From: Polaribacter atrinae
GTDB taxonomy: Bacteria > Bacteroidota > Bacteroidia > Flavobacteriales > Flavobacteriaceae
Assembly (NCBI RefSeq): GCF_038023995.1
Contig: NZ_CP150660.1
Span: forward strand, 680,501 to 744,500
Direction: 5' to 3'
Length of the DNA stretch: 64,000 nucleotides
The position numbers were made by a program, and so were the translations under genes. Shown in pieces: positions 1-64,000 of the stretch; position 1 is the stretch's first letter, and every line of letters begins with the position of its first letter. A model generated the notes under the pieces. That model worked only from the letters and a program-made list of their open reading frames with translations. It was not told where the DNA came from and made no database searches.

Positions 1-93
1 TTTTAAAGTTAAAAGTAAACTCATAAAATATCTTGTAGTTACTTAAATAAAAAACAACAAAATCTATAGTACAAGTAAATAAAAACGTCAATT

Positions 94-1953
94 ATGGAAG
101 ACAAAAAAATATTAAATTACATTAAAGATGTATTAGAAAATGCACCAACATCATGGGTAAATTTAACTACACATCGTCTAGATATTTATAATGAAAAATT
201 AGCTAAAACTGACTTTTTAAATCAGTTTGAAACTTTGTTTAACAACAATAATACCACATCATCTGCTTTAAATACATTACCTACCGCTTATGATTATATT
301 CGTTTAGGGCATCCATTATCTTGTGTTTTAGAATGGGGAATTTCAAAATTAAACACCCTTAATTCAGAGAACGTAATTAGCTTTTCTTCACAAACGATTC
401 CTGTTTTAGCAGTGTTAAGAAAGAATTTATTAGAAAATAAAAATACTAGAATTGTTTATTTAGATAAACTACCTAATAACTTTGACATCGAAATAGTTAA
501 AAACATCTATAACTATAAATTTCAATTAGAAAAAGTAGCAAAACTATCAGATATTTCTTCATTTAACGGAAGTACTATTTTTATATCAGAAGAAGATAAA
601 ATAGGTAGTTTTGACAACAATGAAAATTTTGACAACAATGAAAATATAGATTTCTTCGTTCAACTTCACGGGTATCTTGGGAGTATTTTGGTTGTAAATG
701 GAGAACAGAATGAAAATTATATTTCAGACATTCAGCATGTAAGAAGAAGAGAAACCATTGCCATGACTCCTTCTAATTCTCTTATCGCTTTAAAAGCTTT
801 GGTTGCAGAATCTGCTATTGAAGATAAAAAGAATAACGACACTAATAAAACAAGTGTTTTAAATGCTATTAAAGAAGTTACCAGGTCTAACACCAAACCT
901 TTAGTTGCTTCTAGTGGACTGTCTATTCAGTATGCCATTTTAATGGGGTTGATTCATGACGCATCTGAAAATCATAATGGTAAAGCGATTAAAATTATTG
1001 TTCCACCAAATTGTTATGGTGGTACTAATGACCAGGCAAGACGTGTTGCTGCTTGTATTGACAATGTAGAAATTGTAGACTTATTAGTTGATAGAGATAA
1101 TGATATGGTACAAAGTATTGATACCGTTTTAAATAACATTGCTAAACAAGACGCTGTACCTTATATTATTGCTGAAATACCAACCAACCCAAGAGTTGAA
1201 GTTCCGGATTTAATCAAATTAAAGGAAGCTTTAAGCAGAGAACGTACAACTACAACGGGAGCAATTGCTATAGACCCTGTTTTTATTTTAGACCAAACAT
1301 TTTGTCCTAATGTTCACTTTTTAGGTGAAGGAGAAATACTATCAACAGTAAGAACTATTTCTTTTGCGAGTGGTTCTAAATTTCCAAGTGGCGGAAAATG
1401 TACTGCAGGTTACTGTATCGGAAATAAAAAAACAGATTCTTTAATCGATAAAATAGAACATCATTTACTTCTTTGCGATAATGAAGCTACTAGTCTTCAA
1501 TATGAAATATTAGCACAACAATTACCATCGATGAAGCAAAGAATTGCAGATGCCTATACAAATACCCGTTTGTTTGTAAATTATATTCATGAAACGTTAC
1601 CAGGAGCAAAAATCAATTTTGTATCAGAAGAATTAGCATCGCAAGGTTTTACGCCATCTGTTTTCTCTTTAGACCTTCCTACAACAGGAATTACAGATGA
1701 AGAAAAAGAAGCTAACAAGAGAGCCTTAAATTTAAAGTTAATCAACTTAATGATTACCGAAATTCCTGATGAAAGTAAATTCTGTGTTAGTTACGGACAA
1801 TTAAAAGGATGTTATTGGACCATACCTGCAACATCTACACAAGGAACCACTAAAGAAGGCGATAAAGATTATATTGTACGTGCTTCACTATCTCCTAATA
1901 TGGATTTAGAACATCATAAAGAAGTGTTTTTAAAGTTTGTTAAGAGTATTTAA
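94..1953 (+). CDS. PLP-dependent Cys/Met-metabolism-type enzyme (large variant)
   Basis: Predicted cytosolic fold-type I PLP enzyme related to the cystathionine gamma-synthase/beta-lyase group. The likely PLP lysine is Lys429 in SFASGSK, followed by a Gly/Ser-rich stretch and a GYCIG strand, the usual layout around the PLP lysine in this family. At 619 residues it is much longer than the normal ~400-residue enzymes; the extra part is an N-terminal region of about 220 residues without a recognised domain. Residues 173-184 come from an exact 18-bp tandem duplication (610-645). The gene stands alone and ends at a strong bidirectional terminator. Substrate and reaction cannot be read from the sequence; sulfur amino-acid metabolism is inferred from the family. 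Confidence 0.75.
   Translation: MEDKKILNYIKDVLENAPTSWVNLTTHRLDIYNEKLAKTDFLNQFETLFNNNNTTSSALNTLPTAYDYIRLGHPLSCVLEWGISKLNTLNSENVISFSSQTIPVLAVLRKNLLENKNTRIVYLDKLPNNFDIEIVKNIYNYKFQLEKVAKLSDISSFNGSTIFISEEDKIGSFDNNENFDNNENIDFFVQLHGYLGSILVVNGEQNENYISDIQHVRRRETIAMTPSNSLIALKALVAESAIEDKKNNDTNKTSVLNAIKEVTRSNTKPLVASSGLSIQYAILMGLIHDASENHNGKAIKIIVPPNCYGGTNDQARRVAACIDNVEIVDLLVDRDNDMVQSIDTVLNNIAKQDAVPYIIAEIPTNPRVEVPDLIKLKEALSRERTTTTGAIAIDPVFILDQTFCPNVHFLGEGEILSTVRTISFASGSKFPSGGKCTAGYCIGNKKTDSLIDKIEHHLLLCDNEATSLQYEILAQQLPSMKQRIADAYTNTRLFVNYIHETLPGAKINFVSEELASQGFTPSVFSLDLPTTGITDEEKEANKRALNLKLINLMITEIPDESKFCVSYGQLKGCYWTIPATSTQGTTKEGDKDYIVRASLSPNMDLEHHKEVFLKFVKSI
610..645 (+). repeat. 18-bp tandem duplication inside the PLP enzyme gene
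   Basis: The unit tttgacaacaatgaaaat occurs twice head to tail (610-627 and 628-645) and keeps the frame, adding six residues (FDNNEN). Confidence 0.95.
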
Positions 1954-1984
1954 AATACAACAATTAGAACTTATTTAAAGTGCA

Positions 1985-2021
1985 TAAAAAATCCCAATGA
2001 TTTCTCATTGGGATTTTTTTT
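1985..2021. terminator. Bidirectional intrinsic terminator between the PLP enzyme gene and ychF
   Basis: A 9-bp stem (atcccaatga/tcattgggat) with a tttc loop is flanked by an A-run on the left and a T-run on the right, so it works on both strands for two convergent genes. Confidence 0.9.
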
Positions 2022-2041
2022 ATATTATCAAGTATACTTAA

Positions 2042-3133
2042 TTACACATTAAATCTAAAGTGCATAATATCGCCATCTTTAACAACGTACTCCTTACCTT
2101 CTACTTTCATTTTACCAGCTTCTTTTACTTTTGCTTCAGAACCATAAGTAACAAAATCTTCATAAGCAATAGTTTCTGCTCTAATAAAACCTTTTTCGAA
2201 ATCTGTATGAATTACACCTGCTGCTTGCGGCGCAGTAGAACCAATAGGAATTGTCCAAGCTCTAACTTCTTTTACACCTGCTGTAAAATACGTTTGTAAG
2301 TTTAATAATTTATATGCAGAACGAACCAATCTAGAAACACCAGCTTCTTCTAAGCCAATATCTGCTAAAAACATTTGTCTTTCTTCGTAATCATCTAATT
2401 CTGTAATATCTGCTTCTGTACCAACCGCTAATACAATAACTTCTGCATTTTCATTTTTAACAGCTTCTTTAACTTTTTCTACATATGCATTTCCAGAAAC
2501 TGCAGAACCTTCATCTACATTACAAACATATAATACTGGTTTTAAAGTAATAAACTGTAACGGTTGTACAAATTCCATTTCTTTTTCTGTAAATTCTAAA
2601 GCTCTTACAGAAATTCCTTTTAATAAAGTTTCTTCAATTCTAAGTAAAACTACTAATTCTGCTTGCGCTTCTTTATTACCAGTTTTAGCAGTTCTTTTTA
2701 CACGCTCTAGACGTTTTTCTACTGCTTCTAAATCTTTTAATTGTAATTCAATATCAATTGTTTCTTTATCTCTAACAGGATCTATAGAACTATCTACGTG
2801 AATAATGTTATCATTATCAAAACAACGAACTACGTGTAAAAGTGCATCTGTTTCGCGAATATTTGCTAAAAACTGATTTCCTAAACCTTCTCCCTTACTT
2901 GCTCCTTTTACCAAACCAGCAATATCTACAATCTCTACAGTAGCAGGCTGAACTCTTTCTGGAACAACTAATTCTTCTAATTTTTCTAAACGTGTATCTG
3001 GCACGTTTACAACTCCTAAATTTGGTTCAATTGTACAAAAAGGAAAGTTGGCACTTTGCGCTTTTGCATTTGATAAACAGTTAAATAAAGTTGATTTTCC
3101 TACGTTTGGTAATCCTACAATTCCGGCTTTCAT
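2042..3133 (-). CDS. ychF: Redox-regulated ATPase/GTPase YchF (OLA1 family)
   Basis: Ribosome-associated P-loop NTPase of the Obg-related YchF/OLA1 family, whose members prefer ATP. The P-loop GLPNVGKST is at residues 7-15, the switch region contains [14 protein letters not shown], and NVDE replaces the usual NKxD, which is the family hallmark. A C-terminal TGS domain follows (around residues 278-361). The length of 363 residues matches the family (about 363). A -7-like box TATATTTG lies upstream on the minus strand (3204-3211). The gene is convergent with the PLP enzyme gene and is monocistronic. Confidence 0.97.
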
Positions 3134-3203
3134 GTAAATAATTTTTGCTTCAAAAGAAAGTTTTAACTAAAAATTAATAAACTCTCTTAAAGTTTTAAGA
3201 ATG

Positions 3204-3211
3204 CAAATATA
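3204..3211 (-). promoter_or_regulatory. Bacteroidota -7 box of ychF
   Basis: On the minus strand this reads TATATTTG, matching TAnnTTTG, about 70 nt upstream of the ychF start. No clear -33 TTTG was seen, so this is tentative. Confidence 0.4.
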
Positions 3212-3286
3212 ATACTTTGTTAAACTTAAAATGAGTTTTATTTATAAATATAGAATAAGCATACATTTAAAGAAAAATAAACAAAA

Positions 3287-4801
3287 ATGATAAAAAAACT
3301 ACTCTATTTTACATTACTACTTTTTAACATCGCAGTACTAAATGCCCAAACAATTACGGGTAAAGTAATTCATCTAAATTCTAATGAACCCATTGAAAAA
3401 GCAGCAATTATTACCAACACAAAATCAGGTACAACTTCTGATGAATTTGGTACTTACACATTAAATTTAAATAATGTACTTACCATTTCTATTTCTTGTT
3501 TAGGATATGAATCTAAAACAATTACAAAAAATCAGTTGATAAAAGATAATTACATTGTAAACTTACAAGAAAACGTAAATCAATTAGATGAATTTCAACT
3601 AAACCTTACCAAAGTTTCTTTAGATAGCTTATTGGTAAAAACAGCACTAAACATGAAAGAGCACTATCTTTCATCGCCAGTAAAACAAGATGTATATGCT
3701 ATAGAGAATCAAAATTTGGACTTTAAAAAATTAGAGTTTGAATTAAATTCTAGCTCTCTTCTAAGTCGAAAAAAAAGAAAATTAGCAGAAAAAGAATTGA
3801 TACAATTTGCAAATAATCTTCAGAATAAAAAACCTGCTTTTGGTACTGAATTTAAAGCAACTATTTTAAATAAAAAGTTTTACTCTGAAGAACGTAAAAA
3901 AGAAGTAGACTCTTATCAAGTAGAAGATATTCAGGGTTATAAAAAAATAGATATCGGAAACGGTGTTACCTTAGAAAATATCTCTGAAAGATTGCAAAAC
4001 GTAGTTTTAAAACATTTAAGTTCTAAAAACACCTACAAAGTTAAATCTGGACTTTTTAAATTAAAAGACTCTTTATCTTTAGCTGAAACAGCTAGAGTTA
4101 CAGATTCATTAGCAAAAGACAATACTTTTAGCGATTACAACCAAAGTTACCCTCTTAGAAATATAAAATATAGAAGTGTCTTTTTTAACAGTTCACCTCA
4201 AAAGAACTTTCTTGATCAGAAATATTACGAACATCAATTAGAAGAAAATGAAATACTTGGCACTAAAAAGTATTATGTAGTTTCCTTTACTCCAAACAAA
4301 TCAAAATCTAAATATTCGGGTACAATGTATATTGATCCAACCGATTTTTATATCAAAAAAATAAAATACAAGTATGCAGAAGGTAAACGCGGACAACACC
4401 TTAATTTAAAATTTTTATTAGGTATTAAGTTTTCCGAAAACCAGCATAACGCTACTATTTACTATGAAAAAAATGAAAACAATAACATCTATACTGCTTA
4501 TATAAAAGAAACTAAAACAAATTATGCATACATAGATAGGCCTATAAAATTTATAGAAAATGCGAAAGACAGAAACAAAGTAAAATTTAATATTAAGATA
4601 GAAATAAATATCAGTGAAGACAGAGAAACCTTTGTAAATAATATAACCGATTTTGATTCGGATAGCTTTAAAAAGAAAAGCAAAGAAGAAATTAAAGAGG
4701 CTTATAAAAAAAGAACTTCTTACCTGACCAAAGAAGCCTATGAAGCTTCTAGTTGGAAAAATAAAGTTTTAATAAACCAATATTTAACACAATACAACTA
4801 A
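3287..4801 (+). CDS. Secreted CarboxypepD_reg-like domain protein
   Basis: A Sec signal peptide (residues 1-20, ending LNAQ) is followed by a carboxypeptidase-regulatory-like beta-sandwich (about residues 21-95; TITGKV...NEPIEKAAI...GTYTLNL), then about 400 residues of an unrecognised, lysine-rich, probably periplasmic or outer-membrane-associated region. This architecture is frequent in Bacteroidota surface proteins. The sequence has no beta-barrel signature and no TonB box that I can see. Function is unknown. It is a single gene ending at a bidirectional terminator. Confidence 0.75.
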   Translation: MIKKLLYFTLLLFNIAVLNAQTITGKVIHLNSNEPIEKAAIITNTKSGTTSDEFGTYTLNLNNVLTISISCLGYESKTITKNQLIKDNYIVNLQENVNQLDEFQLNLTKVSLDSLLVKTALNMKEHYLSSPVKQDVYAIENQNLDFKKLEFELNSSSLLSRKKRKLAEKELIQFANNLQNKKPAFGTEFKATILNKKFYSEERKKEVDSYQVEDIQGYKKIDIGNGVTLENISERLQNVVLKHLSSKNTYKVKSGLFKLKDSLSLAETARVTDSLAKDNTFSDYNQSYPLRNIKYRSVFFNSSPQKNFLDQKYYEHQLEENEILGTKKYYVVSFTPNKSKSKYSGTMYIDPTDFYIKKIKYKYAEGKRGQHLNLKFLLGIKFSENQHNATIYYEKNENNNIYTAYIKETKTNYAYIDRPIKFIENAKDRNKVKFNIKIEINISEDRETFVNNITDFDSDSFKKKSKEEIKEAYKKRTSYLTKEAYEASSWKNKVLINQYLTQYN

Positions 4802-4803
4802 AC

Positions 4804-4837
4804 AAAAGCCCCCAAATCTAATGATTTGGGGGCTTTT
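4804..4837. terminator. Bidirectional intrinsic terminator
   Basis: A perfect 14-bp stem (aaaagcccccaaat/atttgggggctttt) with a 6-nt loop separates the convergent CarboxypepD_reg gene and ferredoxin gene. Confidence 0.93.
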
Positions 4838-4858
4838 AATATTCTAAAAATATCTTAT

Positions 4859-5209
4859 TTAGTCGTTATGCATAAAGCTTTGCTTAGCTAACAATTCTTC
4901 TTCTGTTTCTACAACATCATCATCTGGTACACAACAATCTACAGGACATACTGCAGCACATTGTGGCTCATCATGAAAACCTTTACATTCTGTACACTTA
5001 TCTGGAACGATGTAATAAATTTCATCAGAAACTGGTTCTTGAACATCGTCTGCATTTACAGATTTACCATTTGGTAAAACCGCATTGCCTTTTAAATCTG
5101 TTCCGTCTGAATATTTCCAATCATCTGCTCCTTCGTAAATTGCAGTGTTAGGACATTCTGGTTCACATGCCCCACAATTTATACATTCATCTGTTATTAT
5201 AATTGCCAT
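4859..5209 (-). CDS. 2x[4Fe-4S] ferredoxin (YfhL/Alvin type)
   Basis: Small cytosolic electron carrier of 116 residues. The first cluster motif is C9-x2-C12-x2-C15-x3-C19-P. The second is C-x2-C-x8-C-x3-C-P near residues 73-90; the x8 spacing is typical of the YfhL/Allochromatium-type ferredoxins, which have very low redox potentials. The insertion between the two motifs is longer than in classical clostridial ferredoxins. The C-terminus is acidic. It is divergent from the acyl-CoA reductase gene with a shared promoter region. Confidence 0.93.
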
Positions 5210-5229
5210 AATTTTCTGTTCTGTTTTTG

Positions 5230-5251
5230 TACCTTTGCAATTGCAAAAATA
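5230..5251. promoter_or_regulatory. Overlapping divergent -7 boxes (ferredoxin / acyl-CoA reductase)
   Basis: TACCTTTG at 5230-5237 (plus strand) and TATTTTTG on the minus strand at 5244-5251 both fit TAnnTTTG. They face away from each other around a GCAATTGC palindrome, so the two core promoters overlap and use of one should compete with the other. -33 elements are not obvious. Confidence 0.55.
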
Positions 5252-5279
5252 AAGCCAAAATAATAGACAACCAAAATAA

Positions 5280-6341
5280 ATGGATAGTATTCAAAACAGA
5301 ATTATTGCTTTCGCAAAATTAGGCGCCTTTTTAGGTCAGTTTTCTATCGATAAAATAAAAAAAATCGATAATATTGAACATAATGAAATCTTTTTTGATG
5401 GCTTTTTACATCAGATAAAATTAGCTCAAGAAAAGAACTCTTGGTTTACTAAAGACAATATTTTATTCTCATTAAATAGTTTACACAAAGCATTAACAAA
5501 AAACAACTTAAACAAGTTTACCGAAAGTTTTGATTCAGGTATAAAATCATCAAAAAAAGTAGCTATTGTTATGGCAGGAAACATACCATTGGTAGGTTTT
5601 CATGATTTTTTATCGGTATTAATATCAGGGCATTCGGTGTTGGTAAAGCAATCTTCTAGTGATAAACACTTATTACCCTTTTTAGCAAAGTATTTAGAGT
5701 ACGTAGAACCTCTTTTTAAAGGAAAAATCACTTTTACAGAAGAAAAACTAACTGATTTTGATGCCGTTATTGCTACCGGAAGCGATAATACTGCGCGTTA
5801 TTTTGAATATTATTTCAAAAACAAACCCAATATTATCAGAAAAAGTAGAAACTCTGTGGCGGTTATCACCGGAAAAGAAACCGAAGAAGATTTTGTTAAA
5901 TTATCTGATGATGTTTTTCAATATTTTGGTTTAGGGTGTAGATCTGTATCTAAATTATATGTGCCAAAAGGGTATGATTTTGATACTTTTTTTACAGGAA
6001 TGTATGCTAAAAAAGACATCATTGAAAATGCAAAATATGCTAATAATTACGATTATAACAAAGCGGTGTATTTAATGAGTTTATTTGATTTGTTAGAAAA
6101 CGGATTTCTAATGATTAAAGAAGATGAAAGCTACGCCTCTCCTATTGCCACAATTTTCTATGAATATTATGACAATGAAACAGATTTAAAAATAAAATTA
6201 CATCAAGATAAAGATAAAATTCAATGTATTGTTGCTAAGAATTTTATAGAAAATGAAATTGCTTTTGGACAAACTCAACATCCTGAGTTAACCGATTATG
6301 CAGATGGTGTAAATACATTAGAATTTTTATCAACAATATAA
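5280..6341 (+). CDS. Acyl-CoA reductase, LuxC-like
   Basis: An aldehyde-dehydrogenase-fold protein of the LuxC/acyl-CoA reductase family, which reduces acyl thioesters to aldehydes with NAD(P)H. Visible features are the cofactor-binding stretch [17 protein letters not shown], the [13 protein letters not shown] segment and the probable catalytic Cys220 in GLGCRSVS. Its 353 residues are shorter than LuxC (~480), as in other Bacteroidota homologues. No luciferase genes are nearby. The divergent ferredoxin and downstream serC are neighbours often seen together in flavobacteria; a functional link is inferred only. Confidence 0.8.
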
Positions 6342-6425
6342 ATTAGTAACAAATGTGCAAAGTTGCAGAGTAGCAAAATTTTACTTTGAAACTTTAATAC
6401 TTTGTAACTCAGAAAAAACAAAAAA
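6342..6425 (+). other. Intergenic spacer with degenerate actttg repeats
   Basis: The spacer before serC contains imperfect direct and inverted copies of an actttgnaact-like word (for example 6382-6411). It could form weak hairpins; no promoter box is clear. Confidence 0.3.
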
Positions 6426-7493
6426 ATGAAAAAACATAATTTTAGTGCAGGCCCTTGTATATTACCACAAGAGGTATTGCAAAAAGCTTCAGAAGCAATC
6501 TTAAATTTTAATGATGATAATTTATCATTAATAGAAATTTCTCACAGAAGTAAACCTTTTGTAGAGGTAATTGAAAAAGCGCGTTCTTTGGCTTTAGAAT
6601 TGTTAGGTTTAGAAAATAAAGGCTACAAAGCATTGTTTTTACAAGGTGGTGCTAGTTTAGAGTTTTTAATGGTTGCTTACAATTTAATGGATAAAAAAGC
6701 AGCTTACTTAAACACCGGTACTTGGGCAGATAAAGCTCAAAAAGAAGCAAAGGCTTTTGGTGAAGTTGTAGAAGTTGGTTCTTCTAAAGACAAAGGTTAC
6801 AACTATATTCCTAAAGGATACTCAATACCAGAAGACGCAGATTATTTTCACTGTACAAGTAATAACACTGTTGCAGGTACACAAATGAAAGACTTTCCGG
6901 AGACGAACATTCCTTTTGTTTGTGATATGAGTTCAGATATTTTTTCTCGTCAATTAGATTTTGAAAAATTTGATCTTATTTACGCAGGTGCTCAAAAAAA
7001 TATGGGGCCAGCAGGTGCAACATTGGTCATTATTAAAGAAGAAATTTTAGGAAAAGTAGAAAGACATATTCCTTCTATGTTAAACTACCAAGTGCATATT
7101 GATAAAGACAGCATGTTTAACACACCTTCTGTATTTGCCATCTATGTTTCTATGTTAACTCTACAATGGTTAAAAGATTTAGGTGGAATTAAATTTATTG
7201 AAGAAGTAAACAATAAGAAAGCCGCTCTTTTATATACAGAAATTGACAGAAATCCTTTATTTAAAGGAATTGTAGCAACAGAAGACAGAAGTACAATGAA
7301 TGCAACTTTTAATTTAACAGATGCATCTTTAAAAGAAAAGTTTGACACCATGTGTAAAGAAGCAGGCATTAGCGGTATCAATGGTCACAGAAGTGTTGGT
7401 GGTTATAGAGCAAGCATGTACAATGCGTTACCTCTTTATAGTGTGCAAGCTTTAGTTGATGTAATGCAAGAATTAGAAAGAACCCAAAAATAA
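6426..7493 (+). CDS. serC: Phosphoserine aminotransferase
   Basis: Second step of the phosphorylated serine pathway: 3-phosphohydroxypyruvate + glutamate to O-phosphoserine; also used in PLP biosynthesis. The class V aminotransferase begins with the family-typical FSAGPCILP; the PLP lysine is Lys191 in YAGAQKNMGPAG; the C-terminus has GHRSVGGYRASMYNA, which binds the substrate phosphate. The 355-residue length is normal. serA follows directly, so the two probably work together even though an inverted-repeat element lies between them. Confidence 0.97.
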   Translation: MKKHNFSAGPCILPQEVLQKASEAILNFNDDNLSLIEISHRSKPFVEVIEKARSLALELLGLENKGYKALFLQGGASLEFLMVAYNLMDKKAAYLNTGTWADKAQKEAKAFGEVVEVGSSKDKGYNYIPKGYSIPEDADYFHCTSNNTVAGTQMKDFPETNIPFVCDMSSDIFSRQLDFEKFDLIYAGAQKNMGPAGATLVIIKEEILGKVERHIPSMLNYQVHIDKDSMFNTPSVFAIYVSMLTLQWLKDLGGIKFIEEVNNKKAALLYTEIDRNPLFKGIVATEDRSTMNATFNLTDASLKEKFDTMCKEAGISGINGHRSVGGYRASMYNALPLYSVQALVDVMQELERTQK

Positions 7494-7503
7494 AAAATAA
7501 ATC

Positions 7504-7571
7504 GTCATTCCGAATGATTTGAAGGTGTCTTACGATTAAGATTGGCACATAATTTCAAGCTTCAGAATGAC
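7504..7571. repeat. Intergenic inverted-repeat element in the serC-serA gap
   Basis: The termini GTCATTC (7504-7510) and GAATGAC (7565-7571) are exact inverted repeats and enclose further partial pairing (ttgaag/cttca). It looks like the short dispersed palindromic intergenic elements of flavobacteria. It may attenuate or stabilise the serC-serA mRNA. Confidence 0.6.
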
Positions 7572-7586
7572 CTACCATATTAAAGA

Positions 7587-8540
7587 ATGAAAATATTAGC
7601 AAACGATGGAATTTCTCAAAGCGGAATTGATGCTTTAGAAAAAGGAGGATTTGAAGTACTAAACATAAAAGTTGCACAAAATCAACTAGAAAATTATATC
7701 AATGAAAATAATGTTGATGCAATTCTAGTAAGAAGTGCTACCCAAGTAAGACAAGAATTAATAGAAGCTTGCCCTAGCTTAAAATTGATTGGCCGCGGTG
7801 GTGTTGGTTTAGATAATATAGATGTAGAATACGCAGAAGACAATGGATTACAAGTAATTAATACTCCAAAAGCTTCTTCTGGTTCTGTTGCAGAGTTGGT
7901 TTTTGCACACCTTTTTGGGATGTCTCGTTTTTTACATTCTTCTAATAGAGAAATGCCTTTAGAAGGAGATTCTCGTTTTAAAGAATTGAAAAAAGCTTAT
8001 TCTGAAGGAATTGAATTAAGAGGAAAAACTATTGGTATTATCGGTTTTGGACGTATAGGACAAGAAGTTGCTAAAATTGCTATTGGAATAGGAATGAATG
8101 TTTTAGCTACTGACGATCAAGTAACAAGTGCTCCAATAACCTTAGAGTTTTTTAACGGACAAAAAACAACTTTTGTGATTGATACTGTTGATAAAGAAGA
8201 ACTTTTAAAAGAGTCTGATTTTATTACTTTACACACTCCAGATCAAGAAGATTATATTATTACTGCAACAGAGTTTGAAAAAATGAAAGATGGTGTAGGT
8301 ATTATAAACACAGCAAGAGGTGGTATTTTACACGAAGTAGATTTAGTAAATGCCATAGAAAGTGGCAAAGTACAATTTGCAGGTTTAGATGTTTTTGAAA
8401 CCGAACCAACGCCAGCTGTACAATTATTAATGAACCCAGAAATTTCTTTAACTCCGCATATTGGTGCTGCAACTAAAGAAGCACAAGATAGAATTGGAGT
8501 TGAATTGGCAAATCAGATTATTGCTTTGTTAAAAAGTTAG
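7587..8540 (+). CDS. serA: D-3-phosphoglycerate dehydrogenase-type 2-hydroxyacid dehydrogenase
   Basis: First step of serine synthesis (3-phosphoglycerate to 3-phosphohydroxypyruvate, NAD-dependent). The Rossmann motif GFGRIG is at about residues 151-156, the catalytic Arg lies in NTARGG, and His in HIGAATKEA near the C-terminus. At 317 residues it is the short form without the C-terminal ACT domain, so serine feedback inhibition of the E. coli type is not expected. Position after serC strongly supports SerA over other 2-hydroxyacid dehydrogenases. Confidence 0.93.
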   Translation: MKILANDGISQSGIDALEKGGFEVLNIKVAQNQLENYINENNVDAILVRSATQVRQELIEACPSLKLIGRGGVGLDNIDVEYAEDNGLQVINTPKASSGSVAELVFAHLFGMSRFLHSSNREMPLEGDSRFKELKKAYSEGIELRGKTIGIIGFGRIGQEVAKIAIGIGMNVLATDDQVTSAPITLEFFNGQKTTFVIDTVDKEELLKESDFITLHTPDQEDYIITATEFEKMKDGVGIINTARGGILHEVDLVNAIESGKVQFAGLDVFETEPTPAVQLLMNPEISLTPHIGAATKEAQDRIGVELANQIIALLKS

Positions 8541-8562
8541 TAATTGATTAAATACTAAAAAT

Positions 8563-8672
8563 GGATGTTATTTCGAAACCTGTTTACATCAAACAAATCA
8601 GTTTTTTAAGACGATTTCGAAATTTCATCCAAATTAACGTTTAGTTTCTTCTTTATTCATCATCAGAATGAC
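8563..8672. repeat. Intergenic inverted-repeat element between serA and yggS
   Basis: The arms at 8563-8578 and 8615-8630 pair over 14 of 16 positions around a central ATTTCGAAA/TTTCGAAAT core. A GAATGAC end at 8666-8672 matches the end of the element in the serC-serA gap, so this looks like a second, more degenerate copy of that family. Confidence 0.5.
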
Positions 8673-8685
8673 AAAAAAATAACAC

Positions 8686-9357
8686 ATGATAAAAGAAAAC
8701 CTTTTAGAAATTAAAAAATCAATTCCAGAAAACGTAACCTTAGTTGCCGTTTCTAAAACCAAACCTATAGAAGACTTACAAGAAGCTTATGCTGCTGGTC
8801 AGCGCATTTTTGGTGAGAATAAAATTCAGGAAATGGTGGATAAATACGACGCTTTACCAAAAGACATTCAGTGGCACATGATTGGTCATTTACAAAGTAA
8901 TAAGGTAAAGTACATGGCACATTTTGTAGATTTAATTCATGGGGTTGATAAATTCTCTACTTTAAAGGAAATCAACAAGCAAGCAAAAAAACATGATAAA
9001 GTTATCAACTGTTTATTACAAGTAAAAATAGCCAAAGAAGACACTAAGTTTGGTTTCTCTTTTGATGAAATTGATGAAATTTTAGCATCTGAAGAACTTG
9101 TTGGATTAAAAAACATTAAAGTTGCAGGTTTTATGGGAATGGCCACGTTTACAGACAATAAGCAACAGTTAGAAGAAGAGTTTTCTTCACTAAAAACCTT
9201 CTTTGATTTAAAGAAAACACAAGTAGATCTTGACAACTGCGAATTACAAACACTCTCTATGGGAATGAGTGGAGATTATACACTTGCTATAGAAAATGGA
9301 AGTAATATGGTAAGAGTTGGTAGTTCTATATTTGGTCAAAGAAATTATAATGCTTAA
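8686..9357 (+). CDS. YggS-family PLP homeostasis protein (PLPBP)
   Basis: A non-catalytic PLP-binding protein with a single alanine-racemase-like TIM barrel, involved in keeping PLP levels balanced. The PLP lysine is Lys24 in AVSKTKP; the segment FGENKIQEM follows, and the C-terminal SMGMSGDYTLAI...GSSIFGQR binds the cofactor phosphate. The length of 223 residues is typical. It is located after two PLP/serine genes; the next gene starts only 24 nt downstream. Confidence 0.95.
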   Translation: MIKENLLEIKKSIPENVTLVAVSKTKPIEDLQEAYAAGQRIFGENKIQEMVDKYDALPKDIQWHMIGHLQSNKVKYMAHFVDLIHGVDKFSTLKEINKQAKKHDKVINCLLQVKIAKEDTKFGFSFDEIDEILASEELVGLKNIKVAGFMGMATFTDNKQQLEEEFSSLKTFFDLKKTQVDLDNCELQTLSMGMSGDYTLAIENGSNMVRVGSSIFGQRNYNA

Positions 9358-9380
9358 TTTTATCGTAAAAGAAAAAGACA

Positions 9381-10460
9381 TTGTACGCAATTTTAGATAT
9401 TGAAACCACAGGCGGTAAATTTAATGAAGAAGGCATCACAGAAATTGCTATCTATAAATTTGACGGTCACACCACAGTAGATCAATTCATTACCTTAGTA
9501 AACCCAGAAAAAGCCATTCAAGAATTTGTGGTAAAACTTACAGGCATTAATAATAAAATGCTTAGAAATGCACCTAAATTTTATGAAGTTGCAAAACGAA
9601 TTATAGAAATTACTTCAGATTGCATCTTGGTGGCCCACAATACTACTTTCGATTATAGAATTTTAAGCACAGAATTTGATAGATTAGGGTATGACTTTAA
9701 TAGAAATACCTTGTGTACTGTAGAATTAAGTCAGAAATTAATTTTAGACCAACCTTCTTACAGTTTAGGGAAACTTACCAAATCTTTAGGAATACCAATT
9801 ACAGATAGACATAGAGCTTCTGGAGACGCATTGGCAACCGTACAATTATTTAAATTGTTGCTAGAGAAAGATACGAATAAAAGTATTATACAAAGTTCTA
9901 TCAAGTATTTCGATAGAAGACATCAAAAGCAAAAATTAAGAAATTTAATAGAAGAAATACCAACGGTACAAGGTGTTTTTTACGTTCATGATAAAGAAGG
10001 AAGAGTAATTTTTATAGGAAAAGGAAAAAACATTAAATCGGAAGTAAACAACCTTTTTCTAAAAGTAACCAAAAGAGCGGTTAAAATTCAAGAAAGAGCA
10101 CAATCTATTTCTTTTGATAAAACAGGAAATGAACTTTTTACCCGTTTAAAATACGCTATAGAATTAGAAGTTTTAACGCCAAAGTTTAATTTTAAAAAGA
10201 CACCGAAATTTATTACTCAAGACTTTAATAACGAAGATTTTATTATCATTGAAAAAGGAAGGGAAGTAGAAGAAAATGCAGTGATTTTAATAGAAAACAA
10301 CGAAGTTTTTGGTTTTGGCTATACCAGTTTAAGCAATCAAGAGAATAGGTTAGATATTTTAAAAAAGGTCTTAACCCCTATTGAAAACAAAATTCAAGCA
10401 AAAAATATTATCAAGAATTACATCAATAAGAACAAAGTACAGAAAATTATTAGATTGTAA
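9381..10460 (+). CDS. DEDDh 3'-5' exonuclease fused to a GIY-YIG domain
   Basis: A DnaQ-like exonuclease (residues ~1-165: DIETTGG with the first D and E, then VAHNTTFDYRIL and HRASGDA) is fused to a UvrC/Cho-like GIY-YIG nuclease domain (residues ~200-280; GVFYVHD...VIFIGKGK, with FIG replacing YIG). Such exonuclease/GIY-YIG fusions are known in several phyla and are thought to act in DNA repair. The start is a TTG codon: no ATG lies upstream in frame, and the product then begins right at the first beta-strand (YAILDIETTG). The stop codon abuts the ATG of the following broken gene. Confidence 0.85.
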   Translation: MYAILDIETTGGKFNEEGITEIAIYKFDGHTTVDQFITLVNPEKAIQEFVVKLTGINNKMLRNAPKFYEVAKRIIEITSDCILVAHNTTFDYRILSTEFDRLGYDFNRNTLCTVELSQKLILDQPSYSLGKLTKSLGIPITDRHRASGDALATVQLFKLLLEKDTNKSIIQSSIKYFDRRHQKQKLRNLIEEIPTVQGVFYVHDKEGRVIFIGKGKNIKSEVNNLFLKVTKRAVKIQERAQSISFDKTGNELFTRLKYAIELEVLTPKFNFKKTPKFITQDFNNEDFIIIEKGREVEENAVILIENNEVFGFGYTSLSNQENRLDILKKVLTPIENKIQAKNIIKNYINKNKVQKIIRL

Positions 10461-12407
10461 ATGAAAATTTTTACACTACTACTCCTACTATCCACAAGTT
10501 TTATATTTGCACAGAATAGCAAAACTACTAAAATGGGTAAAACCACTTTAGAGGAATTACAAATGACTGTTTAAGATAAAGACTCTACAGCAACTGCTGT
10601 TGTTTTATACGAGCACGCAAACAGATACCCTGACAGAGATAATGATCAAATTCCTAGAACGGATTATTATTATCGAATTAAAATATTAGATAAAGCTTCT
10701 TTTAATTTAGCAGATATTACCATTAACCTATATGAAAAGCAGAGAATAAAAGACATTAGTGCTATTACCTATAACCTTAATGATAACGGCACCATAAACC
10801 GTACTACACTTGCTGATAAGAATATCTTTACAACTAAAGAGCGAGATACTTGGACCGTTAAAAGCTTTACACTGCCTAATATAAAAGAAGGATCTGTTAT
10901 AGAATATAAATACAGTGTTTTATCTCCGTATTTAAGTATTAATGATTGGGAATTTCAATCTGACATTCCAAAAATAAAAAGTGAATTTGACGCTTCTATT
11001 TTAGGAAACTACCAATATAATATTAGAATTATTGGTTATTTAAAGCTAGACAAAGACGAACCTTCTATAGATAAAAAATGTGCTTATATTGATGGTATTG
11101 GTGAAGGAGGATGTGCTGTTTATTCTTACGGAATGAATGATATTCCGGCTTTTAAGGAAGAGGAACACATGTTGAGTAAAAAAAATTACATTTCAAGAAT
11201 TTGTTTCGATTTAAAATCTATCACAAGCTACAGAGGTGTAATAGACGATTTAACAACTACATGGAAACAAGCTGACAAAACCTTAAAGGACCAATTTTTT
11301 AACAACCAGACATCTAAAAAGAGTTTTTTCAAAAAAAACATTCCAGAAGAAATTTTAGCAACTCAAAATACTTTAGAAAAAGCAAAAAAAATATTTAGCT
11401 TTATTCAAAATCATTTTACTTGGAATAAAAAGTATTGGACAAATGAAGATGCAAAAATAAAAAATGCTTTTGAAGAAAAATCTGGAGATGTTGGTGAGGT
11501 AAATATCTCTTTATACAATAGCCTAAAAGCTGCCGACATAGACGCTAATTTAGTTGTTTTATCTACCAGAGAACATGGTGTACCCACAAAATTATTTCCG
11601 GTAATCTATGACTATAATTATGTAATTGTACAAGCCATTATAGACCAACAACCTTATTTTTTAGACGCAACAGACCGATTTATTCCCTTTGGCGAAATAC
11701 CTTATAGAACTTTAAATGGAGATGCAAGAATAATCAACTTTAAAGAAGAAAGCTCTTGGGTAACTTTAAAACCAAAATACCAATCATCATTAAACACAAC
11801 TTCTAAACTTACTTTAAACGAAGAAGGTGTGTTTACAGGAGAATTAATGATGATTAGAAATGGGTATTTAGCAGTTGAGCAGAGAAAAAAAATGTCATTG
11901 ACCAATGAAGAAGGATATTTAGAAGATTTTGAAGCTCAAAACCCAAATCTAGAAGTAGAAGAATATCAAAGAAGAGGTTTAGATGAATTGGATAAAAAAT
12001 TACAAGAAAAATTTGAAATCCGATTAGAAATCGATGAAGTTTTAGGAAATAAAATAAGAATTAACCCTTTTCTATTTCATAGAGTTGAAAAAAATCCTTT
12101 TAAATTAAAAGAAAGAAATTACCCTGTTGATTTTGCATATGCTAGATTAAACAATTATTACTTACGTTTAACCATACCAGAAAATTACACCATTGCAAAA
12201 TTACCCGAAGAGAAAGCAATTGCATTACCTAACAAAGGCGGTAGATTTATACTTAAAACCATAAAAGAAGGAAATACTATTAGTATTCTAACAAGGTTTC
12301 AAATCTCTAAAAGAATTTTCCCGGTAGAAGAGTATTATGCTTTAAAGGAGTTTTACAAACAAATAATTGTTTCAGAAAGCGGATATATCATTCTAGAAAA
12401 AAAGTAA
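10461..12407 (+). pseudogene. DUF3857/transglutaminase-like secreted protein interrupted by one in-frame stop
   Basis: From the ATG at 10461 one continuous frame of about 648 codons runs to 12407, broken only by TAA at 10572-10574. Upstream of it: a signal peptide (MKIFTLLLLLSTSFIFAQ) and TLEELQMTV. Downstream the same frame continues DKDSTATAVVLYEHANRY..RTDYYYRIKILDK, typical of DUF3857 proteins, then a transglutaminase-like core (~residues 300-450) and a C-terminal beta domain. In homologues I remember a residue (often Tyr) at the stop position, so a TAT/TAC to TAA change is the simplest explanation. An internal ATG at 11133 gives a 424-residue fragment lacking signal peptide and DUF3857. 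Either a recent pseudogene, readthrough, or a base-call error. Confidence 0.85.
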
Positions 12408-12530
12408 AAACATTAAAAATTATTGATTAATAGTTATAAATAAATCTAAAATGGAGATTGAAATTTTATTAAGATATAATAAACAGCCTCATTTCAATTT
12501 ATTTTAATAGATTAGCCACAGATATACTTT

Positions 12531-13061
12531 ATGGATTTAGAGCTACTAATTTTACAATTTCAGAAAAAAGACGTGAAAGCGTATGAAAAACTTTACAACA
12601 TGTATTGTGATAGTATATCTGGTATTGTAAATAACATTGTTAAAGATGACGATGTTGCTCAAGAAATTACTCAAGATGTCTTTATTAAGGCCTGGAACAA
12701 AGCAGATACTTATTCTTCTTCTAAAGGTCGTTTTTTTACCTGGTTACTAAACATAGCAAGAAATGCTGCGATTGATTATACACGGTCTAAAAAATTTAAA
12801 CAGTCTAAACAAAACCATAACGCAGATTTTTTCGTAGGTATATTAGAAACCAGTGATAGTTTAGATACTACAACTGATACAATTGGCTTAAAAGAGTTTG
12901 TTACCAAATTAGGAGACAAGTGTAAAGCAGTAATTGAATTATTATATTTTAAAGGGTTTACACAAAAAGAAGCGTCAGAAGAATTAGAAATGCCAATTGG
13001 TACTATAAAAACAAGAAATAGAAATTGTATAGGCGAATTACGTACTATGCTTGGAGTTTAA
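12531..13061 (+). CDS. ECF RNA polymerase sigma factor
   Basis: 176 residues with sigma region 2 (about 20-90: YEKLYNMYCDSI..QEITQDVFIKAWNKADTY..FFTWLLNIARNAAIDYTR) and region 4 (about 118-172: LGDKCKAVIELLYFKGFTQKEASEELEMPIGTIKTR). It directs RNA polymerase to a stress or envelope regulon. The gene for an RskA-type membrane anti-sigma factor follows after 3 nt, so the pair is co-transcribed and the sigma is probably held at the membrane until a signal arrives. It resembles the SigK/RskA type. Confidence 0.93.
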   Translation: MDLELLILQFQKKDVKAYEKLYNMYCDSISGIVNNIVKDDDVAQEITQDVFIKAWNKADTYSSSKGRFFTWLLNIARNAAIDYTRSKKFKQSKQNHNADFFVGILETSDSLDTTTDTIGLKEFVTKLGDKCKAVIELLYFKGFTQKEASEELEMPIGTIKTRNRNCIGELRTMLGV

Positions 13062-13064
13062 GTA

Positions 13065-13853
13065 ATGAATATAAAAGAATACATAGCATCTGGAATTTTA
13101 GAACTGTATGTTGCAGGCTCGCTTTCTGAAAAGGGAAATGAGGAAGTGCACGCTAAAATTAAAGAATACCCAGAAGTGTTGGCCGAAGTTGAATCAATTG
13201 AAAAAGCGATTACAAAACTAACGGCTGCCGCTAAAAAAGATGCGTCATATTCTTTCTCTGCAATAAAAAATCAATTAAAAGTAGAAGACACAAAAGTAAT
13301 CTCTATTACAAAACCTAAAACAAATTGGTTGCAATACGCTGGTTGGGCAGCTTCTTTATTAATAGGAAGTGTACTTATTTGGACATTATCTCAAAATAAC
13401 CAACTTAAAGAACAAGTTGCTACAGAAAAACAACAATTAGAAGAACAAATAGACAAAGCTTCTAACAGTTTAGCAGAAGCAGAAAAATTAATTGACATCT
13501 TTAGAGATAAAGACATTGTTTCTGTGCCTCTAGCGGGTCAAAAAGTGTCTCCAACTTCTTACGCTAAGGTATATTGGGATAAAAAAACAAAGAGTATTTA
13601 TTTAGATGCTAAAGGATTACCAGAGCCTCCAAAAGGAAAAGTATATCAAGTTTGGTCTTTAAAATTAAGTCCTTTAACACCAACGAGTTTAGGTACAATA
13701 GATACTTTTATGGCAGATACAAACAAAATATTTACCATAGAAAACGCAAACGAATCTGAAGCTTTTGGTATTACTTTAGAACCCGCAGGTGGTAGTGAAT
13801 CTCCTAATCTAGAGCAATTGTATACTTTAGGTGCGGTAGCAGTAAATTCTTAA
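13065..13853 (+). CDS. RskA-type membrane anti-sigma factor
   Basis: 262 residues: an N-terminal cytoplasmic sigma-binding part (~1-85), one transmembrane helix (about 88-110, LQYAGWAASLLIGSVLIWTL), a coiled-coil-prone stretch rich in Gln/Glu (~112-145), and a periplasmic RskA C-terminal domain (~150-260; KVYWDKKTKSIYLDAKGLPEPPKGKVYQVW, split motif TLEPAGGSESP). It should sequester the preceding ECF sigma and release it on regulated proteolysis. It starts 3 nt after the sigma stop codon. Confidence 0.9.
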   Translation: MNIKEYIASGILELYVAGSLSEKGNEEVHAKIKEYPEVLAEVESIEKAITKLTAAAKKDASYSFSAIKNQLKVEDTKVISITKPKTNWLQYAGWAASLLIGSVLIWTLSQNNQLKEQVATEKQQLEEQIDKASNSLAEAEKLIDIFRDKDIVSVPLAGQKVSPTSYAKVYWDKKTKSIYLDAKGLPEPPKGKVYQVWSLKLSPLTPTSLGTIDTFMADTNKIFTIENANESEAFGITLEPAGGSESPNLEQLYTLGAVAVNS

Positions 13854-13890
13854 TTCTTAGAACTAACTATTTTTTCAAGTCCTTTTCTAA

Positions 13891-13907
13891 ACAATATGAA
13901 ATATTGT
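13891..13907. repeat. 7-bp perfect inverted repeat downstream of the anti-sigma gene
   Basis: ACAATAT-gaa-ATATTGT. It lacks a T-run, so it is not a classical terminator; it could be a regulatory dyad or a decay barrier. Confidence 0.4.
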
Positions 13908-14066
13908 AACGATAAGCCTGTTTTAGCATTTCACTTATTGCAGTAAATTAATTTTAAGAAGCTATAGTAATTTTACTTTTTTTTAAGAACTTATAGTTTT
14001 ATTTAAATGTATTATCACCAAAAAAACTAATTTCGCGAACTACTTTATAATTCTGAACTTTATGGA

Positions 14067-14096
14067 CTTTTAATACACTATAAAATGTATTAAAAG
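14067..14096. promoter_or_regulatory. 11-bp perfect inverted repeat upstream of the YoaK-family gene
   Basis: CTTTTAATACA, an 8-nt spacer, then TGTATTAAAAG. It ends 20 nt before the YoaK-family start codon, a position suited to an operator or a 5'-UTR hairpin. No factor can be named. Confidence 0.5.
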
Positions 14097-14116
14097 CTTA
14101 GAATAAACGAAAACAA

Positions 14117-14857
14117 ATGTTTAGACATCAAGGTAAAAGCAGAACTTTAAAACATAATTTAAGAATTGCAACCATACTTTCTTTTGTAGCGGGAATTGTT
14201 AATGTTACTGGTTATTTGGCTTTTAAACAACTAACAACAAACGTTACAGGTCATTTTGCACTGTTTATTTATGACTTTGCCAATTTTGATTTTTGGAGAG
14301 GAACCATCTACTTCCTATATATTTTCTCATTTTTATTTGGTTCATTTTTATCTAGTTTTTTAATAGAAAAATATAGAGAAAACAAAAGGTTAAATGTATT
14401 TGTTCTGCCTACAGTTATTGAATGCCTAGTTTTAATTTCTATAGGCGTAATTAGCAATTTTATGGAACTAGAATATACCAACCTACTTATCTGTTTGTTG
14501 CTTTTTGCTATGGGTGTACAAAACTCCTTTGTAACAAAAATTTCTGATGCCGTTGTAAGAACTACACACTTAACAGGTTTGTTTACCGACTTAGGAATCG
14601 ATCTTTCCTTATTGTGTTTTCCTAAGTTAGCAAACCAGAAAAAACTATTAAAATCTAATATTAAACTTCGAGTTTACATTATTCTATTCTTTTTTGCCTG
14701 TGGCTTAATTGGTGGTTTTTTATATTCTGAAATAGATTTAAAGCTAAATACTTTAATTTTTGCGGCATTGCTTTTATTAGCAAGTTTATTTTTTGATGAT
14801 TTTAGATCTAAAGTAATAAAAGCGAAACGTAAATACAATCAGAAGAGAAATATCTAA
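14117..14857 (+). CDS. YoaK/DUF1275-family membrane protein
   Basis: 246 residues with about six hydrophobic helices. The start ILSFVAGIVNVTGYLAFKQLTTNVTGHF carries the family signature (helix 1 followed by a TNVTGH-like turn), and MGVQNSFVTKISDAVVRTTHLTGLFTDLGIDL is the internal pseudo-repeat of the same motif. The inner-membrane family has no firmly assigned role. The gene is monocistronic and preceded by an 11-bp inverted repeat. Confidence 0.85.
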   Translation: MFRHQGKSRTLKHNLRIATILSFVAGIVNVTGYLAFKQLTTNVTGHFALFIYDFANFDFWRGTIYFLYIFSFLFGSFLSSFLIEKYRENKRLNVFVLPTVIECLVLISIGVISNFMELEYTNLLICLLLFAMGVQNSFVTKISDAVVRTTHLTGLFTDLGIDLSLLCFPKLANQKKLLKSNIKLRVYIILFFFACGLIGGFLYSEIDLKLNTLIFAALLLLASLFFDDFRSKVIKAKRKYNQKRNI

Positions 14858-14928
14858 TAGACCATTTATTAGATGAGTAACCTAAAAAGCTTCCCTCCTA
14901 TTAAATTACTTTTTTTTTAATATTGAAC

Positions 14929-14956
14929 AAAAAAAAAAGCTTCCTAAATAGAAAGC
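14929..14956 (-). terminator. Intrinsic terminator for the 14981-15400 gene
   Basis: On the minus strand a 6-bp stem (gctttc/ggaagc) with a 6-nt loop is followed by ten T residues. Confidence 0.7.
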
Positions 14957-14980
14957 CTTACTTATAAAAAATATTCTTTT

Positions 14981-15400
14981 TTAATTCACTAATAACTCTT
15001 TTTGAGATATAGCTTCATTAATATTTACTTTCACGTATTTATGACTATTAAAAAATCTCTTTTTAGATGCTAATTCAATTGTAGCAACAAAATCTCCATT
15101 TTCTTTCTCTTTGATTGATTTTATTTGAACCTTTTCTCCTTTAATTATATTGTAATTAGCAAGTCCTCCTTTTTTTATAATAAAGTTAGCTCTAGGAAAA
15201 TCAATGTGTTCATAATTATTATTCTCCACTTCTCCTATTACAAAAACATCACCAACTTTGATGTTTGAATTTGAGGTTTGAGCGTACATAATACTTGATA
15301 AAAAAATGAATAAGAAACTGAATAAAATGTTAAATTTAATAAGATAAAAATTAAAATTATTACATATAATCAAAAATAATGAAAAACTAGAAATTAGCAA
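14981..15400 (-). CDS. Small secreted hypothetical protein
   Basis: Not recognised. The open frame codes for 139 residues. A hydrophobic segment ends SSIMYAQ, a Bacteroidota-type signal-peptidase site, and the mature part of about 100 residues is beta-rich (NIKVGDVFVIGEVENNNYEH..VQIKSIKEKENGDFVATIEL). The first start codon in frame is TTG at 15400; the only ATG lies inside the signal peptide (encoding M of MYAQ), so the true start is uncertain. It is convergent with the YoaK-family gene and has its own terminator. Confidence 0.55.
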   Translation of the reverse strand: MLISSFSLFLIICNNFNFYLIKFNILFSFLFIFLSSIMYAQTSNSNIKVGDVFVIGEVENNNYEHIDFPRANFIIKKGGLANYNIIKGEKVQIKSIKEKENGDFVATIELASKKRFFNSHKYVKVNINEAISQKELLVN

Positions 15401-15679
15401 TATCTAAAAAATAATAAATCTTTATTGTGTAATAATTAAATTTTATCCCATTAATAAACAAGTATGGCAATAATTAAGTCTTTTTTAAATTATTACTTTT
15501 TTATCTTTATCATCTTATTGCAACCAGCTAATTTTTATAAAAATTATTAAAATATTGAGGACTACAACTTACTGATATACAGACACTACATTACTTCTTT
15601 ATAAAAAATATTATATTAGCCACGGAATAATTTACAATGCTATTAAAAGAATTCATCATTTCTATAAAAAATATAATCC

Positions 15680-16489
15680 ATGAAAAATATAATCTTTTAC
15701 TTATTAATTACAACATTTACCATTGGTTGTAAAAATAAAGGTATCGTTTACAACGATCCAATTCCTAAACACGATAGCTTAACGATTGCTTCTAAATATG
15801 TAAATGAAGACCGAGTAATTAATATTTGGACACCACCAAATTACAGCCAAACACAAGATAGTTTACCTGTTTTATATATGCCAGATGGTGGAACTAAAGA
15901 AGATTTTCCGCACATTGCAAATACGTTATCTAAATTAATTGCTGCAAACAAAATTCCTCCTTATATTTTAGTTGGAATAGAAAACACACAACGAGGAAGG
16001 GATTTATGTGGTCCTACAAGAATTGAATATGATTTAAGTTACATACCAAATGCTGGAGGCGCAAACAACTTTAGAGATTTTATAAAAAATGAAGTATTTG
16101 TAACGATTGATAAAAACTATAGAACTCTAGATAAAAAGGCAATTATTGGAGAGTCTTTAGCAGGATTGTTTGTTGTAGAAACATTTCTTTTAGACAACAG
16201 TATGTTTGACACTTATATTGCTGTAGATCCTTCTTTATGGTTTAATGAAGCGTATTTAGTTAAAAACTTTGAAGCTTTATCTAAAAGTAATTACAATCAT
16301 CAGAAAAAACTTTGGTTCGCGGGTTCTGATGCTGTTGATATTTCTAAAAATACAAGAGCTTTAAACAACAAACTAGAACAGTCTAATAAAAATTTAATTT
16401 GGAAATATACAGACGCTCCTAATGAACAACACAACACCATTTTTAGAGCAACCAAAGAAAAAGCATTTACTTGGGCGTTAAACAACTAA
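15680..16489 (+). CDS. Lipoprotein esterase of the alpha/beta-hydrolase (esterase D/Fes-like) family
   Basis: The signal peptide ends in a lipobox with Cys17 (FTIGC), so this is a predicted lipoprotein. The alpha/beta-hydrolase core has the nucleophile elbow G157-E-S159-L-A-G and a late His251 (NEQHNT); the acid residue is probably Asp in the DPSLWF region or nearby. The WTPPNY...LPVLYMPDGG start is typical of the PF00756 esterase group, which includes siderophore esterases and feruloyl esterases. Substrate unknown. Single gene. Confidence 0.85.
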   Translation: MKNIIFYLLITTFTIGCKNKGIVYNDPIPKHDSLTIASKYVNEDRVINIWTPPNYSQTQDSLPVLYMPDGGTKEDFPHIANTLSKLIAANKIPPYILVGIENTQRGRDLCGPTRIEYDLSYIPNAGGANNFRDFIKNEVFVTIDKNYRTLDKKAIIGESLAGLFVVETFLLDNSMFDTYIAVDPSLWFNEAYLVKNFEALSKSNYNHQKKLWFAGSDAVDISKNTRALNNKLEQSNKNLIWKYTDAPNEQHNTIFRATKEKAFTWALNN

Positions 16490-16525
16490 TTAAAACAGCG
16501 TAATTATCCTTTTTTACAAACAATA

Positions 16526-16558
16526 AAAATGCCTATTACATTGCTGCAATAGACATTT
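16526..16558 (-). terminator. Hairpin between esterase and TonB-receptor genes
   Basis: Arms aaatgcctatt and aatagacattt pair over ten positions with one mismatch. On the minus strand the hairpin is followed by a T-rich stretch, so it probably ends the TonB-receptor operon. Confidence 0.55.
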
Positions 16559-16658
16559 CATCCAACTAAAACTAACTATGTTATTTAGATTTTCACTTTA
16601 TCGTGTATCATAATTTCAACTAAAACCAAGAGTTTATAACTCTAAGACTTTTTTTGAA

Positions 16659-18890
16659 TTAAAACGTGTACGTTATTGTTGCTTTTGCAAAAAATGGTGT
16701 TCCTGGTGTAAAATGAATTTCTTCTACAGCATCCGTTTCATTTTGCAATCTACTTTCTGTTGCAAACTGAGTCTCATTCCACTCTACATCAAAAATATTT
16801 TCTAATGCAATACCAAAAGTAATATCTTGATTCATTTTATAATTGATATTAAAATCACTTACAAAATATCCTTCTGCAGTAATAGAATTATCTTCATTAG
16901 CTGCTCTATCCGCTAAATAACGGTAACGCAACCCTCCAGAAAACTTTCCTAAATCACTAAAAGACAAACCACCTGCCATTGTAAAACTTGGCGCTAACGG
17001 AATGTAATCTTCTCCGTCTTCTGCTTCTAAACTTCTTGCATGTGTAAGTGTAGCATCCGTATCAAAATAAATATGATCTGTTAATTGGTAACGGATTCCT
17101 AAATCTAATCCAAAACGCTCAGATTCTCCAGATGGTTCTACGATACCTGCATCACCAACATACACAAACTCTTCTTCTGAAAACAAATACCAAGCTGCAG
17201 TATTTAAGACTAGATTCTTAGTAGGTTTCCAAATATTTCCTAAATCGGCACCGTATGCTCTTGGTAAAACTTTATCTGCATTTTCTTGTAAAACAACTCT
17301 TGCGTCATTAGAATGAAAACCGATTCCTGATTTTAAAAACCATTGTAAATCATCATTTTGTGTATATAAAAAGTTCAATTTAGGGTTTACAATTGCTTTT
17401 GTTTTACTCAATGTTTCATACGTTGTACTTAAAGCATCGTTGTATAAAAACTTAAAATAATCTAAGCGAACAGAAGGTGCTATTTTAAATTTACCAATCT
17501 CAAATTCTGAGTTAAAAAACGCATATAAATTACTTTGTTTTACGTCTCCTAATTGAATATTATTTAATAATTCGCTTCTGTTTTTTGTATGTGATAATTC
17601 GTTATCAGAAATTACATCATAACGCAAACCAATACCTTTTGTAAACTTAGCTTCTACATTTCCATAATCTTTTGTGCTAATTATCTTAGCATTCATTCCG
17701 TAAATACTTCTATCTTCTAATTGCTTAATTTGATCTCCGTTTATAGGATCCTCTAAAAAGAAAGTAAAATTAGAATACAATTCAAAATCATATTTAGAAT
17801 AGAACGTATTCGCCTCTAAAATGGCACCATTATCTAGTGTTTTTTGTAATTGCGCATTTAAGTTAGATCTAGAAGTATAACCACCTTCTGTATCATCAAT
17901 AGAGCCAAAGCGGTTAATCAATCCGCTTTCTACGGCTCTAACTGGTACTTGACCAGAAGCATCCCAAGAACTTGTAAAGTGAGACGCCGATAAAGTAAGT
18001 TTATCTTTTCCGTTTAAGAACGTGTTGTATTTTGCAAAAAGATTTAATCTATTAAAGTTTTGTGGAGATTCGTAAGGACCATCAAACTCTATATATTCTA
18101 TAGCAACATACGCATCATTATTTTTAGCATTTTCTAATAAATTAAACATCCCCACAGTTCTTAGAGAATTAAAATCGCCATAACTTACAGAAATTAAGTT
18201 TTTATCAATAGCCGTTTTTGTAGCAAAATATACATAACCAGCAGTATTAAAATCTCCTTGGTTTGCATAATAAGGACCTTTTCCAAAATCTATTTTTTGT
18301 ATGGTTTCTGGTATTACAAAATGCAAATCAGAATATCCTTGTCCGTGTGCATGAGAAACCATGTTTATTGGCATTCCATCTACAGAAAGTGCAACATCTG
18401 TACCATGATCAATATCAAAACCTCTTAAAAATATTTGTTCTGCTTTCCCTCCACCAGCATGCTGACCGATAAATAAACCTGGAACTTTTCTTAAGATTTC
18501 TTGAGAATTATTTACAGGATTTACTTGTAAATCTATATTTGTTAATGTTTGTAATGCATTTATTTCTTTGCGTAATACCAATTCTTCTAATTGAAAAATC
18601 TTTGTATCTAGTTTTATTGTAATTCCGTTTTGTAAATCTTGTTCTGTAACTTTTAAGGTCTTTGTTCCGAAACCTAAAATACTTATTTTTAAAGTATTGT
18701 CTACAGCTGTATTTTCAAGAATAAAACTTCCTGTTTCATTGGTATGAGTGTGTAAATTAGAATTTTGGTTAATAATGTAAACATTCTCTAACGGTTCATT
18801 TAATGGGTTTAAAACAATTCCTTTTAACTGTTGCCCAAAAGATTGTAAACAGAGCGTCATCGCAAAAAGAAGGATAATTTTTTGTGTCAT
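16659..18890 (-). CDS. TonB-dependent outer-membrane receptor
   Basis: 743 residues: signal peptide (ends SFGQ), CarboxypepD_reg-like domain (~20-100), plug domain (~115-220) and a 22-strand-type barrel ending in an aromatic residue (TITYTF). The plug has an unusual His-rich stretch (IDHGTD ... MVSHAHGQGYSDLHF), which suggests a metal or metal-chelate ligand, although this is inference. It is the last gene of a four-gene minus-strand operon with a TPR lipoprotein and two DUF4331-type proteins; it starts 21 nt after the TPR gene. Confidence 0.93.
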   Translation of the reverse strand: MTQKIILLFAMTLCLQSFGQQLKGIVLNPLNEPLENVYIINQNSNLHTHTNETGSFILENTAVDNTLKISILGFGTKTLKVTEQDLQNGITIKLDTKIFQLEELVLRKEINALQTLTNIDLQVNPVNNSQEILRKVPGLFIGQHAGGGKAEQIFLRGFDIDHGTDVALSVDGMPINMVSHAHGQGYSDLHFVIPETIQKIDFGKGPYYANQGDFNTAGYVYFATKTAIDKNLISVSYGDFNSLRTVGMFNLLENAKNNDAYVAIEYIEFDGPYESPQNFNRLNLFAKYNTFLNGKDKLTLSASHFTSSWDASGQVPVRAVESGLINRFGSIDDTEGGYTSRSNLNAQLQKTLDNGAILEANTFYSKYDFELYSNFTFFLEDPINGDQIKQLEDRSIYGMNAKIISTKDYGNVEAKFTKGIGLRYDVISDNELSHTKNRSELLNNIQLGDVKQSNLYAFFNSEFEIGKFKIAPSVRLDYFKFLYNDALSTTYETLSKTKAIVNPKLNFLYTQNDDLQWFLKSGIGFHSNDARVVLQENADKVLPRAYGADLGNIWKPTKNLVLNTAAWYLFSEEEFVYVGDAGIVEPSGESERFGLDLGIRYQLTDHIYFDTDATLTHARSLEAEDGEDYIPLAPSFTMAGGLSFSDLGKFSGGLRYRYLADRAANEDNSITAEGYFVSDFNINYKMNQDITFGIALENIFDVEWNETQFATESRLQNETDAVEEIHFTPGTPFFAKATITYTF

Positions 18891-18911
18891 TTTTTATTTT
18901 TTTTTGCGAAT

Positions 18912-20207
18912 TTATATATTTTTTATCTCTTTTTCTGTTAAAGGTCCTAATTCATATACAGCACCTAATAATTCTTCTTTTAAAACCTTTGCTTCTTCAA
19001 TTTTTCCATTGGCTTTTAAAATTTTTGCGGTGTGTAATAATGCTTCTGGTTCAAAGGTTTTACCTATAACATGGTTTCTAGAAATTTCTAACGCTTTTTT
19101 AGCATCTCCATTCTTAAAGTAAGACCACGCTAATAAATCATACGATTGCACTGTTGGTCTTTCTTGTGTTTCTTGTTGTGCTAATTGTAAAGCTATTTCT
19201 TTTTTAGAAGCATCATCTGCAAATAATAAAACATCGTATTTATGATACATAACACCATAATTCTTATTGGCTACTTTTGCTACATACTTTTCAATCTGAT
19301 TTTCTTTTTCTGCAATATCTCCCATATATTCTGCTATTTCTGCTTTTAATAAATGATAATCTGGCGCCGCATTTTCTTTGGTTACGGTTTCTAAAATACG
19401 CAATGCTTCTGCTGGATTTCTTTCGTAAGAAAAAACAATCCAAGCAATTCCTTTTTTAGCATAACTATCATTTTCATCTAAGGCAAGTGCACTTAAATAT
19501 GCATTATAAGAATCTTTAATTCTACCTGCATGCCCGTAATAATCTGCCAAATTGGTGTAATTCCATTGCATTAAATAGTTGTTTTTACTAGATTTTGCAA
19601 TCTCTAAAGACACTTCTAAATATTTTATAGCATTGTCTAAATTACCAATATGATCATTGTATTTAGAAAGTCTTATTAAATAATCGAAGTCTTTTAAGTT
19701 TTTTACTTTAGACAAGTATTCTTCTACTTTAGGCATGTTCCCTAATTCTAAATACACATCAAATAATAAATACTGAGTTTGTTGTAAATTTTCTCCTATA
19801 GCTTCTGCTTTTGTTGCCAAAGCTAAAGCTTCTTTAAAACGGTGTTGAGAAATATAGTTTCTTGCCAAACTTCTTAAATAACCTGTGCTATTATACGATG
19901 TTTTTTCATTGGCAATTAATAAGTTTTGTTCTGCTTCTTTTAGCGCATCAATATTACCCGTAATTTTAAACATGGTAGCATTAGCTGCGGCTAATTTGGC
20001 ATTATAAGGATATTGGTTTGGTGTATTGTCTAGTTTTGTTTTCCAGAAATTAAATTCTGAAGTTGAGTTTTCTAAAGCCTGGTTTTTCTGAACACTTAAA
20101 TAACTGTTATAATCGTTAACATTGGTTATTTGTTTGTTGGGTGCTAAATTGCAACCTGTTAGTGTTAAAAAAGTTACAAATAATAAAATTAGTTGGATGT
20201 ATTTCAT
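18912..20207 (-). CDS. Tetratricopeptide-repeat lipoprotein
   Basis: 431 residues. Lipobox with Cys19 (TLTGC), then about ten helical TPR-like repeats (for example LAKYNDHIGNLDNAIKYLEVSL, NLADYYGHAGRIKDSYNAYLSAL, LLAWSYFKNGDAKKALEISRNH). Predicted to be anchored in a membrane facing the periplasm as a protein-protein scaffold. It lies in an operon between the DUF4331-like lipoprotein and the TonB receptor, which suggests that it serves the same uptake or surface system. Confidence 0.85.
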   Translation of the reverse strand: MKYIQLILLFVTFLTLTGCNLAPNKQITNVNDYNSYLSVQKNQALENSTSEFNFWKTKLDNTPNQYPYNAKLAAANATMFKITGNIDALKEAEQNLLIANEKTSYNSTGYLRSLARNYISQHRFKEALALATKAEAIGENLQQTQYLLFDVYLELGNMPKVEEYLSKVKNLKDFDYLIRLSKYNDHIGNLDNAIKYLEVSLEIAKSSKNNYLMQWNYTNLADYYGHAGRIKDSYNAYLSALALDENDSYAKKGIAWIVFSYERNPAEALRILETVTKENAAPDYHLLKAEIAEYMGDIAEKENQIEKYVAKVANKNYGVMYHKYDVLLFADDASKKEIALQLAQQETQERPTVQSYDLLAWSYFKNGDAKKALEISRNHVIGKTFEPEALLHTAKILKANGKIEEAKVLKEELLGAVYELGPLTEKEIKNI

Positions 20208-20287
20208 AATTTATAGTTTTTAGTTCGTTTATAATAAAAAGATAACTGGCGCTTTTCCCCAAATTGCGCCAATTAAAAAAGGACTTT

Positions 20288-20848
20288 CTACCAAGGAGAA
20301 GCCAAATATGGAAAAGAAGTTAAAAACATTTTATCGTTTGCATCTACATGATCATCAGAAAAAGCTGCGTTTTCAGTAAAATCTTCACCACCAAAAATCA
20401 ATAACAACTCCACAGTAATTACATCATCTGCTAAAGCTCTACCAGTTAAAACATTTGTTCCATCATAAAAAGTAGTAGTACCATCTAAAGAAACATTTAA
20501 AACATCAGTAGCCAATAAACCTGTAAAAGCTGCTGCATCTTGTCCTAAAGCATTTTTATCTCCTTCGTTTGCAAAAGCAGGACTTAAGCCTTTTAAGTTA
20601 GCTTCAAACATAGACTGAAATTGAACAGATTGATTAGAAGGAAGGGTAACATTAAAAGCATCTTTACTATCCGCAGAAACAAAAACAGTATTTACAGCCG
20701 GTCTACCCATTTGATCTTTTTGAGCATATGTACCAGAAAAATCGGCACCTACTTCCATCATATTGTTGTCATCATCATTATTACTACAGCTCATTACTAA
20801 AAGAGAAAAGGCTGCTACTGCGATATATTTTATTTTATAAATTTTCAT
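20288..20848 (-). CDS. DUF4331-like lipoprotein
   Basis: 186 residues. Lipobox with Cys21 (LLVMSC) followed by an Asn/Asp-rich linker. The rest (MGRPAVNTVFV..KDAFNVTLPS...DDVITVELLLIFGG) resembles the C-terminal half of longer DUF4331 proteins, while the preceding gene encodes the N-terminal type half. The two together may be a split version of the family. Function unknown; same operon as the TPR and TonB-receptor genes. Confidence 0.65.
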   Translation of the reverse strand: MKIYKIKYIAVAAFSLLVMSCSNNDDDNNMMEVGADFSGTYAQKDQMGRPAVNTVFVSADSKDAFNVTLPSNQSVQFQSMFEANLKGLSPAFANEGDKNALGQDAAAFTGLLATDVLNVSLDGTTTFYDGTNVLTGRALADDVITVELLLIFGGEDFTENAAFSDDHVDANDKMFLTSFPYLASPW

Positions 20849-20879
20849 GATATTATTTTTTAAAAGTTGATTGTTAAGA

Positions 20880-21530
20880 TTATTGCTTTGCGTTTGATGT
20901 TACCCAAGTATTGATTGTTCCAGAACCCCCTATTTCACTTTTAGGTACTTCAACTACTATAGATAGCACGTTAGAACCGGCAAAAGTATCTGCTCCTGGA
21001 TTGTTAAAACTACTTGCTGTACCGCCAATAATTGCTCCATATTGTGCAAAATCCATAAAGAAAGGATCATCTCTTGGTCCTGCAAAAAGTTTCATTCCGT
21101 TTGTTTCTGCAATAATTGCAGCTGCACCGTACGTAGAAATTTCAACTTCAGATTTTGTTGCCATTTCATTAACAGTACTATTTAAACCTGTTGCCGACGG
21201 AGAAAAAGGTCCGAAGAAATACATTTTTCCATCTCTTGGTATTGCCTGAATTACTAAATCTTCTACCATATCATTATTTGTATCAATATTAAATTCTACC
21301 ATAACATCTTCTGCAAAACTTGCCGTTGCAGATGCAGTAGGACTTAATAATCCTTGTACATTGGCAACAAATACTAAATTGTTGGTGTCTTCTCCCTGAA
21401 AAGCATAGAAGTCTGTAATGTCTGCTGTAGTTCCTTGTGCGGCAGGAGCATCTATATGATCTGCTGCAATTGTTACTAATCCGATAACCGCTGCAAAAAC
21501 GGTTGCTACTAAAATTTTACTTTTTTTCAT
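20880..21530 (-). CDS. DUF4331-family secreted protein
   Basis: 216 residues with a signal peptide (ending TIAA) immediately followed by DHIDAPAAQGTTADITDFYAF, the characteristic N-terminus of DUF4331 proteins, and GMKLFAGPRDDPFF, another family block. It lacks the second half, which the next gene seems to supply. First gene of a four-gene minus-strand operon ending in a TonB receptor. Biochemical role unknown. Confidence 0.8.
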   Translation of the reverse strand: MKKSKILVATVFAAVIGLVTIAADHIDAPAAQGTTADITDFYAFQGEDTNNLVFVANVQGLLSPTASATASFAEDVMVEFNIDTNNDMVEDLVIQAIPRDGKMYFFGPFSPSATGLNSTVNEMATKSEVEISTYGAAAIIAETNGMKLFAGPRDDPFFMDFAQYGAIIGGTASSFNNPGADTFAGSNVLSIVVEVPKSEIGGSGTINTWVTSNAKQ

Positions 21531-21723
21531 TGTGTGAGTTTTTAAGTTAATTATTAATTGAATCTCACAGATACTTACGAGTAAAAGATTGTTACGGTTT
21601 TAAAAAAGTTTGTTTTTTTTACATTATTTTTAAAATCCCTTGTAAACAAAGAGAAAAACAGTAGAAATAAAATGCTATACTCAGTAAATATTTGTAGTAT
21701 TGTAAAAGAAAACTATATAGAAA

Positions 21724-22551
21724 TTGAATAAAAAAAATAAAATATCACCTTGGAAAGAGACCGTTCATGAAATTATTTATGAAGCAGACACCAAAGCGGG
21801 TAAATTATTTGACGTTGTCTTATTAATAGCAATTCTTGCTAGTATTTTGTTGGTAATGCTAGAAAGTATAGAAAGTTTTGATACCAAGTATCATACTTTT
21901 TTAAACATATCTGAATGGGTTATTACCATCCTATTTTCTATTGAATATATCTTAAGAATTGTTTCTATTAAAAAACCTTTAAAATATATCTTTAGCTTTT
22001 ATGGTATTATAGATTTACTTTCTACCATACCAAAATACTTATCATTATTTTTAATTGGTTCTCACCATTTAGCCGCTTTAAGAGCTTTACGATTGTTGCG
22101 TATTTTTAGAATTTTAAAATTAGCTAGATATGTTGGTGCCTCTAATAGATTATTGGTTGCTTTAAAAATGAGTAGAACTAAAATTTCAGTTTTCCTTTAT
22201 TTTGTAGTGATTCTATGTGTTATTTTAGGTACTATTATGTACATGGTAGAAGGTCCAGAAAATGGATTTACAAGCATACCTACTAGTGTCTATTGGGCAA
22301 TTGTTACCTTAACAACGGTAGGTTATGGAGACATTGCACCCAACACCGCTTTTGGTCAGTTTCTTGCAAGTATTATTATGATTTTAGGATACGGTATTAT
22401 TGCCATTCCTACAGGCATTGTTACAGCAGAAATGACAAAAAACAACAATAATAACGTAGATACAAATACACAATCTTGCCCAAGTTGCTCTAAAGAAAAC
22501 CATAAAGATGGCGCCAAATTTTGTTATAACTGTGGTAGTAAATTAAACTAA
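21724..22551 (+). CDS. Voltage-gated-type K+ channel with C-terminal zinc ribbon
   Basis: 275 residues, six transmembrane helices plus pore. S4 is RALRLLRIFRILKLARY with regularly spaced arginines, and the pore filter is TVGYGD (residues 198-203), which gives K+ selectivity. After S6 an Asn-rich linker leads to a zinc-ribbon-like tail with C252-x2-C255 and C267-x2-C270. TTG at 21724 is the start: a TAG lies two codons upstream in frame and no suitable ATG occurs before the first helix. The miaA start follows the stop codon without any gap, so translation is coupled. Confidence 0.88.
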   Translation: MNKKNKISPWKETVHEIIYEADTKAGKLFDVVLLIAILASILLVMLESIESFDTKYHTFLNISEWVITILFSIEYILRIVSIKKPLKYIFSFYGIIDLLSTIPKYLSLFLIGSHHLAALRALRLLRIFRILKLARYVGASNRLLVALKMSRTKISVFLYFVVILCVILGTIMYMVEGPENGFTSIPTSVYWAIVTLTTVGYGDIAPNTAFGQFLASIIMILGYGIIAIPTGIVTAEMTKNNNNNVDTNTQSCPSCSKENHKDGAKFCYNCGSKLN

Positions 22552-23475
22552 ATGACTTCTAATAATTTTTTAATTACCATTGTAGGTCCTACCGCAATTG
22601 GTAAAACAGCCTTAAGTATTCAATTAGCAAATCATTTTAAAAGTGCTATAATATCTTGCGATTCTAGGCAGTTTTATAAAGAAATGACCATTGGTACAGC
22701 CGTACCAGATACAAATGAATTAGCGGCTGCAACACATCATTTTATACAAAACAGAAGTATATTTGAAGACTATAATGTAGGCTCTTTCGAGAGAGATGCC
22801 CTTGCAAAATTAGACGATCTTTTTAAAGAAAACCCTATTCAGATTATGGTAGGTGGTTCTGGCTTGTATGTAGATGCCGTTTTAAAAGGATTGGATTATT
22901 TTCCTGAAGTAGATCCTAAAATAAGAGAAAACTTAACCCTACAATTAGAAAAAGAAGGTGTTGAAGTATTGCAAGAACAATTAAAAGAACTAGATATAGA
23001 AACCTATAATGTCATTGAATTACAAAACCCTAAACGGGTGATGAGGGCCTTAGAGGTTTGTATTGGTGCTGGTATTCCCTATTCTACTTTTAAAAATAAG
23101 CCCAAAGCTCCTAGAAATTTTACTTCTATTAAAATAGGATTGGATGCAGACCGAGAAATTATTTACAATAGAATAAATATGCGGGTAGATATTATGATGG
23201 AAAATGGCTTGCTAGAAGAAGCTAAAACATTATACCCACATAAAAATTTAAACGCACTGCAAACGGTTGGTTATAGAGAATTATTCTCTTATTTTGATGG
23301 TGATTTTACAAAAGAATTTGCTATTTCAGAAATTAAAAAAAATACCCGAAGGTTTGCAAAACGACAAGGTACTTGGTTTAAAAGAGATGAAACTACCTTG
23401 TGGTTTGATTATCAAACAGACATAAACACCATTATTGCTGAAATTTCTGATAAAATTAACATATCAAAACCTTAA
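22552..23475 (+). CDS. miaA: tRNA dimethylallyltransferase
   Basis: Transfers dimethylallyl from DMAPP to A37 of tRNAs reading UNN codons. P-loop GPTAIGKT at residues 12-19, DSRQFYKEMTIGTAVP with the substrate-binding Asp, GGSGLYVDA, and QNPKRVMRALEV with an R..R motif. The length of 307 residues is typical. Its ATG directly abuts the stop of the K+ channel gene. A MiaE-type hydroxylase gene that would modify the product further occurs at 34.7 kb. Confidence 0.97.
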   Translation: MTSNNFLITIVGPTAIGKTALSIQLANHFKSAIISCDSRQFYKEMTIGTAVPDTNELAAATHHFIQNRSIFEDYNVGSFERDALAKLDDLFKENPIQIMVGGSGLYVDAVLKGLDYFPEVDPKIRENLTLQLEKEGVEVLQEQLKELDIETYNVIELQNPKRVMRALEVCIGAGIPYSTFKNKPKAPRNFTSIKIGLDADREIIYNRINMRVDIMMENGLLEEAKTLYPHKNLNALQTVGYRELFSYFDGDFTKEFAISEIKKNTRRFAKRQGTWFKRDETTLWFDYQTDINTIIAEISDKINISKP

Positions 23476-23480
23476 AAACT

Positions 23481-23509
23481 TTTGTAATTCGTTCACTTTT
23501 ATATCTTTG
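23481..23509 (+). promoter_or_regulatory. Bacteroidota promoter of the ompH-like gene
   Basis: -33 TTTG (23481-23484), 17-nt spacer, -7 TATCTTTG (23502-23509), matching TTTG-N17-20-TAnnTTTG. The start codon is 24 nt downstream. Confidence 0.75.
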
Positions 23510-23532
23510 TTGCACAAAAAATAATAAAACAA

Positions 23533-24054
23533 ATGAAATCAAAAATTATATTTATTGCTATTGCTTTCTTAAGCACCATTTCTATTGCACAATCTAAAGT
23601 AGGTACTGTAGATAGCGAATACATTATAGGCTTAATGCCAGAAGCAAAAATAGTACTAGATAGGTCTCAAGAATACGGAGCAAAATTAGATTCTTCTTTT
23701 AACATAAAAGTAAAAACGTATCAAACTAAAATTGAAGCGTTTAAAAAGAACGAAAAAACATTAGGTGAACTTGCAAAACAAGCTGAATACAAAGAATTGG
23801 CAGAAATGGAAGCTGATATTAAAAAATACCAGCAAAACGGAAACCAACTAATGCAATTAAAGCAAGATGAGTTAATGAGACCTTTATATAAAAAATTAAG
23901 TAGTGCTATTGCTACTGTAGCTAAAGCTGAAGGGTACACTCAAATTTTAACCATGACTGGTAACGAATTTGCTTACATTGATACTAAATTTGATATTACA
24001 GAATTAGTCTTAAAAAACTTAGGAATTGCAATTCCTGTTGCAGAAGGGAAATAA
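23533..24054 (+). CDS. OmpH/Skp-family periplasmic chaperone
   Basis: 173 residues: signal peptide (ending SIAQ), SKVGTVDSEYIIGLMPEAK (family start), a long charged coiled-coil region (~55-125), and a C-terminal strand segment (YTQILTMTGNEFAYIDTKFDITELV). Skp-like chaperones carry outer-membrane proteins across the periplasm. It has its own promoter and a strong terminator. Confidence 0.9.
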   Translation: MKSKIIFIAIAFLSTISIAQSKVGTVDSEYIIGLMPEAKIVLDRSQEYGAKLDSSFNIKVKTYQTKIEAFKKNEKTLGELAKQAEYKELAEMEADIKKYQQNGNQLMQLKQDELMRPLYKKLSSAIATVAKAEGYTQILTMTGNEFAYIDTKFDITELVLKNLGIAIPVAEGK

Positions 24055-24080
24055 AATTTTCTCCCAAAATATTTACTACA

Positions 24081-24110
24081 AAGCCTCACAAAAATGTGAG
24101 GCTTTTTTTT
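24081..24110 (+). terminator. Intrinsic terminator after the ompH-like gene
   Basis: A perfect 10-bp stem (aagcctcaca/tgtgaggctt) with an aaaa loop and a T-run. Confidence 0.93.
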
Positions 24111-24519
24111 GTTAAATACGTATTGCTAACTTCTGATTAGGTTCTTTGGTTTAACCTATTAAATGATGTTGCTTTATGTGATTTCTCTAAAAGGTCGAAA
24201 TTATAGAAGTTATCTAATTCGTGGACTATTTTGATTAAATACAATGGGCACTACACCGCTTATACTCTGATGTATCTTTTTTGGTTTTAATGGTACAACC
24301 CCTCACAATTAGAGCACTTTTCGAGAGGAGCCTCATAAAGTTGCTCTGGTTTTTGGTAATACTGTTATGCGATTTCTCTTAAAACCGAAATGACAAAAAT
24401 GAAGTCTTTTTAAGGTTGATAATTAACAAATTACTGTTAATAAGTTAATCTATATAAACACCATATAAATTGTACTTTTATCATGAAAAATTCTTCACTT
24501 ATTTGCTATGAAAGAATTT
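24111..24519. other. Non-coding stretch before the cassette array
   Basis: No reading frame or clear promoter is visible. Two similar fragments (gatttctctaaaaggtcgaaat near 24180 and gatttctcttaaaaccgaaat near 24370) look like remnants of dispersed intergenic repeats. Confidence 0.4.
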
Positions 24520-24603
24520 CAAACAAAAACTTAAATAATTGAGCATACTTCCCTAATAAAGGAAGATATGAGGAGTTAAAGTAAGTATATAAACAAGTTA
24601 CCT
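24520..24603 (+). repeat. attC-like (or attI-like) site at the left end of the cassette array
   Basis: The right arm (gtatataaacaaGTTACCT, core GTT at 24597) resembles the right arms of the three attC-like sites downstream (catatacaaacacGTT). A small central hairpin CTTCC/GGAAG occurs at 24548-24565 and the left arm is poorly preserved. Its GTTACCTGC provides the first cassette boundary. Confidence 0.5.
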
Positions 24604-24644
24604 GCAAGTTTGACACAAAATCCTGATAAAAGAAATTAAAATAA

Positions 24645-25523
24645 ATGGAACATAAGGAATCAACTATATTCATAGAACCTCGAAAAACTTTTATGGAAAT
24701 TTTAAAAGTTCATAAACAAGAAGTTCCATTTGCAAATGTTTTAGCATTCTTTTTCAGACCAAAAGAAAATCATAAATTAGAAACTCTTTTTCTGGATGCT
24801 TTACTTGAAACAAGATTTACAAATATTGGAAAAAATTCGAATGAAGAAACAACTCAGGAAATTCCTGTTTATGAAATAACATCAGTTAAAGTTATTGTTG
24901 AGCAACCAACAAAATTTAATAAAAGAATTGATATTTTAATAATTACGAACACATTTGTAGTTTGTATTGAGTTTAAAATAAATCACGATTTAAATAATTC
25001 TTTGACGGAATATAAAGAATATATAAACAACCATAAAAAATTTACGGAAAAGAAAAAATATTACTTTATTCTAACTCCATACAAAAAAGAAGCAATTGGA
25101 GAAGCCAAAAAATATTTTGAAAACCATAATGAATTTAAACAAATAATTTTAAGCCATTTTATTAAACAAATTGACTATAAAATTAAAGAAAACCCCAATA
25201 AATATATATTAAATAAAAAATATGATTATTACATAGATTTCATACAAACTGTAAAAAACAGAGAAATTCGCTCAAAGAGAAATATATTTTTAGAGAATCT
25301 GAAAATTAATTTAAGCAGAAAAAACATAAAAAGTGAATATCATAAAAATATAAATGGTGGATTTTTAGAAATTGAAAAAGAAAAATTTAATTTAAAAGTC
25401 CGATTTAAAAATAAAGGCATCCAAATCGAAAAATGGGAAAAGAAATCAGTTACTATAATTTATAAACAAAATAAAAACCTAGAAACTTTACATTTAATTG
25501 AGATAATAAAAACCAGCAGGTAA
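24645..25523 (+). CDS. Cassette 1: PD-(D/E)XK nuclease-family protein
   Basis: 292 residues, lysine-rich. The core reads RIDILIITNTFVVCIEFKIN: Asp96, then Glu109-x-Lys111, which fits the PD-(D/E)XK active site on two adjacent strands, followed by the helix and KKYYFILTPYK strand. The N-terminus (EVPFANVLAFFFRP..HKLETLFLDALLE) resembles the PDDEXK_4 group. These proteins are common in defence contexts; the exact function is unknown. The stop codon TAA is part of the R'' sequence of the downstream attC-like site, as is common in tight cassettes. AT-richer than the neighbouring core genes. Confidence 0.75.
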   Translation: MEHKESTIFIEPRKTFMEILKVHKQEVPFANVLAFFFRPKENHKLETLFLDALLETRFTNIGKNSNEETTQEIPVYEITSVKVIVEQPTKFNKRIDILIITNTFVVCIEFKINHDLNNSLTEYKEYINNHKKFTEKKKYYFILTPYKKEAIGEAKKYFENHNEFKQIILSHFIKQIDYKIKENPNKYILNKKYDYYIDFIQTVKNREIRSKRNIFLENLKINLSRKNIKSEYHKNINGGFLEIEKEKFNLKVRFKNKGIQIEKWEKKSVTIIYKQNKNLETLHLIEIIKTSR

Positions 25524-25649
25524 CACCGTGTATAATTAATGGCTAGTTCAAGCTTACTTACGAAAATCCTCACGGATTTTCTATTCAGTTTGTATTTGCT
25601 AAATTAGTTTCTTAAAACACGCCACAAATCATACTCAAACACGTTAGCC
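25516..25649 (+). repeat. attC-like site A
   Basis: R'' GCAGGTAAC (25516-25524) and R' GTTAGCC (25643-25649) bound a 134-nt imperfect palindrome. The arms gtgtataattaatg and catactcaaacac pair imperfectly. A perfect inner stem GAAAATCC-tcac-GGATTTTC lies at 25562-25581. Expected recombination point: between G25643 and T25644. Confidence 0.8.
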
Positions 25650-25745
25650 ACAAGTTAACCAGACCAACGAAAATTAGTAATAAATTCAAATTTTTAGATT
25701 TTTAATGAACGAATTTCAATCCGAAAATATAACTGAAACCGAAAA

Positions 25746-26186
25746 ATGAAATTCCTGATTAACAAACCGCATCTGATTTTTTTGCTTTCGATTCCAATAA
25801 TAATCCTATTCGGAATATTAAACAGAAACGAAATGTTGGATATAAATGTTCACGATACTTATTTCGTTTTTAGCCAAATTGATTTAACTATTCTGATTTC
25901 AATTCTTTTCGGAATAATCGGAATTGGATATTGGATGATGCTAAAAGCCAACAGAAAGCTATCCAAATGGCTGAATTTGATTCACATTACGCTGACTTTT
26001 GGCGGAATTTTACTCATATGGATTTTAGCGCAACTTTTCCGAGAATCAATAATGGAATATAATTTCAATAATAATCTGACTTTTGGAATTTATTTAATAG
26101 CTTTAATTGCAATTTTCGGGCAGTTAATTTATCCGATAAATATAATAAGCGCAATAATTAAAAAACGGAATAAAACCAGTGGCTAA
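25746..26186 (+). CDS. Cassette 2: small membrane protein with a cytochrome-oxidase-I-like segment
   Basis: 146 residues with four predicted transmembrane helices (about 8-25, 42-63, 75-95, 112-138). The loop and second helix (NVHDTYFVFSQIDLTILISILFGIIG) resemble the HDTYYVVAHFHYVL region of heme-copper oxidase subunit I, but the His ligands of HFH are replaced. It is therefore not an oxidase; the role is unknown. The gene lies between the exact cassette boundaries 25644 and 26186, and its TAA is part of the R'' sequence. Confidence 0.65.
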   Translation: MKFLINKPHLIFLLSIPIIILFGILNRNEMLDINVHDTYFVFSQIDLTILISILFGIIGIGYWMMLKANRKLSKWLNLIHITLTFGGILLIWILAQLFRESIMEYNFNNNLTFGIYLIALIAIFGQLIYPINIISAIIKKRNKTSG

Positions 26187-26313
26187 CAACGTATATAAAA
26201 AATTGCTGGTTTTATCTAAATCAAAAGGTCGTTGCACGTTTGCTACATCTGATTTTCCTTCGGAAAATCCTCGCACGCAAACCCGCAACTTCCCATATAC
26301 AAACACGTTATGT
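26179..26313 (+). repeat. attC-like site B
   Basis: R'' GTGGCTAAC (26179-26187), R' GTTATGT (26307-26313), 135 nt. Outer arms cgtatata and catatac pair. A perfect inner stem GATTTTCC-ttc-GGAAAATC lies at 26251-26269. Confidence 0.8.
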
Positions 26314-26332
26314 GCAACCTTAAAAAAACTGA

Positions 26333-27202
26333 ATGAATAACGAACAAACTGCAATACGAACTACTTATTTTAGTATAATTGGTAATACCACTTTAGCACT
26401 AATTAAAGGACTTGCAGGATTTTTCGGAAATTCATACGCACTAATTGCAGATGCGATTGAATCTACAACGGATATTTTCGCATCATTTTTAGTATTATTA
26501 GGTTTTAAATATGCTAAACGACCAGCTGATAAAAATCATCCATATGGACACGGAAAAATTGAGCCACTAATAACATTTGGAGTAGTTGCCTTTCTTGTTA
26601 TCTCTGCAACAATAATTGCTTACGAAAGTATTCAGAATATTCAAACGCCACATAAAATTCCGAAATCTTGGACATTAATCGTTTTAGGAATTATAATAAT
26701 TTGGAAAGAAATTTCTTTTCAAGTCGTAATTAGAAAAAGCAAACAAACGAATAGTTCTTCGCTAAAAGCTGATGCTTGGCATCATAGAAGTGATGCAATA
26801 ACTTCTATAATGGCTTTTGTAGGAATATCAATAGCTATCATATTTGGGAAAGGTTACGAAACAGCCGATGATTGGGCAGCCTTATTTGCCTCTGCTTTTA
26901 TTTTATATAACTGCTATTTAATTTTGAGACCAGCGTTAGGAGAAGTTATGGACGAACAACTTTATGACGAACTAATTGTTGAAATTAGAGAAAAATCGAT
27001 TGAAGTTCAAGGTGTTTTAGGAACCGAAAAATGTTTTATTAGAAAATCTGGAATGAATTTCCACGTAGATTTACACGCAATTGTAAATAGTGAATTAACA
27101 GTAAAAGCTGGTCACGATATTGCACATAAATTAAAGGATTATTTAAGAAAAGAAATTCCGAATTTGGGACACGTATTAATCCATATTGAACCAAGTGAGT
27201 GA
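26333..27202 (+). CDS. Cassette 3: CDF-family divalent cation transporter
   Basis: 289 residues, six transmembrane helices and a cytoplasmic C-terminal domain (~205-289; ..GVLGTEKCFIRKSGMNFHVDLHAIV). Cation diffusion facilitators export Zn2+, Fe2+, Mn2+ or Co2+ by H+ antiport. The transport site on helix 5 is H150-x3-D154 (DAWHHRSD). The helix-2 half is E43-x3-D47 (ADAIESTTD) where Zn transporters usually have HxxxD and FieF-type proteins DxxxD, so metal specificity may differ. GNSYALIADAIES and HPYGHGKIEP are family signatures. Complete gene within a cassette. Confidence 0.9.
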   Translation: MNNEQTAIRTTYFSIIGNTTLALIKGLAGFFGNSYALIADAIESTTDIFASFLVLLGFKYAKRPADKNHPYGHGKIEPLITFGVVAFLVISATIIAYESIQNIQTPHKIPKSWTLIVLGIIIIWKEISFQVVIRKSKQTNSSSLKADAWHHRSDAITSIMAFVGISIAIIFGKGYETADDWAALFASAFILYNCYLILRPALGEVMDEQLYDELIVEIREKSIEVQGVLGTEKCFIRKSGMNFHVDLHAIVNSELTVKAGHDIAHKLKDYLRKEIPNLGHVLIHIEPSE

Positions 27203-27210
27203 AAAAGGCA

Positions 27211-27346
27211 GCACATAACACCGTATATAATTTATTGCTGGCTTCTCGCCTACTTACGAAAGTCCTCGAGGACTTTCTTGGTCGGTAATTATTTACTAAA
27301 TTAGGTGCTTAAAACACGCAACAAACCATATACAACAACGTTGTAA
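27211..27346 (+). repeat. attC-like site C
   Basis: R'' GCACATAAC (27211-27219), R' GTTGTAA (27340-27346), 136 nt. Strong similarity to site A (shared ttacgaaa, actaaatta/gctaaatta and cttaaaacacgc blocks). A perfect inner stem GAAAGTCC-tcga-GGACTTTC lies at 27258-27277. Confidence 0.8.
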
Positions 27347-27370
27347 CCAATACAAGAAAAAAACCAGCCA

Positions 27371-29182
27371 ATGATATTAGAAACAGTAAAAATTAAAAAT
27401 TTTAGAGGTTATCAAACTGAAACGATTGTACCAATTTCTAATCTAACTGCGTTCATAGGAAAAAATGACGCTGGAAAATCTACTATCCTTGAAGCTCTTG
27501 AAATATTCTTCAATAACTCTTTAGTAAATTGCGAAAAAGACGATTTAAATATTACTGCTGACAATAACAAAATTGAAATAACGTGTGTTTTTTCTGACTT
27601 TCCAGCTGAATTAATAATTGATGCTGCAAATCCAACAACTTTACAAACTGAATATCTTTTAAACACACAAAACAAACTCGAAATTAAAAAGGTTTTTGCT
27701 GCAACTGCTGCAAAACCAAAAGAGAAAGTTTTTATCATTTGTAATCATCCAAGCGTTGCTAATGGAAATGATTTACTGACTCTTAAAAAAGCTGATTTAA
27801 AAAAGAGAGCAATTCTTTTAGAAATCCCAACCGAAAATTATAATGGAAATGTTAATTCATCAATTCGACAAGCAATAAGGGATTCTTTTGAAAATCTTGA
27901 ACTTCAAGAAACAGAGTTATTAGTTGATAAAGAAGATACTAAAAAAGTCTATGATACTTTAAAATCATATTTACCTCTTTATGCACTTTTCCAATCTGAC
28001 CGACAAAGTAAAGATGATGATAAGGAAGTAACAGACCCAATGAAAATTGCGGTACAACAAGCTTTATCAGAATTAACAGTTGAACTTGAACATATAAAAG
28101 AACAAGTAAGAATTAAAGCAATTGATACTGCAAATAGAACTTTAGGAAAACTCAAGGAAATGTCGCCAGATTTGGCAAACGAACTAATTCCTGAATTTAA
28201 AACAGAGCCTAAATTTGACTCACAATTCAAACTAACAATAAAATCGGAAGAAGATATTCCAATTAATAAAAGAGGAAGTGGTATTCGAAGGTTGATTTTA
28301 TTAAACTTTTTTAGAGCAGAAGCAGAAAGGTTGAGAGCACAAAACCAAGGAAATCAAATAATATTTGCTTTTGAAGAACCTGAAACTTCACAACATCCAG
28401 ACCATCAAGAAATGCTAATTCAAGCATTTATGGAATTGTCTAATACTGGTAATTCACAAATAATTTTAACAACTCATACACCTGCACTTGGAGGTTTGCT
28501 TCCATTGGAAAGTTTGCGTTTCATTCAAAAAAATGGAAATGACAGAACAGTTGAGTCGGGAACTGAAGATGTTTTTGAAAAGATTGCTAACACTTTAGGA
28601 ATATTAGCTGACCCTATTTCAAAAAATGCAAATGCAATTTTACTTTTAGAAGGTAAAAGTGATGTGACATTTGTAAATCACACTGCAAATCAATTAAAAA
28701 ATGGAGGACATATTGACAATACGTTTGAGGACAAAAGAATTGCTTTAGTTCCTATTGGCGGTTGTGGTAATTTAAAGCATTGGACTACTCTTCGCCTAAT
28801 TGACCAATTTGCTATTCCTTATTGCGTAATGCTTGATTCGGATTTAGGCACAAATGAAGAACAACAAAATAAAGACAAAATTCAAGAATTGAGAAACAAT
28901 GGAATAAAAGCATATTTAACATTAAAGCGAGAACCTGAAAATTATGTTCATCTTGATGTATTGAATTTGCCAGCGGGAAGCACTTTTAACATTACAGACA
29001 CTTGTGATGCAAAAGTTCTAATTGCAGCAGAAAAAATATCAAGAAAACAAAATGTTCTTGAAAACTATTGGACTCTTATGACAACAGAACAAATTAGAGA
29101 AATGGAAAAATATGATGACAATGGAACAGAACGTTATGAATTTACAGATATGTTCAAAGATTTATTAAACATTGTACCATAA
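27371..29182 (+). CDS. Cassette 4: OLD-family ATP-dependent endonuclease (AAA + TOPRIM)
   Basis: 603 residues. N-terminal ABC/AAA15 ATPase: IKNFRGY, Walker A G30-KNDAGKST38, signature region INKRGSGIRRLILL, Walker B IIFAFEEPETSQHP, then TTHTP. C-terminal TOPRIM: LLLEGKSDV with Glu427 and YCVMLDSD with Asp489/Asp491. OLD proteins are metal-dependent nucleases; the same architecture is found in GajA of the Gabija anti-phage system, but no UvrD-like gajB follows, so it is a stand-alone OLD protein. Located in a cassette; a defence role is inferred. Confidence 0.85.
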   Translation: MILETVKIKNFRGYQTETIVPISNLTAFIGKNDAGKSTILEALEIFFNNSLVNCEKDDLNITADNNKIEITCVFSDFPAELIIDAANPTTLQTEYLLNTQNKLEIKKVFAATAAKPKEKVFIICNHPSVANGNDLLTLKKADLKKRAILLEIPTENYNGNVNSSIRQAIRDSFENLELQETELLVDKEDTKKVYDTLKSYLPLYALFQSDRQSKDDDKEVTDPMKIAVQQALSELTVELEHIKEQVRIKAIDTANRTLGKLKEMSPDLANELIPEFKTEPKFDSQFKLTIKSEEDIPINKRGSGIRRLILLNFFRAEAERLRAQNQGNQIIFAFEEPETSQHPDHQEMLIQAFMELSNTGNSQIILTTHTPALGGLLPLESLRFIQKNGNDRTVESGTEDVFEKIANTLGILADPISKNANAILLLEGKSDVTFVNHTANQLKNGGHIDNTFEDKRIALVPIGGCGNLKHWTTLRLIDQFAIPYCVMLDSDLGTNEEQQNKDKIQELRNNGIKAYLTLKREPENYVHLDVLNLPAGSTFNITDTCDAKVLIAAEKISRKQNVLENYWTLMTTEQIREMEKYDDNGTERYEFTDMFKDLLNIVP

Positions 29183-29187
29183 GTACT

Positions 29188-29276
29188 GGTTACAACAAAG
29201 TACTGTGGTAAAAAACAAATAAAAACTCATTAATTTTTCACTAAAACACTTCTATAATTATTATCATAAGTTAGTC
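29188..29276 (+). repeat. Degenerate attC-like site D at the right end of the array
   Basis: R'' GGTTACAAC (29188-29196) is an exact partner of the start of cassette 4. A possible right end has aaaacac followed by atcataaGTTAGTC (core 29270-29276), similar to site A, but the inner palindrome is missing. Probably a decayed site that ends the array. Confidence 0.45.
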
Positions 29277-29448
29277 CGGATTTAGCAATAGCAAAAGCTT
29301 GTTTTAGTAGCTTACAAAAGAAGTTTGGAACTAATATTAAAATTGTAACTGAAGATAAAATTAATTATAATTAAATAACTATATAATATTTTCTTCTCAT
29401 TTACTTTAGTTCTTGAATCATTATATTTAAAGTATAACGGCTAAAAAC

Positions 29449-29478
29449 AAAAAAAGCAACTCAATGAGTTGCTTTTTT
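29449..29478. terminator. Bidirectional terminator downstream of msrA
   Basis: GCAACTC-aat-GAGTTGC, flanked by A-run and T-run. Confidence 0.9.
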
Positions 29479-29498
29479 CAATATATAAAATGTATTCT

Positions 29499-30158
29499 TT
29501 AATGCTTATCAGTTTTCAACAACTCTGGAAACCTCTTTTTAAATTTATTTAATCTAGGTACAGAAACTGCTTTTACGTAGCCTTGGTTCGGATTTCTACG
29601 TTCAAAATCTTGGTGGTATTCTTCTGCTTTGTAAAACTTTTTAAGTTTGGTAACTTCTGTTGCAATTTTACCATTGTACACTTCTGCATTTAACTTTGCA
29701 ATCATTTTTTCTATAATTGCCTTTTCTGCATCCGTTTCATAAAAAGCAATAGACCTATATTGTGTTCCATAATCTGGGTGCTGTCCGTTTTTTGTTGTTG
29801 GATCTTGAGAACCAAAAAATACGGTTACCAAAGTTTCAAAAGACACTTTATCTGGATTGTAATACACGGCTACCGTTTCTGAATGTCCTGTTGTTCCGGT
29901 ACCAATACTTTTATACGTTGGGTTTAAAGTATGCCCACCAGCATAACCAGAAACAGCCTCTTCTACTCCATTTACACTCTCAAAAATAGCTTCTACACAC
30001 CAAAAACATCCACTTGCAAAATAAGCAACTTTGGTGTTTTCTTTGGCAACATAAGTCGCTTTTGTTTCGGTTTTAGTTTGTTTTTTATTGGTAAAACCAA
30101 AACAATAAATTAATAATATTGAAAAACTTACTAGGGTAATAGACTTTAAAATATTCAT
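29499..30158 (-). CDS. msrA: Peptide-methionine (S)-S-oxide reductase
   Basis: Reduces Met-S-sulfoxide in oxidised proteins. The catalytic motif is GCFWC (near residues 51-55), with GYAGG, TGHSE and QYRSIAFY blocks. 219 residues: the enzyme core (~45-200) is preceded by a hydrophobic N-terminus (SITLVSFSILLIYCFGF) that may be a lipoprotein or secretion signal, so the enzyme may work in the periplasm. No MsrB domain is fused. Its own terminator lies downstream. Confidence 0.95.
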   Translation of the reverse strand: MNILKSITLVSFSILLIYCFGFTNKKQTKTETKATYVAKENTKVAYFASGCFWCVEAIFESVNGVEEAVSGYAGGHTLNPTYKSIGTGTTGHSETVAVYYNPDKVSFETLVTVFFGSQDPTTKNGQHPDYGTQYRSIAFYETDAEKAIIEKMIAKLNAEVYNGKIATEVTKLKKFYKAEEYHQDFERRNPNQGYVKAVSVPRLNKFKKRFPELLKTDKH

Positions 30159-30580
30159 TTTACTTTAAATATTAGGGTTAAAAAGAAAATTGCACAAAAG
30201 ACAGTTGGTTTATCTCTAGTACAATTTTCCGAACTTTTAATTAAAAAAATTCCAAGGGGTTATATCTTTAGGATGTCCTTGGAAACATTCAATCCCATTT
30301 TTAGGGGAATCAAAATTATTTTTAACTTACCTATGTAGTCGATATAAATATAAACAATTTACACGTTGTTTACAACTTTAGCTTTTTATTAAGAAAATAT
30401 CTTGTAAAAAATAGCTGATACCCCTATTTTTGTTGAATAATTTAGTCAAAAAATAAACCGGTCTCGTTAAGCGAAGCATAAAGTTAATATTTTTAATAAA
30501 CTCCATTGCTATTTTTAATCAAAATCTATTTTGATTTTAAGAACACTTAAAGGACTTTAACAATATACAATCTATTATAC
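30159..30580. other. msrA-dnaX divergent intergenic region
   Basis: 422 nt without a gene. It holds an exact 8-bp inverted repeat TTCCAAGG/CCTTGGAA (30250-30257 and 30277-30284) and a promoter-like TTG (30402-30404)-N20-TATTTTTG (30425-30432) pointing to dnaX, which would give a leader of about 145 nt. Confidence 0.4.
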
Positions 30581-32278
30581 ATGGAGCATTTTATAGTTTC
30601 TGCGCGTAAATATCGTCCACAAGTTTTTGCGGATGTTGTTGGGCAACAAGCCATTACAAACACGTTAGAAAAGGCTATAAAAAACAACCATTTGGCGCAA
30701 GCCTTATTGTTTACAGGTCCTCGTGGAGTTGGTAAAACTTCTTGTGCTAGAATATTGGCTAAAAGCATTAACCAACAAGATGCAGAAGTTTCTGCAGATG
30801 AAGATTTTGCTTTTAATATTTTTGAGCTGGATGCCGCTTCTAACAATTCTGTTGATGATATTAGAAGTTTAACAGACCAAGTTCGTATTCCGCCACAAAC
30901 CGGTAAGTACAAAGTATATATTATAGATGAGGTACACATGTTATCTCAGGCAGCTTTTAATGCTTTTTTAAAGACGTTAGAAGAACCACCTGCACACGCT
31001 ATTTTTATTTTAGCAACTACAGAAAAACATAAAATTATTCCGACGATTTTATCTCGTTGTCAGATTTTCGATTTTAAAAGAATTGGTGTTTTAGACGCTA
31101 AAAATTACCTAAAAGTAATTTGTGAAAAAGAAAACATTACGGCAGAAGATGATGCTTTGCATATTATTGCTCAAAAAGCAGATGGAGCCATGCGTGATGC
31201 TTTGTCTATTTTTGATAGAGTTGTTAGTTTTTCTGGAAACAATTTAACAAGAGAGGCTGTAACTGAAAACCTAAATGTATTAGACTACGAAACGTATTTT
31301 AATATGACAGATTTAATGCTGACAAACAAAATACCACAAGTATTAAATGCTTTTAATGTGATATTGGGTAAAGGTTTTGAAGGACATCACTTTATAAACG
31401 GATTGGCAAGTCATTTTAGAGATTTATTGGTTGCAAAAGACAAAGCAACTTTAGAACTGTTAGAAGTTGGAGATGCTGCTAAAAAGAAATATTTAGAACA
31501 AGCAACCAAAGCAAGTATTCCGTTTTTAATGCAATCTATAGAAAAAGCAAATCAGTGTGATTTGAATTATAGAGCAAGTAAAAATCAGCGACTGCTGGTA
31601 GAATTAACCATCATGCAAATTGCCTCTATCACTTTTGATGGAGAAAAAAAAAAATCAGCTAACTACATAATTCCAGCTACATTTTTCCAGGCACTTTCGC
31701 CTGCGGTAAAAGAGATTGCAAAACCGGTTGAGAAAAAACCTGTAGTTGCACAGGCAGCAAAAGTAGAAACACCTGCGCCAAAACCTAAACCAAGAATAAA
31801 ACCGATATTAAAATCTGTTGGTAGACGTGCTTCTTCTTTATCTTTAAAAAGTATTCATGAAAAAAAGGTAGAAAAGAAAGTTGTTGAAGAAGAAAACTTT
31901 GACAACCATCCAAAAGACTTTTTTACCCAAGAAGCCCTACAAAATCTTTGGAAAGACTACGTTGCCTTGTTAATTGAAAAAGGAGAGCGAAGTATGGCTT
32001 CTATTGTAGGTACCGACACACCTAAATTAGGTAAAAACTATAAAATATCTTTTTCAGTACCTAACAAGTTAATGGAAGAACAATTTAGAAAAGGAAGATC
32101 TGAATTGATAAATTTCTTGAGAAAAAAACTTAATAATTATGGTATTAGCCTTGAAGTTAGTTTAAACGAAACCATAGAAAAAAAGTTTGCCTACACTCCG
32201 CAAGAAAAGTATAATAAGATGAAAGAAATAAACCCTCTTATAGACAAACTACGTCAATCTTTTGAGTTAGATATGTAA
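30581..32278 (+). CDS. dnaX: DNA polymerase III subunit gamma/tau
   Basis: Clamp-loader ATPase. Walker A GPRGVGKT (46-53), Walker B YIIDEVHML, sensor-1 LATTEKHKI, arginine-finger segment ILSRCQIFDF. The Zn-binding Cys cluster of many DnaX proteins is missing between Walker A and FELDAASNNSVDD, which I believe is normal in Bacteroidota. The proline/lysine-rich linker (~360-430) leads to a C-terminal domain (~445-565) for polymerase contact. 565 residues. Confidence 0.96.
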   Translation: MEHFIVSARKYRPQVFADVVGQQAITNTLEKAIKNNHLAQALLFTGPRGVGKTSCARILAKSINQQDAEVSADEDFAFNIFELDAASNNSVDDIRSLTDQVRIPPQTGKYKVYIIDEVHMLSQAAFNAFLKTLEEPPAHAIFILATTEKHKIIPTILSRCQIFDFKRIGVLDAKNYLKVICEKENITAEDDALHIIAQKADGAMRDALSIFDRVVSFSGNNLTREAVTENLNVLDYETYFNMTDLMLTNKIPQVLNAFNVILGKGFEGHHFINGLASHFRDLLVAKDKATLELLEVGDAAKKKYLEQATKASIPFLMQSIEKANQCDLNYRASKNQRLLVELTIMQIASITFDGEKKKSANYIIPATFFQALSPAVKEIAKPVEKKPVVAQAAKVETPAPKPKPRIKPILKSVGRRASSLSLKSIHEKKVEKKVVEEENFDNHPKDFFTQEALQNLWKDYVALLIEKGERSMASIVGTDTPKLGKNYKISFSVPNKLMEEQFRKGRSELINFLRKKLNNYGISLEVSLNETIEKKFAYTPQEKYNKMKEINPLIDKLRQSFELDM

Positions 32279-32323
32279 CAAATGGTAGTTGAGCCATTAA
32301 AGTTATATTAACTCTAAAAAGGA

Positions 32324-34144
32324 TTATACATTTTTCCCTAAGTAAATTAAGGTACAATTATCTTTGCTTAATTCTGTTTTTTCAAATTCAGGAATTAAGT
32401 ATAATTTTCCTTCTTTTCTAATAAACAACAATACCGATTTAAATTCATGAAATAACCTAGAAACCATTGTTTGGTATTCATCTTCCGTAGTAATTTCTAC
32501 TTCATAAATTTTAGGATTTTCTCTAAAAGCTTCACTTAAATTTATATAATCGCCTTTCGGATTAAATAATATTTTTCGCTGTTCTTTACTTAAATCTGTT
32601 TTCTTTATTTCTTCGGCAGTTGCCAATCTATAAGAGCCTTGTTCTCCAAAATTTTCTGAAAAACTATCTAAAGCAAATTTATTTACAGCCTCACTACCCG
32701 TCATTGCAATTAGAAAACCTACATCATTCAACTCAATATTATCCGTTAAATCTTGGTTGTAAATATCTATTTCAATCGCTTCTAAACCTGCTTTTAATGA
32801 TTTTTGAATAAAGTTTTTATTAGAATCTATCAAAATAACTCTTTTGTTATTTTCTTTTAAATATTTTGCAATTAACCTAGCAGGACTCGAAGCTCCAATA
32901 ATTAAAATAGCATCTGATCTCTTTAGAAAAACACCAACCATTTTTGCAAATAATCGTGCTGTTGTTGCATTAAATAAAACGGTACCTAAAACAATCATAA
33001 AAACCAACGGTGTAATATATTCTGCTCCTTCTACCCCTTGTTTTATTAACTTACTACCAAATAAAGACGCAATACCTGCTGCTACAATTCCACGAGGTCC
33101 TACCCAACTAATAAATAGTTTTTCGTTGAATTTTAATTTAGAATTTCTAGTACTTACAAATACCGCTAAAGGCCTCACAACAAAAACAACAATAGCAAAT
33201 AACGTTGCCGTTTTCCAAGTATATAGCAACAGTAAATCTTCCATATTGATGTTCGCTGCCAATAAAATAAATAGGATAGAAATTAACAAAACACTTAAAG
33301 ATTCTTTAAAATAAAGAAGTTCTTTTAAGTTACTTAATTTTCCGTTTCCTAAAACCATTCCCATAACCACTACTGCCAATAAACCAGATTCATGTGCAAA
33401 AACTTCCGACTCTACAAAAACCAATAATACGGTTGAAAGAGACACGACGTTTAATAAATAATGAGGAATTAATTTTTTATTGATGGCATACGCTAAAGCA
33501 TGCGCAAACGTAAATCCAAAAGTAGTACCAAAAAGTAATATTTTACCAAACTCCATTAAAGCCGTTTTAGTAAAACCACTTCCTCCACCTACACTAATAA
33601 ACTCAAAAACCAATACCGCTACCAAAGCTCCTATGGGATCAATTAAAATCCCTTCCCATTTTAAAACGGTAGAAACATCTTTTTTTAATGGAATATTCCT
33701 TAAAATTGGCGTAATTACCGTAGGTCCTGTAACAATAATTAAACCTGAAAATAGAAAAGAAAGTTCCCAACTTAAATTAAAAACATAATGTGCCACAATT
33801 CCTGCTCCAAAAAAAGTAATCGTAGATCCTATGGTAATTAGTTTTGTAATTACAGGGCCAACGTTTTTAATTTCACTTCTTTTTAAGGTTAAACCACCTT
33901 CAAAAAGAATAATACTGATGGCTAAAGAAACAAAGTAGTACAAACTATCTCCAGGAAAAAGACCTTTTTTACCATTCCAAATTGGTTCTATCCACTTTGT
34001 GCCATCTTCACTTAAGAATTCTGCAGCAATTGGTCCTACTAGTAAACCAATTAATATTAAAGGTAAGATTGCAGGTATTTTAAATTTCCATGCCACCCAT
34101 TGTGCTAATATTCCTAAAATAATTATTCCTGCTAATTCAATCAT
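32324..34144 (-). CDS. CPA1-type Na+/H+ antiporter with TrkA-N (RCK) domain
   Basis: 606 residues. About 12-13 transmembrane helices (1-395), with ILFEGGLTL and the paired-acidic-type segment WEGILIDPIGALVAVLVFEF in the transport core. A cytosolic nucleotide-binding TrkA-N domain (~405-520; ILIIGASSPARLIAKYLKE, a Rossmann GxxxxA variant) and a C-terminal TrkA-C-like region follow. Expected to exchange Na+ or K+ for H+ in pH and salt homeostasis, gated by a nucleotide ligand. Convergent with dnaX. Confidence 0.88.
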   Translation of the reverse strand: MIELAGIIILGILAQWVAWKFKIPAILPLILIGLLVGPIAAEFLSEDGTKWIEPIWNGKKGLFPGDSLYYFVSLAISIILFEGGLTLKRSEIKNVGPVITKLITIGSTITFFGAGIVAHYVFNLSWELSFLFSGLIIVTGPTVITPILRNIPLKKDVSTVLKWEGILIDPIGALVAVLVFEFISVGGGSGFTKTALMEFGKILLFGTTFGFTFAHALAYAINKKLIPHYLLNVVSLSTVLLVFVESEVFAHESGLLAVVVMGMVLGNGKLSNLKELLYFKESLSVLLISILFILLAANINMEDLLLLYTWKTATLFAIVVFVVRPLAVFVSTRNSKLKFNEKLFISWVGPRGIVAAGIASLFGSKLIKQGVEGAEYITPLVFMIVLGTVLFNATTARLFAKMVGVFLKRSDAILIIGASSPARLIAKYLKENNKRVILIDSNKNFIQKSLKAGLEAIEIDIYNQDLTDNIELNDVGFLIAMTGSEAVNKFALDSFSENFGEQGSYRLATAEEIKKTDLSKEQRKILFNPKGDYINLSEAFRENPKIYEVEITTEDEYQTMVSRLFHEFKSVLLFIRKEGKLYLIPEFEKTELSKDNCTLIYLGKNV

Positions 34145-34733
34145 ATATTAATAGTTCATTTAGTTGTAAAAATAAGAATGTTTGCCCATCATAGAAACAA
34201 ATATTTAGTTTTTTATTTTTTCTAAAGTTTGTATTATTCTACGGATAAACGAAACAATATATCTCTTTTTTACAAAAAATGTATGAAATTATTAATAATG
34301 CTACGTTTTCTTAAAAATAAAAAATTATTTTTCACATACAGTGCTAATAACGAGAGCGTTTGAAAACGAATTTATGACATCAGAAAACTATCATAAATAA
34401 GATGGATACCTAATTTTGGAGAAAAACCTTTATTCTAGAAACCATTTTTATTGATTTCTGCTGAAATAAACACACAAAATAATTTCTTTTTAACAAACGA
34501 TGCCACAAGTAAATAAAGGATGTAATGTACTTTTTAATGAAAATTGCACTATTTTTGACGTTCAATTTTTAAAGGACCACTATTTGTAGCACTCGTCTTA
34601 AAACAACCGCATTACCTAATTATAATGTTAATACGTTATTTATTAGTGAGAGTAGTTAAGAACCCTTTGTACAAATGCTAAATAAATTAAATCTCTGGCT
34701 TGTTTAGGTCTGAGATTACCAAAAAATAAAAGT
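34145..34733. other. Non-coding region upstream of the miaE-like gene
   Basis: 589 nt with no convincing reading frame. The only structure I see is a 6-bp dyad AATCTC/GAGATT (34689-34694, 34712-34717) in the leader just before the next start codon. Confidence 0.35.
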
Positions 34734-35315
34734 ATGTTAGGATTACAATTTGAAACCGAAACTTCTTGGGCAGAAATTGCCAAAGACAATCTACAGCAAA
34801 TACTTACAGACCATGCATTTTTAGAGCAAAAAGCGGCTTCTAATGCAGTATCTATTATTATAAATTATTCTGAAGAAACCGAGCTTGTAAAAGAAATGAG
34901 CAATATTGCTATTGAAGAAATGCAACACTTTAAAATGGTGCATTTATTAATGGTGAAACGCGGTATGGTTTTAGGTCGTGAACAAAAGAATGATTATGCA
35001 ATAAGATTACAGAAATTCTTTAAAAAGACAGGAGACAGAACAGATGCTTTAATTCAGCGTTTGTTAGTTGCTGCCTTAATTGAAGCTAGAAGTTGTGAGC
35101 GTTTTAAAGTGTTTTCTGAAAACATGGAAGACGAAGAATTATCTAAATTCTATAACAATTTAATGATTTCTGAAGCAGGACATTACACTACTTTTTTACA
35201 GTTTGCACGCAAATATCAAGATAAAGAGATTGTTGATAAAAAATGGCATTCATTATTGGCTTTTGAAGCTGAATTGATGAAAGAAAGAGGAAATACAGCA
35301 AAAATTCACGGATAA
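34734..35315 (+). CDS. miaE: tRNA-(ms2io6A)-hydroxylase (MiaE-like)
   Basis: 193 residues, four-helix diiron protein of the ferritin-like superfamily; hydroxylates the isopentenyl side chain at tRNA position 37. Diiron ligands are visible as Glu in HAFLEQKAA, EEMQH, EARSCERF and EAGHY. Together with miaA at 22.6 kb it would complete ms2io6A formation (miaB is not in the window). Two small genes follow closely and may be co-transcribed. Confidence 0.9.
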   Translation: MLGLQFETETSWAEIAKDNLQQILTDHAFLEQKAASNAVSIIINYSEETELVKEMSNIAIEEMQHFKMVHLLMVKRGMVLGREQKNDYAIRLQKFFKKTGDRTDALIQRLLVAALIEARSCERFKVFSENMEDEELSKFYNNLMISEAGHYTTFLQFARKYQDKEIVDKKWHSLLAFEAELMKERGNTAKIHG

Positions 35316-35325
35316 ATAACAAATT

Positions 35326-35739
35326 ATGGATATTGAAAATATTTCTAAAATCGAACATTTTTCTGCTTTTGTTGATCTTAGTTTAAAAGAATTTTGTCAA
35401 AAATTTAGTCTAGTACTAGAATTGCCTCAAATGACTTTTAATACCGAGGATGAAATGGAATACGCAGAAGTTGAATTTAACGGAATCGATTACCATATAA
35501 GTAAACCTTATAAAATTGGTACTCTACACGAATGGGATGACAACGTGCCGAAAGATCATAATTTTGGAATTATTTTAAGTATTGATAACACAAATACGGA
35601 CTTTAACAACGCCAAATTAGAAGCAACAGCCAATCTAATTTCCACTAGTTTTAATACAGATTTATTATATTATAGAACGTGGTTTTCTACTGGTTTTAGC
35701 ACAGAAAAAGTTCACATATTTACACCGAATAAAAAATAA
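35326..35739 (+). CDS. Conserved hypothetical protein
   Basis: 137 residues, not recognised. Acidic, mixed alpha/beta, no signal peptide or membrane segment: cytosolic. It starts 10 nt after the miaE-like gene and ends 3 nt before the DUF4268-like gene, so all three are probably one transcript. Confidence 0.6.
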   Translation: MDIENISKIEHFSAFVDLSLKEFCQKFSLVLELPQMTFNTEDEMEYAEVEFNGIDYHISKPYKIGTLHEWDDNVPKDHNFGIILSIDNTNTDFNNAKLEATANLISTSFNTDLLYYRTWFSTGFSTEKVHIFTPNKK

Positions 35740-35742
35740 CGA

Positions 35743-36174
35743 ATGTTCTCTAAAGAAGAATCAGCACTTTTACGAAAAGATTTTTGGACTAGTTTTGGAA
35801 AATCTTTTCCTAGAAAATGGTTATTGTACAATACAAAAATTAAGGGTTTCTCATTTAAATTTGTTGCCGAAAGAAAACAAGCCATGGTTTGTTTAGACAT
35901 TGAAAATCCGGATGAATTGGTAAACCTACTCTACTACGACCAAATGTTATCTTTAAAAACATTGCTAGAAAATGAATTACCAGAGGTAATTTTTAACGAT
36001 GAATATGAATTAGAAAGCGGTAAAATAATTCATAGAATCTATGTTCCTTATGAAGGAAAATTTAGTGTTTATAATAAAAATTCTTGGAGAGATTGTTTTG
36101 AATTTTACATGGAAACCATGCCCAAATTTGAGCTCTTTTTTTACGAATATGAAGACATTATAAAGAACATTTAA
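35743..36174 (+). CDS. DUF4268-like protein
   Basis: 143 residues. The start FSKEESALLRKDFWTSFGKSFPRKWLLYNTKIKGFSFKF and the end RDCFEFYMETMPKFELFFYEYEDIIK are typical of the DUF4268 group, some of which resemble nuclease-associated domains. Function unknown. Last gene of the miaE-like transcript. Confidence 0.7.
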   Translation: MFSKEESALLRKDFWTSFGKSFPRKWLLYNTKIKGFSFKFVAERKQAMVCLDIENPDELVNLLYYDQMLSLKTLLENELPEVIFNDEYELESGKIIHRIYVPYEGKFSVYNKNSWRDCFEFYMETMPKFELFFYEYEDIIKNI

Positions 36175-36420
36175 TCTTATATATTTTCAAACTTTAACTA
36201 AAATAGTTACTTCTTATTTTATGATTTAAATGGTGTTTTTATCGATCGTATTGTCGTTCACAATGTAATTACTGTGATAAAAAAAACTATAAACCAACAA
36301 AAACAAAGTTAAACCAAAACTTAAACAAACAGCATTTAACTAATTGATTTTAAAATTCATAAAAATAAAAAAAACTATTAAAAAGACAACTATCAATTTT
36401 TCTTATAGTCTATAATTTGT

Positions 36421-36505
36421 TTGCGTTAAGGATTGGAGCGGCATCCTTTTTGTTTTTACAAAAAGATATAGTGTAAAGCCTGACCTTTTTAGGGAACGCC
36501 CAACT
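36421..36505 (+). ncRNA. Structured intergenic RNA candidate (Flavo-1-like)
   Basis: An outer stem GCGTT (36423-36427)/AACGC (36495-36499) encloses a hairpin AAGGAT/ATCCTT (36428-36433, 36443-36448) and a second possible helix CTTTTTGT-tttt-ACAAAAAG. The words gcgttaaggattggagcgg...agtgtaaagcctgacc look like a recurring intergenic element of flavobacterial genomes, which I associate from memory with the Flavo-1 motif; this was not checked. The region 36175-36577 holds no gene. Confidence 0.45.
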
Positions 36506-36524
36506 TAGGAATCATATTTACAAC

Positions 36525-36556
36525 AAAAAAAATCGTCCTAAAAATGGACGATTTTA
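36525..36556 (-). terminator. Intrinsic terminator of the DUF4870 gene
   Basis: A 10-bp stem (aaaatcgtcc/ggacgatttt) with a 7-nt loop; on the minus strand a T-run follows. Confidence 0.88.
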
Positions 36557-36577
36557 ATAAGTAAATTTCTTCTTTTT

Positions 36578-36955
36578 CTATTTTATAAATGTAATGCTCA
36601 AAGGATAATTTGGAGCTTCATTATTACTTACTTTTATGGCATTTATGATTGGAAAAATTAAATAGAAAATCCCGATTACAATGAACCCTAAAATTCCTAA
36701 TCCGAAAAGAAAAATTAAGGGGATACAAATTAAGATATAGATAAACATAGAGATTCTAAAATTAAGAATTGCTTTTCCGTGTGCATCCATTCCAAAGATT
36801 TCATCCTTTTTTGTTACCCATAAAATTAAAGGAACTATAAAGCCTCCAATGCCGGTTACAAAATCTAATAATTGACTTAAATGGGTAAGTACCAATAACT
36901 GTTTATCTTCTTTCATTTTTATATCTAAAGTTTTAGTTGTGTACCTATTAGACAT
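36578..36955 (-). CDS. DUF4870-family membrane protein
   Basis: 125 residues. LLVLTHLSQLLDFVTGIGGFIVPLILWVTKKDEIFGMDAHGKAILNFRISMFIY is the classical DUF4870 pattern, with three helices. The second Met (residue 14, MKEDKQLL) fits the usual family start better than the first, so the true start may be at 36916. Role unknown. Single gene with own terminator. Confidence 0.85.
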   Translation of the reverse strand: MSNRYTTKTLDIKMKEDKQLLVLTHLSQLLDFVTGIGGFIVPLILWVTKKDEIFGMDAHGKAILNFRISMFIYILICIPLIFLFGLGILGFIVIGIFYLIFPIINAIKVSNNEAPNYPLSITFIK

Positions 36956-37059
36956 AAATAAGTTTGTTTTGTTACAGAGTTTGAGTTATAAATTTTTATT
37001 GAAAAGTATTTGAGTTAAGATGTCATCTATTTGAGCAAAGACAGTTTAAGCTTTGATTG

Positions 37060-37067
37060 TAATTTTG
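37060..37067 (+). promoter_or_regulatory. -7 box upstream of the Dps-like gene
   Basis: TAATTTTG matches TAnnTTTG, 25 nt before the start codon. No -33 element at proper distance. Confidence 0.45.
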
Positions 37068-37092
37068 TAGTGAACTTAAAAACATATAACTT

Positions 37093-37593
37093 ATGAATTA
37101 CTTAAATATAGACAAAGACAAAGTATTACCCGTAGTAACAGAATTAAATGTGCTTTTGGCAGATTACCAAGTGTATTACCAAAAACTAAGAAATTTTCAT
37201 TGGAATGTTTTAGGTAAAAACTTTTTTGAATTGCATAATCAATTTGAAGTGATGTATAATGACACCAAAATTAAAATTGATGATGTTGCAGAAAGAATTG
37301 TTACCTTAAAATACCACCCTATTAGTAAATTATCTGATTATATAGAGGTTTCTAACGTTAAAGAATCTAGCCCTTTATTGACAGATGTTGAAATGGTAAA
37401 CATTTTAAAAAATGACCAAGAAATTATTTTAACACAACTGTCTAAAGTTATAGAAAAAGCAAATGTTGCTGATGATGAAGGTACCTTAGATTTAATTGGT
37501 GCTTATATTAGAGAATTAGAAAAATCTTCTTGGATGTTAAATGCATGGTCTAAAAATACTAGTGATGTATTAGATAGTAGTTTTGTAGAGTAA
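37093..37593 (+). CDS. Dps-like DNA-binding ferritin
   Basis: 166 residues, Dps fold. The inter-subunit ferroxidase site is seen as His in LRNFHWNVLG, His in FFELHNQFE and acidic residues in DTKIKIDDVAERI. Dps dodecamers store iron and protect DNA from Fenton chemistry. 53 nt upstream of the mscS-like gene, possibly co-transcribed. Confidence 0.9.
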   Translation: MNYLNIDKDKVLPVVTELNVLLADYQVYYQKLRNFHWNVLGKNFFELHNQFEVMYNDTKIKIDDVAERIVTLKYHPISKLSDYIEVSNVKESSPLLTDVEMVNILKNDQEIILTQLSKVIEKANVADDEGTLDLIGAYIRELEKSSWMLNAWSKNTSDVLDSSFVE

Positions 37594-37646
37594 TAAAAAT
37601 AACCTTAAATTACTACACATAAATTAAACGAACTCTAAATTAAAAA

Positions 37647-38522
37647 ATGGAAAAAATAATAGAAAAACTAGAAGTCTGGAAAGAAGTCTTTATTAAAAAC
37701 ATTCCCAATATAGCTATAGCAATAGTTGTATTATTTATAGCATATTTTGCCTCTAGGGGAATGAATTCTATTGTAAATAAAACTATAGGAAAAAAAATAA
37801 GACAAAAATCTGTTAGAGATTTAGTGTCTAGATTTGCCTCTGCCCTTACTATTTTAGTAGGTCTGTATTTGGCAATGACCGTATTAAAATTTGATGACAC
37901 TTTAAAAGCTATTATTTCTGCAGCTGGTGTATCTGGTATTGTTATTGGTTTAGCATTACAAGGTACCCTCTCTAACACGATTTCTGGTGTTGTTTTATCT
38001 TTTAGGCAAAACTTAAATATTGGTGATTGGGTAGAAACCAATGGATATTCTGGTGAAGTTATGGATATAAACCTAAACTATTTTGTTATTAAAGAAGCAG
38101 ATAATAATATGGTAATTATACCAAATAAAACCATTTTAGAAACCCCTTTTAAAAACTATTCACTTACTACCAAAATGAGAATTTCTATTGAGTGTGGTGT
38201 TGAATATGGAGCAGATTTAGAAAAAGTAGAAGCTTTAATAAAAGAGGTTATTAATAGCAATTTTGATCAAAAAAAGTTAGGCAAAAATGTAGAGTTTTAT
38301 TTTACTGAATTTGGTGATAGTTCTATTAATTTTTTATGTAGGTTTTGGATAGAGTCTGAAAATGCTCTTGAACGACTGAAAGGAAAAAGCAATGCTATTA
38401 TAAAAATTAAACAGGCGTTTGATAAAGAGAATATTAGTATCCCGTTCCCTATGAGAACGTTAGAAATCTTACCAAATCAGCGTTTAGATATACATCAAAC
38501 TGAAGCTAAAAAAGTTTCTTAA
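37647..38522 (+). CDS. MscS-family mechanosensitive channel
   Basis: 291 residues: three transmembrane helices (~18-38, ~60-82, ~88-115), the pore helix AGVSGIVIGLALQGTLSNTISGVVLSF and the beta domain FRQNLNIGDWVETNGYSGEVMDINLNYFVIKEADNNMVIIPN, then an alpha/beta C-terminal domain. Opens under membrane tension to release osmolytes. The length is close to E. coli MscS (286). Confidence 0.93.
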   Translation: MEKIIEKLEVWKEVFIKNIPNIAIAIVVLFIAYFASRGMNSIVNKTIGKKIRQKSVRDLVSRFASALTILVGLYLAMTVLKFDDTLKAIISAAGVSGIVIGLALQGTLSNTISGVVLSFRQNLNIGDWVETNGYSGEVMDINLNYFVIKEADNNMVIIPNKTILETPFKNYSLTTKMRISIECGVEYGADLEKVEALIKEVINSNFDQKKLGKNVEFYFTEFGDSSINFLCRFWIESENALERLKGKSNAIIKIKQAFDKENISIPFPMRTLEILPNQRLDIHQTEAKKVS

Positions 38523-38550
38523 ATAATATTTATAGTCCCTCAAATTACTT

Positions 38551-38588
38551 AAAAAGTTCAATACAAAATGTGTTGGGCTTTTTATTTT
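38551..38588 (+). terminator. Strand-specific intrinsic terminator after the mscS-like gene
   Basis: 38551-38564 and 38570-38583 form a 14-bp RNA stem if four G-U pairs are counted, with loop aaaat and a T-rich end. The wobble pairs exist only in the plus-strand RNA, so it acts in one direction. Confidence 0.75.
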
Positions 38589-38605
38589 TCTGTAAAATCT
38601 TTATG

Positions 38606-38613
38606 TATTTTTG
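38606..38613 (+). promoter_or_regulatory. -7 box immediately upstream of mnmE
   Basis: TATTTTTG fits TAnnTTTG and ends 4 nt before the mnmE ATG, so transcription would begin at or very near the start codon (leaderless or nearly so). Confidence 0.5.
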
Positions 38614-38617
38614 CAAT

Positions 38618-40012
38618 ATGATTAAAAACGATACTATTATTGCCTTAGCAACCCCTGCTGGTGTTGGAGCAATTTCTGTGATTAGACTTTCTGGTGAAGA
38701 CGCTATAACGATTGTTGATGCTTTTTTTAAATCTATTAAAAAAGGCAAAACGCTAAAAAACCAGAAAACACACACCATTCACTTAGGACATATTGTACAA
38801 AATAACATCCTTATTGATGAAGTTTTAGTGTCCGTTTTTAAGAATCCTAATTCTTATACAGGAGAAAATGTTGTAGAAATATCTTGTCATGGTTCTAGCT
38901 TTATTCAGCAAGAAATCATTCAGTTGTTTTTACAAAACGGCTGTAGAATGGCAGATAATGGTGAGTTTACCATGCGTGCTTTTTTAAATGGTAAGATGGA
39001 TTTAAGTCAAGCGGAGGCTGTTGCAGATGTTATTGCTTCTAATTCTGCGGCGAGTCATCAAATGGCGATTCAGCAAATGCGTGGTGGAATTACCAATGAA
39101 TTGAAAGATTTACGTGTTCAGTTATTAGATTTTGCGGCTTTAATAGAATTAGAATTAGATTTTTCTGGTGAAGATGTTGAGTTTGCAGACCGTACAAAGT
39201 TTAAAGAATTGGTTGCTAAAATCACTTTTGTTTTAAAACGTTTAATTGATAGTTTTTCTTTTGGAAATGCCATGAAAAATGGAATTCCGGTTGCAATTAT
39301 AGGAGAACCAAATGTTGGGAAATCTACTTTATTAAACACGCTTTTAAACGAAGAAAAAGCCATTGTTTCTGATATTGCAGGTACAACACGTGATGCTATT
39401 GAAGATGAAATGATTATTGATGGTGTTGCTTTCCGTTTTATTGATACTGCAGGAATTAGAGAAACGGAAGATGTTGTAGAAAGCATCGGGATTAAAAAAG
39501 CGTACGAGAAAGCAGAGAATGCCCAATTGATTATTTTCTTAATTGACTCAAATAAATACGCGTATGCGGGTGAAGAGTTTTTAGAAGAAATAGAAACTAT
39601 AAAAACACGCTTCCCTAACAAGCGCTTATTAGTGATTGCCAACAAAGTTGATACTTTATCTTGTAGCGATTCTTCAATTTTGCAATCTGATATTGAGAAT
39701 CTAATTTTACTTTCTGCTAAAAACAAAACCGGAATTGAAGAACTAAAAAATGAATTGACTTCTTTAGTTAATATTGGTGCTTTAAGTAATAATGAAACGA
39801 TTGTTACAAATTCGCGTCATTTTGAGGCTTTAAACAACGCATTAATCGCAATTTCTTCTGTTCAAAAAGGAATAGATCTAGAAATTTCTACTGATTTATT
39901 TTCTATTGATATCAGAGAATGCTTGCGTCACTTAGGTAATATTACAGGCGAGTATGATGTTGATAAAGATATTTTGGGGCATATTTTTGGGAATTTTTGT
40001 ATCGGAAAGTAA
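38618..40012 (+). CDS. mnmE: tRNA uridine-5-carboxymethylaminomethyl GTPase MnmE
   Basis: 464 residues. N-terminal folate-binding domain (DTIIALATPAGVGAISVIRLSG), helical domain with inserted G domain: P-loop GEPNVGKST at 229-237, DTAGIRET, NKVD; C-terminal FCIGK with the conserved catalytic Cys. With MnmG it modifies U34 of tRNAs. I chose the ATG at 38618: the longer frame opening at a TTG (38570) starts inside the mscS terminator. The last six codons are the left half-site of the 16.5-kb island, but the C-terminus FCIGK is intact. Confidence 0.97.
   Translation: MIKNDTIIALATPAGVGAISVIRLSGEDAITIVDAFFKSIKKGKTLKNQKTHTIHLGHIVQNNILIDEVLVSVFKNPNSYTGENVVEISCHGSSFIQQEIIQLFLQNGCRMADNGEFTMRAFLNGKMDLSQAEAVADVIASNSAASHQMAIQQMRGGITNELKDLRVQLLDFAALIELELDFSGEDVEFADRTKFKELVAKITFVLKRLIDSFSFGNAMKNGIPVAIIGEPNVGKSTLLNTLLNEEKAIVSDIAGTTRDAIEDEMIIDGVAFRFIDTAGIRETEDVVESIGIKKAYEKAENAQLIIFLIDSNKYAYAGEEFLEEIETIKTRFPNKRLLVIANKVDTLSCSDSSILQSDIENLILLSAKNKTGIEELKNELTSLVNIGALSNNETIVTNSRHFEALNNALIAISSVQKGIDLEISTDLFSIDIRECLRHLGNITGEYDVDKDILGHIFGNFCIGK
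39994..40012 (+). repeat. attL: 19-nt direct repeat in the 3' end of mnmE
   Basis: tttttgtatcggaaagtaa, encoding FCIGK-stop. It recurs at 56546-56564 with one mismatch (gga to ggg, both Gly). Confidence 0.85.
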
Positions 40013-40122
40013 CCACACAAAACAATCGAATAACAAAACCCTAATAAAACCATACTACAACTAATAAAACAAGCCATTCGCACTAATTAGACTTATCAAT
40101 ACTTTGTCTTATTTATCGTTTA

Positions 40123-40152
40123 TTTTGTACCTTTTTGTACCTTTGCTGTACC
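40123..40152. repeat. Tandem GTACC repeats near attL
   Basis: Three direct copies of a tttttgtacc-like word (40123-40131, 40132-40141, 40142-40152). Two gtacc words also occur near the right end (56491-56512). Candidate arm-type binding sites of the island recombinase or its directionality factor. Confidence 0.45.
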
Positions 40153-40268
40153 TCAACACTAATTTTGATTAAAAAAATAGTGATTTGAGTGAAAAAAGGT
40201 GAAATAAAGTCCCTTAAATACTCTTAACTATCCTTAAAGGTATTAATAGGACACTAAAAAAAGGGTAA

Positions 40269-40841
40269 ATGAGTAGTACTAATTTTAAGGTTTTAAGGCA
40301 ATGCGTAAGCTGTGGTGAAATGTTTGAAAGCCATAGAATAACAACAAAGTACTGCTCTCATAAATGTAATCAAAAACATTATAAGCTTCGTAAAAGGTTA
40401 GAAAAAAAACAAGATGCGGAAACTAATGTCTTAACTACTCAAAACATCAAACCTAAGGTAAAAGCCATAGATTTAGCTTTCATAAAAGATAAAGAGTTTT
40501 TAAGTGTAAAGGAAGTAGCTCTATTATTCAGTTGCAATAAAAAAACTGTTTATAGAATGATCGAAAACAAAACTTTAAACGCTGTAAACCTAAATCATAG
40601 ATTGACTAAAATAAGGAGAACAGATATTGAAGGTATTTTTAACAATACTAAACCAACACCAATCAAGTACGATAAATTAGAAATTGGCAACTGTTACTCT
40701 ATATCAGAAATTAAAGAAAAATATAAAGTCTCAGACAATGGCTTAAGAGCTATAGCTAAAAGAAACAATATATCAAAAACCTATATCGAAAGATTTGCTT
40801 ATTACCCAAAGAAAGAAATAGACACTTTGTTTTCCCTATAA
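40269..40841 (+). CDS. Zinc-ribbon/helix-turn-helix protein, excisionase-like
   Basis: 190 residues. N-terminal C-x2-C ... C-x3-C ribbon (RQCVSCGEMF..TTKYCSHKCNQKHY, ~10-40), then a HTH_17-type domain (~75-120: FLSVKEVALLFSCNKKTVYRMIENKTLNAVNLNHRLTKIRRTDIEGIF) and a second degenerate HTH (~135-190). It lies 22 nt upstream of the integrase, the usual place for a recombination directionality or regulatory factor in Bacteroidota elements. Confidence 0.75.
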   Translation: MSSTNFKVLRQCVSCGEMFESHRITTKYCSHKCNQKHYKLRKRLEKKQDAETNVLTTQNIKPKVKAIDLAFIKDKEFLSVKEVALLFSCNKKTVYRMIENKTLNAVNLNHRLTKIRRTDIEGIFNNTKPTPIKYDKLEIGNCYSISEIKEKYKVSDNGLRAIAKRNNISKTYIERFAYYPKKEIDTLFSL

Positions 40842-40863
40842 TACATTAAAAAAAAGCATCCTA

Positions 40864-42135
40864 ATGGCAGTAAAAGTTAAATTAAGAGAAAAAAATATTT
40901 CTGGAGGACGTAAAAGTTTATACCTCGACTTCTACCCTGCCATTACAAATCATAAAACAGGAAAAAAAACACGTAGAGAGTTTCTAGGGCTGTACCTTTA
41001 TTTAGATAAAAAAGAGCTAAAAAGTGATTTACAAAAATTAGAAGAAAGAATAAAAAACCTAAAGTTACAGGGTAAGGATACTACATCACAAGAAAAAGAG
41101 CTCCTAGATACTGAAACTTTTTTAAAGACTTTCAAAGGACTATCTTCTACAGACAAAATGCACAATTCTAACACCTTAAGAAGAGCAGAAAGTATTAGGC
41201 AAAAACGTGATAACATTATAGGTAAACCAGAAATTTATAGTAATGTAGAGAAGGAACAATTAAGAATTAATGAGTTAGGTGAACAATGTTTTATTGAGTA
41301 TCTAAAAAAACTAGCTAATAAGAAGTACGGCTCTACGCATAGTAGCTGGATTTCTGCTTTAAAATTCTTTGAAGCTTTCACAAAAGGAAGTGTAAAATTT
41401 AAAGATCTTACTCCTAACCTATTAGAGGATTTTAAAAGTTATTTACTAAAAGCAAATAGCAATAAGAGTAGTAAAGTAAAGCTTAAAATTAATACTGCAT
41501 CTTCTTACTTCAATAAGATAAAGGCTGCTCTAAAACAGGCATATAAAGACGAGATACTCCAAACTGATTTAAATAATAAGATATCCCCCATAGCAGAAGA
41601 AGAAACAAGAAGAGATTTCCTAACAATAGAAGAGGTAAATATATTATATAAAACCTCCTGTAAAAATATCTTATTAAGACAAGCAGCTATCTTCTCAGCA
41701 CTTACAGGAATGGCCTTTAAAGAAATCCAAAATATGGTTTGGGACGACATTACTTTTTCTCAAAACACTGGCTATACAATATTAACAAAAAGACAAAAAA
41801 CTAAAAGTGATAATTATTTACCTATATCTGAACAAGCATTTAGCTTATTAGGCAAACGCAAAGAACCTACTGAAAAAGTATTTAAAGGATTAAAATATTC
41901 AGCATACAATAATAAACATTTAGCTGAGTGGATAAGTTCTGCTGGAATATCAAAAAAGATTACCTTTCATTGCTTTAGACACACTTACGCAACTTTACAG
42001 TTAAGCAACGGAACAGATATGTATACTTTATCAAAAATGTTAGGACATAAGAGTATAAAAACAACTGAAATCTATGCAAAAATTATAGATAAGGTGAAAC
42101 GAGATACAACTGATAAAATCAAACTTGACCTATAA
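40864..42135 (+). CDS. int: Tyrosine recombinase (CTnDOT/phage_int_SAM_5 type integrase)
   Basis: 423 residues: arm-binding N-terminus (~1-60), SAM-like core-binding domain (~130-230), catalytic domain (~245-420). Catalytic residues visible: H369-x2-R372 (FHCFRH), H395 (LGHKS) and Tyr404 (TEIYAK). The position of the first catalytic Arg is Ala284 (LTGMAFKEI); CTnDOT IntDOT also lacks this Arg, so activity is plausible. It should catalyse integration at the mnmE end. Not an IntI-type integron integrase, as it has no such additional domain. Confidence 0.92.
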   Translation: MAVKVKLREKNISGGRKSLYLDFYPAITNHKTGKKTRREFLGLYLYLDKKELKSDLQKLEERIKNLKLQGKDTTSQEKELLDTETFLKTFKGLSSTDKMHNSNTLRRAESIRQKRDNIIGKPEIYSNVEKEQLRINELGEQCFIEYLKKLANKKYGSTHSSWISALKFFEAFTKGSVKFKDLTPNLLEDFKSYLLKANSNKSSKVKLKINTASSYFNKIKAALKQAYKDEILQTDLNNKISPIAEEETRRDFLTIEEVNILYKTSCKNILLRQAAIFSALTGMAFKEIQNMVWDDITFSQNTGYTILTKRQKTKSDNYLPISEQAFSLLGKRKEPTEKVFKGLKYSAYNNKHLAEWISSAGISKKITFHCFRHTYATLQLSNGTDMYTLSKMLGHKSIKTTEIYAKIIDKVKRDTTDKIKLDL

Positions 42136-42166
42136 TTCATATAAAAAATTACATAAAAACACTTTC

Positions 42167-43135
42167 ATGGAAAACCTAATTGATATAATTTCTAGAGCAT
42201 ATTTACTTTACACTCGAAAAGATGATAATGAAATTGCCCAGCATTTTTTTCAAGAGTTTGATACTGCAAAAAAAAATAGCGAAATAATATTTTCAAAGAA
42301 ACAGTTTTTTAATAAATTAATTAATGAATTAAACATACAAATACAAAGAACATTTCACCAAAGTAGCATTTATAATACATCATCAAACATACCAGAAGAA
42401 CACCTTGATGCATATTATGAAACTATTGACCATTATTATTTAGAAGCACAAAAAAAATATTATAAATTTTTAAATGATTTAGCTATTAAGAAAATACCAA
42501 GTCCCAACTGGGAAGAATCCAACGATGCTTCAAGTTTAATAAATGCTATAAATGAATTTGGTATTTATTTAGAAGACCCTATAACCTTCATAGAGCCTAA
42601 TAAAGAAATCTACAAAAGCACTTTAGTGTTAAGAAAATCAAAATTAGAGTTCTTAAAAACAGAAGCTGAAAGAGCAAAAAAAGCAACTAATATAGATGAG
42701 TTAGATGAACTATGTAAAGTAGATTCATCTACATTATCAATAAACGACTCTCAAGAAGATAGTCATAATAATGAAATCCAAAAAGCTGTAAAAGAAGCTT
42801 TTAATTTTACTCTTAAAATAGACCCTAGAAAAAAAGTGCAAATTTTATCAGATGAAGATTTTACAAAGTTAATAAACTGGGTTTCTTCCTATTATAAAAA
42901 CAACTTAAGTCTACCTGTTATTAAAAATCCAATAATGACGGTAAATACAGCAAAAGACAATATTAGAACGGCGTTCAAAAAGCTTTTTGTTTTATTACAT
43001 CCAACTAAAACTAAACCAGATTCATTTTTTCAACTTATTACTTCTTGCTTTTATCCGTACCGAAAGGATAAAAAAAGTACCATTGAAAAATGTAAAACAC
43101 CACACGGATATGATGATTTAGTATCCAAATCTTAA
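42167..43135 (+). CDS. Island hypothetical protein
   Basis: Not recognised. 322 residues from ATG 42167; an alternative TTG start at 42125 would overlap the integrase by 11 nt. Highly helical and charged, with KSKLEFLKTEAERAKKATNIDELDELCKV in the middle. The C-terminal part (DEDFTKLINWVSSYYKNN..NTAKDNIRTAFKKLF) may be a small helical binding domain. It follows the integrase, so it may serve element regulation in the way RteC-like proteins do, but this is a guess. Confidence 0.5.
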   Translation: MENLIDIISRAYLLYTRKDDNEIAQHFFQEFDTAKKNSEIIFSKKQFFNKLINELNIQIQRTFHQSSIYNTSSNIPEEHLDAYYETIDHYYLEAQKKYYKFLNDLAIKKIPSPNWEESNDASSLINAINEFGIYLEDPITFIEPNKEIYKSTLVLRKSKLEFLKTEAERAKKATNIDELDELCKVDSSTLSINDSQEDSHNNEIQKAVKEAFNFTLKIDPRKKVQILSDEDFTKLINWVSSYYKNNLSLPVIKNPIMTVNTAKDNIRTAFKKLFVLLHPTKTKPDSFFQLITSCFYPYRKDKKSTIEKCKTPHGYDDLVSKS

Positions 43136-43146
43136 TAAATCAGTAC

Positions 43147-43198
43147 TTCCCGTAAACACGGTATTTTTCCCGTAAATACGGATTCTTCCCCGTTAAAT
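43147..43198 (+). repeat. Iteron-like tandem repeats with internal dyads
   Basis: TTCCCGTAAACACGG (43147-43161), TTCCCGTAAATACGG (43167-43181) and a degenerate ttccccgttaaat (43186-43198), spaced 20 and 19 nt. The central copy contains CCGTA-aa-TACGG. They lie just upstream of a -7 box TAGTTTTG (43217-43224). Confidence 0.75.
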
Positions 43199-43216
43199 TT
43201 TGTTTGTTGTAATATA

Positions 43217-43224
43217 TAGTTTTG
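43217..43224 (+). promoter_or_regulatory. -7 box of the HTH/initiator-like operon
   Basis: TAGTTTTG matches TAnnTTTG, 49 nt before the start at 43274. The third repeat overlaps the expected -33 region. Confidence 0.5.
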
Positions 43225-43273
43225 CTCCAAGTTAAATACAATGAAGTATTTAATGTAAGTAAAATTTTATAAA

Positions 43274-43603
43274 ATGAGTAATTTAAATTTTGAATCATTA
43301 CCACAGGTAGTCCACGAATTAAGTGTCAAAATTGATAACTTTGCTTTGTTGTTAAAATCAACAACCCAGCGTGAAGATCAAAACGATCTTCTAAATACTA
43401 AGGAAGCTGCAAAATTCTTAAACCTTTCAGTACCTACTCTATACAGCAAAGTTAGTAAAAAAGAGATCCCTCATATGAAACGAGGTAAAAGGCTCTACTT
43501 CTCTAAATTAGAACTTACTGACTATATAAAATCAGGTAAAGTATTCTCTGACGAAGAAATTGATGAACAAACCGACAACTTCTTGTCTAACTCTAAAAAA
43601 TAG
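43274..43603 (+). CDS. Helix-turn-helix (excisionase-family) protein
   Basis: 109 residues. HTH_17/MerR-like domain at ~38-90: LLNTKEAAKFLNLSVPTLYSKVSKKEIPHMKRGKRLYFSKLELTDYI. Proteins of this kind act as excisionases or repressors in Bacteroidota elements. It has its own promoter with iteron-like repeats upstream and heads a tight operon. Confidence 0.85.
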   Translation: MSNLNFESLPQVVHELSVKIDNFALLLKSTTQREDQNDLLNTKEAAKFLNLSVPTLYSKVSKKEIPHMKRGKRLYFSKLELTDYIKSGKVFSDEEIDEQTDNFLSNSKK

Positions 43604-43607
43604 CATT

Positions 43608-43760
43608 ATGAAAAACGATAAGCAAAGTGATTTAATTCTAGATTTTGACTCAGAGAACTCTTACAACAAAAGAGCGATAGATATTAGTAAGAATGATAAA
43701 TACGCTGATGTGAAGATAGGTAAGAAAAAAGCACCAAAGTTTTCTGATGAAAAAAAATAA
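43608..43760 (+). CDS. Small charged hypothetical protein
   Basis: 50 residues from ATG 43608 (a longer frame opening at 43560 overlaps the previous gene and is less likely). Rich in Lys, Asp and Ser, with no known domain. Its end overlaps the start of the next gene by 14 nt, which suggests coupled translation. Confidence 0.5.
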   Translation: MKNDKQSDLILDFDSENSYNKRAIDISKNDKYADVKIGKKKAPKFSDEKK

Positions 43761-44952
43761 AGAGAAATCTGAGCAAAATAAATTACTAAGCAAGGGTAAT
43801 TACGGTACTTTCTATAAGCCTATTATAAACAGAATAGGCTTAGAATCTGCCGTAATACTGAATTTTTTAGTTTATAAATATGATTATTTTATTAATGATA
43901 AAAAAGAGCATAAAATAATGGAGGGAAATAAAGCATTTTATATAACTTATAAGGATATTGAAGAGGCTACTGGTGTAAAAGAATCAAAATTAGGGAGGAA
44001 AGGAAATTCTAATCCTTTAGAAATACTAGAGAAGGAAGGACTGATTAAGAGAAAGACTATTCAAGTAACTCAATTAAAAAAAGTATACTACACAGTGATC
44101 TTTGATGAGGTAAATAAAGCTTATGACAAGGCGTTAGAGGAACAAAAAGTTCGCCGAAAAGAAAGAAAAAGAATAAAGAATGAGAAAGTTAAATTAATGC
44201 TTAACAAACGAAATGAATCTATTGATTCATTATTAGAAAATGCGAAAATAAAGCCTAAAAAGGTTAAAATAACCAATGATAGCCTCATACTGAAAAATGA
44301 CAGTACGCAAACTGTAGAATCATCAGTTTCGAAAGTGCAAAAACTACATATAACTAAGAACAAGAAAACTAAGAACAAGAAAATTAAAAAAAAAGATACT
44401 AACCTCAAAAACACTGATGAAAACACTTTTTCCGATGAGGAGATTAATCAAATGTTAAACCCACAAATATCAAGAAGTGACATTTTTTTTTCTAATGAAG
44501 ATGAAGAAGAATTACCTGATCCTCAATTGCTTTATGATATAATTTTTAAAACAAGAACAGGGCTTCTTACATCTGCTGATTTTTTTAATAAAATTGTAAC
44601 TATTTTTCTTAAAGAAGAATTTAAAGGTTATAAAATGTCTGTAGAGGATGAGGTTTTAATTTACGAATCTATTATCAATAACCCATTATTTGAGCTTGAA
44701 AATGAAGATATAGAGGACCGAGATGAAACTATAGAACACTTAAAGACCCAAAACCTAACTAAACAAGAAATTACTGAAGAAATTGATTTTGATGAAGAAA
44801 AATATGAGCATCTATATAGCAGACTTTGGGAAAAAATAATGAGTAACTACTTAAAAATCAAGGAGAATAAATTAAAACCAAGATTTGGTAATATTTTTGT
44901 GGGAGTTAAAGAAATGTCTGAAAATTATGCACCATTTATTGAACGCTATTAA
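43747..44952 (+). CDS. Winged-helix replication-initiator-like protein
   Basis: 401 residues. The N-terminal ~120 residues (YGTFYKPIINRIGLESAVILNFLVYKYDYF..FYITYKDIEEATGVKESKLGR..PLEILEKEGLIKRK) form a winged-helix pattern as in RepA_N/DnaD-like initiators. A very basic linker (~130-215, many KK/RK) and an acidic helical C-terminal half follow. With the iteron-like repeats 600 nt upstream this could be the replication initiator of an excised form; a transcription factor is the alternative. Confidence 0.5.
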   Translation: MKKNKEKSEQNKLLSKGNYGTFYKPIINRIGLESAVILNFLVYKYDYFINDKKEHKIMEGNKAFYITYKDIEEATGVKESKLGRKGNSNPLEILEKEGLIKRKTIQVTQLKKVYYTVIFDEVNKAYDKALEEQKVRRKERKRIKNEKVKLMLNKRNESIDSLLENAKIKPKKVKITNDSLILKNDSTQTVESSVSKVQKLHITKNKKTKNKKIKKKDTNLKNTDENTFSDEEINQMLNPQISRSDIFFSNEDEEELPDPQLLYDIIFKTRTGLLTSADFFNKIVTIFLKEEFKGYKMSVEDEVLIYESIINNPLFELENEDIEDRDETIEHLKTQNLTKQEITEEIDFDEEKYEHLYSRLWEKIMSNYLKIKENKLKPRFGNIFVGVKEMSENYAPFIERY

Positions 44953-44963
44953 ATAAAGAACTA

Positions 44964-45554
44964 ATGAAAAAACAATACAAAATAACAGGTTTATACTACC
45001 AGACACAAGGTTTTAACTTCCGCAAGTACTTAGATCTCAAAAACGTTAAATTAAGCTGTAAAACGCCTGATTTAATGGTAATAATGATGAACCCAGGAGG
45101 CTCATATCCTCTTGATAAGATTGACAATAATACCACAGCATCAGAAGCTATTCCAGACCGAACACAGTCGCAAGTAATTCAGGTAATGCAGAATGCTGGA
45201 TTTAACTACGCAAGAGTCTTAAACCTATCTGATATACGTGAACCAAAGAGCAATCTCTTTTATGATAAAATAGCGGAGCTAGATACTAAAGGTATTGCAC
45301 ACTCTATATTTGATGATACAAGAAAGGAAGACCTCAGCCAATTATGGGTAAATACTGCAACTGTTATCTATGGTTGGGGTGTCTCTAACAAATTAAAGCC
45401 TTTAGCTTTAAAAGCTATTGCAGCTTGCAACGCTTCAAATCCCTACGGAATTTTAAAAGCTGGTACTAACTGGGCTTATTATCATCCATTGCCACCTATC
45501 CACAGTAAACAGATTGAATGGGTAAAAGAGGTTTCTAAACAATTAAAAACTTAA
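44964..45554 (+). CDS. DUF1643-family protein
   Basis: 196 residues, cytosolic. DLMVIMMNPGGSYPLDKIDNN..SQVIQVMQNAGFNYARVLNLSDIR and TATVIYGWGV match the DUF1643 pattern (LNPS.. and W-G blocks). The function of the family is unknown; members are frequent on mobile elements. It lies directly before the Type I R-M genes, but a 150-nt gap separates them. Confidence 0.75.
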   Translation: MKKQYKITGLYYQTQGFNFRKYLDLKNVKLSCKTPDLMVIMMNPGGSYPLDKIDNNTTASEAIPDRTQSQVIQVMQNAGFNYARVLNLSDIREPKSNLFYDKIAELDTKGIAHSIFDDTRKEDLSQLWVNTATVIYGWGVSNKLKPLALKAIAACNASNPYGILKAGTNWAYYHPLPPIHSKQIEWVKEVSKQLKT

Positions 45555-45566
45555 AGTTTTTTATTT

Positions 45567-45581
45567 GTATAATTCTTATAC
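45567..45581. promoter_or_regulatory. Dyad upstream of hsdM
   Basis: GTATAA-ttc-TTATAC, a perfect 6-bp inverted repeat in the leader region of the R-M operon; possible operator for a regulator not identified here. Confidence 0.3.
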
Positions 45582-45705
45582 TAAAACTCTTCATTTTTCT
45601 TACATTTATCAAAAAAATTGTTAAACTTTTATAATACAGTTATGAACTCTCATATTCTATGGAGTCATAATGTATGTAAAGGTTTAAAAATCACACATAA
45701 AACAT

Positions 45706-47181
45706 ATGATTACTGGAGAGTTAAAATCACAAGTAGATAAAATTTGGGATGCCTTCTGGACAGGCGGAATTTCTAACCCCTTATCTGTTATAGAACAGTT
45801 TACCTACTTACTATTTATAAGAAGGTTGGACGAGCGCCAACTTCTAGAAGAGAAAAAAGCGAATACCGTTGGTATTCCTATTCAGAATGAAATATTCTCT
45901 CCTGCACAAAAAGAATTAAGGTGGAGCTCTTTTAAGAACAAAGACCCACAAAGCATGTTTGATGTATTTACCAAACCTATGGTAGATGAAATGACAGTTT
46001 TTGACCACATGAAACAAGTAGGAAATACAGGTGGTGTCTTTGCTGAGTTTATGAGCAAAGCCAACTTTATAATTGCTACTCCAAGATTGTTAGACCAAGT
46101 GGTTCAGTTAATTGATAAAATCAACATGAACGATAGAGACACCAAAGGAGATTTGTACGAGTACATGCTCTCTAAAATTGCTTCTGCAGGTACTAACGGA
46201 CAGTTTAGAACACCAAGACACATCATTAAAATGATGGTGGATATGACACAACCTAAAAAGGATGATGTTATTTGTGATCCTTCTTCTGGAACAGCAGGTT
46301 TTTTAGTTGCAGCAGGAGAATACTTTAGAGAAAATCATGAAGACTGGTTTCTAGATAAAACCTTTAGAGATCATTTTAATAACGAAATGTTTAATGGTGT
46401 AGAGATAGATGATACCATGATTCGTATTGGAGCTATGAACCTACAGTTGCATGGTATAGAAAGCCCTAATTTAATGAAGAATGATGCACTAAGTGAAAGT
46501 GCTGGAGATATAAGAGATAAATACTCGCTAATCCTTGCTAACCCACCTTTTAAAGGGAGTTTAGATTATGATGGTGTAGAAAACTCGATACTAAAAACAG
46601 TGAAGTCTAAGAAGACCGAATTACTCTTTTTAGGTCTAATGCTTAGGATGCTAAAATCTGGTGGTAGATGTGCTGTAATTGTGCCAGATGGTGTTTTATT
46701 TGGTAGCTCTAATGCTCACAAACAAATTAGAAAGGAAATTATAGAAAAGCACAAATTAGATGCTGTTATTTCTATGCCAAGTGGTGTATTTAAACCGTAT
46801 GCAGGGGTAAGTACTGCTGTACTCTTTTTTACAAAAACAGGTACAGGTGGTACAGACCATGTTTGGTTTTACGACATGAAAGCAGATGGTTATAGTTTAG
46901 ATGATAAGCGTAACGATAGTAAAGACAATGATATCCCTGATATTTTAAACAGATACCGTAATCTAGAGGAAGAAAAAGGTAGAGCAAAAACAGACAAAAG
47001 TTTCTTAGTGCCTTTTGATGAAATTAAAGAAAACGACTGGGATTTATCTATAAACCGCTACAAAGAAATTATATATGATGAGATTGTATATGATGCTCCT
47101 GCGGATATCATAAAAGAGATTGAAACTTTGGATACAGAACGTAACCAAGCTTTAGCAGCTTTAAAAGAGATGTTGAGATGA
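45706..47181 (+). CDS. hsdM: Type I restriction-modification methyltransferase subunit
   Basis: 491 residues. N-terminal HsdM_N helical domain (~1-130), SAM-binding motif I DPSSGTAGF from Asp191, catalytic N279-PPF282 (motif IV), giving N6-adenine methylation. The C-terminal tail (~430-491) contacts HsdS. Forms M2S for host protection and R2M2S for restriction. It overlaps hsdS by 4 nt (atga). Confidence 0.96.
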   Translation: MITGELKSQVDKIWDAFWTGGISNPLSVIEQFTYLLFIRRLDERQLLEEKKANTVGIPIQNEIFSPAQKELRWSSFKNKDPQSMFDVFTKPMVDEMTVFDHMKQVGNTGGVFAEFMSKANFIIATPRLLDQVVQLIDKINMNDRDTKGDLYEYMLSKIASAGTNGQFRTPRHIIKMMVDMTQPKKDDVICDPSSGTAGFLVAAGEYFRENHEDWFLDKTFRDHFNNEMFNGVEIDDTMIRIGAMNLQLHGIESPNLMKNDALSESAGDIRDKYSLILANPPFKGSLDYDGVENSILKTVKSKKTELLFLGLMLRMLKSGGRCAVIVPDGVLFGSSNAHKQIRKEIIEKHKLDAVISMPSGVFKPYAGVSTAVLFFTKTGTGGTDHVWFYDMKADGYSLDDKRNDSKDNDIPDILNRYRNLEEEKGRAKTDKSFLVPFDEIKENDWDLSINRYKEIIYDEIVYDAPADIIKEIETLDTERNQALAALKEMLR

Positions 47182-48296
47182 GTAAAAACTATTTGAATAT
47201 GGTAACTCTGGGAGATGTATTAGATTACGAACAGCCTACAAATTATATTGTCGATAAGGCTGATTATAGTGATGAGTTTGAGATACCTGTCTTGACTGCT
47301 GGAAAAACATTCTTATTAGGTTATACAGATGAAACTCATAATGTCTTTAAAAATATACCAGTTATAATTTTTGACGATTTTACAACAGCCTTTAAATATG
47401 TAGATTTCCCTTTTAAAGTAAAATCTTCTGCAATGAAAATTTTAAAAGCAAAAGAAGAAATAGCTGATATCAAATTCTTGTACTATAGGATGATGAAAAC
47501 AGGAATTGATACACAATTACATAAACGATATTGGATATCAAAATATTCAAAAGTAAAAATCCCTCTCCCACCACTAGACCAACAAAAAAAGATTGCAGCA
47601 ATTTTAGATGCAGCAGATACCTACAGACAAAAAACAAAAGCACTCATTACTAAGTATGATGAGTTGACACAAAGTTTGTTTCTAGATATGTTTGGAGGAT
47701 ACTTTAAAAACAAAGAAGGTTATCTTTCTATCAGTGAAGTTTCATCTTTTATAGATTATAGAGGTAAGACGTTAACAAAAGTTGATAATGGGATCGCATA
47801 TGTGACAGCAAAAAGTGTTCGAATTGGGTATTTTGATAAAAAAAGATTGGATTATATCACTAAGGAAACTTATGATGAAATAATGACAAGAGGATACCCT
47901 AAAACTGGTGATGTATTATTTACAACTGAAGGAGCTACTTTAGGATTTACTTGTAGAATCCCTCATGGGTTAGAAGAATTTGCTGTAGGACAAAGATTAA
48001 TAACCCTACAAACAAAAGAAAACTATAACTCTGTTGTATTAGAGTTTATGCTTAACTCATCGGAAATTCAAGGTAGTATTTTTCAACTTGCTACAGGTAG
48101 TGCGGTTAAAGGAATAAGAGCTGCAAAATTCAAGACTATTAAAATCCCAGTTCCACCAATAGATCTCCAAACCAAATTTGCCGAAAGAGTAAAAGTTATA
48201 GAGTCACAAAAAGAACAAGCACAAGCAGGTTTAGTACAAGCAGAAAATTTGTTTAACAGCCTTTTACAAAGGGCGTTTAAAGGAGAGTTGGTGTAA
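47178..48296 (+). CDS. hsdS: Type I restriction-modification specificity subunit
   Basis: 372 residues: TRD1 (~1-130), central conserved region IPLPPLDQQKKIAAILDAADTYRQKTKALI (~130-175), TRD2 (~185-320), C-terminal conserved region IPVPPIDLQTKFAERVKVIESQKEQAQ..NLFNSLLQRAFKGEL (~322-372). The two repeats form the coiled-coil ruler that sets spacing of the bipartite target. It overlaps hsdM. No inverted repeats for phase variation are seen. Confidence 0.95.
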   Translation: MSKNYLNMVTLGDVLDYEQPTNYIVDKADYSDEFEIPVLTAGKTFLLGYTDETHNVFKNIPVIIFDDFTTAFKYVDFPFKVKSSAMKILKAKEEIADIKFLYYRMMKTGIDTQLHKRYWISKYSKVKIPLPPLDQQKKIAAILDAADTYRQKTKALITKYDELTQSLFLDMFGGYFKNKEGYLSISEVSSFIDYRGKTLTKVDNGIAYVTAKSVRIGYFDKKRLDYITKETYDEIMTRGYPKTGDVLFTTEGATLGFTCRIPHGLEEFAVGQRLITLQTKENYNSVVLEFMLNSSEIQGSIFQLATGSAVKGIRAAKFKTIKIPVPPIDLQTKFAERVKVIESQKEQAQAGLVQAENLFNSLLQRAFKGELV

Positions 48297-48479
48297 ACCT
48301 GAAGAATTATGAAAGAAAATACGCTATCAACAAAAGCAGTGAAATAATATAGTTACGTCGATAGAATGTTGATAACATAAATGAAATTTAAAAAAACCAA
48401 GCATAAAACTAGTTTAACAGATTGGTTCAAAAGGCGTTGTAAACCATTTGAAAAAATAAATATCTAAAAAATAATTAAT

Positions 48480-48842
48480 ATGAATGTTACAAATAATGAT
48501 TTAGTATTAGTCAGAGGAATAAATGCTCAATGGTTTAAAGAAAACTTTAGTAAACTTTGGATTGGATTTGGTGGTGCCCCACAGGCTATACCAAAAGAAG
48601 ACGCATATTATGTTGGATTATATATGGGAGCCCCAGTTTCGGCAATTACTCATATTGGAATTGTTGAAAGTATTCACAGATATGACAATTCTGCGGACTT
48701 TTACTTAAAATGTATAATTAAGCTTAAAAACCCTATTGACCCTGGTCATCCAATTCGAAAACACGAAAATTGGAAATTATCACAATTTGGATTATCGGAA
48801 TCACAAATGGATGATTTAAGAATTAAAATGAATGGTATTTAA
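48480..48842 (+). CDS. Small hypothetical protein in the hsdS-hsdR gap
   Basis: 120 residues, cytosolic, not recognised. Compact beta-rich pattern NDLVLVRGINAQWFKENF..YYVGLYMGAPVSAITHIGIVESIHRY..FYLKCIIKLKNPI, which reminds of PUA/EVE- or ASCH-like folds but without a clear signature. It splits the hsd operon and is followed by an attC-like remnant, so it may have arrived as a cassette. Confidence 0.55.
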   Translation: MNVTNNDLVLVRGINAQWFKENFSKLWIGFGGAPQAIPKEDAYYVGLYMGAPVSAITHIGIVESIHRYDNSADFYLKCIIKLKNPIDPGHPIRKHENWKLSQFGLSESQMDDLRIKMNGI

Positions 48843-48904
48843 TAGTGATAAGAGAGTAAATTCTATTTTTTGATTTACACATCAAAGTACAATCTGAAAA
48901 ACAG

Positions 48905-49041
48905 CTTACAATATCTTGCTTAAAAAATTTCAATATTTAGCTTAATTTAAAACTTGTTACATTTTTGCTAACATCTGAATTTTCGCTGGAAATTCCTCGT
49001 TCACAAAATCGAAACTCTCCAAACAAAACAACGTTAAAAGG
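48905..49041 (+). repeat. attC-like remnant between hsdS and hsdR
   Basis: The right part has the same design as attC-like site B: tttgctaacatctg, a stem GAATTTTC-gct-GGAAATTC (48977-48995, one G-T pair), tcctcg, and a cacaaa...acaacGTTAAAA end (core GTT 49033). The left end gcttacaatat (near 48915) nearly matches the complement of the start of the segment (GTTGTAAAC at 48437), 7 of 8. Probably decayed. Confidence 0.45.
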
Positions 49042-49069
49042 AGCGTAGGTATAACATTAATAAAACATT

Positions 49070-52000
49070 ATGAGCAACTTTCAATTTCTACAAAAAGAGT
49101 GGCCAGCCATCTATAAAGAAGCAAAAGAAGCAGAACAGCTAACGTTAACTTCTCCTAAAGCCTGTGCAATGATTTCTAGAAGTGCTTTAGAAAAAACTGT
49201 ACAATGGTTGTATCAAAATGATGTAGAGTTAGAATGGCCTTATGATACTAAGCTCGCTAGTTTAATACATGAGCAATGTTTTAGAGAAATCATTAAACCT
49301 TCTATGTTTAGAGAGGTAGATTTGGTACGTCTAAATGGTAATGCAGCAGCTCATGGTAAAGCTATTACGCAAGATCAGTCTATTGCTAGTATTAAAAACT
49401 TGTTCAGGTTTTTAAGCTTTTTAGGAGTTTATTATAGTGAAGTAGCTATTGATATTCCTGCTTTCAGCATGCAAAAAATCCCTGATGGGAACGAGCAAAA
49501 AGAAACTTTAAAAACACTCCAATTACTAGAGCAGCAATTAGACAATAGAAGAGAAAAAGACAAAGAAGAACGTGCAAAGTTAGAAGCACAAGCAGCACAA
49601 ATAGAGCTACTCCAAAAACAATTAGAAGCTCAGCAAAAATTAAGTACCCAACGTAGAGTTGAAAGAGAAAAAACAAAAGACCCTGAGAAAACCATACCTA
49701 TTCTTATACCCGAATCTGTTACAAGAAAACTCTATATAGATGTTTTACTAAAAGATGCTGGTTGGGATAATTTAACCGAAGGACGAGAAATAGAATATGA
49801 AGTAAAAGGAATGCCAAAGAGCACCAATCCCTCAGGAATTGGTTATGTAGATTACGTGTTATGGGGAAAAGATGGAAAACCTGTAGCAGTTGTAGAAGCT
49901 AAAAGAACAATGGCAGATGCTAGAAAAGGAAGGCATCAAGCAGAACTCTATGCAGATTGTTTAGCTCAAATGTATTCACAGAGACCTATTATTTTTTACA
50001 CCAATGGTTTTGAAACCTTTCTTTGGGATGATACTTTTTATGTAGATAGAGAAGTACATGGTTTTTACACTCAAGATGAACTACAGTTATTAATAGACAG
50101 AAGAACTACTAGAAAAGACCTTAGAAAATTTAAGGTAAATACAGCAATTGCAGGACGAGATTATCAACTAGAAGCTATAAAAAGAATTTCTGAAAACTTA
50201 GTTGTAGATGATAAAGATAAAAACTTAAGAGGGGCTAAAAGAGAGAGCCTTTTAGTAATGGCAACAGGTAGCGGAAAGACAAGAACCGCTGCAGCAATTG
50301 TAGACATGTTAACCAAGTGCAACTGGGCTAAAAGAGTATTGTTTTTAGCAGATAGAAACGCATTGGTTTCACAAGCTAAAAACGCCTTTAAAGAGTATTT
50401 ACCAGAGTTGTCTTGCATAGACTTAACCAAAGAAAAAGAAGATAATAGTACACGTTTGGTGTTCTCTACCTATCCTACTATTATCAATAAAATTGATAAA
50501 GTAAAAACAGAAGACGAACGCTTTTACGGAGTTGGTCATTTCGATTTAATCATCATAGATGAAGCACATAGATCTGTCTATCAAAAGTACAGAGCAATCT
50601 TTGATTATTTTGATGCTATGATTATTGGGTTAACTGCAACACCTAAAAAAGAAATTGATAGAAATACATACGGACTTTTTGGAATAGAAGATGACAACCC
50701 AACTTTTGCGTATGAACTTGATGCAGCTGTAGACCAAGGCTTTTTAGTTCCACCAAAAGCCATAAGCATCCCTTTAAAGTTTCAACGAGAAGGTATTAAA
50801 TATGCAGATTTATCAGATAGCGAAAAGGAAGAATATGAAGAGAAATTTGGAGACCCTACAAATGATGAAGCTCCAGAAGAAATAGGAAGTGCAGCACTTA
50901 ATAAATGGTTATTTAACACAGACACTGTAGATAAAGTGCTAGAGCACTTAATGAATGATGGAATTAAAGTTAATGGAGGAGACAAATTAGGTAAGACCAT
51001 CATTTTTGCAAAGAATCACGCACATGCAGTTTTTATAGAAGAGCGTTTTAATAAAAACTACCCAGAGTATAGTGGTAAGTTTTTAAGAGTAATTGATAAT
51101 TATGAAACCAAAGCACAAGATCTTCTCGAAAAATTTGCAGATCCTTTAGAAGAGCAAGAACCGCAAATTGCAGTTTCTGTAGATATGATGGATACAGGAG
51201 TTGATGCTCCTAGAGTAGTTAATTTAGTATTCTTTAAGATAGTAAAAAGTTCGTCTAAGTTTTGGCAAATGATTGGTAGAGGTACTCGATTATGTCCAAA
51301 CTTATTTGCACCAGGAGAAGATAAAAAGGAGTTTTTAATTTTTGACTATTGTCAAAACTTCGAGTATTTTGATGAGCATCCTGATGGAGCTGCAGCAAAT
51401 AACATGAAGCCTCTACTCCAACAAATTTTTGAAGCTAAGTTAAAGGTATCACAGTTAATTACACACTTATCAGATAAAACACCTGATGAGGTTGAAATAA
51501 GAGATAGTTACCTAACAGAATTACATAAAACAGTATTAAACCTCGATGAAAGCAGGTTTATAGTTCGTAAAGAGCTGAGGTATGTAAAAGAGTTTAGTAA
51601 CAAAACTAAATGGCTAAATCTTTCAAAAAGTGATGTACAAGAAATTAATACACATTTAGCACACTTACAGCCTGCTGCTAAAGGTGATGATGAACTTGCC
51701 CGAAGATTTGATATGTTAGTTTTAGTATATCAAATTGTATTGCTAACAGGTTCTGGAGACACAGCAAAGTACATGGGTAAAATTTACAGTACCGCTGTTG
51801 CTTTAGAGAAGAAAGATAACATACCTCAGGTATTAATGCATTTACCACTTATAAAGGAGCTACAGACAGATCATTATTGGGAGACCATTAATGTAAAAAA
51901 ACTAGAAGAACTTAGAGTAGCTTTAAGAGAGTTAATCAAGTACTTAGAAACCGAAAAGCAAGCACCTATTTACACTAATTTTGAAGATGTATTAGATTAT

Positions 52001-52516
52001 GACGGAATTACAAGTAGAGAGCCTGTAACCTCTTATGTGAGCTTACAATCTTATAAAGACCGTGTAGAAAGTTACATTAGAAAAAACAAAAATCATTTAA
52101 CCATACATAAGCTTTCTACCAACTTACCAATTACAAAAGCAGAGCTTTATGAATTGGAAAAGATTCTCTTTTCTGAGGGAATTGCTGGCACAAAAGAAGA
52201 ATTTGTGCAGCAGTATGGAGAAAGACCTTTAGGCGCTTTTATAAGAAGTATTACAGGAGTTGAACAGTCTACATTAAATGAAGCCTTTTCAGATTTCCTA
52301 CAAGTAGGAAACCTAAGAGCAGATCAAATGACCTTTATTAAAACAATTATATCTTATCTATCTACCAACGGCACCATTGATAAAACGATGCTCTACGAGT
52401 CTCCTTTTACAGACCTTAATGACCAAGGTTTAAGTGGTGTTTTTGATAACGATGCTGATGTTATAAAGGTTGTAAGAATTATTGACATGATAAATAGTAA
52501 TGCTGATGTTGGCTAG
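49070..52516 (+). CDS. hsdR: Type I restriction-modification endonuclease/translocase subunit
   Basis: 1148 residues. DUF4145 domain (~20-110), coiled coil (~130-205), PD-(D/E)XK nuclease with Asp261 and E276-A-K278, SF2 translocase: Walker A ATGSGKT (398-404), DEAH (497-500), GLTATP, motif VI region QMIGRGTRLCP. The C-terminal helical part (~830-1148) is probably the EcoEI_R_C-type domain that binds the methyltransferase. All catalytic residues are present, so the system looks intact. Confidence 0.96.
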   Translation: MSNFQFLQKEWPAIYKEAKEAEQLTLTSPKACAMISRSALEKTVQWLYQNDVELEWPYDTKLASLIHEQCFREIIKPSMFREVDLVRLNGNAAAHGKAITQDQSIASIKNLFRFLSFLGVYYSEVAIDIPAFSMQKIPDGNEQKETLKTLQLLEQQLDNRREKDKEERAKLEAQAAQIELLQKQLEAQQKLSTQRRVEREKTKDPEKTIPILIPESVTRKLYIDVLLKDAGWDNLTEGREIEYEVKGMPKSTNPSGIGYVDYVLWGKDGKPVAVVEAKRTMADARKGRHQAELYADCLAQMYSQRPIIFYTNGFETFLWDDTFYVDREVHGFYTQDELQLLIDRRTTRKDLRKFKVNTAIAGRDYQLEAIKRISENLVVDDKDKNLRGAKRESLLVMATGSGKTRTAAAIVDMLTKCNWAKRVLFLADRNALVSQAKNAFKEYLPELSCIDLTKEKEDNSTRLVFSTYPTIINKIDKVKTEDERFYGVGHFDLIIIDEAHRSVYQKYRAIFDYFDAMIIGLTATPKKEIDRNTYGLFGIEDDNPTFAYELDAAVDQGFLVPPKAISIPLKFQREGIKYADLSDSEKEEYEEKFGDPTNDEAPEEIGSAALNKWLFNTDTVDKVLEHLMNDGIKVNGGDKLGKTIIFAKNHAHAVFIEERFNKNYPEYSGKFLRVIDNYETKAQDLLEKFADPLEEQEPQIAVSVDMMDTGVDAPRVVNLVFFKIVKSSSKFWQMIGRGTRLCPNLFAPGEDKKEFLIFDYCQNFEYFDEHPDGAAANNMKPLLQQIFEAKLKVSQLITHLSDKTPDEVEIRDSYLTELHKTVLNLDESRFIVRKELRYVKEFSNKTKWLNLSKSDVQEINTHLAHLQPAAKGDDELARRFDMLVLVYQIVLLTGSGDTAKYMGKIYSTAVALEKKDNIPQVLMHLPLIKELQTDHYWETINVKKLEELRVALRELIKYLETEKQAPIYTNFEDVLDYDGITSREPVTSYVSLQSYKDRVESYIRKNKNHLTIHKLSTNLPITKAELYELEKILFSEGIAGTKEEFVQQYGERPLGAFIRSITGVEQSTLNEAFSDFLQVGNLRADQMTFIKTIISYLSTNGTIDKTMLYESPFTDLNDQGLSGVFDNDADVIKVVRIIDMINSNADVG

Positions 52517-52537
52517 GTGGGTTATAAAGTTAGGTGT

Positions 52538-52575
52538 TTACGGTTTTCCGTAAGAAATTTTAATTTTTTTTTTAT
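52538..52575 (+). terminator. Probable terminator of the hsd operon
   Basis: TTACGG-tttt-CCGTAA hairpin, followed about 10 nt later by a run of nine or more T. Confidence 0.5.
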
Positions 52576-52799
52576 ATTCTTGCTTAAGCTTACCAAGATA
52601 ATCAATTTAGTTGTTGTTATATTTTAAAGTCAGTAGCAAGAGGTATTAAATAAAATACACCGTACCTCAGTTATGCTACTCTGTGTCTGTTAGTAAACTA
52701 AATAAATTATAAACTGACAGACATCATTAAACTTATAGAATCAGATAAGTTTATACTTGGAAAAGTTATAAGAACATTGAATTTAATTGAAAAAAAAAA

Positions 52800-53132
52800 A
52801 TGGAGATACAAAAACTATTAAATTATCATAAAAATAATTTCATAAAGGATTACGGGGAAATTAAATATGAGGAAATATATGAGAAGGTTAGATGTTCTAA
52901 ACACCTTAAGCGAGGTCTTAGAATTTCTGAAAGTAAGGGTATGCCGTTGTTAGCAGGAGATTTTCTTCAGATTGGAGCAGCTCATGCAGGATTGTTTGGT
53001 AAAAAATCAACAAGGGTTATGGGGGCTTTAGTGGCTCTTGAATTATGGCATGAAGAACTTAATTATGATTATGAATTAGCCTCAACAAGTCTCTTACTTA
53101 ATGAAATTAGAAAATGTATGAGAGGGTATTGA
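52800..53132 (+). CDS. Island hypothetical protein
   Basis: 110 residues, not recognised. Helical; GMPLLAGDFLQIGAAHAGLFGKKSTRVMGALVALELWHEEL is a hydrophobic Gly/Ala-rich stretch, too broken for a clear membrane helix. An A-run (11 A) lies directly before the ATG. Confidence 0.5.
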   Translation: MEIQKLLNYHKNNFIKDYGEIKYEEIYEKVRCSKHLKRGLRISESKGMPLLAGDFLQIGAAHAGLFGKKSTRVMGALVALELWHEELNYDYELASTSLLLNEIRKCMRGY

Positions 53133-53300
53133 TTTTATAAAATATCAGATTAATAAAAGGTTTATAAGTTCAAAGAATATTTTTTATAATTTAACGAAAC
53201 AATTACTCATACGGTGGTGGTGTCGGGATTATGACTATCTAACATCAGATATATATTCTAAACAAAATATTAGAAAAATTAACAAATAAATTACCTAATT

Positions 53301-53450
53301 ATGAGTAAAAACAATAATCTTAATATAACGCCAATTGCTGGTGTTATAAGTATAATTCTAGCTGGAATTTTAGGTCTTTCTGGAGCGGGAGTACTATCCT
53401 TAATTTGCCTAGTAATAGCTGGGGTGTTATTTTGGATAGCATCAGCTTAA
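53301..53450 (+). CDS. 49-residue small membrane protein
   Basis: ATG 53301 to TAA 53448-53450. After a short polar start (MSKNNNLNITP) the rest is nearly all hydrophobic with two probable helices (IAGVISIILAGILGLSG and VLSLICLVIAGVLFWIA). Unknown role. Confidence 0.5.
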   Translation: MSKNNNLNITPIAGVISIILAGILGLSGAGVLSLICLVIAGVLFWIASA

Positions 53451-53468
53451 AGAGATTAAAAGGTTCTC

Positions 53469-54218
53469 TTAATCTAATTTATAGAGTATTGATTCTAGTT
53501 TTGGGGTAGCCCTATACTTTACAGCATCATCCATTACAAATTCTGCACTGTCAAACTGTAATTTTCCGTCTGTAAAACTAACTTTCGTTCTAAAAAATAA
53601 AGAAGGACAGCAATGTGCATCTTTATGGTGACATTGTGAGACACCTTTTAAATAGCCATCTTCTATTTTTTGATATCGGAATAGATTAGGCCAACTTTCT
53701 TTTTTACAACCACAAATATCATTTTCGTTTGCTACGTCTTCTAGTTTAAAAGTATCTCCATGATTTATAAAAACATAGAAGAAAGTAACTTCATTATAAC
53801 CATCTGATCTAAATACACTGATAATACAATCTCTTTTATTATCATTGTTAAGGTCTCCAAAAATAATACCATTATTACCATGCTCCTGTGTATTAATGGT
53901 AGTTGGTAGTTCGTAATAACGTATGTTCTCTTTATTACTCTTTCCACCTAATATTTCAGGTGAGTTTCTTACATCATAAGCTTCAATTACATCTTCGTAA
54001 TTACTTTTGTTTTTGAAGTTTTTAAATTCCTTCTGTGAAGTAATTTCTGGTTTGTACTCAATTACAAGGGAATTGTAAATAGCTTCATAATCAATAGCTT
54101 TTTCTACCTCTTTAATGGGGGGTATTACTTCTTTCTGTGGGCTTTTAGTAGTACACTTAATAAATACAAATAATGCTATTAGAGAGCATATAAGAATTAG
54201 ATTTTTTGTCTTAATCAT
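53469..54218 (-). CDS. Lipoprotein with a VCBS/FG-GAP-like motif
   Basis: 249 residues. The hydrophobic N-terminus ends in a lipobox-like IKC at residue 22, followed by a Lys/Glu/Pro linker. GIIFGDLNNDNKRDCIISVF is a calcium-binding FG-GAP/VCBS-type motif (DxNxDxxxD). Several Cys/His residues (CGCKKES, SQCHHKDAHCC) may bind metal or form disulfides. Function unknown; it is the only clear minus-strand gene in the island. Confidence 0.65.
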   Translation of the reverse strand: MIKTKNLILICSLIALFVFIKCTTKSPQKEVIPPIKEVEKAIDYEAIYNSLVIEYKPEITSQKEFKNFKNKSNYEDVIEAYDVRNSPEILGGKSNKENIRYYELPTTINTQEHGNNGIIFGDLNNDNKRDCIISVFRSDGYNEVTFFYVFINHGDTFKLEDVANENDICGCKKESWPNLFRYQKIEDGYLKGVSQCHHKDAHCCPSLFFRTKVSFTDGKLQFDSAEFVMDDAVKYRATPKLESILYKLD

Positions 54219-55537
54219 TTTTTTTTTGAGTGGTAAATTTAATGTATTTATGATTGAGTAATTTCGAATATTCTAAATATATTTTTACAGTATAACTATT
54301 ACTAATGTCGTCTTCATAATTAGTTTTAGAGTTAAATATAATTTTTTTGGGTAATAAGGAGTCCCTCAGTCGATCCACTTAATTTCGTACAGCATAATTA
54401 AAAATTCTCCTACGTCTAATTTGTACTTAACAATCGTTCTGCCACAATTTGCGCTCCAGCTGGTGCTCATTGTAGCTCACTCATTTGCTCTACTTCATAC
54501 GTTCCTCTATTCGGATACCCGTAGCTTACTTTACTCTTAAAATCTTATAAGGATATGCTGCGCAAGCATTTTATTAAGAGGAAAACGCTATTTCGCACTT
54601 TGCGAGCCCGCTCTGTCACTCAGACTATTTTGTGTCATAGTTTTTGTCTAGTTAATGTCTAAAATATAAGGAGTTTTAAAGCCATTTGGAGAAATCACGT
54701 GCTCAGAAAAATCGCACAAGATTCTACCAACGCGCACAAGAGAAATACAAACATTCCATTTCACTCAAATTAGTTCTTTAAATTTAACTTTTAGAACATA
54801 TATAGGTAGCTATTATTAATTCATACCATGTCAGCGCGCATTGTTTACAGTTTAAGTGGAGTTTTAAATAAGAAATTTGAACCGAACGTACTTTTTTTAT
54901 AACCACAAAACTATCGTCTTCAAACCTGTAAATCAATGCTTGCTTCTATTAAAAGAATCTAATCGTTACATTCCATTTATTGTTTTTCCCTTGTTTTTCC
55001 AGCCGCCATTCTAAGAAGGGGTATAGAATATAGAGATTATTAATAGTCAAAAACGTACGCCACAAGCGTCAAACGTAGCTATAGCACGCTCTTATTCATT
55101 CTTCAACGAGCTATTGCTCTACCATCTTCGTTCCGCTCGCGGAGGCTTCGCAGTAGGTTAAAAACACCTCATTATAACTTCAGAAACTTTAGACATAATT
55201 AATAAGCAGGAACAACATCTATAGAGTTATTCATAGTCATAGTATTTATAAAACAGTTTCTTTATTAATATAGTCTTAAGAAGTATTCCTAAATCTATTA
55301 GATGAACGATTTAGAAAAAATGCAAATTTACCTCCTTCCCTTCACCAGCCGCCTTCCTGTTGTAAAGATCAAGCCTTCGGTTTTACTACAAATCTCCAGC
55401 GAAAAAGATTTGTAGTCTAAATATGTTATTGAGCGCTCGTATTTGTAGTAAAAATCTATGACAACATATCCACAGTCACAGTAAGTCATTCTTTTTCTAA
55501 ATCGCTCAAAAAAGAGTTGAGCATTAAAATTTTTAAG
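54219..55537. other. 1.3-kb non-coding, dyad- and repeat-rich region of the island
   Basis: No convincing reading frame. Features: ATGCT/AGCAT hairpin (54555-54569); CGCACAAGA twice (54713-54721, 54733-54741); two similar ttgctctac..c.tacgttcctc / ttgctctaccatcttcgttccgctc segments about 620 nt apart (near 54494 and 55114). At the right there are strong inverted repeats (listed separately). Base composition is richer in GC than neighbouring spacers. Candidate for transfer origin, replication origin or RNA genes. Confidence 0.4.
55308..55503. repeat. Nested inverted repeats upstream of the DUF6943-like gene
   Basis: Outer arms GATTTAGAAAAA (55308-55319) and TTTTTCTAAATC (55492-55503), 12 bp exact. 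Inside them ACTACAAATC (55385-55394) and GATTTGTAGT (55407-55416), 10 bp exact, and a third copy of tttgtagt near 55442. Confidence 0.75.
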
Positions 55538-55951
55538 ATGACTGAACAAAGTAACTATGAGATTAAAACACACAAAATAGGAAGAACCTACAGCAAACCA
55601 CACTTCTACATTCTAAACAAAGGTTTGAACAGCGGAAAACCAATGAATGAACCTTGTCCAAATTGCTTTATAGTACTTATAGAGACTAATGAACAGAGAG
55701 AATCATTATACTATCTATGTTTATCACTTCAAATAGGACAGTATTTTAACTACTACATTAAAGGTTCAGTAATTCCATTCATTACCATAGGTGATACAAG
55801 GAAAGTCCTAGATACAGCTTTACAGAACTATAAAGAAGATAATTGGCAGTCAAGAGTAGAAAAGCTTAAAAAGATAACTACCTATGAAGAAAATCTTAAG
55901 CAACAGATAAAAACAATAGGACAATTAAAATTAGCACTATTAAGAACTTAG
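55538..55951 (+). CDS. DUF6943-like mobile-element protein
   Basis: 137 residues from ATG 55538 (a TTG at 55517 would add seven residues). NYEIKTHKIGRTYSKPHFYILNKGLNSGKPMNEPCPNCFIVL is a pattern that I recall from small proteins (DUF6943) on Bacteroidota integrative elements; single CPNC motif. Function unknown. It lies near the right end of the island, flanked on both sides by strong dyads. Confidence 0.6.
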   Translation: MTEQSNYEIKTHKIGRTYSKPHFYILNKGLNSGKPMNEPCPNCFIVLIETNEQRESLYYLCLSLQIGQYFNYYIKGSVIPFITIGDTRKVLDTALQNYKEDNWQSRVEKLKKITTYEENLKQQIKTIGQLKLALLRT

Positions 55952-55980
55952 TGCTAATAAGTTTTGTACATGCGTTTATG

Positions 55981-56035
55981 GCCCCGCCCCAATTGATAAT
56001 TAGTATACTGTAGTATATCCGTTAAGGGGCGGGGC
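55981..56035. repeat. Cruciform with 10-bp all-GC arms
   Basis: GCCCCGCCCC (55981-55990) and GGGGCGGGGC (56026-56035) are exact inverted repeats. The AT-rich 35-nt interior contains another dyad TATACT-gt-AGTATA (56004-56017). No T-run follows, so it is not an ordinary terminator. Confidence 0.9.
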
Positions 56036-56545
56036 ACTTCTATGGGGATGATTACAGCCTAAATAGAGATGTTTGTGCTATGCAATACAATTATTGTAGT
56101 CCATACTTTTAGGTTTGTTTAAATAAGCTATACGAGAGCTGTCTAACTCACTTATTTCAACAGTAATACCTATGAAATACCATTATTCTATTTAGTTCTT
56201 CATGTTTTTCTACTTACATATGTAGATCACTCCACAGGTTATGGTTATTTAAATGCGTGAAGACAGACTATATACTTAGCCCTACCTAAAACCTAGGGGA
56301 AATGAAACTATATACAAAATTGAAGGTGGGGCAATTATTTATGCTTGTATTTTTTTTAAGAATGGGTAGTACCTCTAATTAGATATCTTTGATACTCTCA
56401 AAAAATAATATGGTAGTTTACTTTTGAATCCTAATCAAGTACCATTATCAACACGTCTTACTTGTTTAATTTGTTCTAACACGAATCAAGGTGTACCCTA
56501 TATGTACCTTTAAAATAGAACTTACTGATTTTCAGTATTGTTTAT
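56036..56545. other. Non-coding right end of the island
   Basis: 510 nt with no credible gene. gtacc words at 56491-56512 recall the tandem repeats near attL; otherwise I see nothing firm. Confidence 0.4.
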
Positions 56546-56564
56546 TTTTTGTATCGGGAAGTAA
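56546..56564 (+). repeat. attR: second copy of the mnmE-end repeat
   Basis: tttttgtatcgggaagtaa, 18 of 19 identical to 39994-40012 and still coding FCIGK-stop in principle. Confidence 0.85.
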
Positions 56565-56716
56565 ATAATTTATAAAAACAGACTACTCAAAAAGATAATT
56601 TAAAACAACCAACCCTAACAAGAAAAGGTATCATCCATTTCATACATAATATAAGAGATAACTTAGATTTTTAAAACGGAAAATTACACGGTTTACTATA
56701 CTCTTAAAATACAAAC

Positions 56717-56747
56717 AAAGGTAAATTATTATAAAATCTACCTTCGT
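56717..56747 (-). terminator. Terminator of the S24 repressor gene
   Basis: On the minus strand AAGGTAGATT and AATTTACCTT pair with one mismatch around a 7-nt loop, followed by tttgtttgt. Confidence 0.6.
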
Positions 56748-56790
56748 TTTTTAATAGCTCTAAATCTACTTTTATATTAGTCTACAAATA

Positions 56791-57564
56791 TTAAACGATA
56801 GATTTCTTTAAAGCGGCTAACTCCACTCCCAGTCCATTAAACATTTGTATAATACTACTTAATTTTAGTTCGTGTTCTTCATATTCTTGTGTATTAATAC
56901 TACACGTAAATTTCCACATTTCTAATACTTCAGAAAGGGGAACATTATAAGATTTATAACTTGGGTTGTCTGGCTTTAATAGAAAAGATTGATTTTCTTC
57001 AATTTGATTATAAATTCTTTTATAAGTCAATCCATCATTTCTTGTAATTACAATATAAGAATCTCCACTTTTTATATTTTTTATATCTTCTACAAATTCT
57101 GCAACTACATAAGAACCATCTTTCATAGGCAACATAGAATCTCCTTTTATTGGAAATGCTCTATGTTTCCCTGTTGGTAAGAATGGTAACTTTATTTTTT
57201 CTAATTGCTCTATAAATTCAGGATCATCATAGCCTAATAAATAACCCGCAGAAGCTTTAACTGACACTACTTCGATTAGATTTTCATTATCAATATCAAC
57301 CGAAATCGGAAATAGGATTCTTTTATCTCCAACCTCAATAAATGAAACATCTTGTGCTTTTGTTAAATCCTTTTTTACTAAAATATCTATCGGAATTCTA
57401 AAATAATCAGAAAAATCTATTAAAAATTCTAAAGTGGGTGAAGATCTATCCTCTTCATAAGACCCTACTCTAGATCTAGTTACAGATAATTCCTTTGCCA
57501 AAACCTCTTGACTAATTCCTTTTAAACCTCTTAAATGTTTAATGTTTTTTGCTAAAACCTCCAT
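56791..57564 (-). CDS. XRE-HTH/S24 peptidase repressor (LexA/CI-like)
   Basis: 257 residues. N-terminal XRE HTH (~1-60: NIKHLRGLKGISQEVLAKELSVTRSRVGSYEEDRSSP). S24 domain with likely self-cleavage site A106-G107, Ser143 (GDSM) and Lys182 (LTYKRIY). It should repress target genes until DNA damage or another signal triggers autocleavage. It lies just outside attR, so it is probably chromosomal. A dyad over its own -7 box suggests autoregulation. Confidence 0.88.
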   Translation of the reverse strand: MEVLAKNIKHLRGLKGISQEVLAKELSVTRSRVGSYEEDRSSPTLEFLIDFSDYFRIPIDILVKKDLTKAQDVSFIEVGDKRILFPISVDIDNENLIEVVSVKASAGYLLGYDDPEFIEQLEKIKLPFLPTGKHRAFPIKGDSMLPMKDGSYVVAEFVEDIKNIKSGDSYIVITRNDGLTYKRIYNQIEENQSFLLKPDNPSYKSYNVPLSEVLEMWKFTCSINTQEYEEHELKLSSIIQMFNGLGVELAALKKSIV

Positions 57565-57580
57565 ATCGCTATAATTACAA

Positions 57581-57604
57581 GCTGCAAATGTATGTATTTG
57601 TAGC
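57581..57604 (-). promoter_or_regulatory. Promoter with overlapping dyad of the S24 repressor gene
   Basis: GCTGCAAAT-gtatgt-ATTTGTAGC: arms pair in 8 of 9 positions. On the minus strand TACATTTG (57585-57592), a TAnnTTTG -7 box, lies inside the left arm, 20 nt before the start codon. A repressor bound here would block its own transcription. Confidence 0.6.
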
Positions 57605-57758
57605 TGATTTTATCCTATGAAAAAAACATTTTGAAATTAAATTTAGCCATATCTTTCACCTATCTAAAAAATTGATAGTTAAAAAACTGAAAAACAAAAT
57701 ACTACTCGTTAGAATAAATACCTATTTTTAAAATAGTTAATATTGATGAAAATCGACA

Positions 57759-58193
57759 TTATTTTGGAGTCATTCTTTTTACTGTGGTAGTACCATTTGA
57801 ACAACAAGTATTTATGTTACAAATACAAAACTTTCTATTATAAAGATGGAGGATTATTAAGGCTAAAATTGGAATGTATAATAATTTATGGTGTATGTAA
57901 AACATATTAATTTTTTCATTTATTACGATTATAAAAAGGCATAATAAACTTAACCATAAAGCGGGTTTTATCCAATTTTTAGAAGTTTTCTGTGTAGAAC
58001 GATACACTGAAAAAAAAAAGAAATTATTAAGAATACAAAATCTAATAAACCCCACCAACTAGACACGTTATGACTGTGACTCGATCTACTTGTTTGCGTT
58101 ATAAAAATAAAAGGACTAGCAAAACAATGAACAGGGCAAAAAAGAACTTGCGTAGATACCCACAATGTCTGATTTCTGTTTTATTAATATCAT
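57759..58193 (-). pseudogene. MerC-like membrane protein with two frameshifts
   Basis: Three pieces on the minus strand join into one MerC-type protein: MILIKQKSDIVGIYASS from ATG 58193; then FCPVHCFASPFIFITQ..SSWWGLLDFVFLIISFFF in the next frame; then SVYRSTQKTSKNWIKPALWLS..LYIPILALIILHLYNRKF back in the first. Breaks coincide with T-runs on the coding strand: six T (58138-58143, one too many) and ten T (58010-58019, one too few). CPVHC is the MerC-like Cys/His motif in helix 1. Either a decayed gene or homopolymer miscalls. Confidence 0.7.
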
Positions 58194-58204
58194 AGTATTA
58201 TATA

Positions 58205-59440
58205 TTACAACTTAGTTGCAAATTCAGAAGAATTATCTGAATTGTTATAAGGGTTTGTTTCTGTGGTAACAACTCCTCCATCAAAATTTGTCCATGTTGT
58301 TGCGCTTTCAAAATCTAACGGTAAGGCAACTGTAGGAAGTACAATACCAGAAGAAGATAATGCAATATCATCTATATAAAACGTAAAGTTGGCAGAACCA
58401 TCTCCCATAATATCATTATCAAAAATAATAACTAGTTTATCATAAGATGCCGTTTTACTAATTGCAATATAATCAAAAGTTAAAGTTTCCCATCCATTTG
58501 CTATGGTTGTTAAAACTTCTTTACTAAAATTAATTCCTGCATCTCCAGAATTTTCTACTTTTAATAATACTTTTGCTCCTGCTCTTGGTGAATATACTTT
58601 CATTGTAAAAGTATCATTATTTGCAAAATCCATTGCAGAACTTAATGTTAACGCACTTCCTCCCCAAGTTTTACCTTCAAATTTTACCATCTTACCAACT
58701 TTTGTAGAAGTATTGTCTGCATTGTTATAAGGGTTTGTTTCTGTTGATACAACTCCTCCATCAAAATCTGACCAAGTTATTTCGCTTTCAAAATCTAATG
58801 GTAATGAAGCTGTACCTGCAACAGGTGCTTCTGGTGCATCCGTTAATTTTTCTGCATTAAACTTAATGTTATCTATATACATGGTATTTCCTTCTGCTCT
58901 ATCTGCCATATCTTGGGTCCAATCTACAAAAATGACCATTTGACTGATGTTAGATAAATCTCCATTAGGATTTATACCAGAAAGATCAAAAGTTAAAGTT
59001 TGCCATTCATTTACAACTGTATTACCAACATTTTGGTCTGTAATTTGAAATGACGTTCCTGCACTATTTGTTCCCATTTTAATACCTACAGTACCTACAT
59101 AGTTTTTATGTACGTCCATAGTTAAGGTTAAGTTACTTGCAACACTCATATCAATTTTCCAGGTACCAAATTTAGAGTCTTCCCATTTATTATTAACACC
59201 TGCATAAAAAGCATTACCAGGTCCCATAACAACTTTCATTACTTTAGAAGCAGTAGCATTTACACCGTCTAAATCTGGGTTGTCTACAATCTCCGCTGGA
59301 GGAGGTTCGTTATCAAAGGTATACCAATTAGAAGCTAAACCAGAGGGTGTACCTTCTTCAAAATCTAAATGATATTCTTGTTGTTGTGAAAAGCCTATTG
59401 ATGTCATCAATAAAGCGAGTAATAAGGTAGTTTTTTTCAT
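58205..59440 (-). CDS. Secreted multi-module (CBM-like) protein, C-terminally truncated
   Basis: 411 residues. Signal peptide (ending GFSQ), module 1 (~22-200), module 2 (~212-365; LPLDFESEITWSDFDGGVVSTETNPYNN), then module 3 starting LPLDFESATTWTNFDGGVVTTETNPYNN at ~372 but stopping after about 40 residues with SSEFATKL. The beta-sandwich modules with DNIKF/DDIAL ends resemble carbohydrate-binding domains of PUL surface proteins. The stop inside module 3 suggests loss of the 3' end, which should have carried the rest of this module and maybe a sorting domain. Confidence 0.7.
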   Translation of the reverse strand: MKKTTLLLALLMTSIGFSQQQEYHLDFEEGTPSGLASNWYTFDNEPPPAEIVDNPDLDGVNATASKVMKVVMGPGNAFYAGVNNKWEDSKFGTWKIDMSVASNLTLTMDVHKNYVGTVGIKMGTNSAGTSFQITDQNVGNTVVNEWQTLTFDLSGINPNGDLSNISQMVIFVDWTQDMADRAEGNTMYIDNIKFNAEKLTDAPEAPVAGTASLPLDFESEITWSDFDGGVVSTETNPYNNADNTSTKVGKMVKFEGKTWGGSALTLSSAMDFANNDTFTMKVYSPRAGAKVLLKVENSGDAGINFSKEVLTTIANGWETLTFDYIAISKTASYDKLVIIFDNDIMGDGSANFTFYIDDIALSSSGIVLPTVALPLDFESATTWTNFDGGVVTTETNPYNNSDNSSEFATKL

Positions 59441-59771
59441 AATAATTATATATTTAAAATTTTATATACAATATTAACCTTAAACTAACCTATATTACCT
59501 TTACATACCTAAACAAAAAACATACAACTCAAAAATAATTTCTGTTTAAATAATAAAACTCAATGATAGATACCATTACCAAATATTTTTAAAAAAAAAT
59601 AAAGAGTTAATTACAAGCTACTTAAACTAAATGTATGGGTAATGTATTGCTTAAATACACTAAGTATTGTTCTTTTTTTTGAAAGTATCGTTTTACAAAA
59701 GGATAAAAGACACTAAAAACAAACTATGCGATTAAAAGTCAAATTAATTTTTCACTCTTATTTATTAAATT
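59441..59771. other. AT-rich spacer in the sus region
   Basis: 331 nt; no gene, promoter box or hairpin that I can support. Confidence 0.4.
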
Positions 59772-60413
59772 TTAATCCATTTGCCATATCCTTAAAAAGC
59801 TATTTTTAAAAGCAACATCATTACTAGTCACTAAAGCATTTTCTATATAAGTATTTAAATAATTAATTCTATCAACTCCAGAAGGATGCGTGAAGGTTGC
59901 AGCTCCTAATAATTTTTGTAAAAAAGGAAAATTAGAGGTTAACAAATTAAACTCTTTACTAAGTTTAGTTTTAATTAAATGAATCGCTATTAAATCTGCT
60001 AAATATTCTGCTTTTTTATAATCGTTTGTTACCGTGCCTTTAGGGATACTTCCTTGTAAATCAAAAAGTCTAGCTTGAGAAATAGTTACAATATGTGCAA
60101 CTTCATGCGTTAAAGCAAATAATTGAATATCTTCTTTGGTTAAGTTTACCAAACCCTGACTCACTTCTACATAACCAAAAGCTGCACCTGCATTTATACC
60201 TAAATCGTTTTTATCAACTTTAAACTGTGTAGGTATTTCTGCCTCTGAATATTCCTTAAATAAAGGTAAAACAGATTCGTTATATATTCTAATTATTTCT
60301 TCTTCTTTAGTTAATGGAAGATCTTCATTTTCAGGAAGTATTACTTCGCTTGTAGAATTAGAATTGCAAGCAAACATCAAAAAAGAAAGGAGTACTAAAA
60401 GGGATTTCTTCAT
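59772..60413 (-). CDS. M48-like zinc metallopeptidase lipoprotein
   Basis: 213 residues. Lipobox with Cys16 (LMFAC). Zinc site H103-E-V-A-H107 and downstream E136YLAD140, the ExxAD-like third-ligand pattern of M48/BepA-Loi22-like peptidases; THPSGVDRINYL is another M48 block. Periplasmic envelope quality control is typical of such lipoproteins. A terminator separates it from the sus genes upstream. Confidence 0.8.
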   Translation of the reverse strand: MKKSLLVLLSFLMFACNSNSTSEVILPENEDLPLTKEEEIIRIYNESVLPLFKEYSEAEIPTQFKVDKNDLGINAGAAFGYVEVSQGLVNLTKEDIQLFALTHEVAHIVTISQARLFDLQGSIPKGTVTNDYKKAEYLADLIAIHLIKTKLSKEFNLLTSNFPFLQKLLGAATFTHPSGVDRINYLNTYIENALVTSNDVAFKNSFLRIWQMD

Positions 60414-60430
60414 TTTAAAATAAGTTTTAT

Positions 60431-60460
60431 AAAAACAAACACCCTTAAAATTAAGGGTGT
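60431..60460 (-). terminator. Terminator after the DUF5018-like lipoprotein gene
   Basis: A perfect 10-bp stem (acacccttaa/ttaagggtgt), 2-nt loop; on the minus strand tttgttttt follows. Confidence 0.85.
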
Positions 60461-60498
60461 CTGTGTAATAAATAAAAAAGGGGAATTAATTGATCTAA

Positions 60499-61542
60499 TT
60501 AGTTAGCGTAATATGTAAATGTTCTAAGTACCGTTAGGCCAAATTCACTATTAGTATAAGAAGATTCTAAAGGATAATCATCTGTATTATATACGTAAGA
60601 AACATTAGCATCTGCGGTATCACGAGTAAGTGGATTGTTTGTATTTACAGCATCAAAACCAACATTAATTGCAGCATATGCAGCTGGATAAATTCCTTTA
60701 AAAGGATTGTTTTTTGTGTCATAAGTTGCTTCAGAAGGATTTGTTTGAGCTGTTCCTCTGTTCGTTTTTATAACATTATCATTAGCGTCATATTCAAAAG
60801 TAGTAATATCATCTACAATAGCCTCAGTACCTTCGTGATTTGTTCTTTCTTCTTTAATTAAATTTCCAGAAGCATTATATGTATAGATATAAGTATAAAC
60901 TAACACATCGTCTTCTTTGTATTCACCTTTTACAATTTGACCATTTTCATAAGTATAAACCGTACTTGTTGCGTCACTTGTTTTTTCAATAACTTGGTTT
61001 TTATCATCATAAACTAAAGTAAAAACAGAAGCTCCGAATCCTTCATCTATAGAGATTTTATTTACAAATCCAAAATTATCATCATACTCATAAGTAGTAG
61101 TTGTGCTTGCTGCAAAAAAAACATAATCTTCCGTAAAAACTGTTGTTTCTAATTGAGATCCACTACCAACTTCACCACGAACATTAACAGTTACAGAATA
61201 GTTTTTAGTAGTTACTTCATCTTCTGCAGTTACTACAAAAGTTTTAGCTTCTCCGTCTACAAAAGTAATTTCTGTACCTGAATTTGGAGAGATCGTTGCA
61301 TTTTCTGAAACTGTAATAGTAGGTACAACTGCTGTTAAATTTGTTCCGAAAGGGACAGTTACAATAATATCGGTTCCTAAATCGTAAACAATATCATCAG
61401 CATTTACGCCATCAATAGCAATTGAAAAATCTGTAATGGTTGCCAAAGATGATAAAATTGGAGCATCATCATCACTAGAACATGAAACAGTAGTTATAGC
61501 TAAGGCTAAAAAAACACTAAGGATAGAAAAAAATTTCTTCAT
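60499..61542 (-). CDS. DUF5018/YD-like lipoprotein of the sus locus
   Basis: 347 residues. Lipobox Cys21 (TTVSC), then SSDDD linker; a DUF5018-like beta domain (~30-125: ITDFSIAIDGVNADDIVYD..FVVTAEDEVTTKNYSVTV), then YD-repeat-like strands (YTYENGQIVKGEY, YTYNASGNLIKEE, FEYDANDNVIKTN). Probably surface-exposed. It follows susD by about 85 nt, so it belongs to the same transcript and may be the SusE/F-position glycan-binding or accessory protein. Confidence 0.7.
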   Translation of the reverse strand: MKKFFSILSVFLALAITTVSCSSDDDAPILSSLATITDFSIAIDGVNADDIVYDLGTDIIVTVPFGTNLTAVVPTITVSENATISPNSGTEITFVDGEAKTFVVTAEDEVTTKNYSVTVNVRGEVGSGSQLETTVFTEDYVFFAASTTTTYEYDDNFGFVNKISIDEGFGASVFTLVYDDKNQVIEKTSDATSTVYTYENGQIVKGEYKEDDVLVYTYIYTYNASGNLIKEERTNHEGTEAIVDDITTFEYDANDNVIKTNRGTAQTNPSEATYDTKNNPFKGIYPAAYAAINVGFDAVNTNNPLTRDTADANVSYVYNTDDYPLESSYTNSEFGLTVLRTFTYYAN

Positions 61543-61585
61543 AATTTAAAATATTTAATTGGGTTGTTTTATCTTTTTGTTGAAA

Positions 61586-61616
61586 TTGTAACCTATAAGA
61601 TAACAACAGGTTACAA
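61586..61616. repeat. Intercistronic hairpin between susD and the lipoprotein gene
   Basis: TTGTAACCT and AGGTTACAA, exact 9-bp arms with a 13-nt loop and no T-run; may attenuate or stabilise the transcript. Confidence 0.55.
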
Positions 61617-61627
61617 CGGGTTATTAT

Positions 61628-62944
61628 TTATAAATTAGGGTTATTAATAGTTGCATCATTAGGAAAAGGAATCACATATCTGTCGTCATTACTCTCTAAT
61701 GTGTAGGTTACTCCGTTAAAAACTTTGGTTAATTTGGGCTGTGTAGTTCTTCTTAAATCATTCCACCTTTGCCCTTCAATTGCAAATTCTCTTCTACGTT
61801 CTTCTAAGATTTCTGCTTTTAACTCGTCATTGTTTAATGAATTTACACTTGCTTTATAAGCAGTAAAACCATCGGTTGTATATCTATTTTCTGCAAATGA
61901 TATTAACTTCTCTTTTGCTAAAACATCTTCATTTAAAGCGGCTAAACATTCTGCAATAGTTAAATGCAATTCTGCTGTTCTATAAGAAACCTTAAATTTA
62001 GTTTCTGCACTTTTATTAGAACTAAAACTTCCGTCTGTATTTTCTTTAAAATAAAGCGAAAAACGTACATCTTTCGTTTGATTATAAGCATCAATTAAAG
62101 TCTTAGAAATGTTTGTATTTGCTACCATATCTACAGAAGCAACAGTTTCTAGTGCCAAAATAGATTCTACAGAGTTATATTCTGATGGCATTATAGAAGT
62201 GTCTACATTTAAATTTTGAATTTCAGCATTGATTGCCAAAGCTTCATTTGCAAAATCCATCGCTTTTTGCCATTCTTGTTGGTATAAATAAACTCTAGAT
62301 TTAAAAGCTTTTACGGCGATCATAGAAAATCTATAGTTATAACCTACCTCCTGTTTTTGGATATTAATTAGAGATTCTGCTTTTGTAAGATCACTTAAAA
62401 TTAAAGCATATACTTCTTCAACTGATTCTACCGCATACTCCTTTTCAGAATCATATACTGTAGTAATTGGTACTGCAGCATCTGTATTTGCTGTTGATTT
62501 ATTGTAAGGTTTTGCATATAAATTTACCAACTCAAAATACTGCATTGCTCTTAAAGCATATGCTTCCCCTAATAATTGCTCTTTATCTGATTGATTTCCT
62601 TCAATAGTTGCTTCACTATTAATTACATGATTGGTGTAAAAAATAGTATTATATAAAGTGGCATACGGAAAAACACTTGTTAAAGGGCTTGGGTTTACAT
62701 CATTCCAGATAAAAATATCTTCATATTGCTCTACACCCAATGCATCTGCACTTAAAGCCAACTCATCGGTTCTGTACGTTGTTAATACTTTAGATTCTTT
62801 TGTAATTGAATAAGCAGAAGTTAAAAAACTTCTATATTCTTCTACAGATTTAGGAATTACTTGCCCTACCGGTTCTATATCTAAGTACTTATCACAAGAG
62901 ATAAAACTTAAGGTTATAAAGATGCTGTATATTATTTTTTTCAT
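61628..62944 (-). CDS. susD: SusD/RagB-family glycan-binding lipoprotein
   Basis: 438 residues from ATG 62944; a longer frame to 63064 runs into susC and is not used. Signal with lipobox Cys17 (LSFISC), then DKYLDIEPVGQVIP, the SusD N-terminus; TPR-like helices (ALRAMQYFELVNLYAKPYN, MIAVKAFKSRVYLYQQEW); C-terminal ILEERRREFAIEGQRWNDLRR and FPNDATINNPNL, both classical. Partner of SusC in nutrient import at the outer membrane. It starts 10 nt after the susC stop. Confidence 0.96.
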   Translation of the reverse strand: MKKIIYSIFITLSFISCDKYLDIEPVGQVIPKSVEEYRSFLTSAYSITKESKVLTTYRTDELALSADALGVEQYEDIFIWNDVNPSPLTSVFPYATLYNTIFYTNHVINSEATIEGNQSDKEQLLGEAYALRAMQYFELVNLYAKPYNKSTANTDAAVPITTVYDSEKEYAVESVEEVYALILSDLTKAESLINIQKQEVGYNYRFSMIAVKAFKSRVYLYQQEWQKAMDFANEALAINAEIQNLNVDTSIMPSEYNSVESILALETVASVDMVANTNISKTLIDAYNQTKDVRFSLYFKENTDGSFSSNKSAETKFKVSYRTAELHLTIAECLAALNEDVLAKEKLISFAENRYTTDGFTAYKASVNSLNNDELKAEILEERRREFAIEGQRWNDLRRTTQPKLTKVFNGVTYTLESNDDRYVIPFPNDATINNPNL

Positions 62945-62954
62945 AAACTCTTTT

Positions 62955-64000
62955 TTAAAAAGAAAGATTAAATCCTGCTGAAATAATTCTAGGAATCGGT
63001 TGTGCATACAAACTACCATAGGTTTCAGGATCAAAGAATCCGTTGTAATCTGTACCAATAACAAATAAATTACGTCCTTCTAGATTGAAATTTAAACTTG
63101 ATATTTTTAACTTTTTTAATTTCTCTGTTGGTATGGCATAGCTAAGTTTAATACTACTTACACGGATGTAAGAAATATCTTTAACCCAAATATCTAGATC
63201 ATTATAAGTTTGCCCATCATCTGAAGAATTAAACCAAGTGTACACTAAATCTGTATCGAAACCAGGTGATGTTAATCCTATTAAAGCTGGATAATTCCCT
63301 GTACCTGCTTTTAAAATATCTGTATTGTAATTGTTTCCTGGTTGTGCCAAAGCAAGGTTGTAACTTGGTGCTGCTTTTACGGTTTGCTTAATATTAAAAT
63401 TAGTTAATACACGTAAATCAAACTGTTTGTATTTAAAACTATTTCTAAATCCTCCGCTAAATTTCGGAGTTCCATCGCCCACATAAGAGTATAAGTTTCT
63501 ATGTTCTTCTCTTGTTAATTGACTTCCATTTGTGCCTTCTTCTAAATTATAAAAATCTACTGCAGACACTTTTTTACCATCTTTCCAAAACAAAGGCAAT
63601 CCGTTGCTATCTAAACCTGCTGTTTTAATAGCAAAAATGGCATTTACACTATATCCCTTTAAGGAAGGTTTAAAATCTTCTTCTCTAATTTCTATATCAT
63701 CAACAATACTTTTATTGTGAGAAATATTGAATCCGCTTGTCCATTTAAAATTAGGTGTATCAATATTTGTGGTGTTGATAGAAAGTTCAAATCCTTTATT
63801 ACTTACAGTTGCCCAATTGGTATTGATAAAATTATAGCCACTCTCTAAAGGCACAGATCTTAAACCAATTAAATCGGTACTTTTTCTTGTATAATAATCT
63901 CCAGATATATAGATTTTATTATTAAACAATCCTAGATCCAAACCAATGTTTGAGGATACCGTTTTTTCCCATCTTAAATCTGCATTAGGCGCATTTAAAG
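62955..64000 (-). CDS. susC: SusC-type TonB-dependent transporter (5' part beyond the window)
   Basis: Partial: about 348 C-terminal residues are in the window and the frame is open to base 64000. It contains barrel strands of the SusC/RagA family (LNAPNADLRWEKT..NIGLDLGLFNNKIYISGDYYTRKSTDLI, GTPKFSGGFRNSFKYKQFDL, ISYIRVSSIKLSYAIP, NLFVIGTDYNGFFDPE) and ends IISAGFNLSF. Forms the import pore with SusD; substrate cannot be deduced. Confidence 0.95.
   Translation of the reverse strand, partial: LNAPNADLRWEKTVSSNIGLDLGLFNNKIYISGDYYTRKSTDLIGLRSVPLESGYNFINTNWATVSNKGFELSINTTNIDTPNFKWTSGFNISHNKSIVDDIEIREEDFKPSLKGYSVNAIFAIKTAGLDSNGLPLFWKDGKKVSAVDFYNLEEGTNGSQLTREEHRNLYSYVGDGTPKFSGGFRNSFKYKQFDLRVLTNFNIKQTVKAAPSYNLALAQPGNNYNTDILKAGTGNYPALIGLTSPGFDTDLVYTWFNSSDDGQTYNDLDIWVKDISYIRVSSIKLSYAIPTEKLKKLKISSLNFNLEGRNLFVIGTDYNGFFDPETYGSLYAQPIPRIISAGFNLSF

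Follow-up and report, generated by a model that had tools for sequence, protein, structure and literature searches.

Results

An array with an attI-like left end

The window, by which we mean the whole 64,000-nucleotide stretch of Polaribacter atrinae DNA that was analysed, contains one attI-like junction followed by four cassettes, of which three still have an intact attC-like site, arranged as follows.

24055..24597, + strand: conserved leader running up to the cassette junction (from congener alignments)
24586..24599, + strand: attI-like junction TATATAAACAAG|TT, cut after G24597
24598..25643, + strand: cassette 1, whose own 5' end TTACCTGC mirrors its R'' GCAGGTAA
24645..25523, + strand: cassette 1 gene, PD-(D/E)XK_4 protein of 292 aa, candidate defence-type nuclease (Pfam PF14281, 1e-17; PADLOC PDC-S26, 2.1e-23)
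25522..25645, + strand: attC-like site 1, from AAC to GTT (covariance model R1, 98.8 bits, E 3.1e-18)
25644..26307, + strand: cassette 2, own 5' end mirroring R'' over 6 nt after GTT
25746..26186, + strand: cassette 2 gene, small protein of 146 aa, only just above the cut-off for COX1 (Pfam PF00115, 35.0 bits, cut-off 34.8)
26185..26309, + strand: attC-like site 2 (model R1, 112.3 bits)
26308..27340, + strand: cassette 3, own 5' end mirroring R'' over 6 nt after GTT
26333..27202, + strand: cassette 3 gene, cation diffusion facilitator of 289 aa (Pfam Cation_efflux, 5.5e-47)
27217..27342, + strand: attC-like site 3 (model R1, 113.8 bits)
27341..29269, + strand: cassette 4, with an exact 8-mer pair; right end approximate
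27371..29182, + strand: cassette 4 gene, OLD/GajA-like AAA ATPase-TOPRIM protein of 603 aa, defence-like (Pfam AAA_15, 4.2e-93, and OLD-like TOPRIM, 1.9e-8; PADLOC AriA, 4.5e-74, and GajA, 1e-27)
48910..49035, + strand: isolated attC-like site (model R1, 72.8 bits, E 7e-13)

The palindromic site that the sequence-only reading placed at the end of all four cassettes is intact in three (98.8-113.8 bits), whereas the fourth has decayed: with filters off, the covariance model matched nothing at the 3' end of cassette 4, whose sole remnant of a site is the R'' word at 29188-29196, and the right end of this cassette is approximate because its site has decayed beyond that word. Stop codons, said to be built into R'', lie within it for the genes of cassettes 1 and 2 (2/4). 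At the gathering threshold Rfam gave one Flavo-1 RNA in the window and nothing at the attC-like sites, and no similar site was found in phage records.

The attI-like left end was missed by the earlier reading. Its 14-mer TATATAAACAAG|TT occurs twice in 4.01 Mb, once in the window and once some 90 bp past the array-adjacent recombinase gene described below, while the window leader has no second copy in the searched regions of the same genome. The idea that the leader is an integrase remnant was dropped, as tblastn gave it no support.

Each cassette mirrors its own site

All four 8-mer pairs reported for the array are present (TTACCTGC at 24598 with GCAGGTAA at 25516, TTAGCCAC at 25644 with GTGGCTAA at 26179, TTATGTGC at 26308 with GCACATAA at 27211, and TTGTAACC at 27341 with GGTTACAA at 29188). 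We extended the comparison to 131 of 139 cassettes from across the genome, leaving out eight longer than 2.6 kb. The 7 nt after GTT are the exact reverse complement of the start of the cassette's own site in 76/131 cassettes, and a run of at least six agreeing positions is found in 108/131. In 1000 shuffles there were 1.7 exact matches on average and 8 at most, and pairing each cassette with a neighbouring site gave 2 and 3 matches out of 127. The arrays of relatives behave alike, with R' and R'' of the same cassette exact over 6 nt in 85/119 (shuffle maximum 8). The match is far above chance, and the 5' end of a cassette and its own R'' come from one attC. As the sequence-only reading had stated, the bases following GTT are not RRRY: the R-box consensus GTTRRRY / RYYYAAC fails, being present in just 10/131 R' and 9/131 R''.

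Folding of the sites

The site forms an attC-like foldback whose stems covary and keep conserved mismatches, with a spacer that is unpaired and asymmetric. Its L-box stems hold Watson-Crick pairs in 1346 of 1365 cells, with up to four pair types and no G-T pairs; since the set excluded 12 of 132 cassettes that failed a 6-of-7 match, R-box counts are selected and L-box counts are not. Single extrahelical bases were expected of the foldback; unpaired positions do accompany the covarying stems, but extrahelical bases of the classical attC type are not clearly shown. Taken singly, the window sites fold modestly better than shuffled sequences (z -1.7 to -3.0), and their minimum free energy structure is not the consensus stem. 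The bottom strand is favoured, because A.C mismatches conserved in the top strand correspond to G.T wobbles in the bottom one; it folds more stably than the top strand in 120/120 circular forms, compared with 29/120 coding controls.

Extent of the system and mobility of its cassettes

Searching the genome regions for further copies, as the sequence-only reading had advised, revealed a system far larger than first described: there are at least about 156 sites, 122 of them spread over 171 kb, another 28 next to a tyrosine recombinase and the rest in small outposts. The window array is one outpost of a gene-capture system that holds well over 100 cassettes in this genome and has relatives across the family.

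Identity is 90% or higher in 30 pairs of cassettes and complete in 15 of these, and in every pair the right flanks agree by only 23-55%; one fully identical pair links arrays about 2.65 Mb apart along the contig; near-identical cassettes in other contexts are G|TT-to-G|TT units. In eight of the pairs the upstream flanks agree as well, at 85-98%, and homologous recombination is a possible source of these.

At the window locus, three species share a leader as far as ATATAAACAAG|TT, beyond which their cassettes differ. In congener G642 the leader (positions 3-553) aligns over 580 columns at 89% identity and one of the 132 cassettes (767 bp) matches end to end in its array at 98.2% identity; in G645 the leader is 91% identical over its last 240 columns, with an insertion of about 2.1 kb further upstream; in G659 the locus is empty. 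Leader matches in congeners stop within 10 nt of the junction. These comparisons indicate that single cassettes have been gained, lost and moved with exact boundaries.

The candidate integrase

The description of the array as lacking an integrase holds for the window but not for the genome, in which a tyrosine recombinase that is not a standard IntI adjoins an array. This chief candidate is a 374-aa protein (G000:C1:3854044-3855168) beside the array of 28 sites; a second candidate is its paralogue of 407 aa, near 2777 kb. The suggested search for an IntI found no canonical member above cut-off in this genome: TIGR02249 stays below its cut-off and matches only 2-176 and 239-315, and NF040815 also scores below cut-off (201.8 and 214.3 vs 220). 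The candidate is Xer-like and lacks the insertion of about 42 aa that marks IntI. The spacing from KR to HxLRH is 58-59 aa in 26/27 sequences of its family vs 100 in 21/25 IntI (the one and four exceptions being misread or unread by the pattern), the phmmer alignment to IntI4 splits around IntI4 residues 213-243, and IntI and the flavobacterial enzymes stand apart in a tree. Lack of the IntI-defining part may be the reason that standard searches miss the system.

Most array-associated copies carry an extra N-terminal domain, which is possibly HARP-like. Its candidate kin are HARP, the substrate-recognition domain of SMARCAL1 and UvsW, and a related part of XPB. The order of its elements agrees with the HARP description, a five-stranded sheet on two helices, in PMC4666394; Foldseek matched it weakly to HARP (E 0.02, rmsd 6.9), and Pfam HARP matched 2/27 sequences (best 6.6e-4) and 1/19 isolated N-domains (4.4e-5). 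A profile of the domain run against PDB sequences returned no HARP and chance matches only, and no HARP chain is among the matches listed by VIA. The domain is not a strict requirement, as recombinases without it also adjoin arrays.

Distribution and geometry in the family

Among 149 genomes of the family (148 genera), 101 have relatives of the recombinase and 132 have site matches (at least two in 121, a single one in 11 of the 132), while 33 have a site match and no recombinase relative at E<=1e-40. Over a total of 60 recombinase loci, 192 sites are found downstream of the gene and on its strand, compared with 9 in any other position. In all 17 other single-contig genomes with a recombinase match, 19/23 loci have a site within about 14 kb downstream; the exceptions, without a full-length site, are G021, G078, G123 and one of four loci in G125, whose sites may be divergent or absent. 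Loci whose enzyme has the N-domain and at least 3 kb of downstream sequence have no site within 10 kb in 10 of 38 cases. Recombinases without the N-domain have divergent arrays at 4/10 loci, and that of G039 is co-directional. Of 64 (out of 80) named loci with a related recombinase, just 7 have downstream sites by the profile built from the P. atrinae genome. An attI-like junction after the recombinase gene, recognised by its match to the locus's own R'', is present at 15/39 loci, and for short recombinases at 4/10.

IntI above the TIGR02249 cut-off was found in 0/30 family genomes sampled and in 84/296 genomes of the phylum sample; of these 84, by best E-value, only G288 belongs to the same class. 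The genes dinB-dnaE upstream of the integrase were considered as a conserved SOS link and rejected: in a comparison covering a few kb upstream per locus, tblastn found neither gene at the other recombinase loci (0/59; the array of this genome served as positive control), and the association is local as far as seen.

Discussion

The proposal that these are integron cassettes is supported, having come through both the comparison of relatives and the foldback analysis, and the window array is very probably an outpost, with an attI but no integrase, of an integron-type system whose recombinase lies elsewhere in the genome. Judged by its sequences, the system appears to be an integron variant, working in an integron-like way but departing from the IntI family in two defining features, the additional domain and GTTRRRY. 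Cassettes would circulate as circles, each with one recombination site that folds as single-stranded DNA, presumably from the bottom strand, and a tyrosine recombinase encoded elsewhere would insert them at ATATAAACAAG|TT or at the G|TT of a resident site, and also excise them. The array-adjacent recombinase is the likely catalyst and would act on the window array in trans; its Xer-like core would do so without the IntI domain, and the N-terminal domain may help to bind folded sites.

Other explanations can be weighed against the same data. The sites might be moved by the housekeeping XerC/XerD, as with mobile elements that use dif, with the array-adjacent recombinases as passengers; XerC/D-sized recombinases are present in the genome, the window array has no integrase, and 33/149 genomes carry sites but no close homologue of the recombinase. 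We consider this unlikely in view of the fixed geometry that ties the sites to one recombinase family (192 against 9), the attI-like junctions at 15/39 loci, and an attI 14-mer confined in this genome to the array-adjacent recombinase gene and the window. Somewhat less probable still is a canonical integron that lost its IntI and left CALINs behind. IntI does occur in 84/296 genomes of the phylum sample, and intI is recorded by earlier surveys from the Bacteroidetes/Chlorobi group (PMC2426708) and from Bacteroidota (PMC8618304), but G288 alone of the 84 is in the same class, neither the 30 family genomes nor this genome has one, GTTRRRY is found in just 10/131 R', and the tree separates IntI from the flavobacterial enzymes. 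Least probable of all are ordinary structured repeats (RNA terminators or REP-like elements) of about 125 nt, between which homologous recombination would have shuffled the genes: the sites are indeed similar in sequence and 8/30 duplicate pairs share their upstream site at 85-98%, but boundary words vary among cassettes yet agree within each, the L-box stems are free of G-T pairs, unlike RNA, and identity between congeners stops at G|TT, at a junction that follows no attC.

The integron variant proposed here can be set beside the sedentary chromosomal integrons of the VchIntIA/VCR type. Treponema-type reversed integrons resemble the flavobacterial arrays in having integrase and cassettes on the same strand, but use a standard IntI, unlike the flavobacterial enzyme. 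With the sedentary chromosomal and the archaeal integrons, the latter as described in PMC9668308, the system shares single-gene cassettes in tandem, most of them pointing one way, a foldback site of about 125 nt with R and L boxes, a match between a cassette's own R' and R'', the G|TT junction, an attI by the integrase and more than 100 cassettes. It differs from them in an integrase that lacks the IntI additional domain, has an added N-domain and is mostly co-directional with its array, with attI after its 3' end, and in an R box that is not GTTRRRY and is mirrored for about 7 nt past GTT, followed by a constant mismatch and more pairing. XerA-like or 'integron-like' simple tyrosine recombinases (NF040815) were described by Smyshlyaev et al. 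2021 (PMC8138268), where the available portion links no insertion-less member to cassette arrays. Among Bacteroidetes, integrons have been called rare: the accessible part of PMC9024848 gives only In0 elements from its authors' previous study and, after that, a single complete integron for Bacteroidetes proper (Salinibacter). For a Tenacibaculum, one published run of IntegronFinder 2.0 listed no integrons. Among the matches listed in a search of openly licensed PMC papers, no title or abstract start dealt with flavobacterial integrons or array-linked insertion-less integrases, and the large gene-capture system is apparently unrecorded so far.

We think it probable that Flavobacteriaceae, and likely much of the class Bacteroidia, hold a separate integron lineage in which folded sites are recombined by Xer/XerA-like enzymes without the IntI additional domain, in two designs (one enzyme with a HARP-like N-domain and encoded in the direction of its array, the other short and encoded divergently), with integrase-less attI outposts in some hosts served in trans. 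If so, integron chemistry would have arisen or persisted without a domain held essential for it. If active, this would be a very large gene-capture system whose cargo is mostly unnamed and includes some defence-like genes, and it would become testable whether single-strand attC recombination needs the IntI additional domain and whether a HARP-like, fork-type recognition domain takes over part of that role.

Cassette ends and folding of the sites

The four mirrored 8-mer pairs that the sequence-only reading had described at the cassette ends of the window array (24597..29276) were all found, while of the palindromic sites it had placed at every cassette end three are intact, at ~125 nt, and the end of cassette 4 retains R'' alone. 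A genome-wide mirror test covered 131 of the 139 cassettes. In 76/131 the cassette's own site is mirrored exactly by the 7 nt past GTT, and the mirrored run reaches at least 6 nt in 108/131; shuffled controls gave at most 8 exact 7-nt mirrors, and pairing with neighbouring cassettes instead gave 2/127 and 3/127 matches. Relatives' arrays show the own-site match over 6 nt in 85 of 119 cassettes (shuffle mean 2.3, maximum 8). Mirror position 8 is never a match and positions 9-11 match again (0.86, 0.89 and 0.72 vs 0.57, 0.40 and 0.36 in shuffles), so that the paired arm is longer than the classical R box. As had been remarked earlier, the bases after GTT are not the classical RRRY (GTTRRRY in 10/131 R' and 9/131 R'').

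For folding, the 120 of 132 cassettes with a 6-of-7 match provided 105 unique circular-form sites, and because that match was the entry condition, R-box counts in this set are selected. The L-box pairs are unselected: of their 1365 cells, 1346 hold a Watson-Crick pair and none a G-T pair, with up to four pair types. Conserved mismatches in the interior read A.C on the top strand and therefore G.T on the bottom strand, and the bottom strand is the more stable in 120/120 vs 29/120 coding controls (DNA parameters). Single integrated window sites are only modestly more stable than shuffles (z -1.7 to -3.0), and the consensus stem is not formed.

Extent and mobility of the cassettes

Further copies of the site, which the sequence-only reading had proposed to look for, proved abundant, at least ~156 lying in the stretches of the genome examined, a total that is a lower bound. 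The site profile (nhmmer) located 122 full-length sites on a single strand, with gaps, at C1:1,062,970-1,234,224, and 28 at 3.81-3.85 Mb adjoining a tyrosine recombinase. It also detected two near 3.996 Mb and three in the window, where the covariance model contributed another at 48910-49035. Solo right site halves (model 62-66 to 127) recur inside the large array (C1 1091577, 1168747, 1178568, 1182929, 1213349). The uniform gene orientation claimed for the window array holds for most cassettes genome-wide: in 111 of 132 the longest ORF (>=50 aa) runs along the array strand, in 13 it runs the other way, and 8 cassettes have no such ORF. A start codon follows the cassette start after a median of 41 nt (n=111 array-strand cassettes).

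Thirty cassette pairs within the genome reach >=90% identity over >=90% of their length, and for 15 of these the identity is 100%, over 437-1263 bp. To the right of the cassettes the flanks are 23-55% alike in every pair; to the left they are 85-98% alike in 8/30. One of the 132 cassettes is 98.2% identical end-to-end to one in the array of the congener G642, whose adjoining ompH protein is 91% identical. Comparison of relatives at the window locus is consistent with exchange at the expected point: G642 and a second congener, G645, share the leader as far as ATATAAACAAG|TT, after which their cassettes differ; in G659, ompH and msrA are 134 bp apart.

In G642 (L311) and G645 (L312) an attC-like site is interrupted close to its middle by a two-ORF transposase-like element, and model positions ~56-63 are present on either side, which suggests an insertion sequence targeting attC hairpins. 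Similar sites occur on two Tenacibaculum finnmarkense plasmids (CP116298.1, 94%; CP116296.1, 83%), and such cassettes can therefore be carried by plasmids; another similar site lies on the Persicobacter replicon NZ_AP025294.1 (72%).

Features at the left end of the array and elsewhere:
24055-24597: long leader 5' of the junction, kept partly or wholly in two congeners; candidate cassette promoter
24586-24599: attI-like junction TATATAAACAAG|TT, array left end
36403-36489: Flavo-1 RNA (RF01705), 53.9 bits
41617-42081: tyrosine recombinase within a 437-aa frame (PF00589, 73 bits), possibly a separate mobile element
C1:3853945-3853958, minus strand: second copy of the attI 14-mer, ~90 bp past the stop codon of the tyrosine recombinase

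Linkage of the recombinase to arrays

The 14-mer of the attI-like junction has two copies only in the 4.01-Mb genome, the second lying at the start of the first cassette in another array, next to the candidate integrase. Relatives of this recombinase were found in 101/149 family genomes (E<=1e-40) and site matches in 132/149 (E<=1e-3): 99 genomes have both, 33 have sites without the recombinase, 2 have the recombinase without sites and 15 have neither. Around sixty recombinase loci counted together, 192 full sites are downstream and co-directional, and the other 9 are all on the divergent side; in the 17 other single-contig genomes with a recombinase match a site lies within ~14 kb downstream at 19/23 loci. 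A site is present within 10 kb at 28/38 loci with the N-terminal domain vs 3/12 without it (Fisher p 0.005; domain at E<1e-3, loci with >=3 kb downstream), two of the 12 carrying divergent N-domains slightly beyond the cut-off. Scanning 64 of 80 named-record loci with the own genome's site profile gave downstream sites at 7/64, including Algibacter (now Cognatitamlana) onchidii, Seonamhaeicola aphaedonensis and Winogradskyella ursingii; in the class sample 28/198 genomes matched this family-tuned model.

A divergent integrase and array is the usual integron layout. At L351, L352, L353 and L354 the recombinases are short (~280 aa), lack the N-domain and have arrays on the divergent side. Such an array accompanies 4 of the 10 short recombinases examined, with attI-like junctions (e.g. 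GTATATAGTAACG|TTG) and an own-R'' match in 5/9 cassettes.

On the minus strand at C1:3854044-3859381 (L058:14044-19381), dinB-like and dnaE-like polymerase genes precede the integrase on the same strand, the integrase gene starting ~35 nt past the dnaE-like gene. Neither gene was found at other recombinase loci in the regions covered, and a local tie of cassette recombination to DNA-damage mutagenesis is possible.

Standing among known integrons

In the passages cited here, the IntegronFinder 2.0 authors count a single complete integron for Bacteroidetes proper (PMC9024848), older surveys count the Bacteroidetes/Chlorobi group (PMC2426708) and Bacteroidota (PMC8618304) among integron carriers, and a Tenacibaculum paper using IntegronFinder 2.0 reports no integrons (PMC10013915). 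The additional domain is described as a defining characteristic in the part cited of the archaeal-integron paper (PMC9668308), and the corresponding part of Smyshlyaev et al. has the insertion incompletely conserved in the integron-like subgroup, yet essential for integron function (PMC8138268). We infer recombination activity, action in trans on the array of the window, the choice of strand and a role for the N-domain. The system would work like an integron, departs from the IntI family on two defining tests, and is most fittingly described as a new variant.
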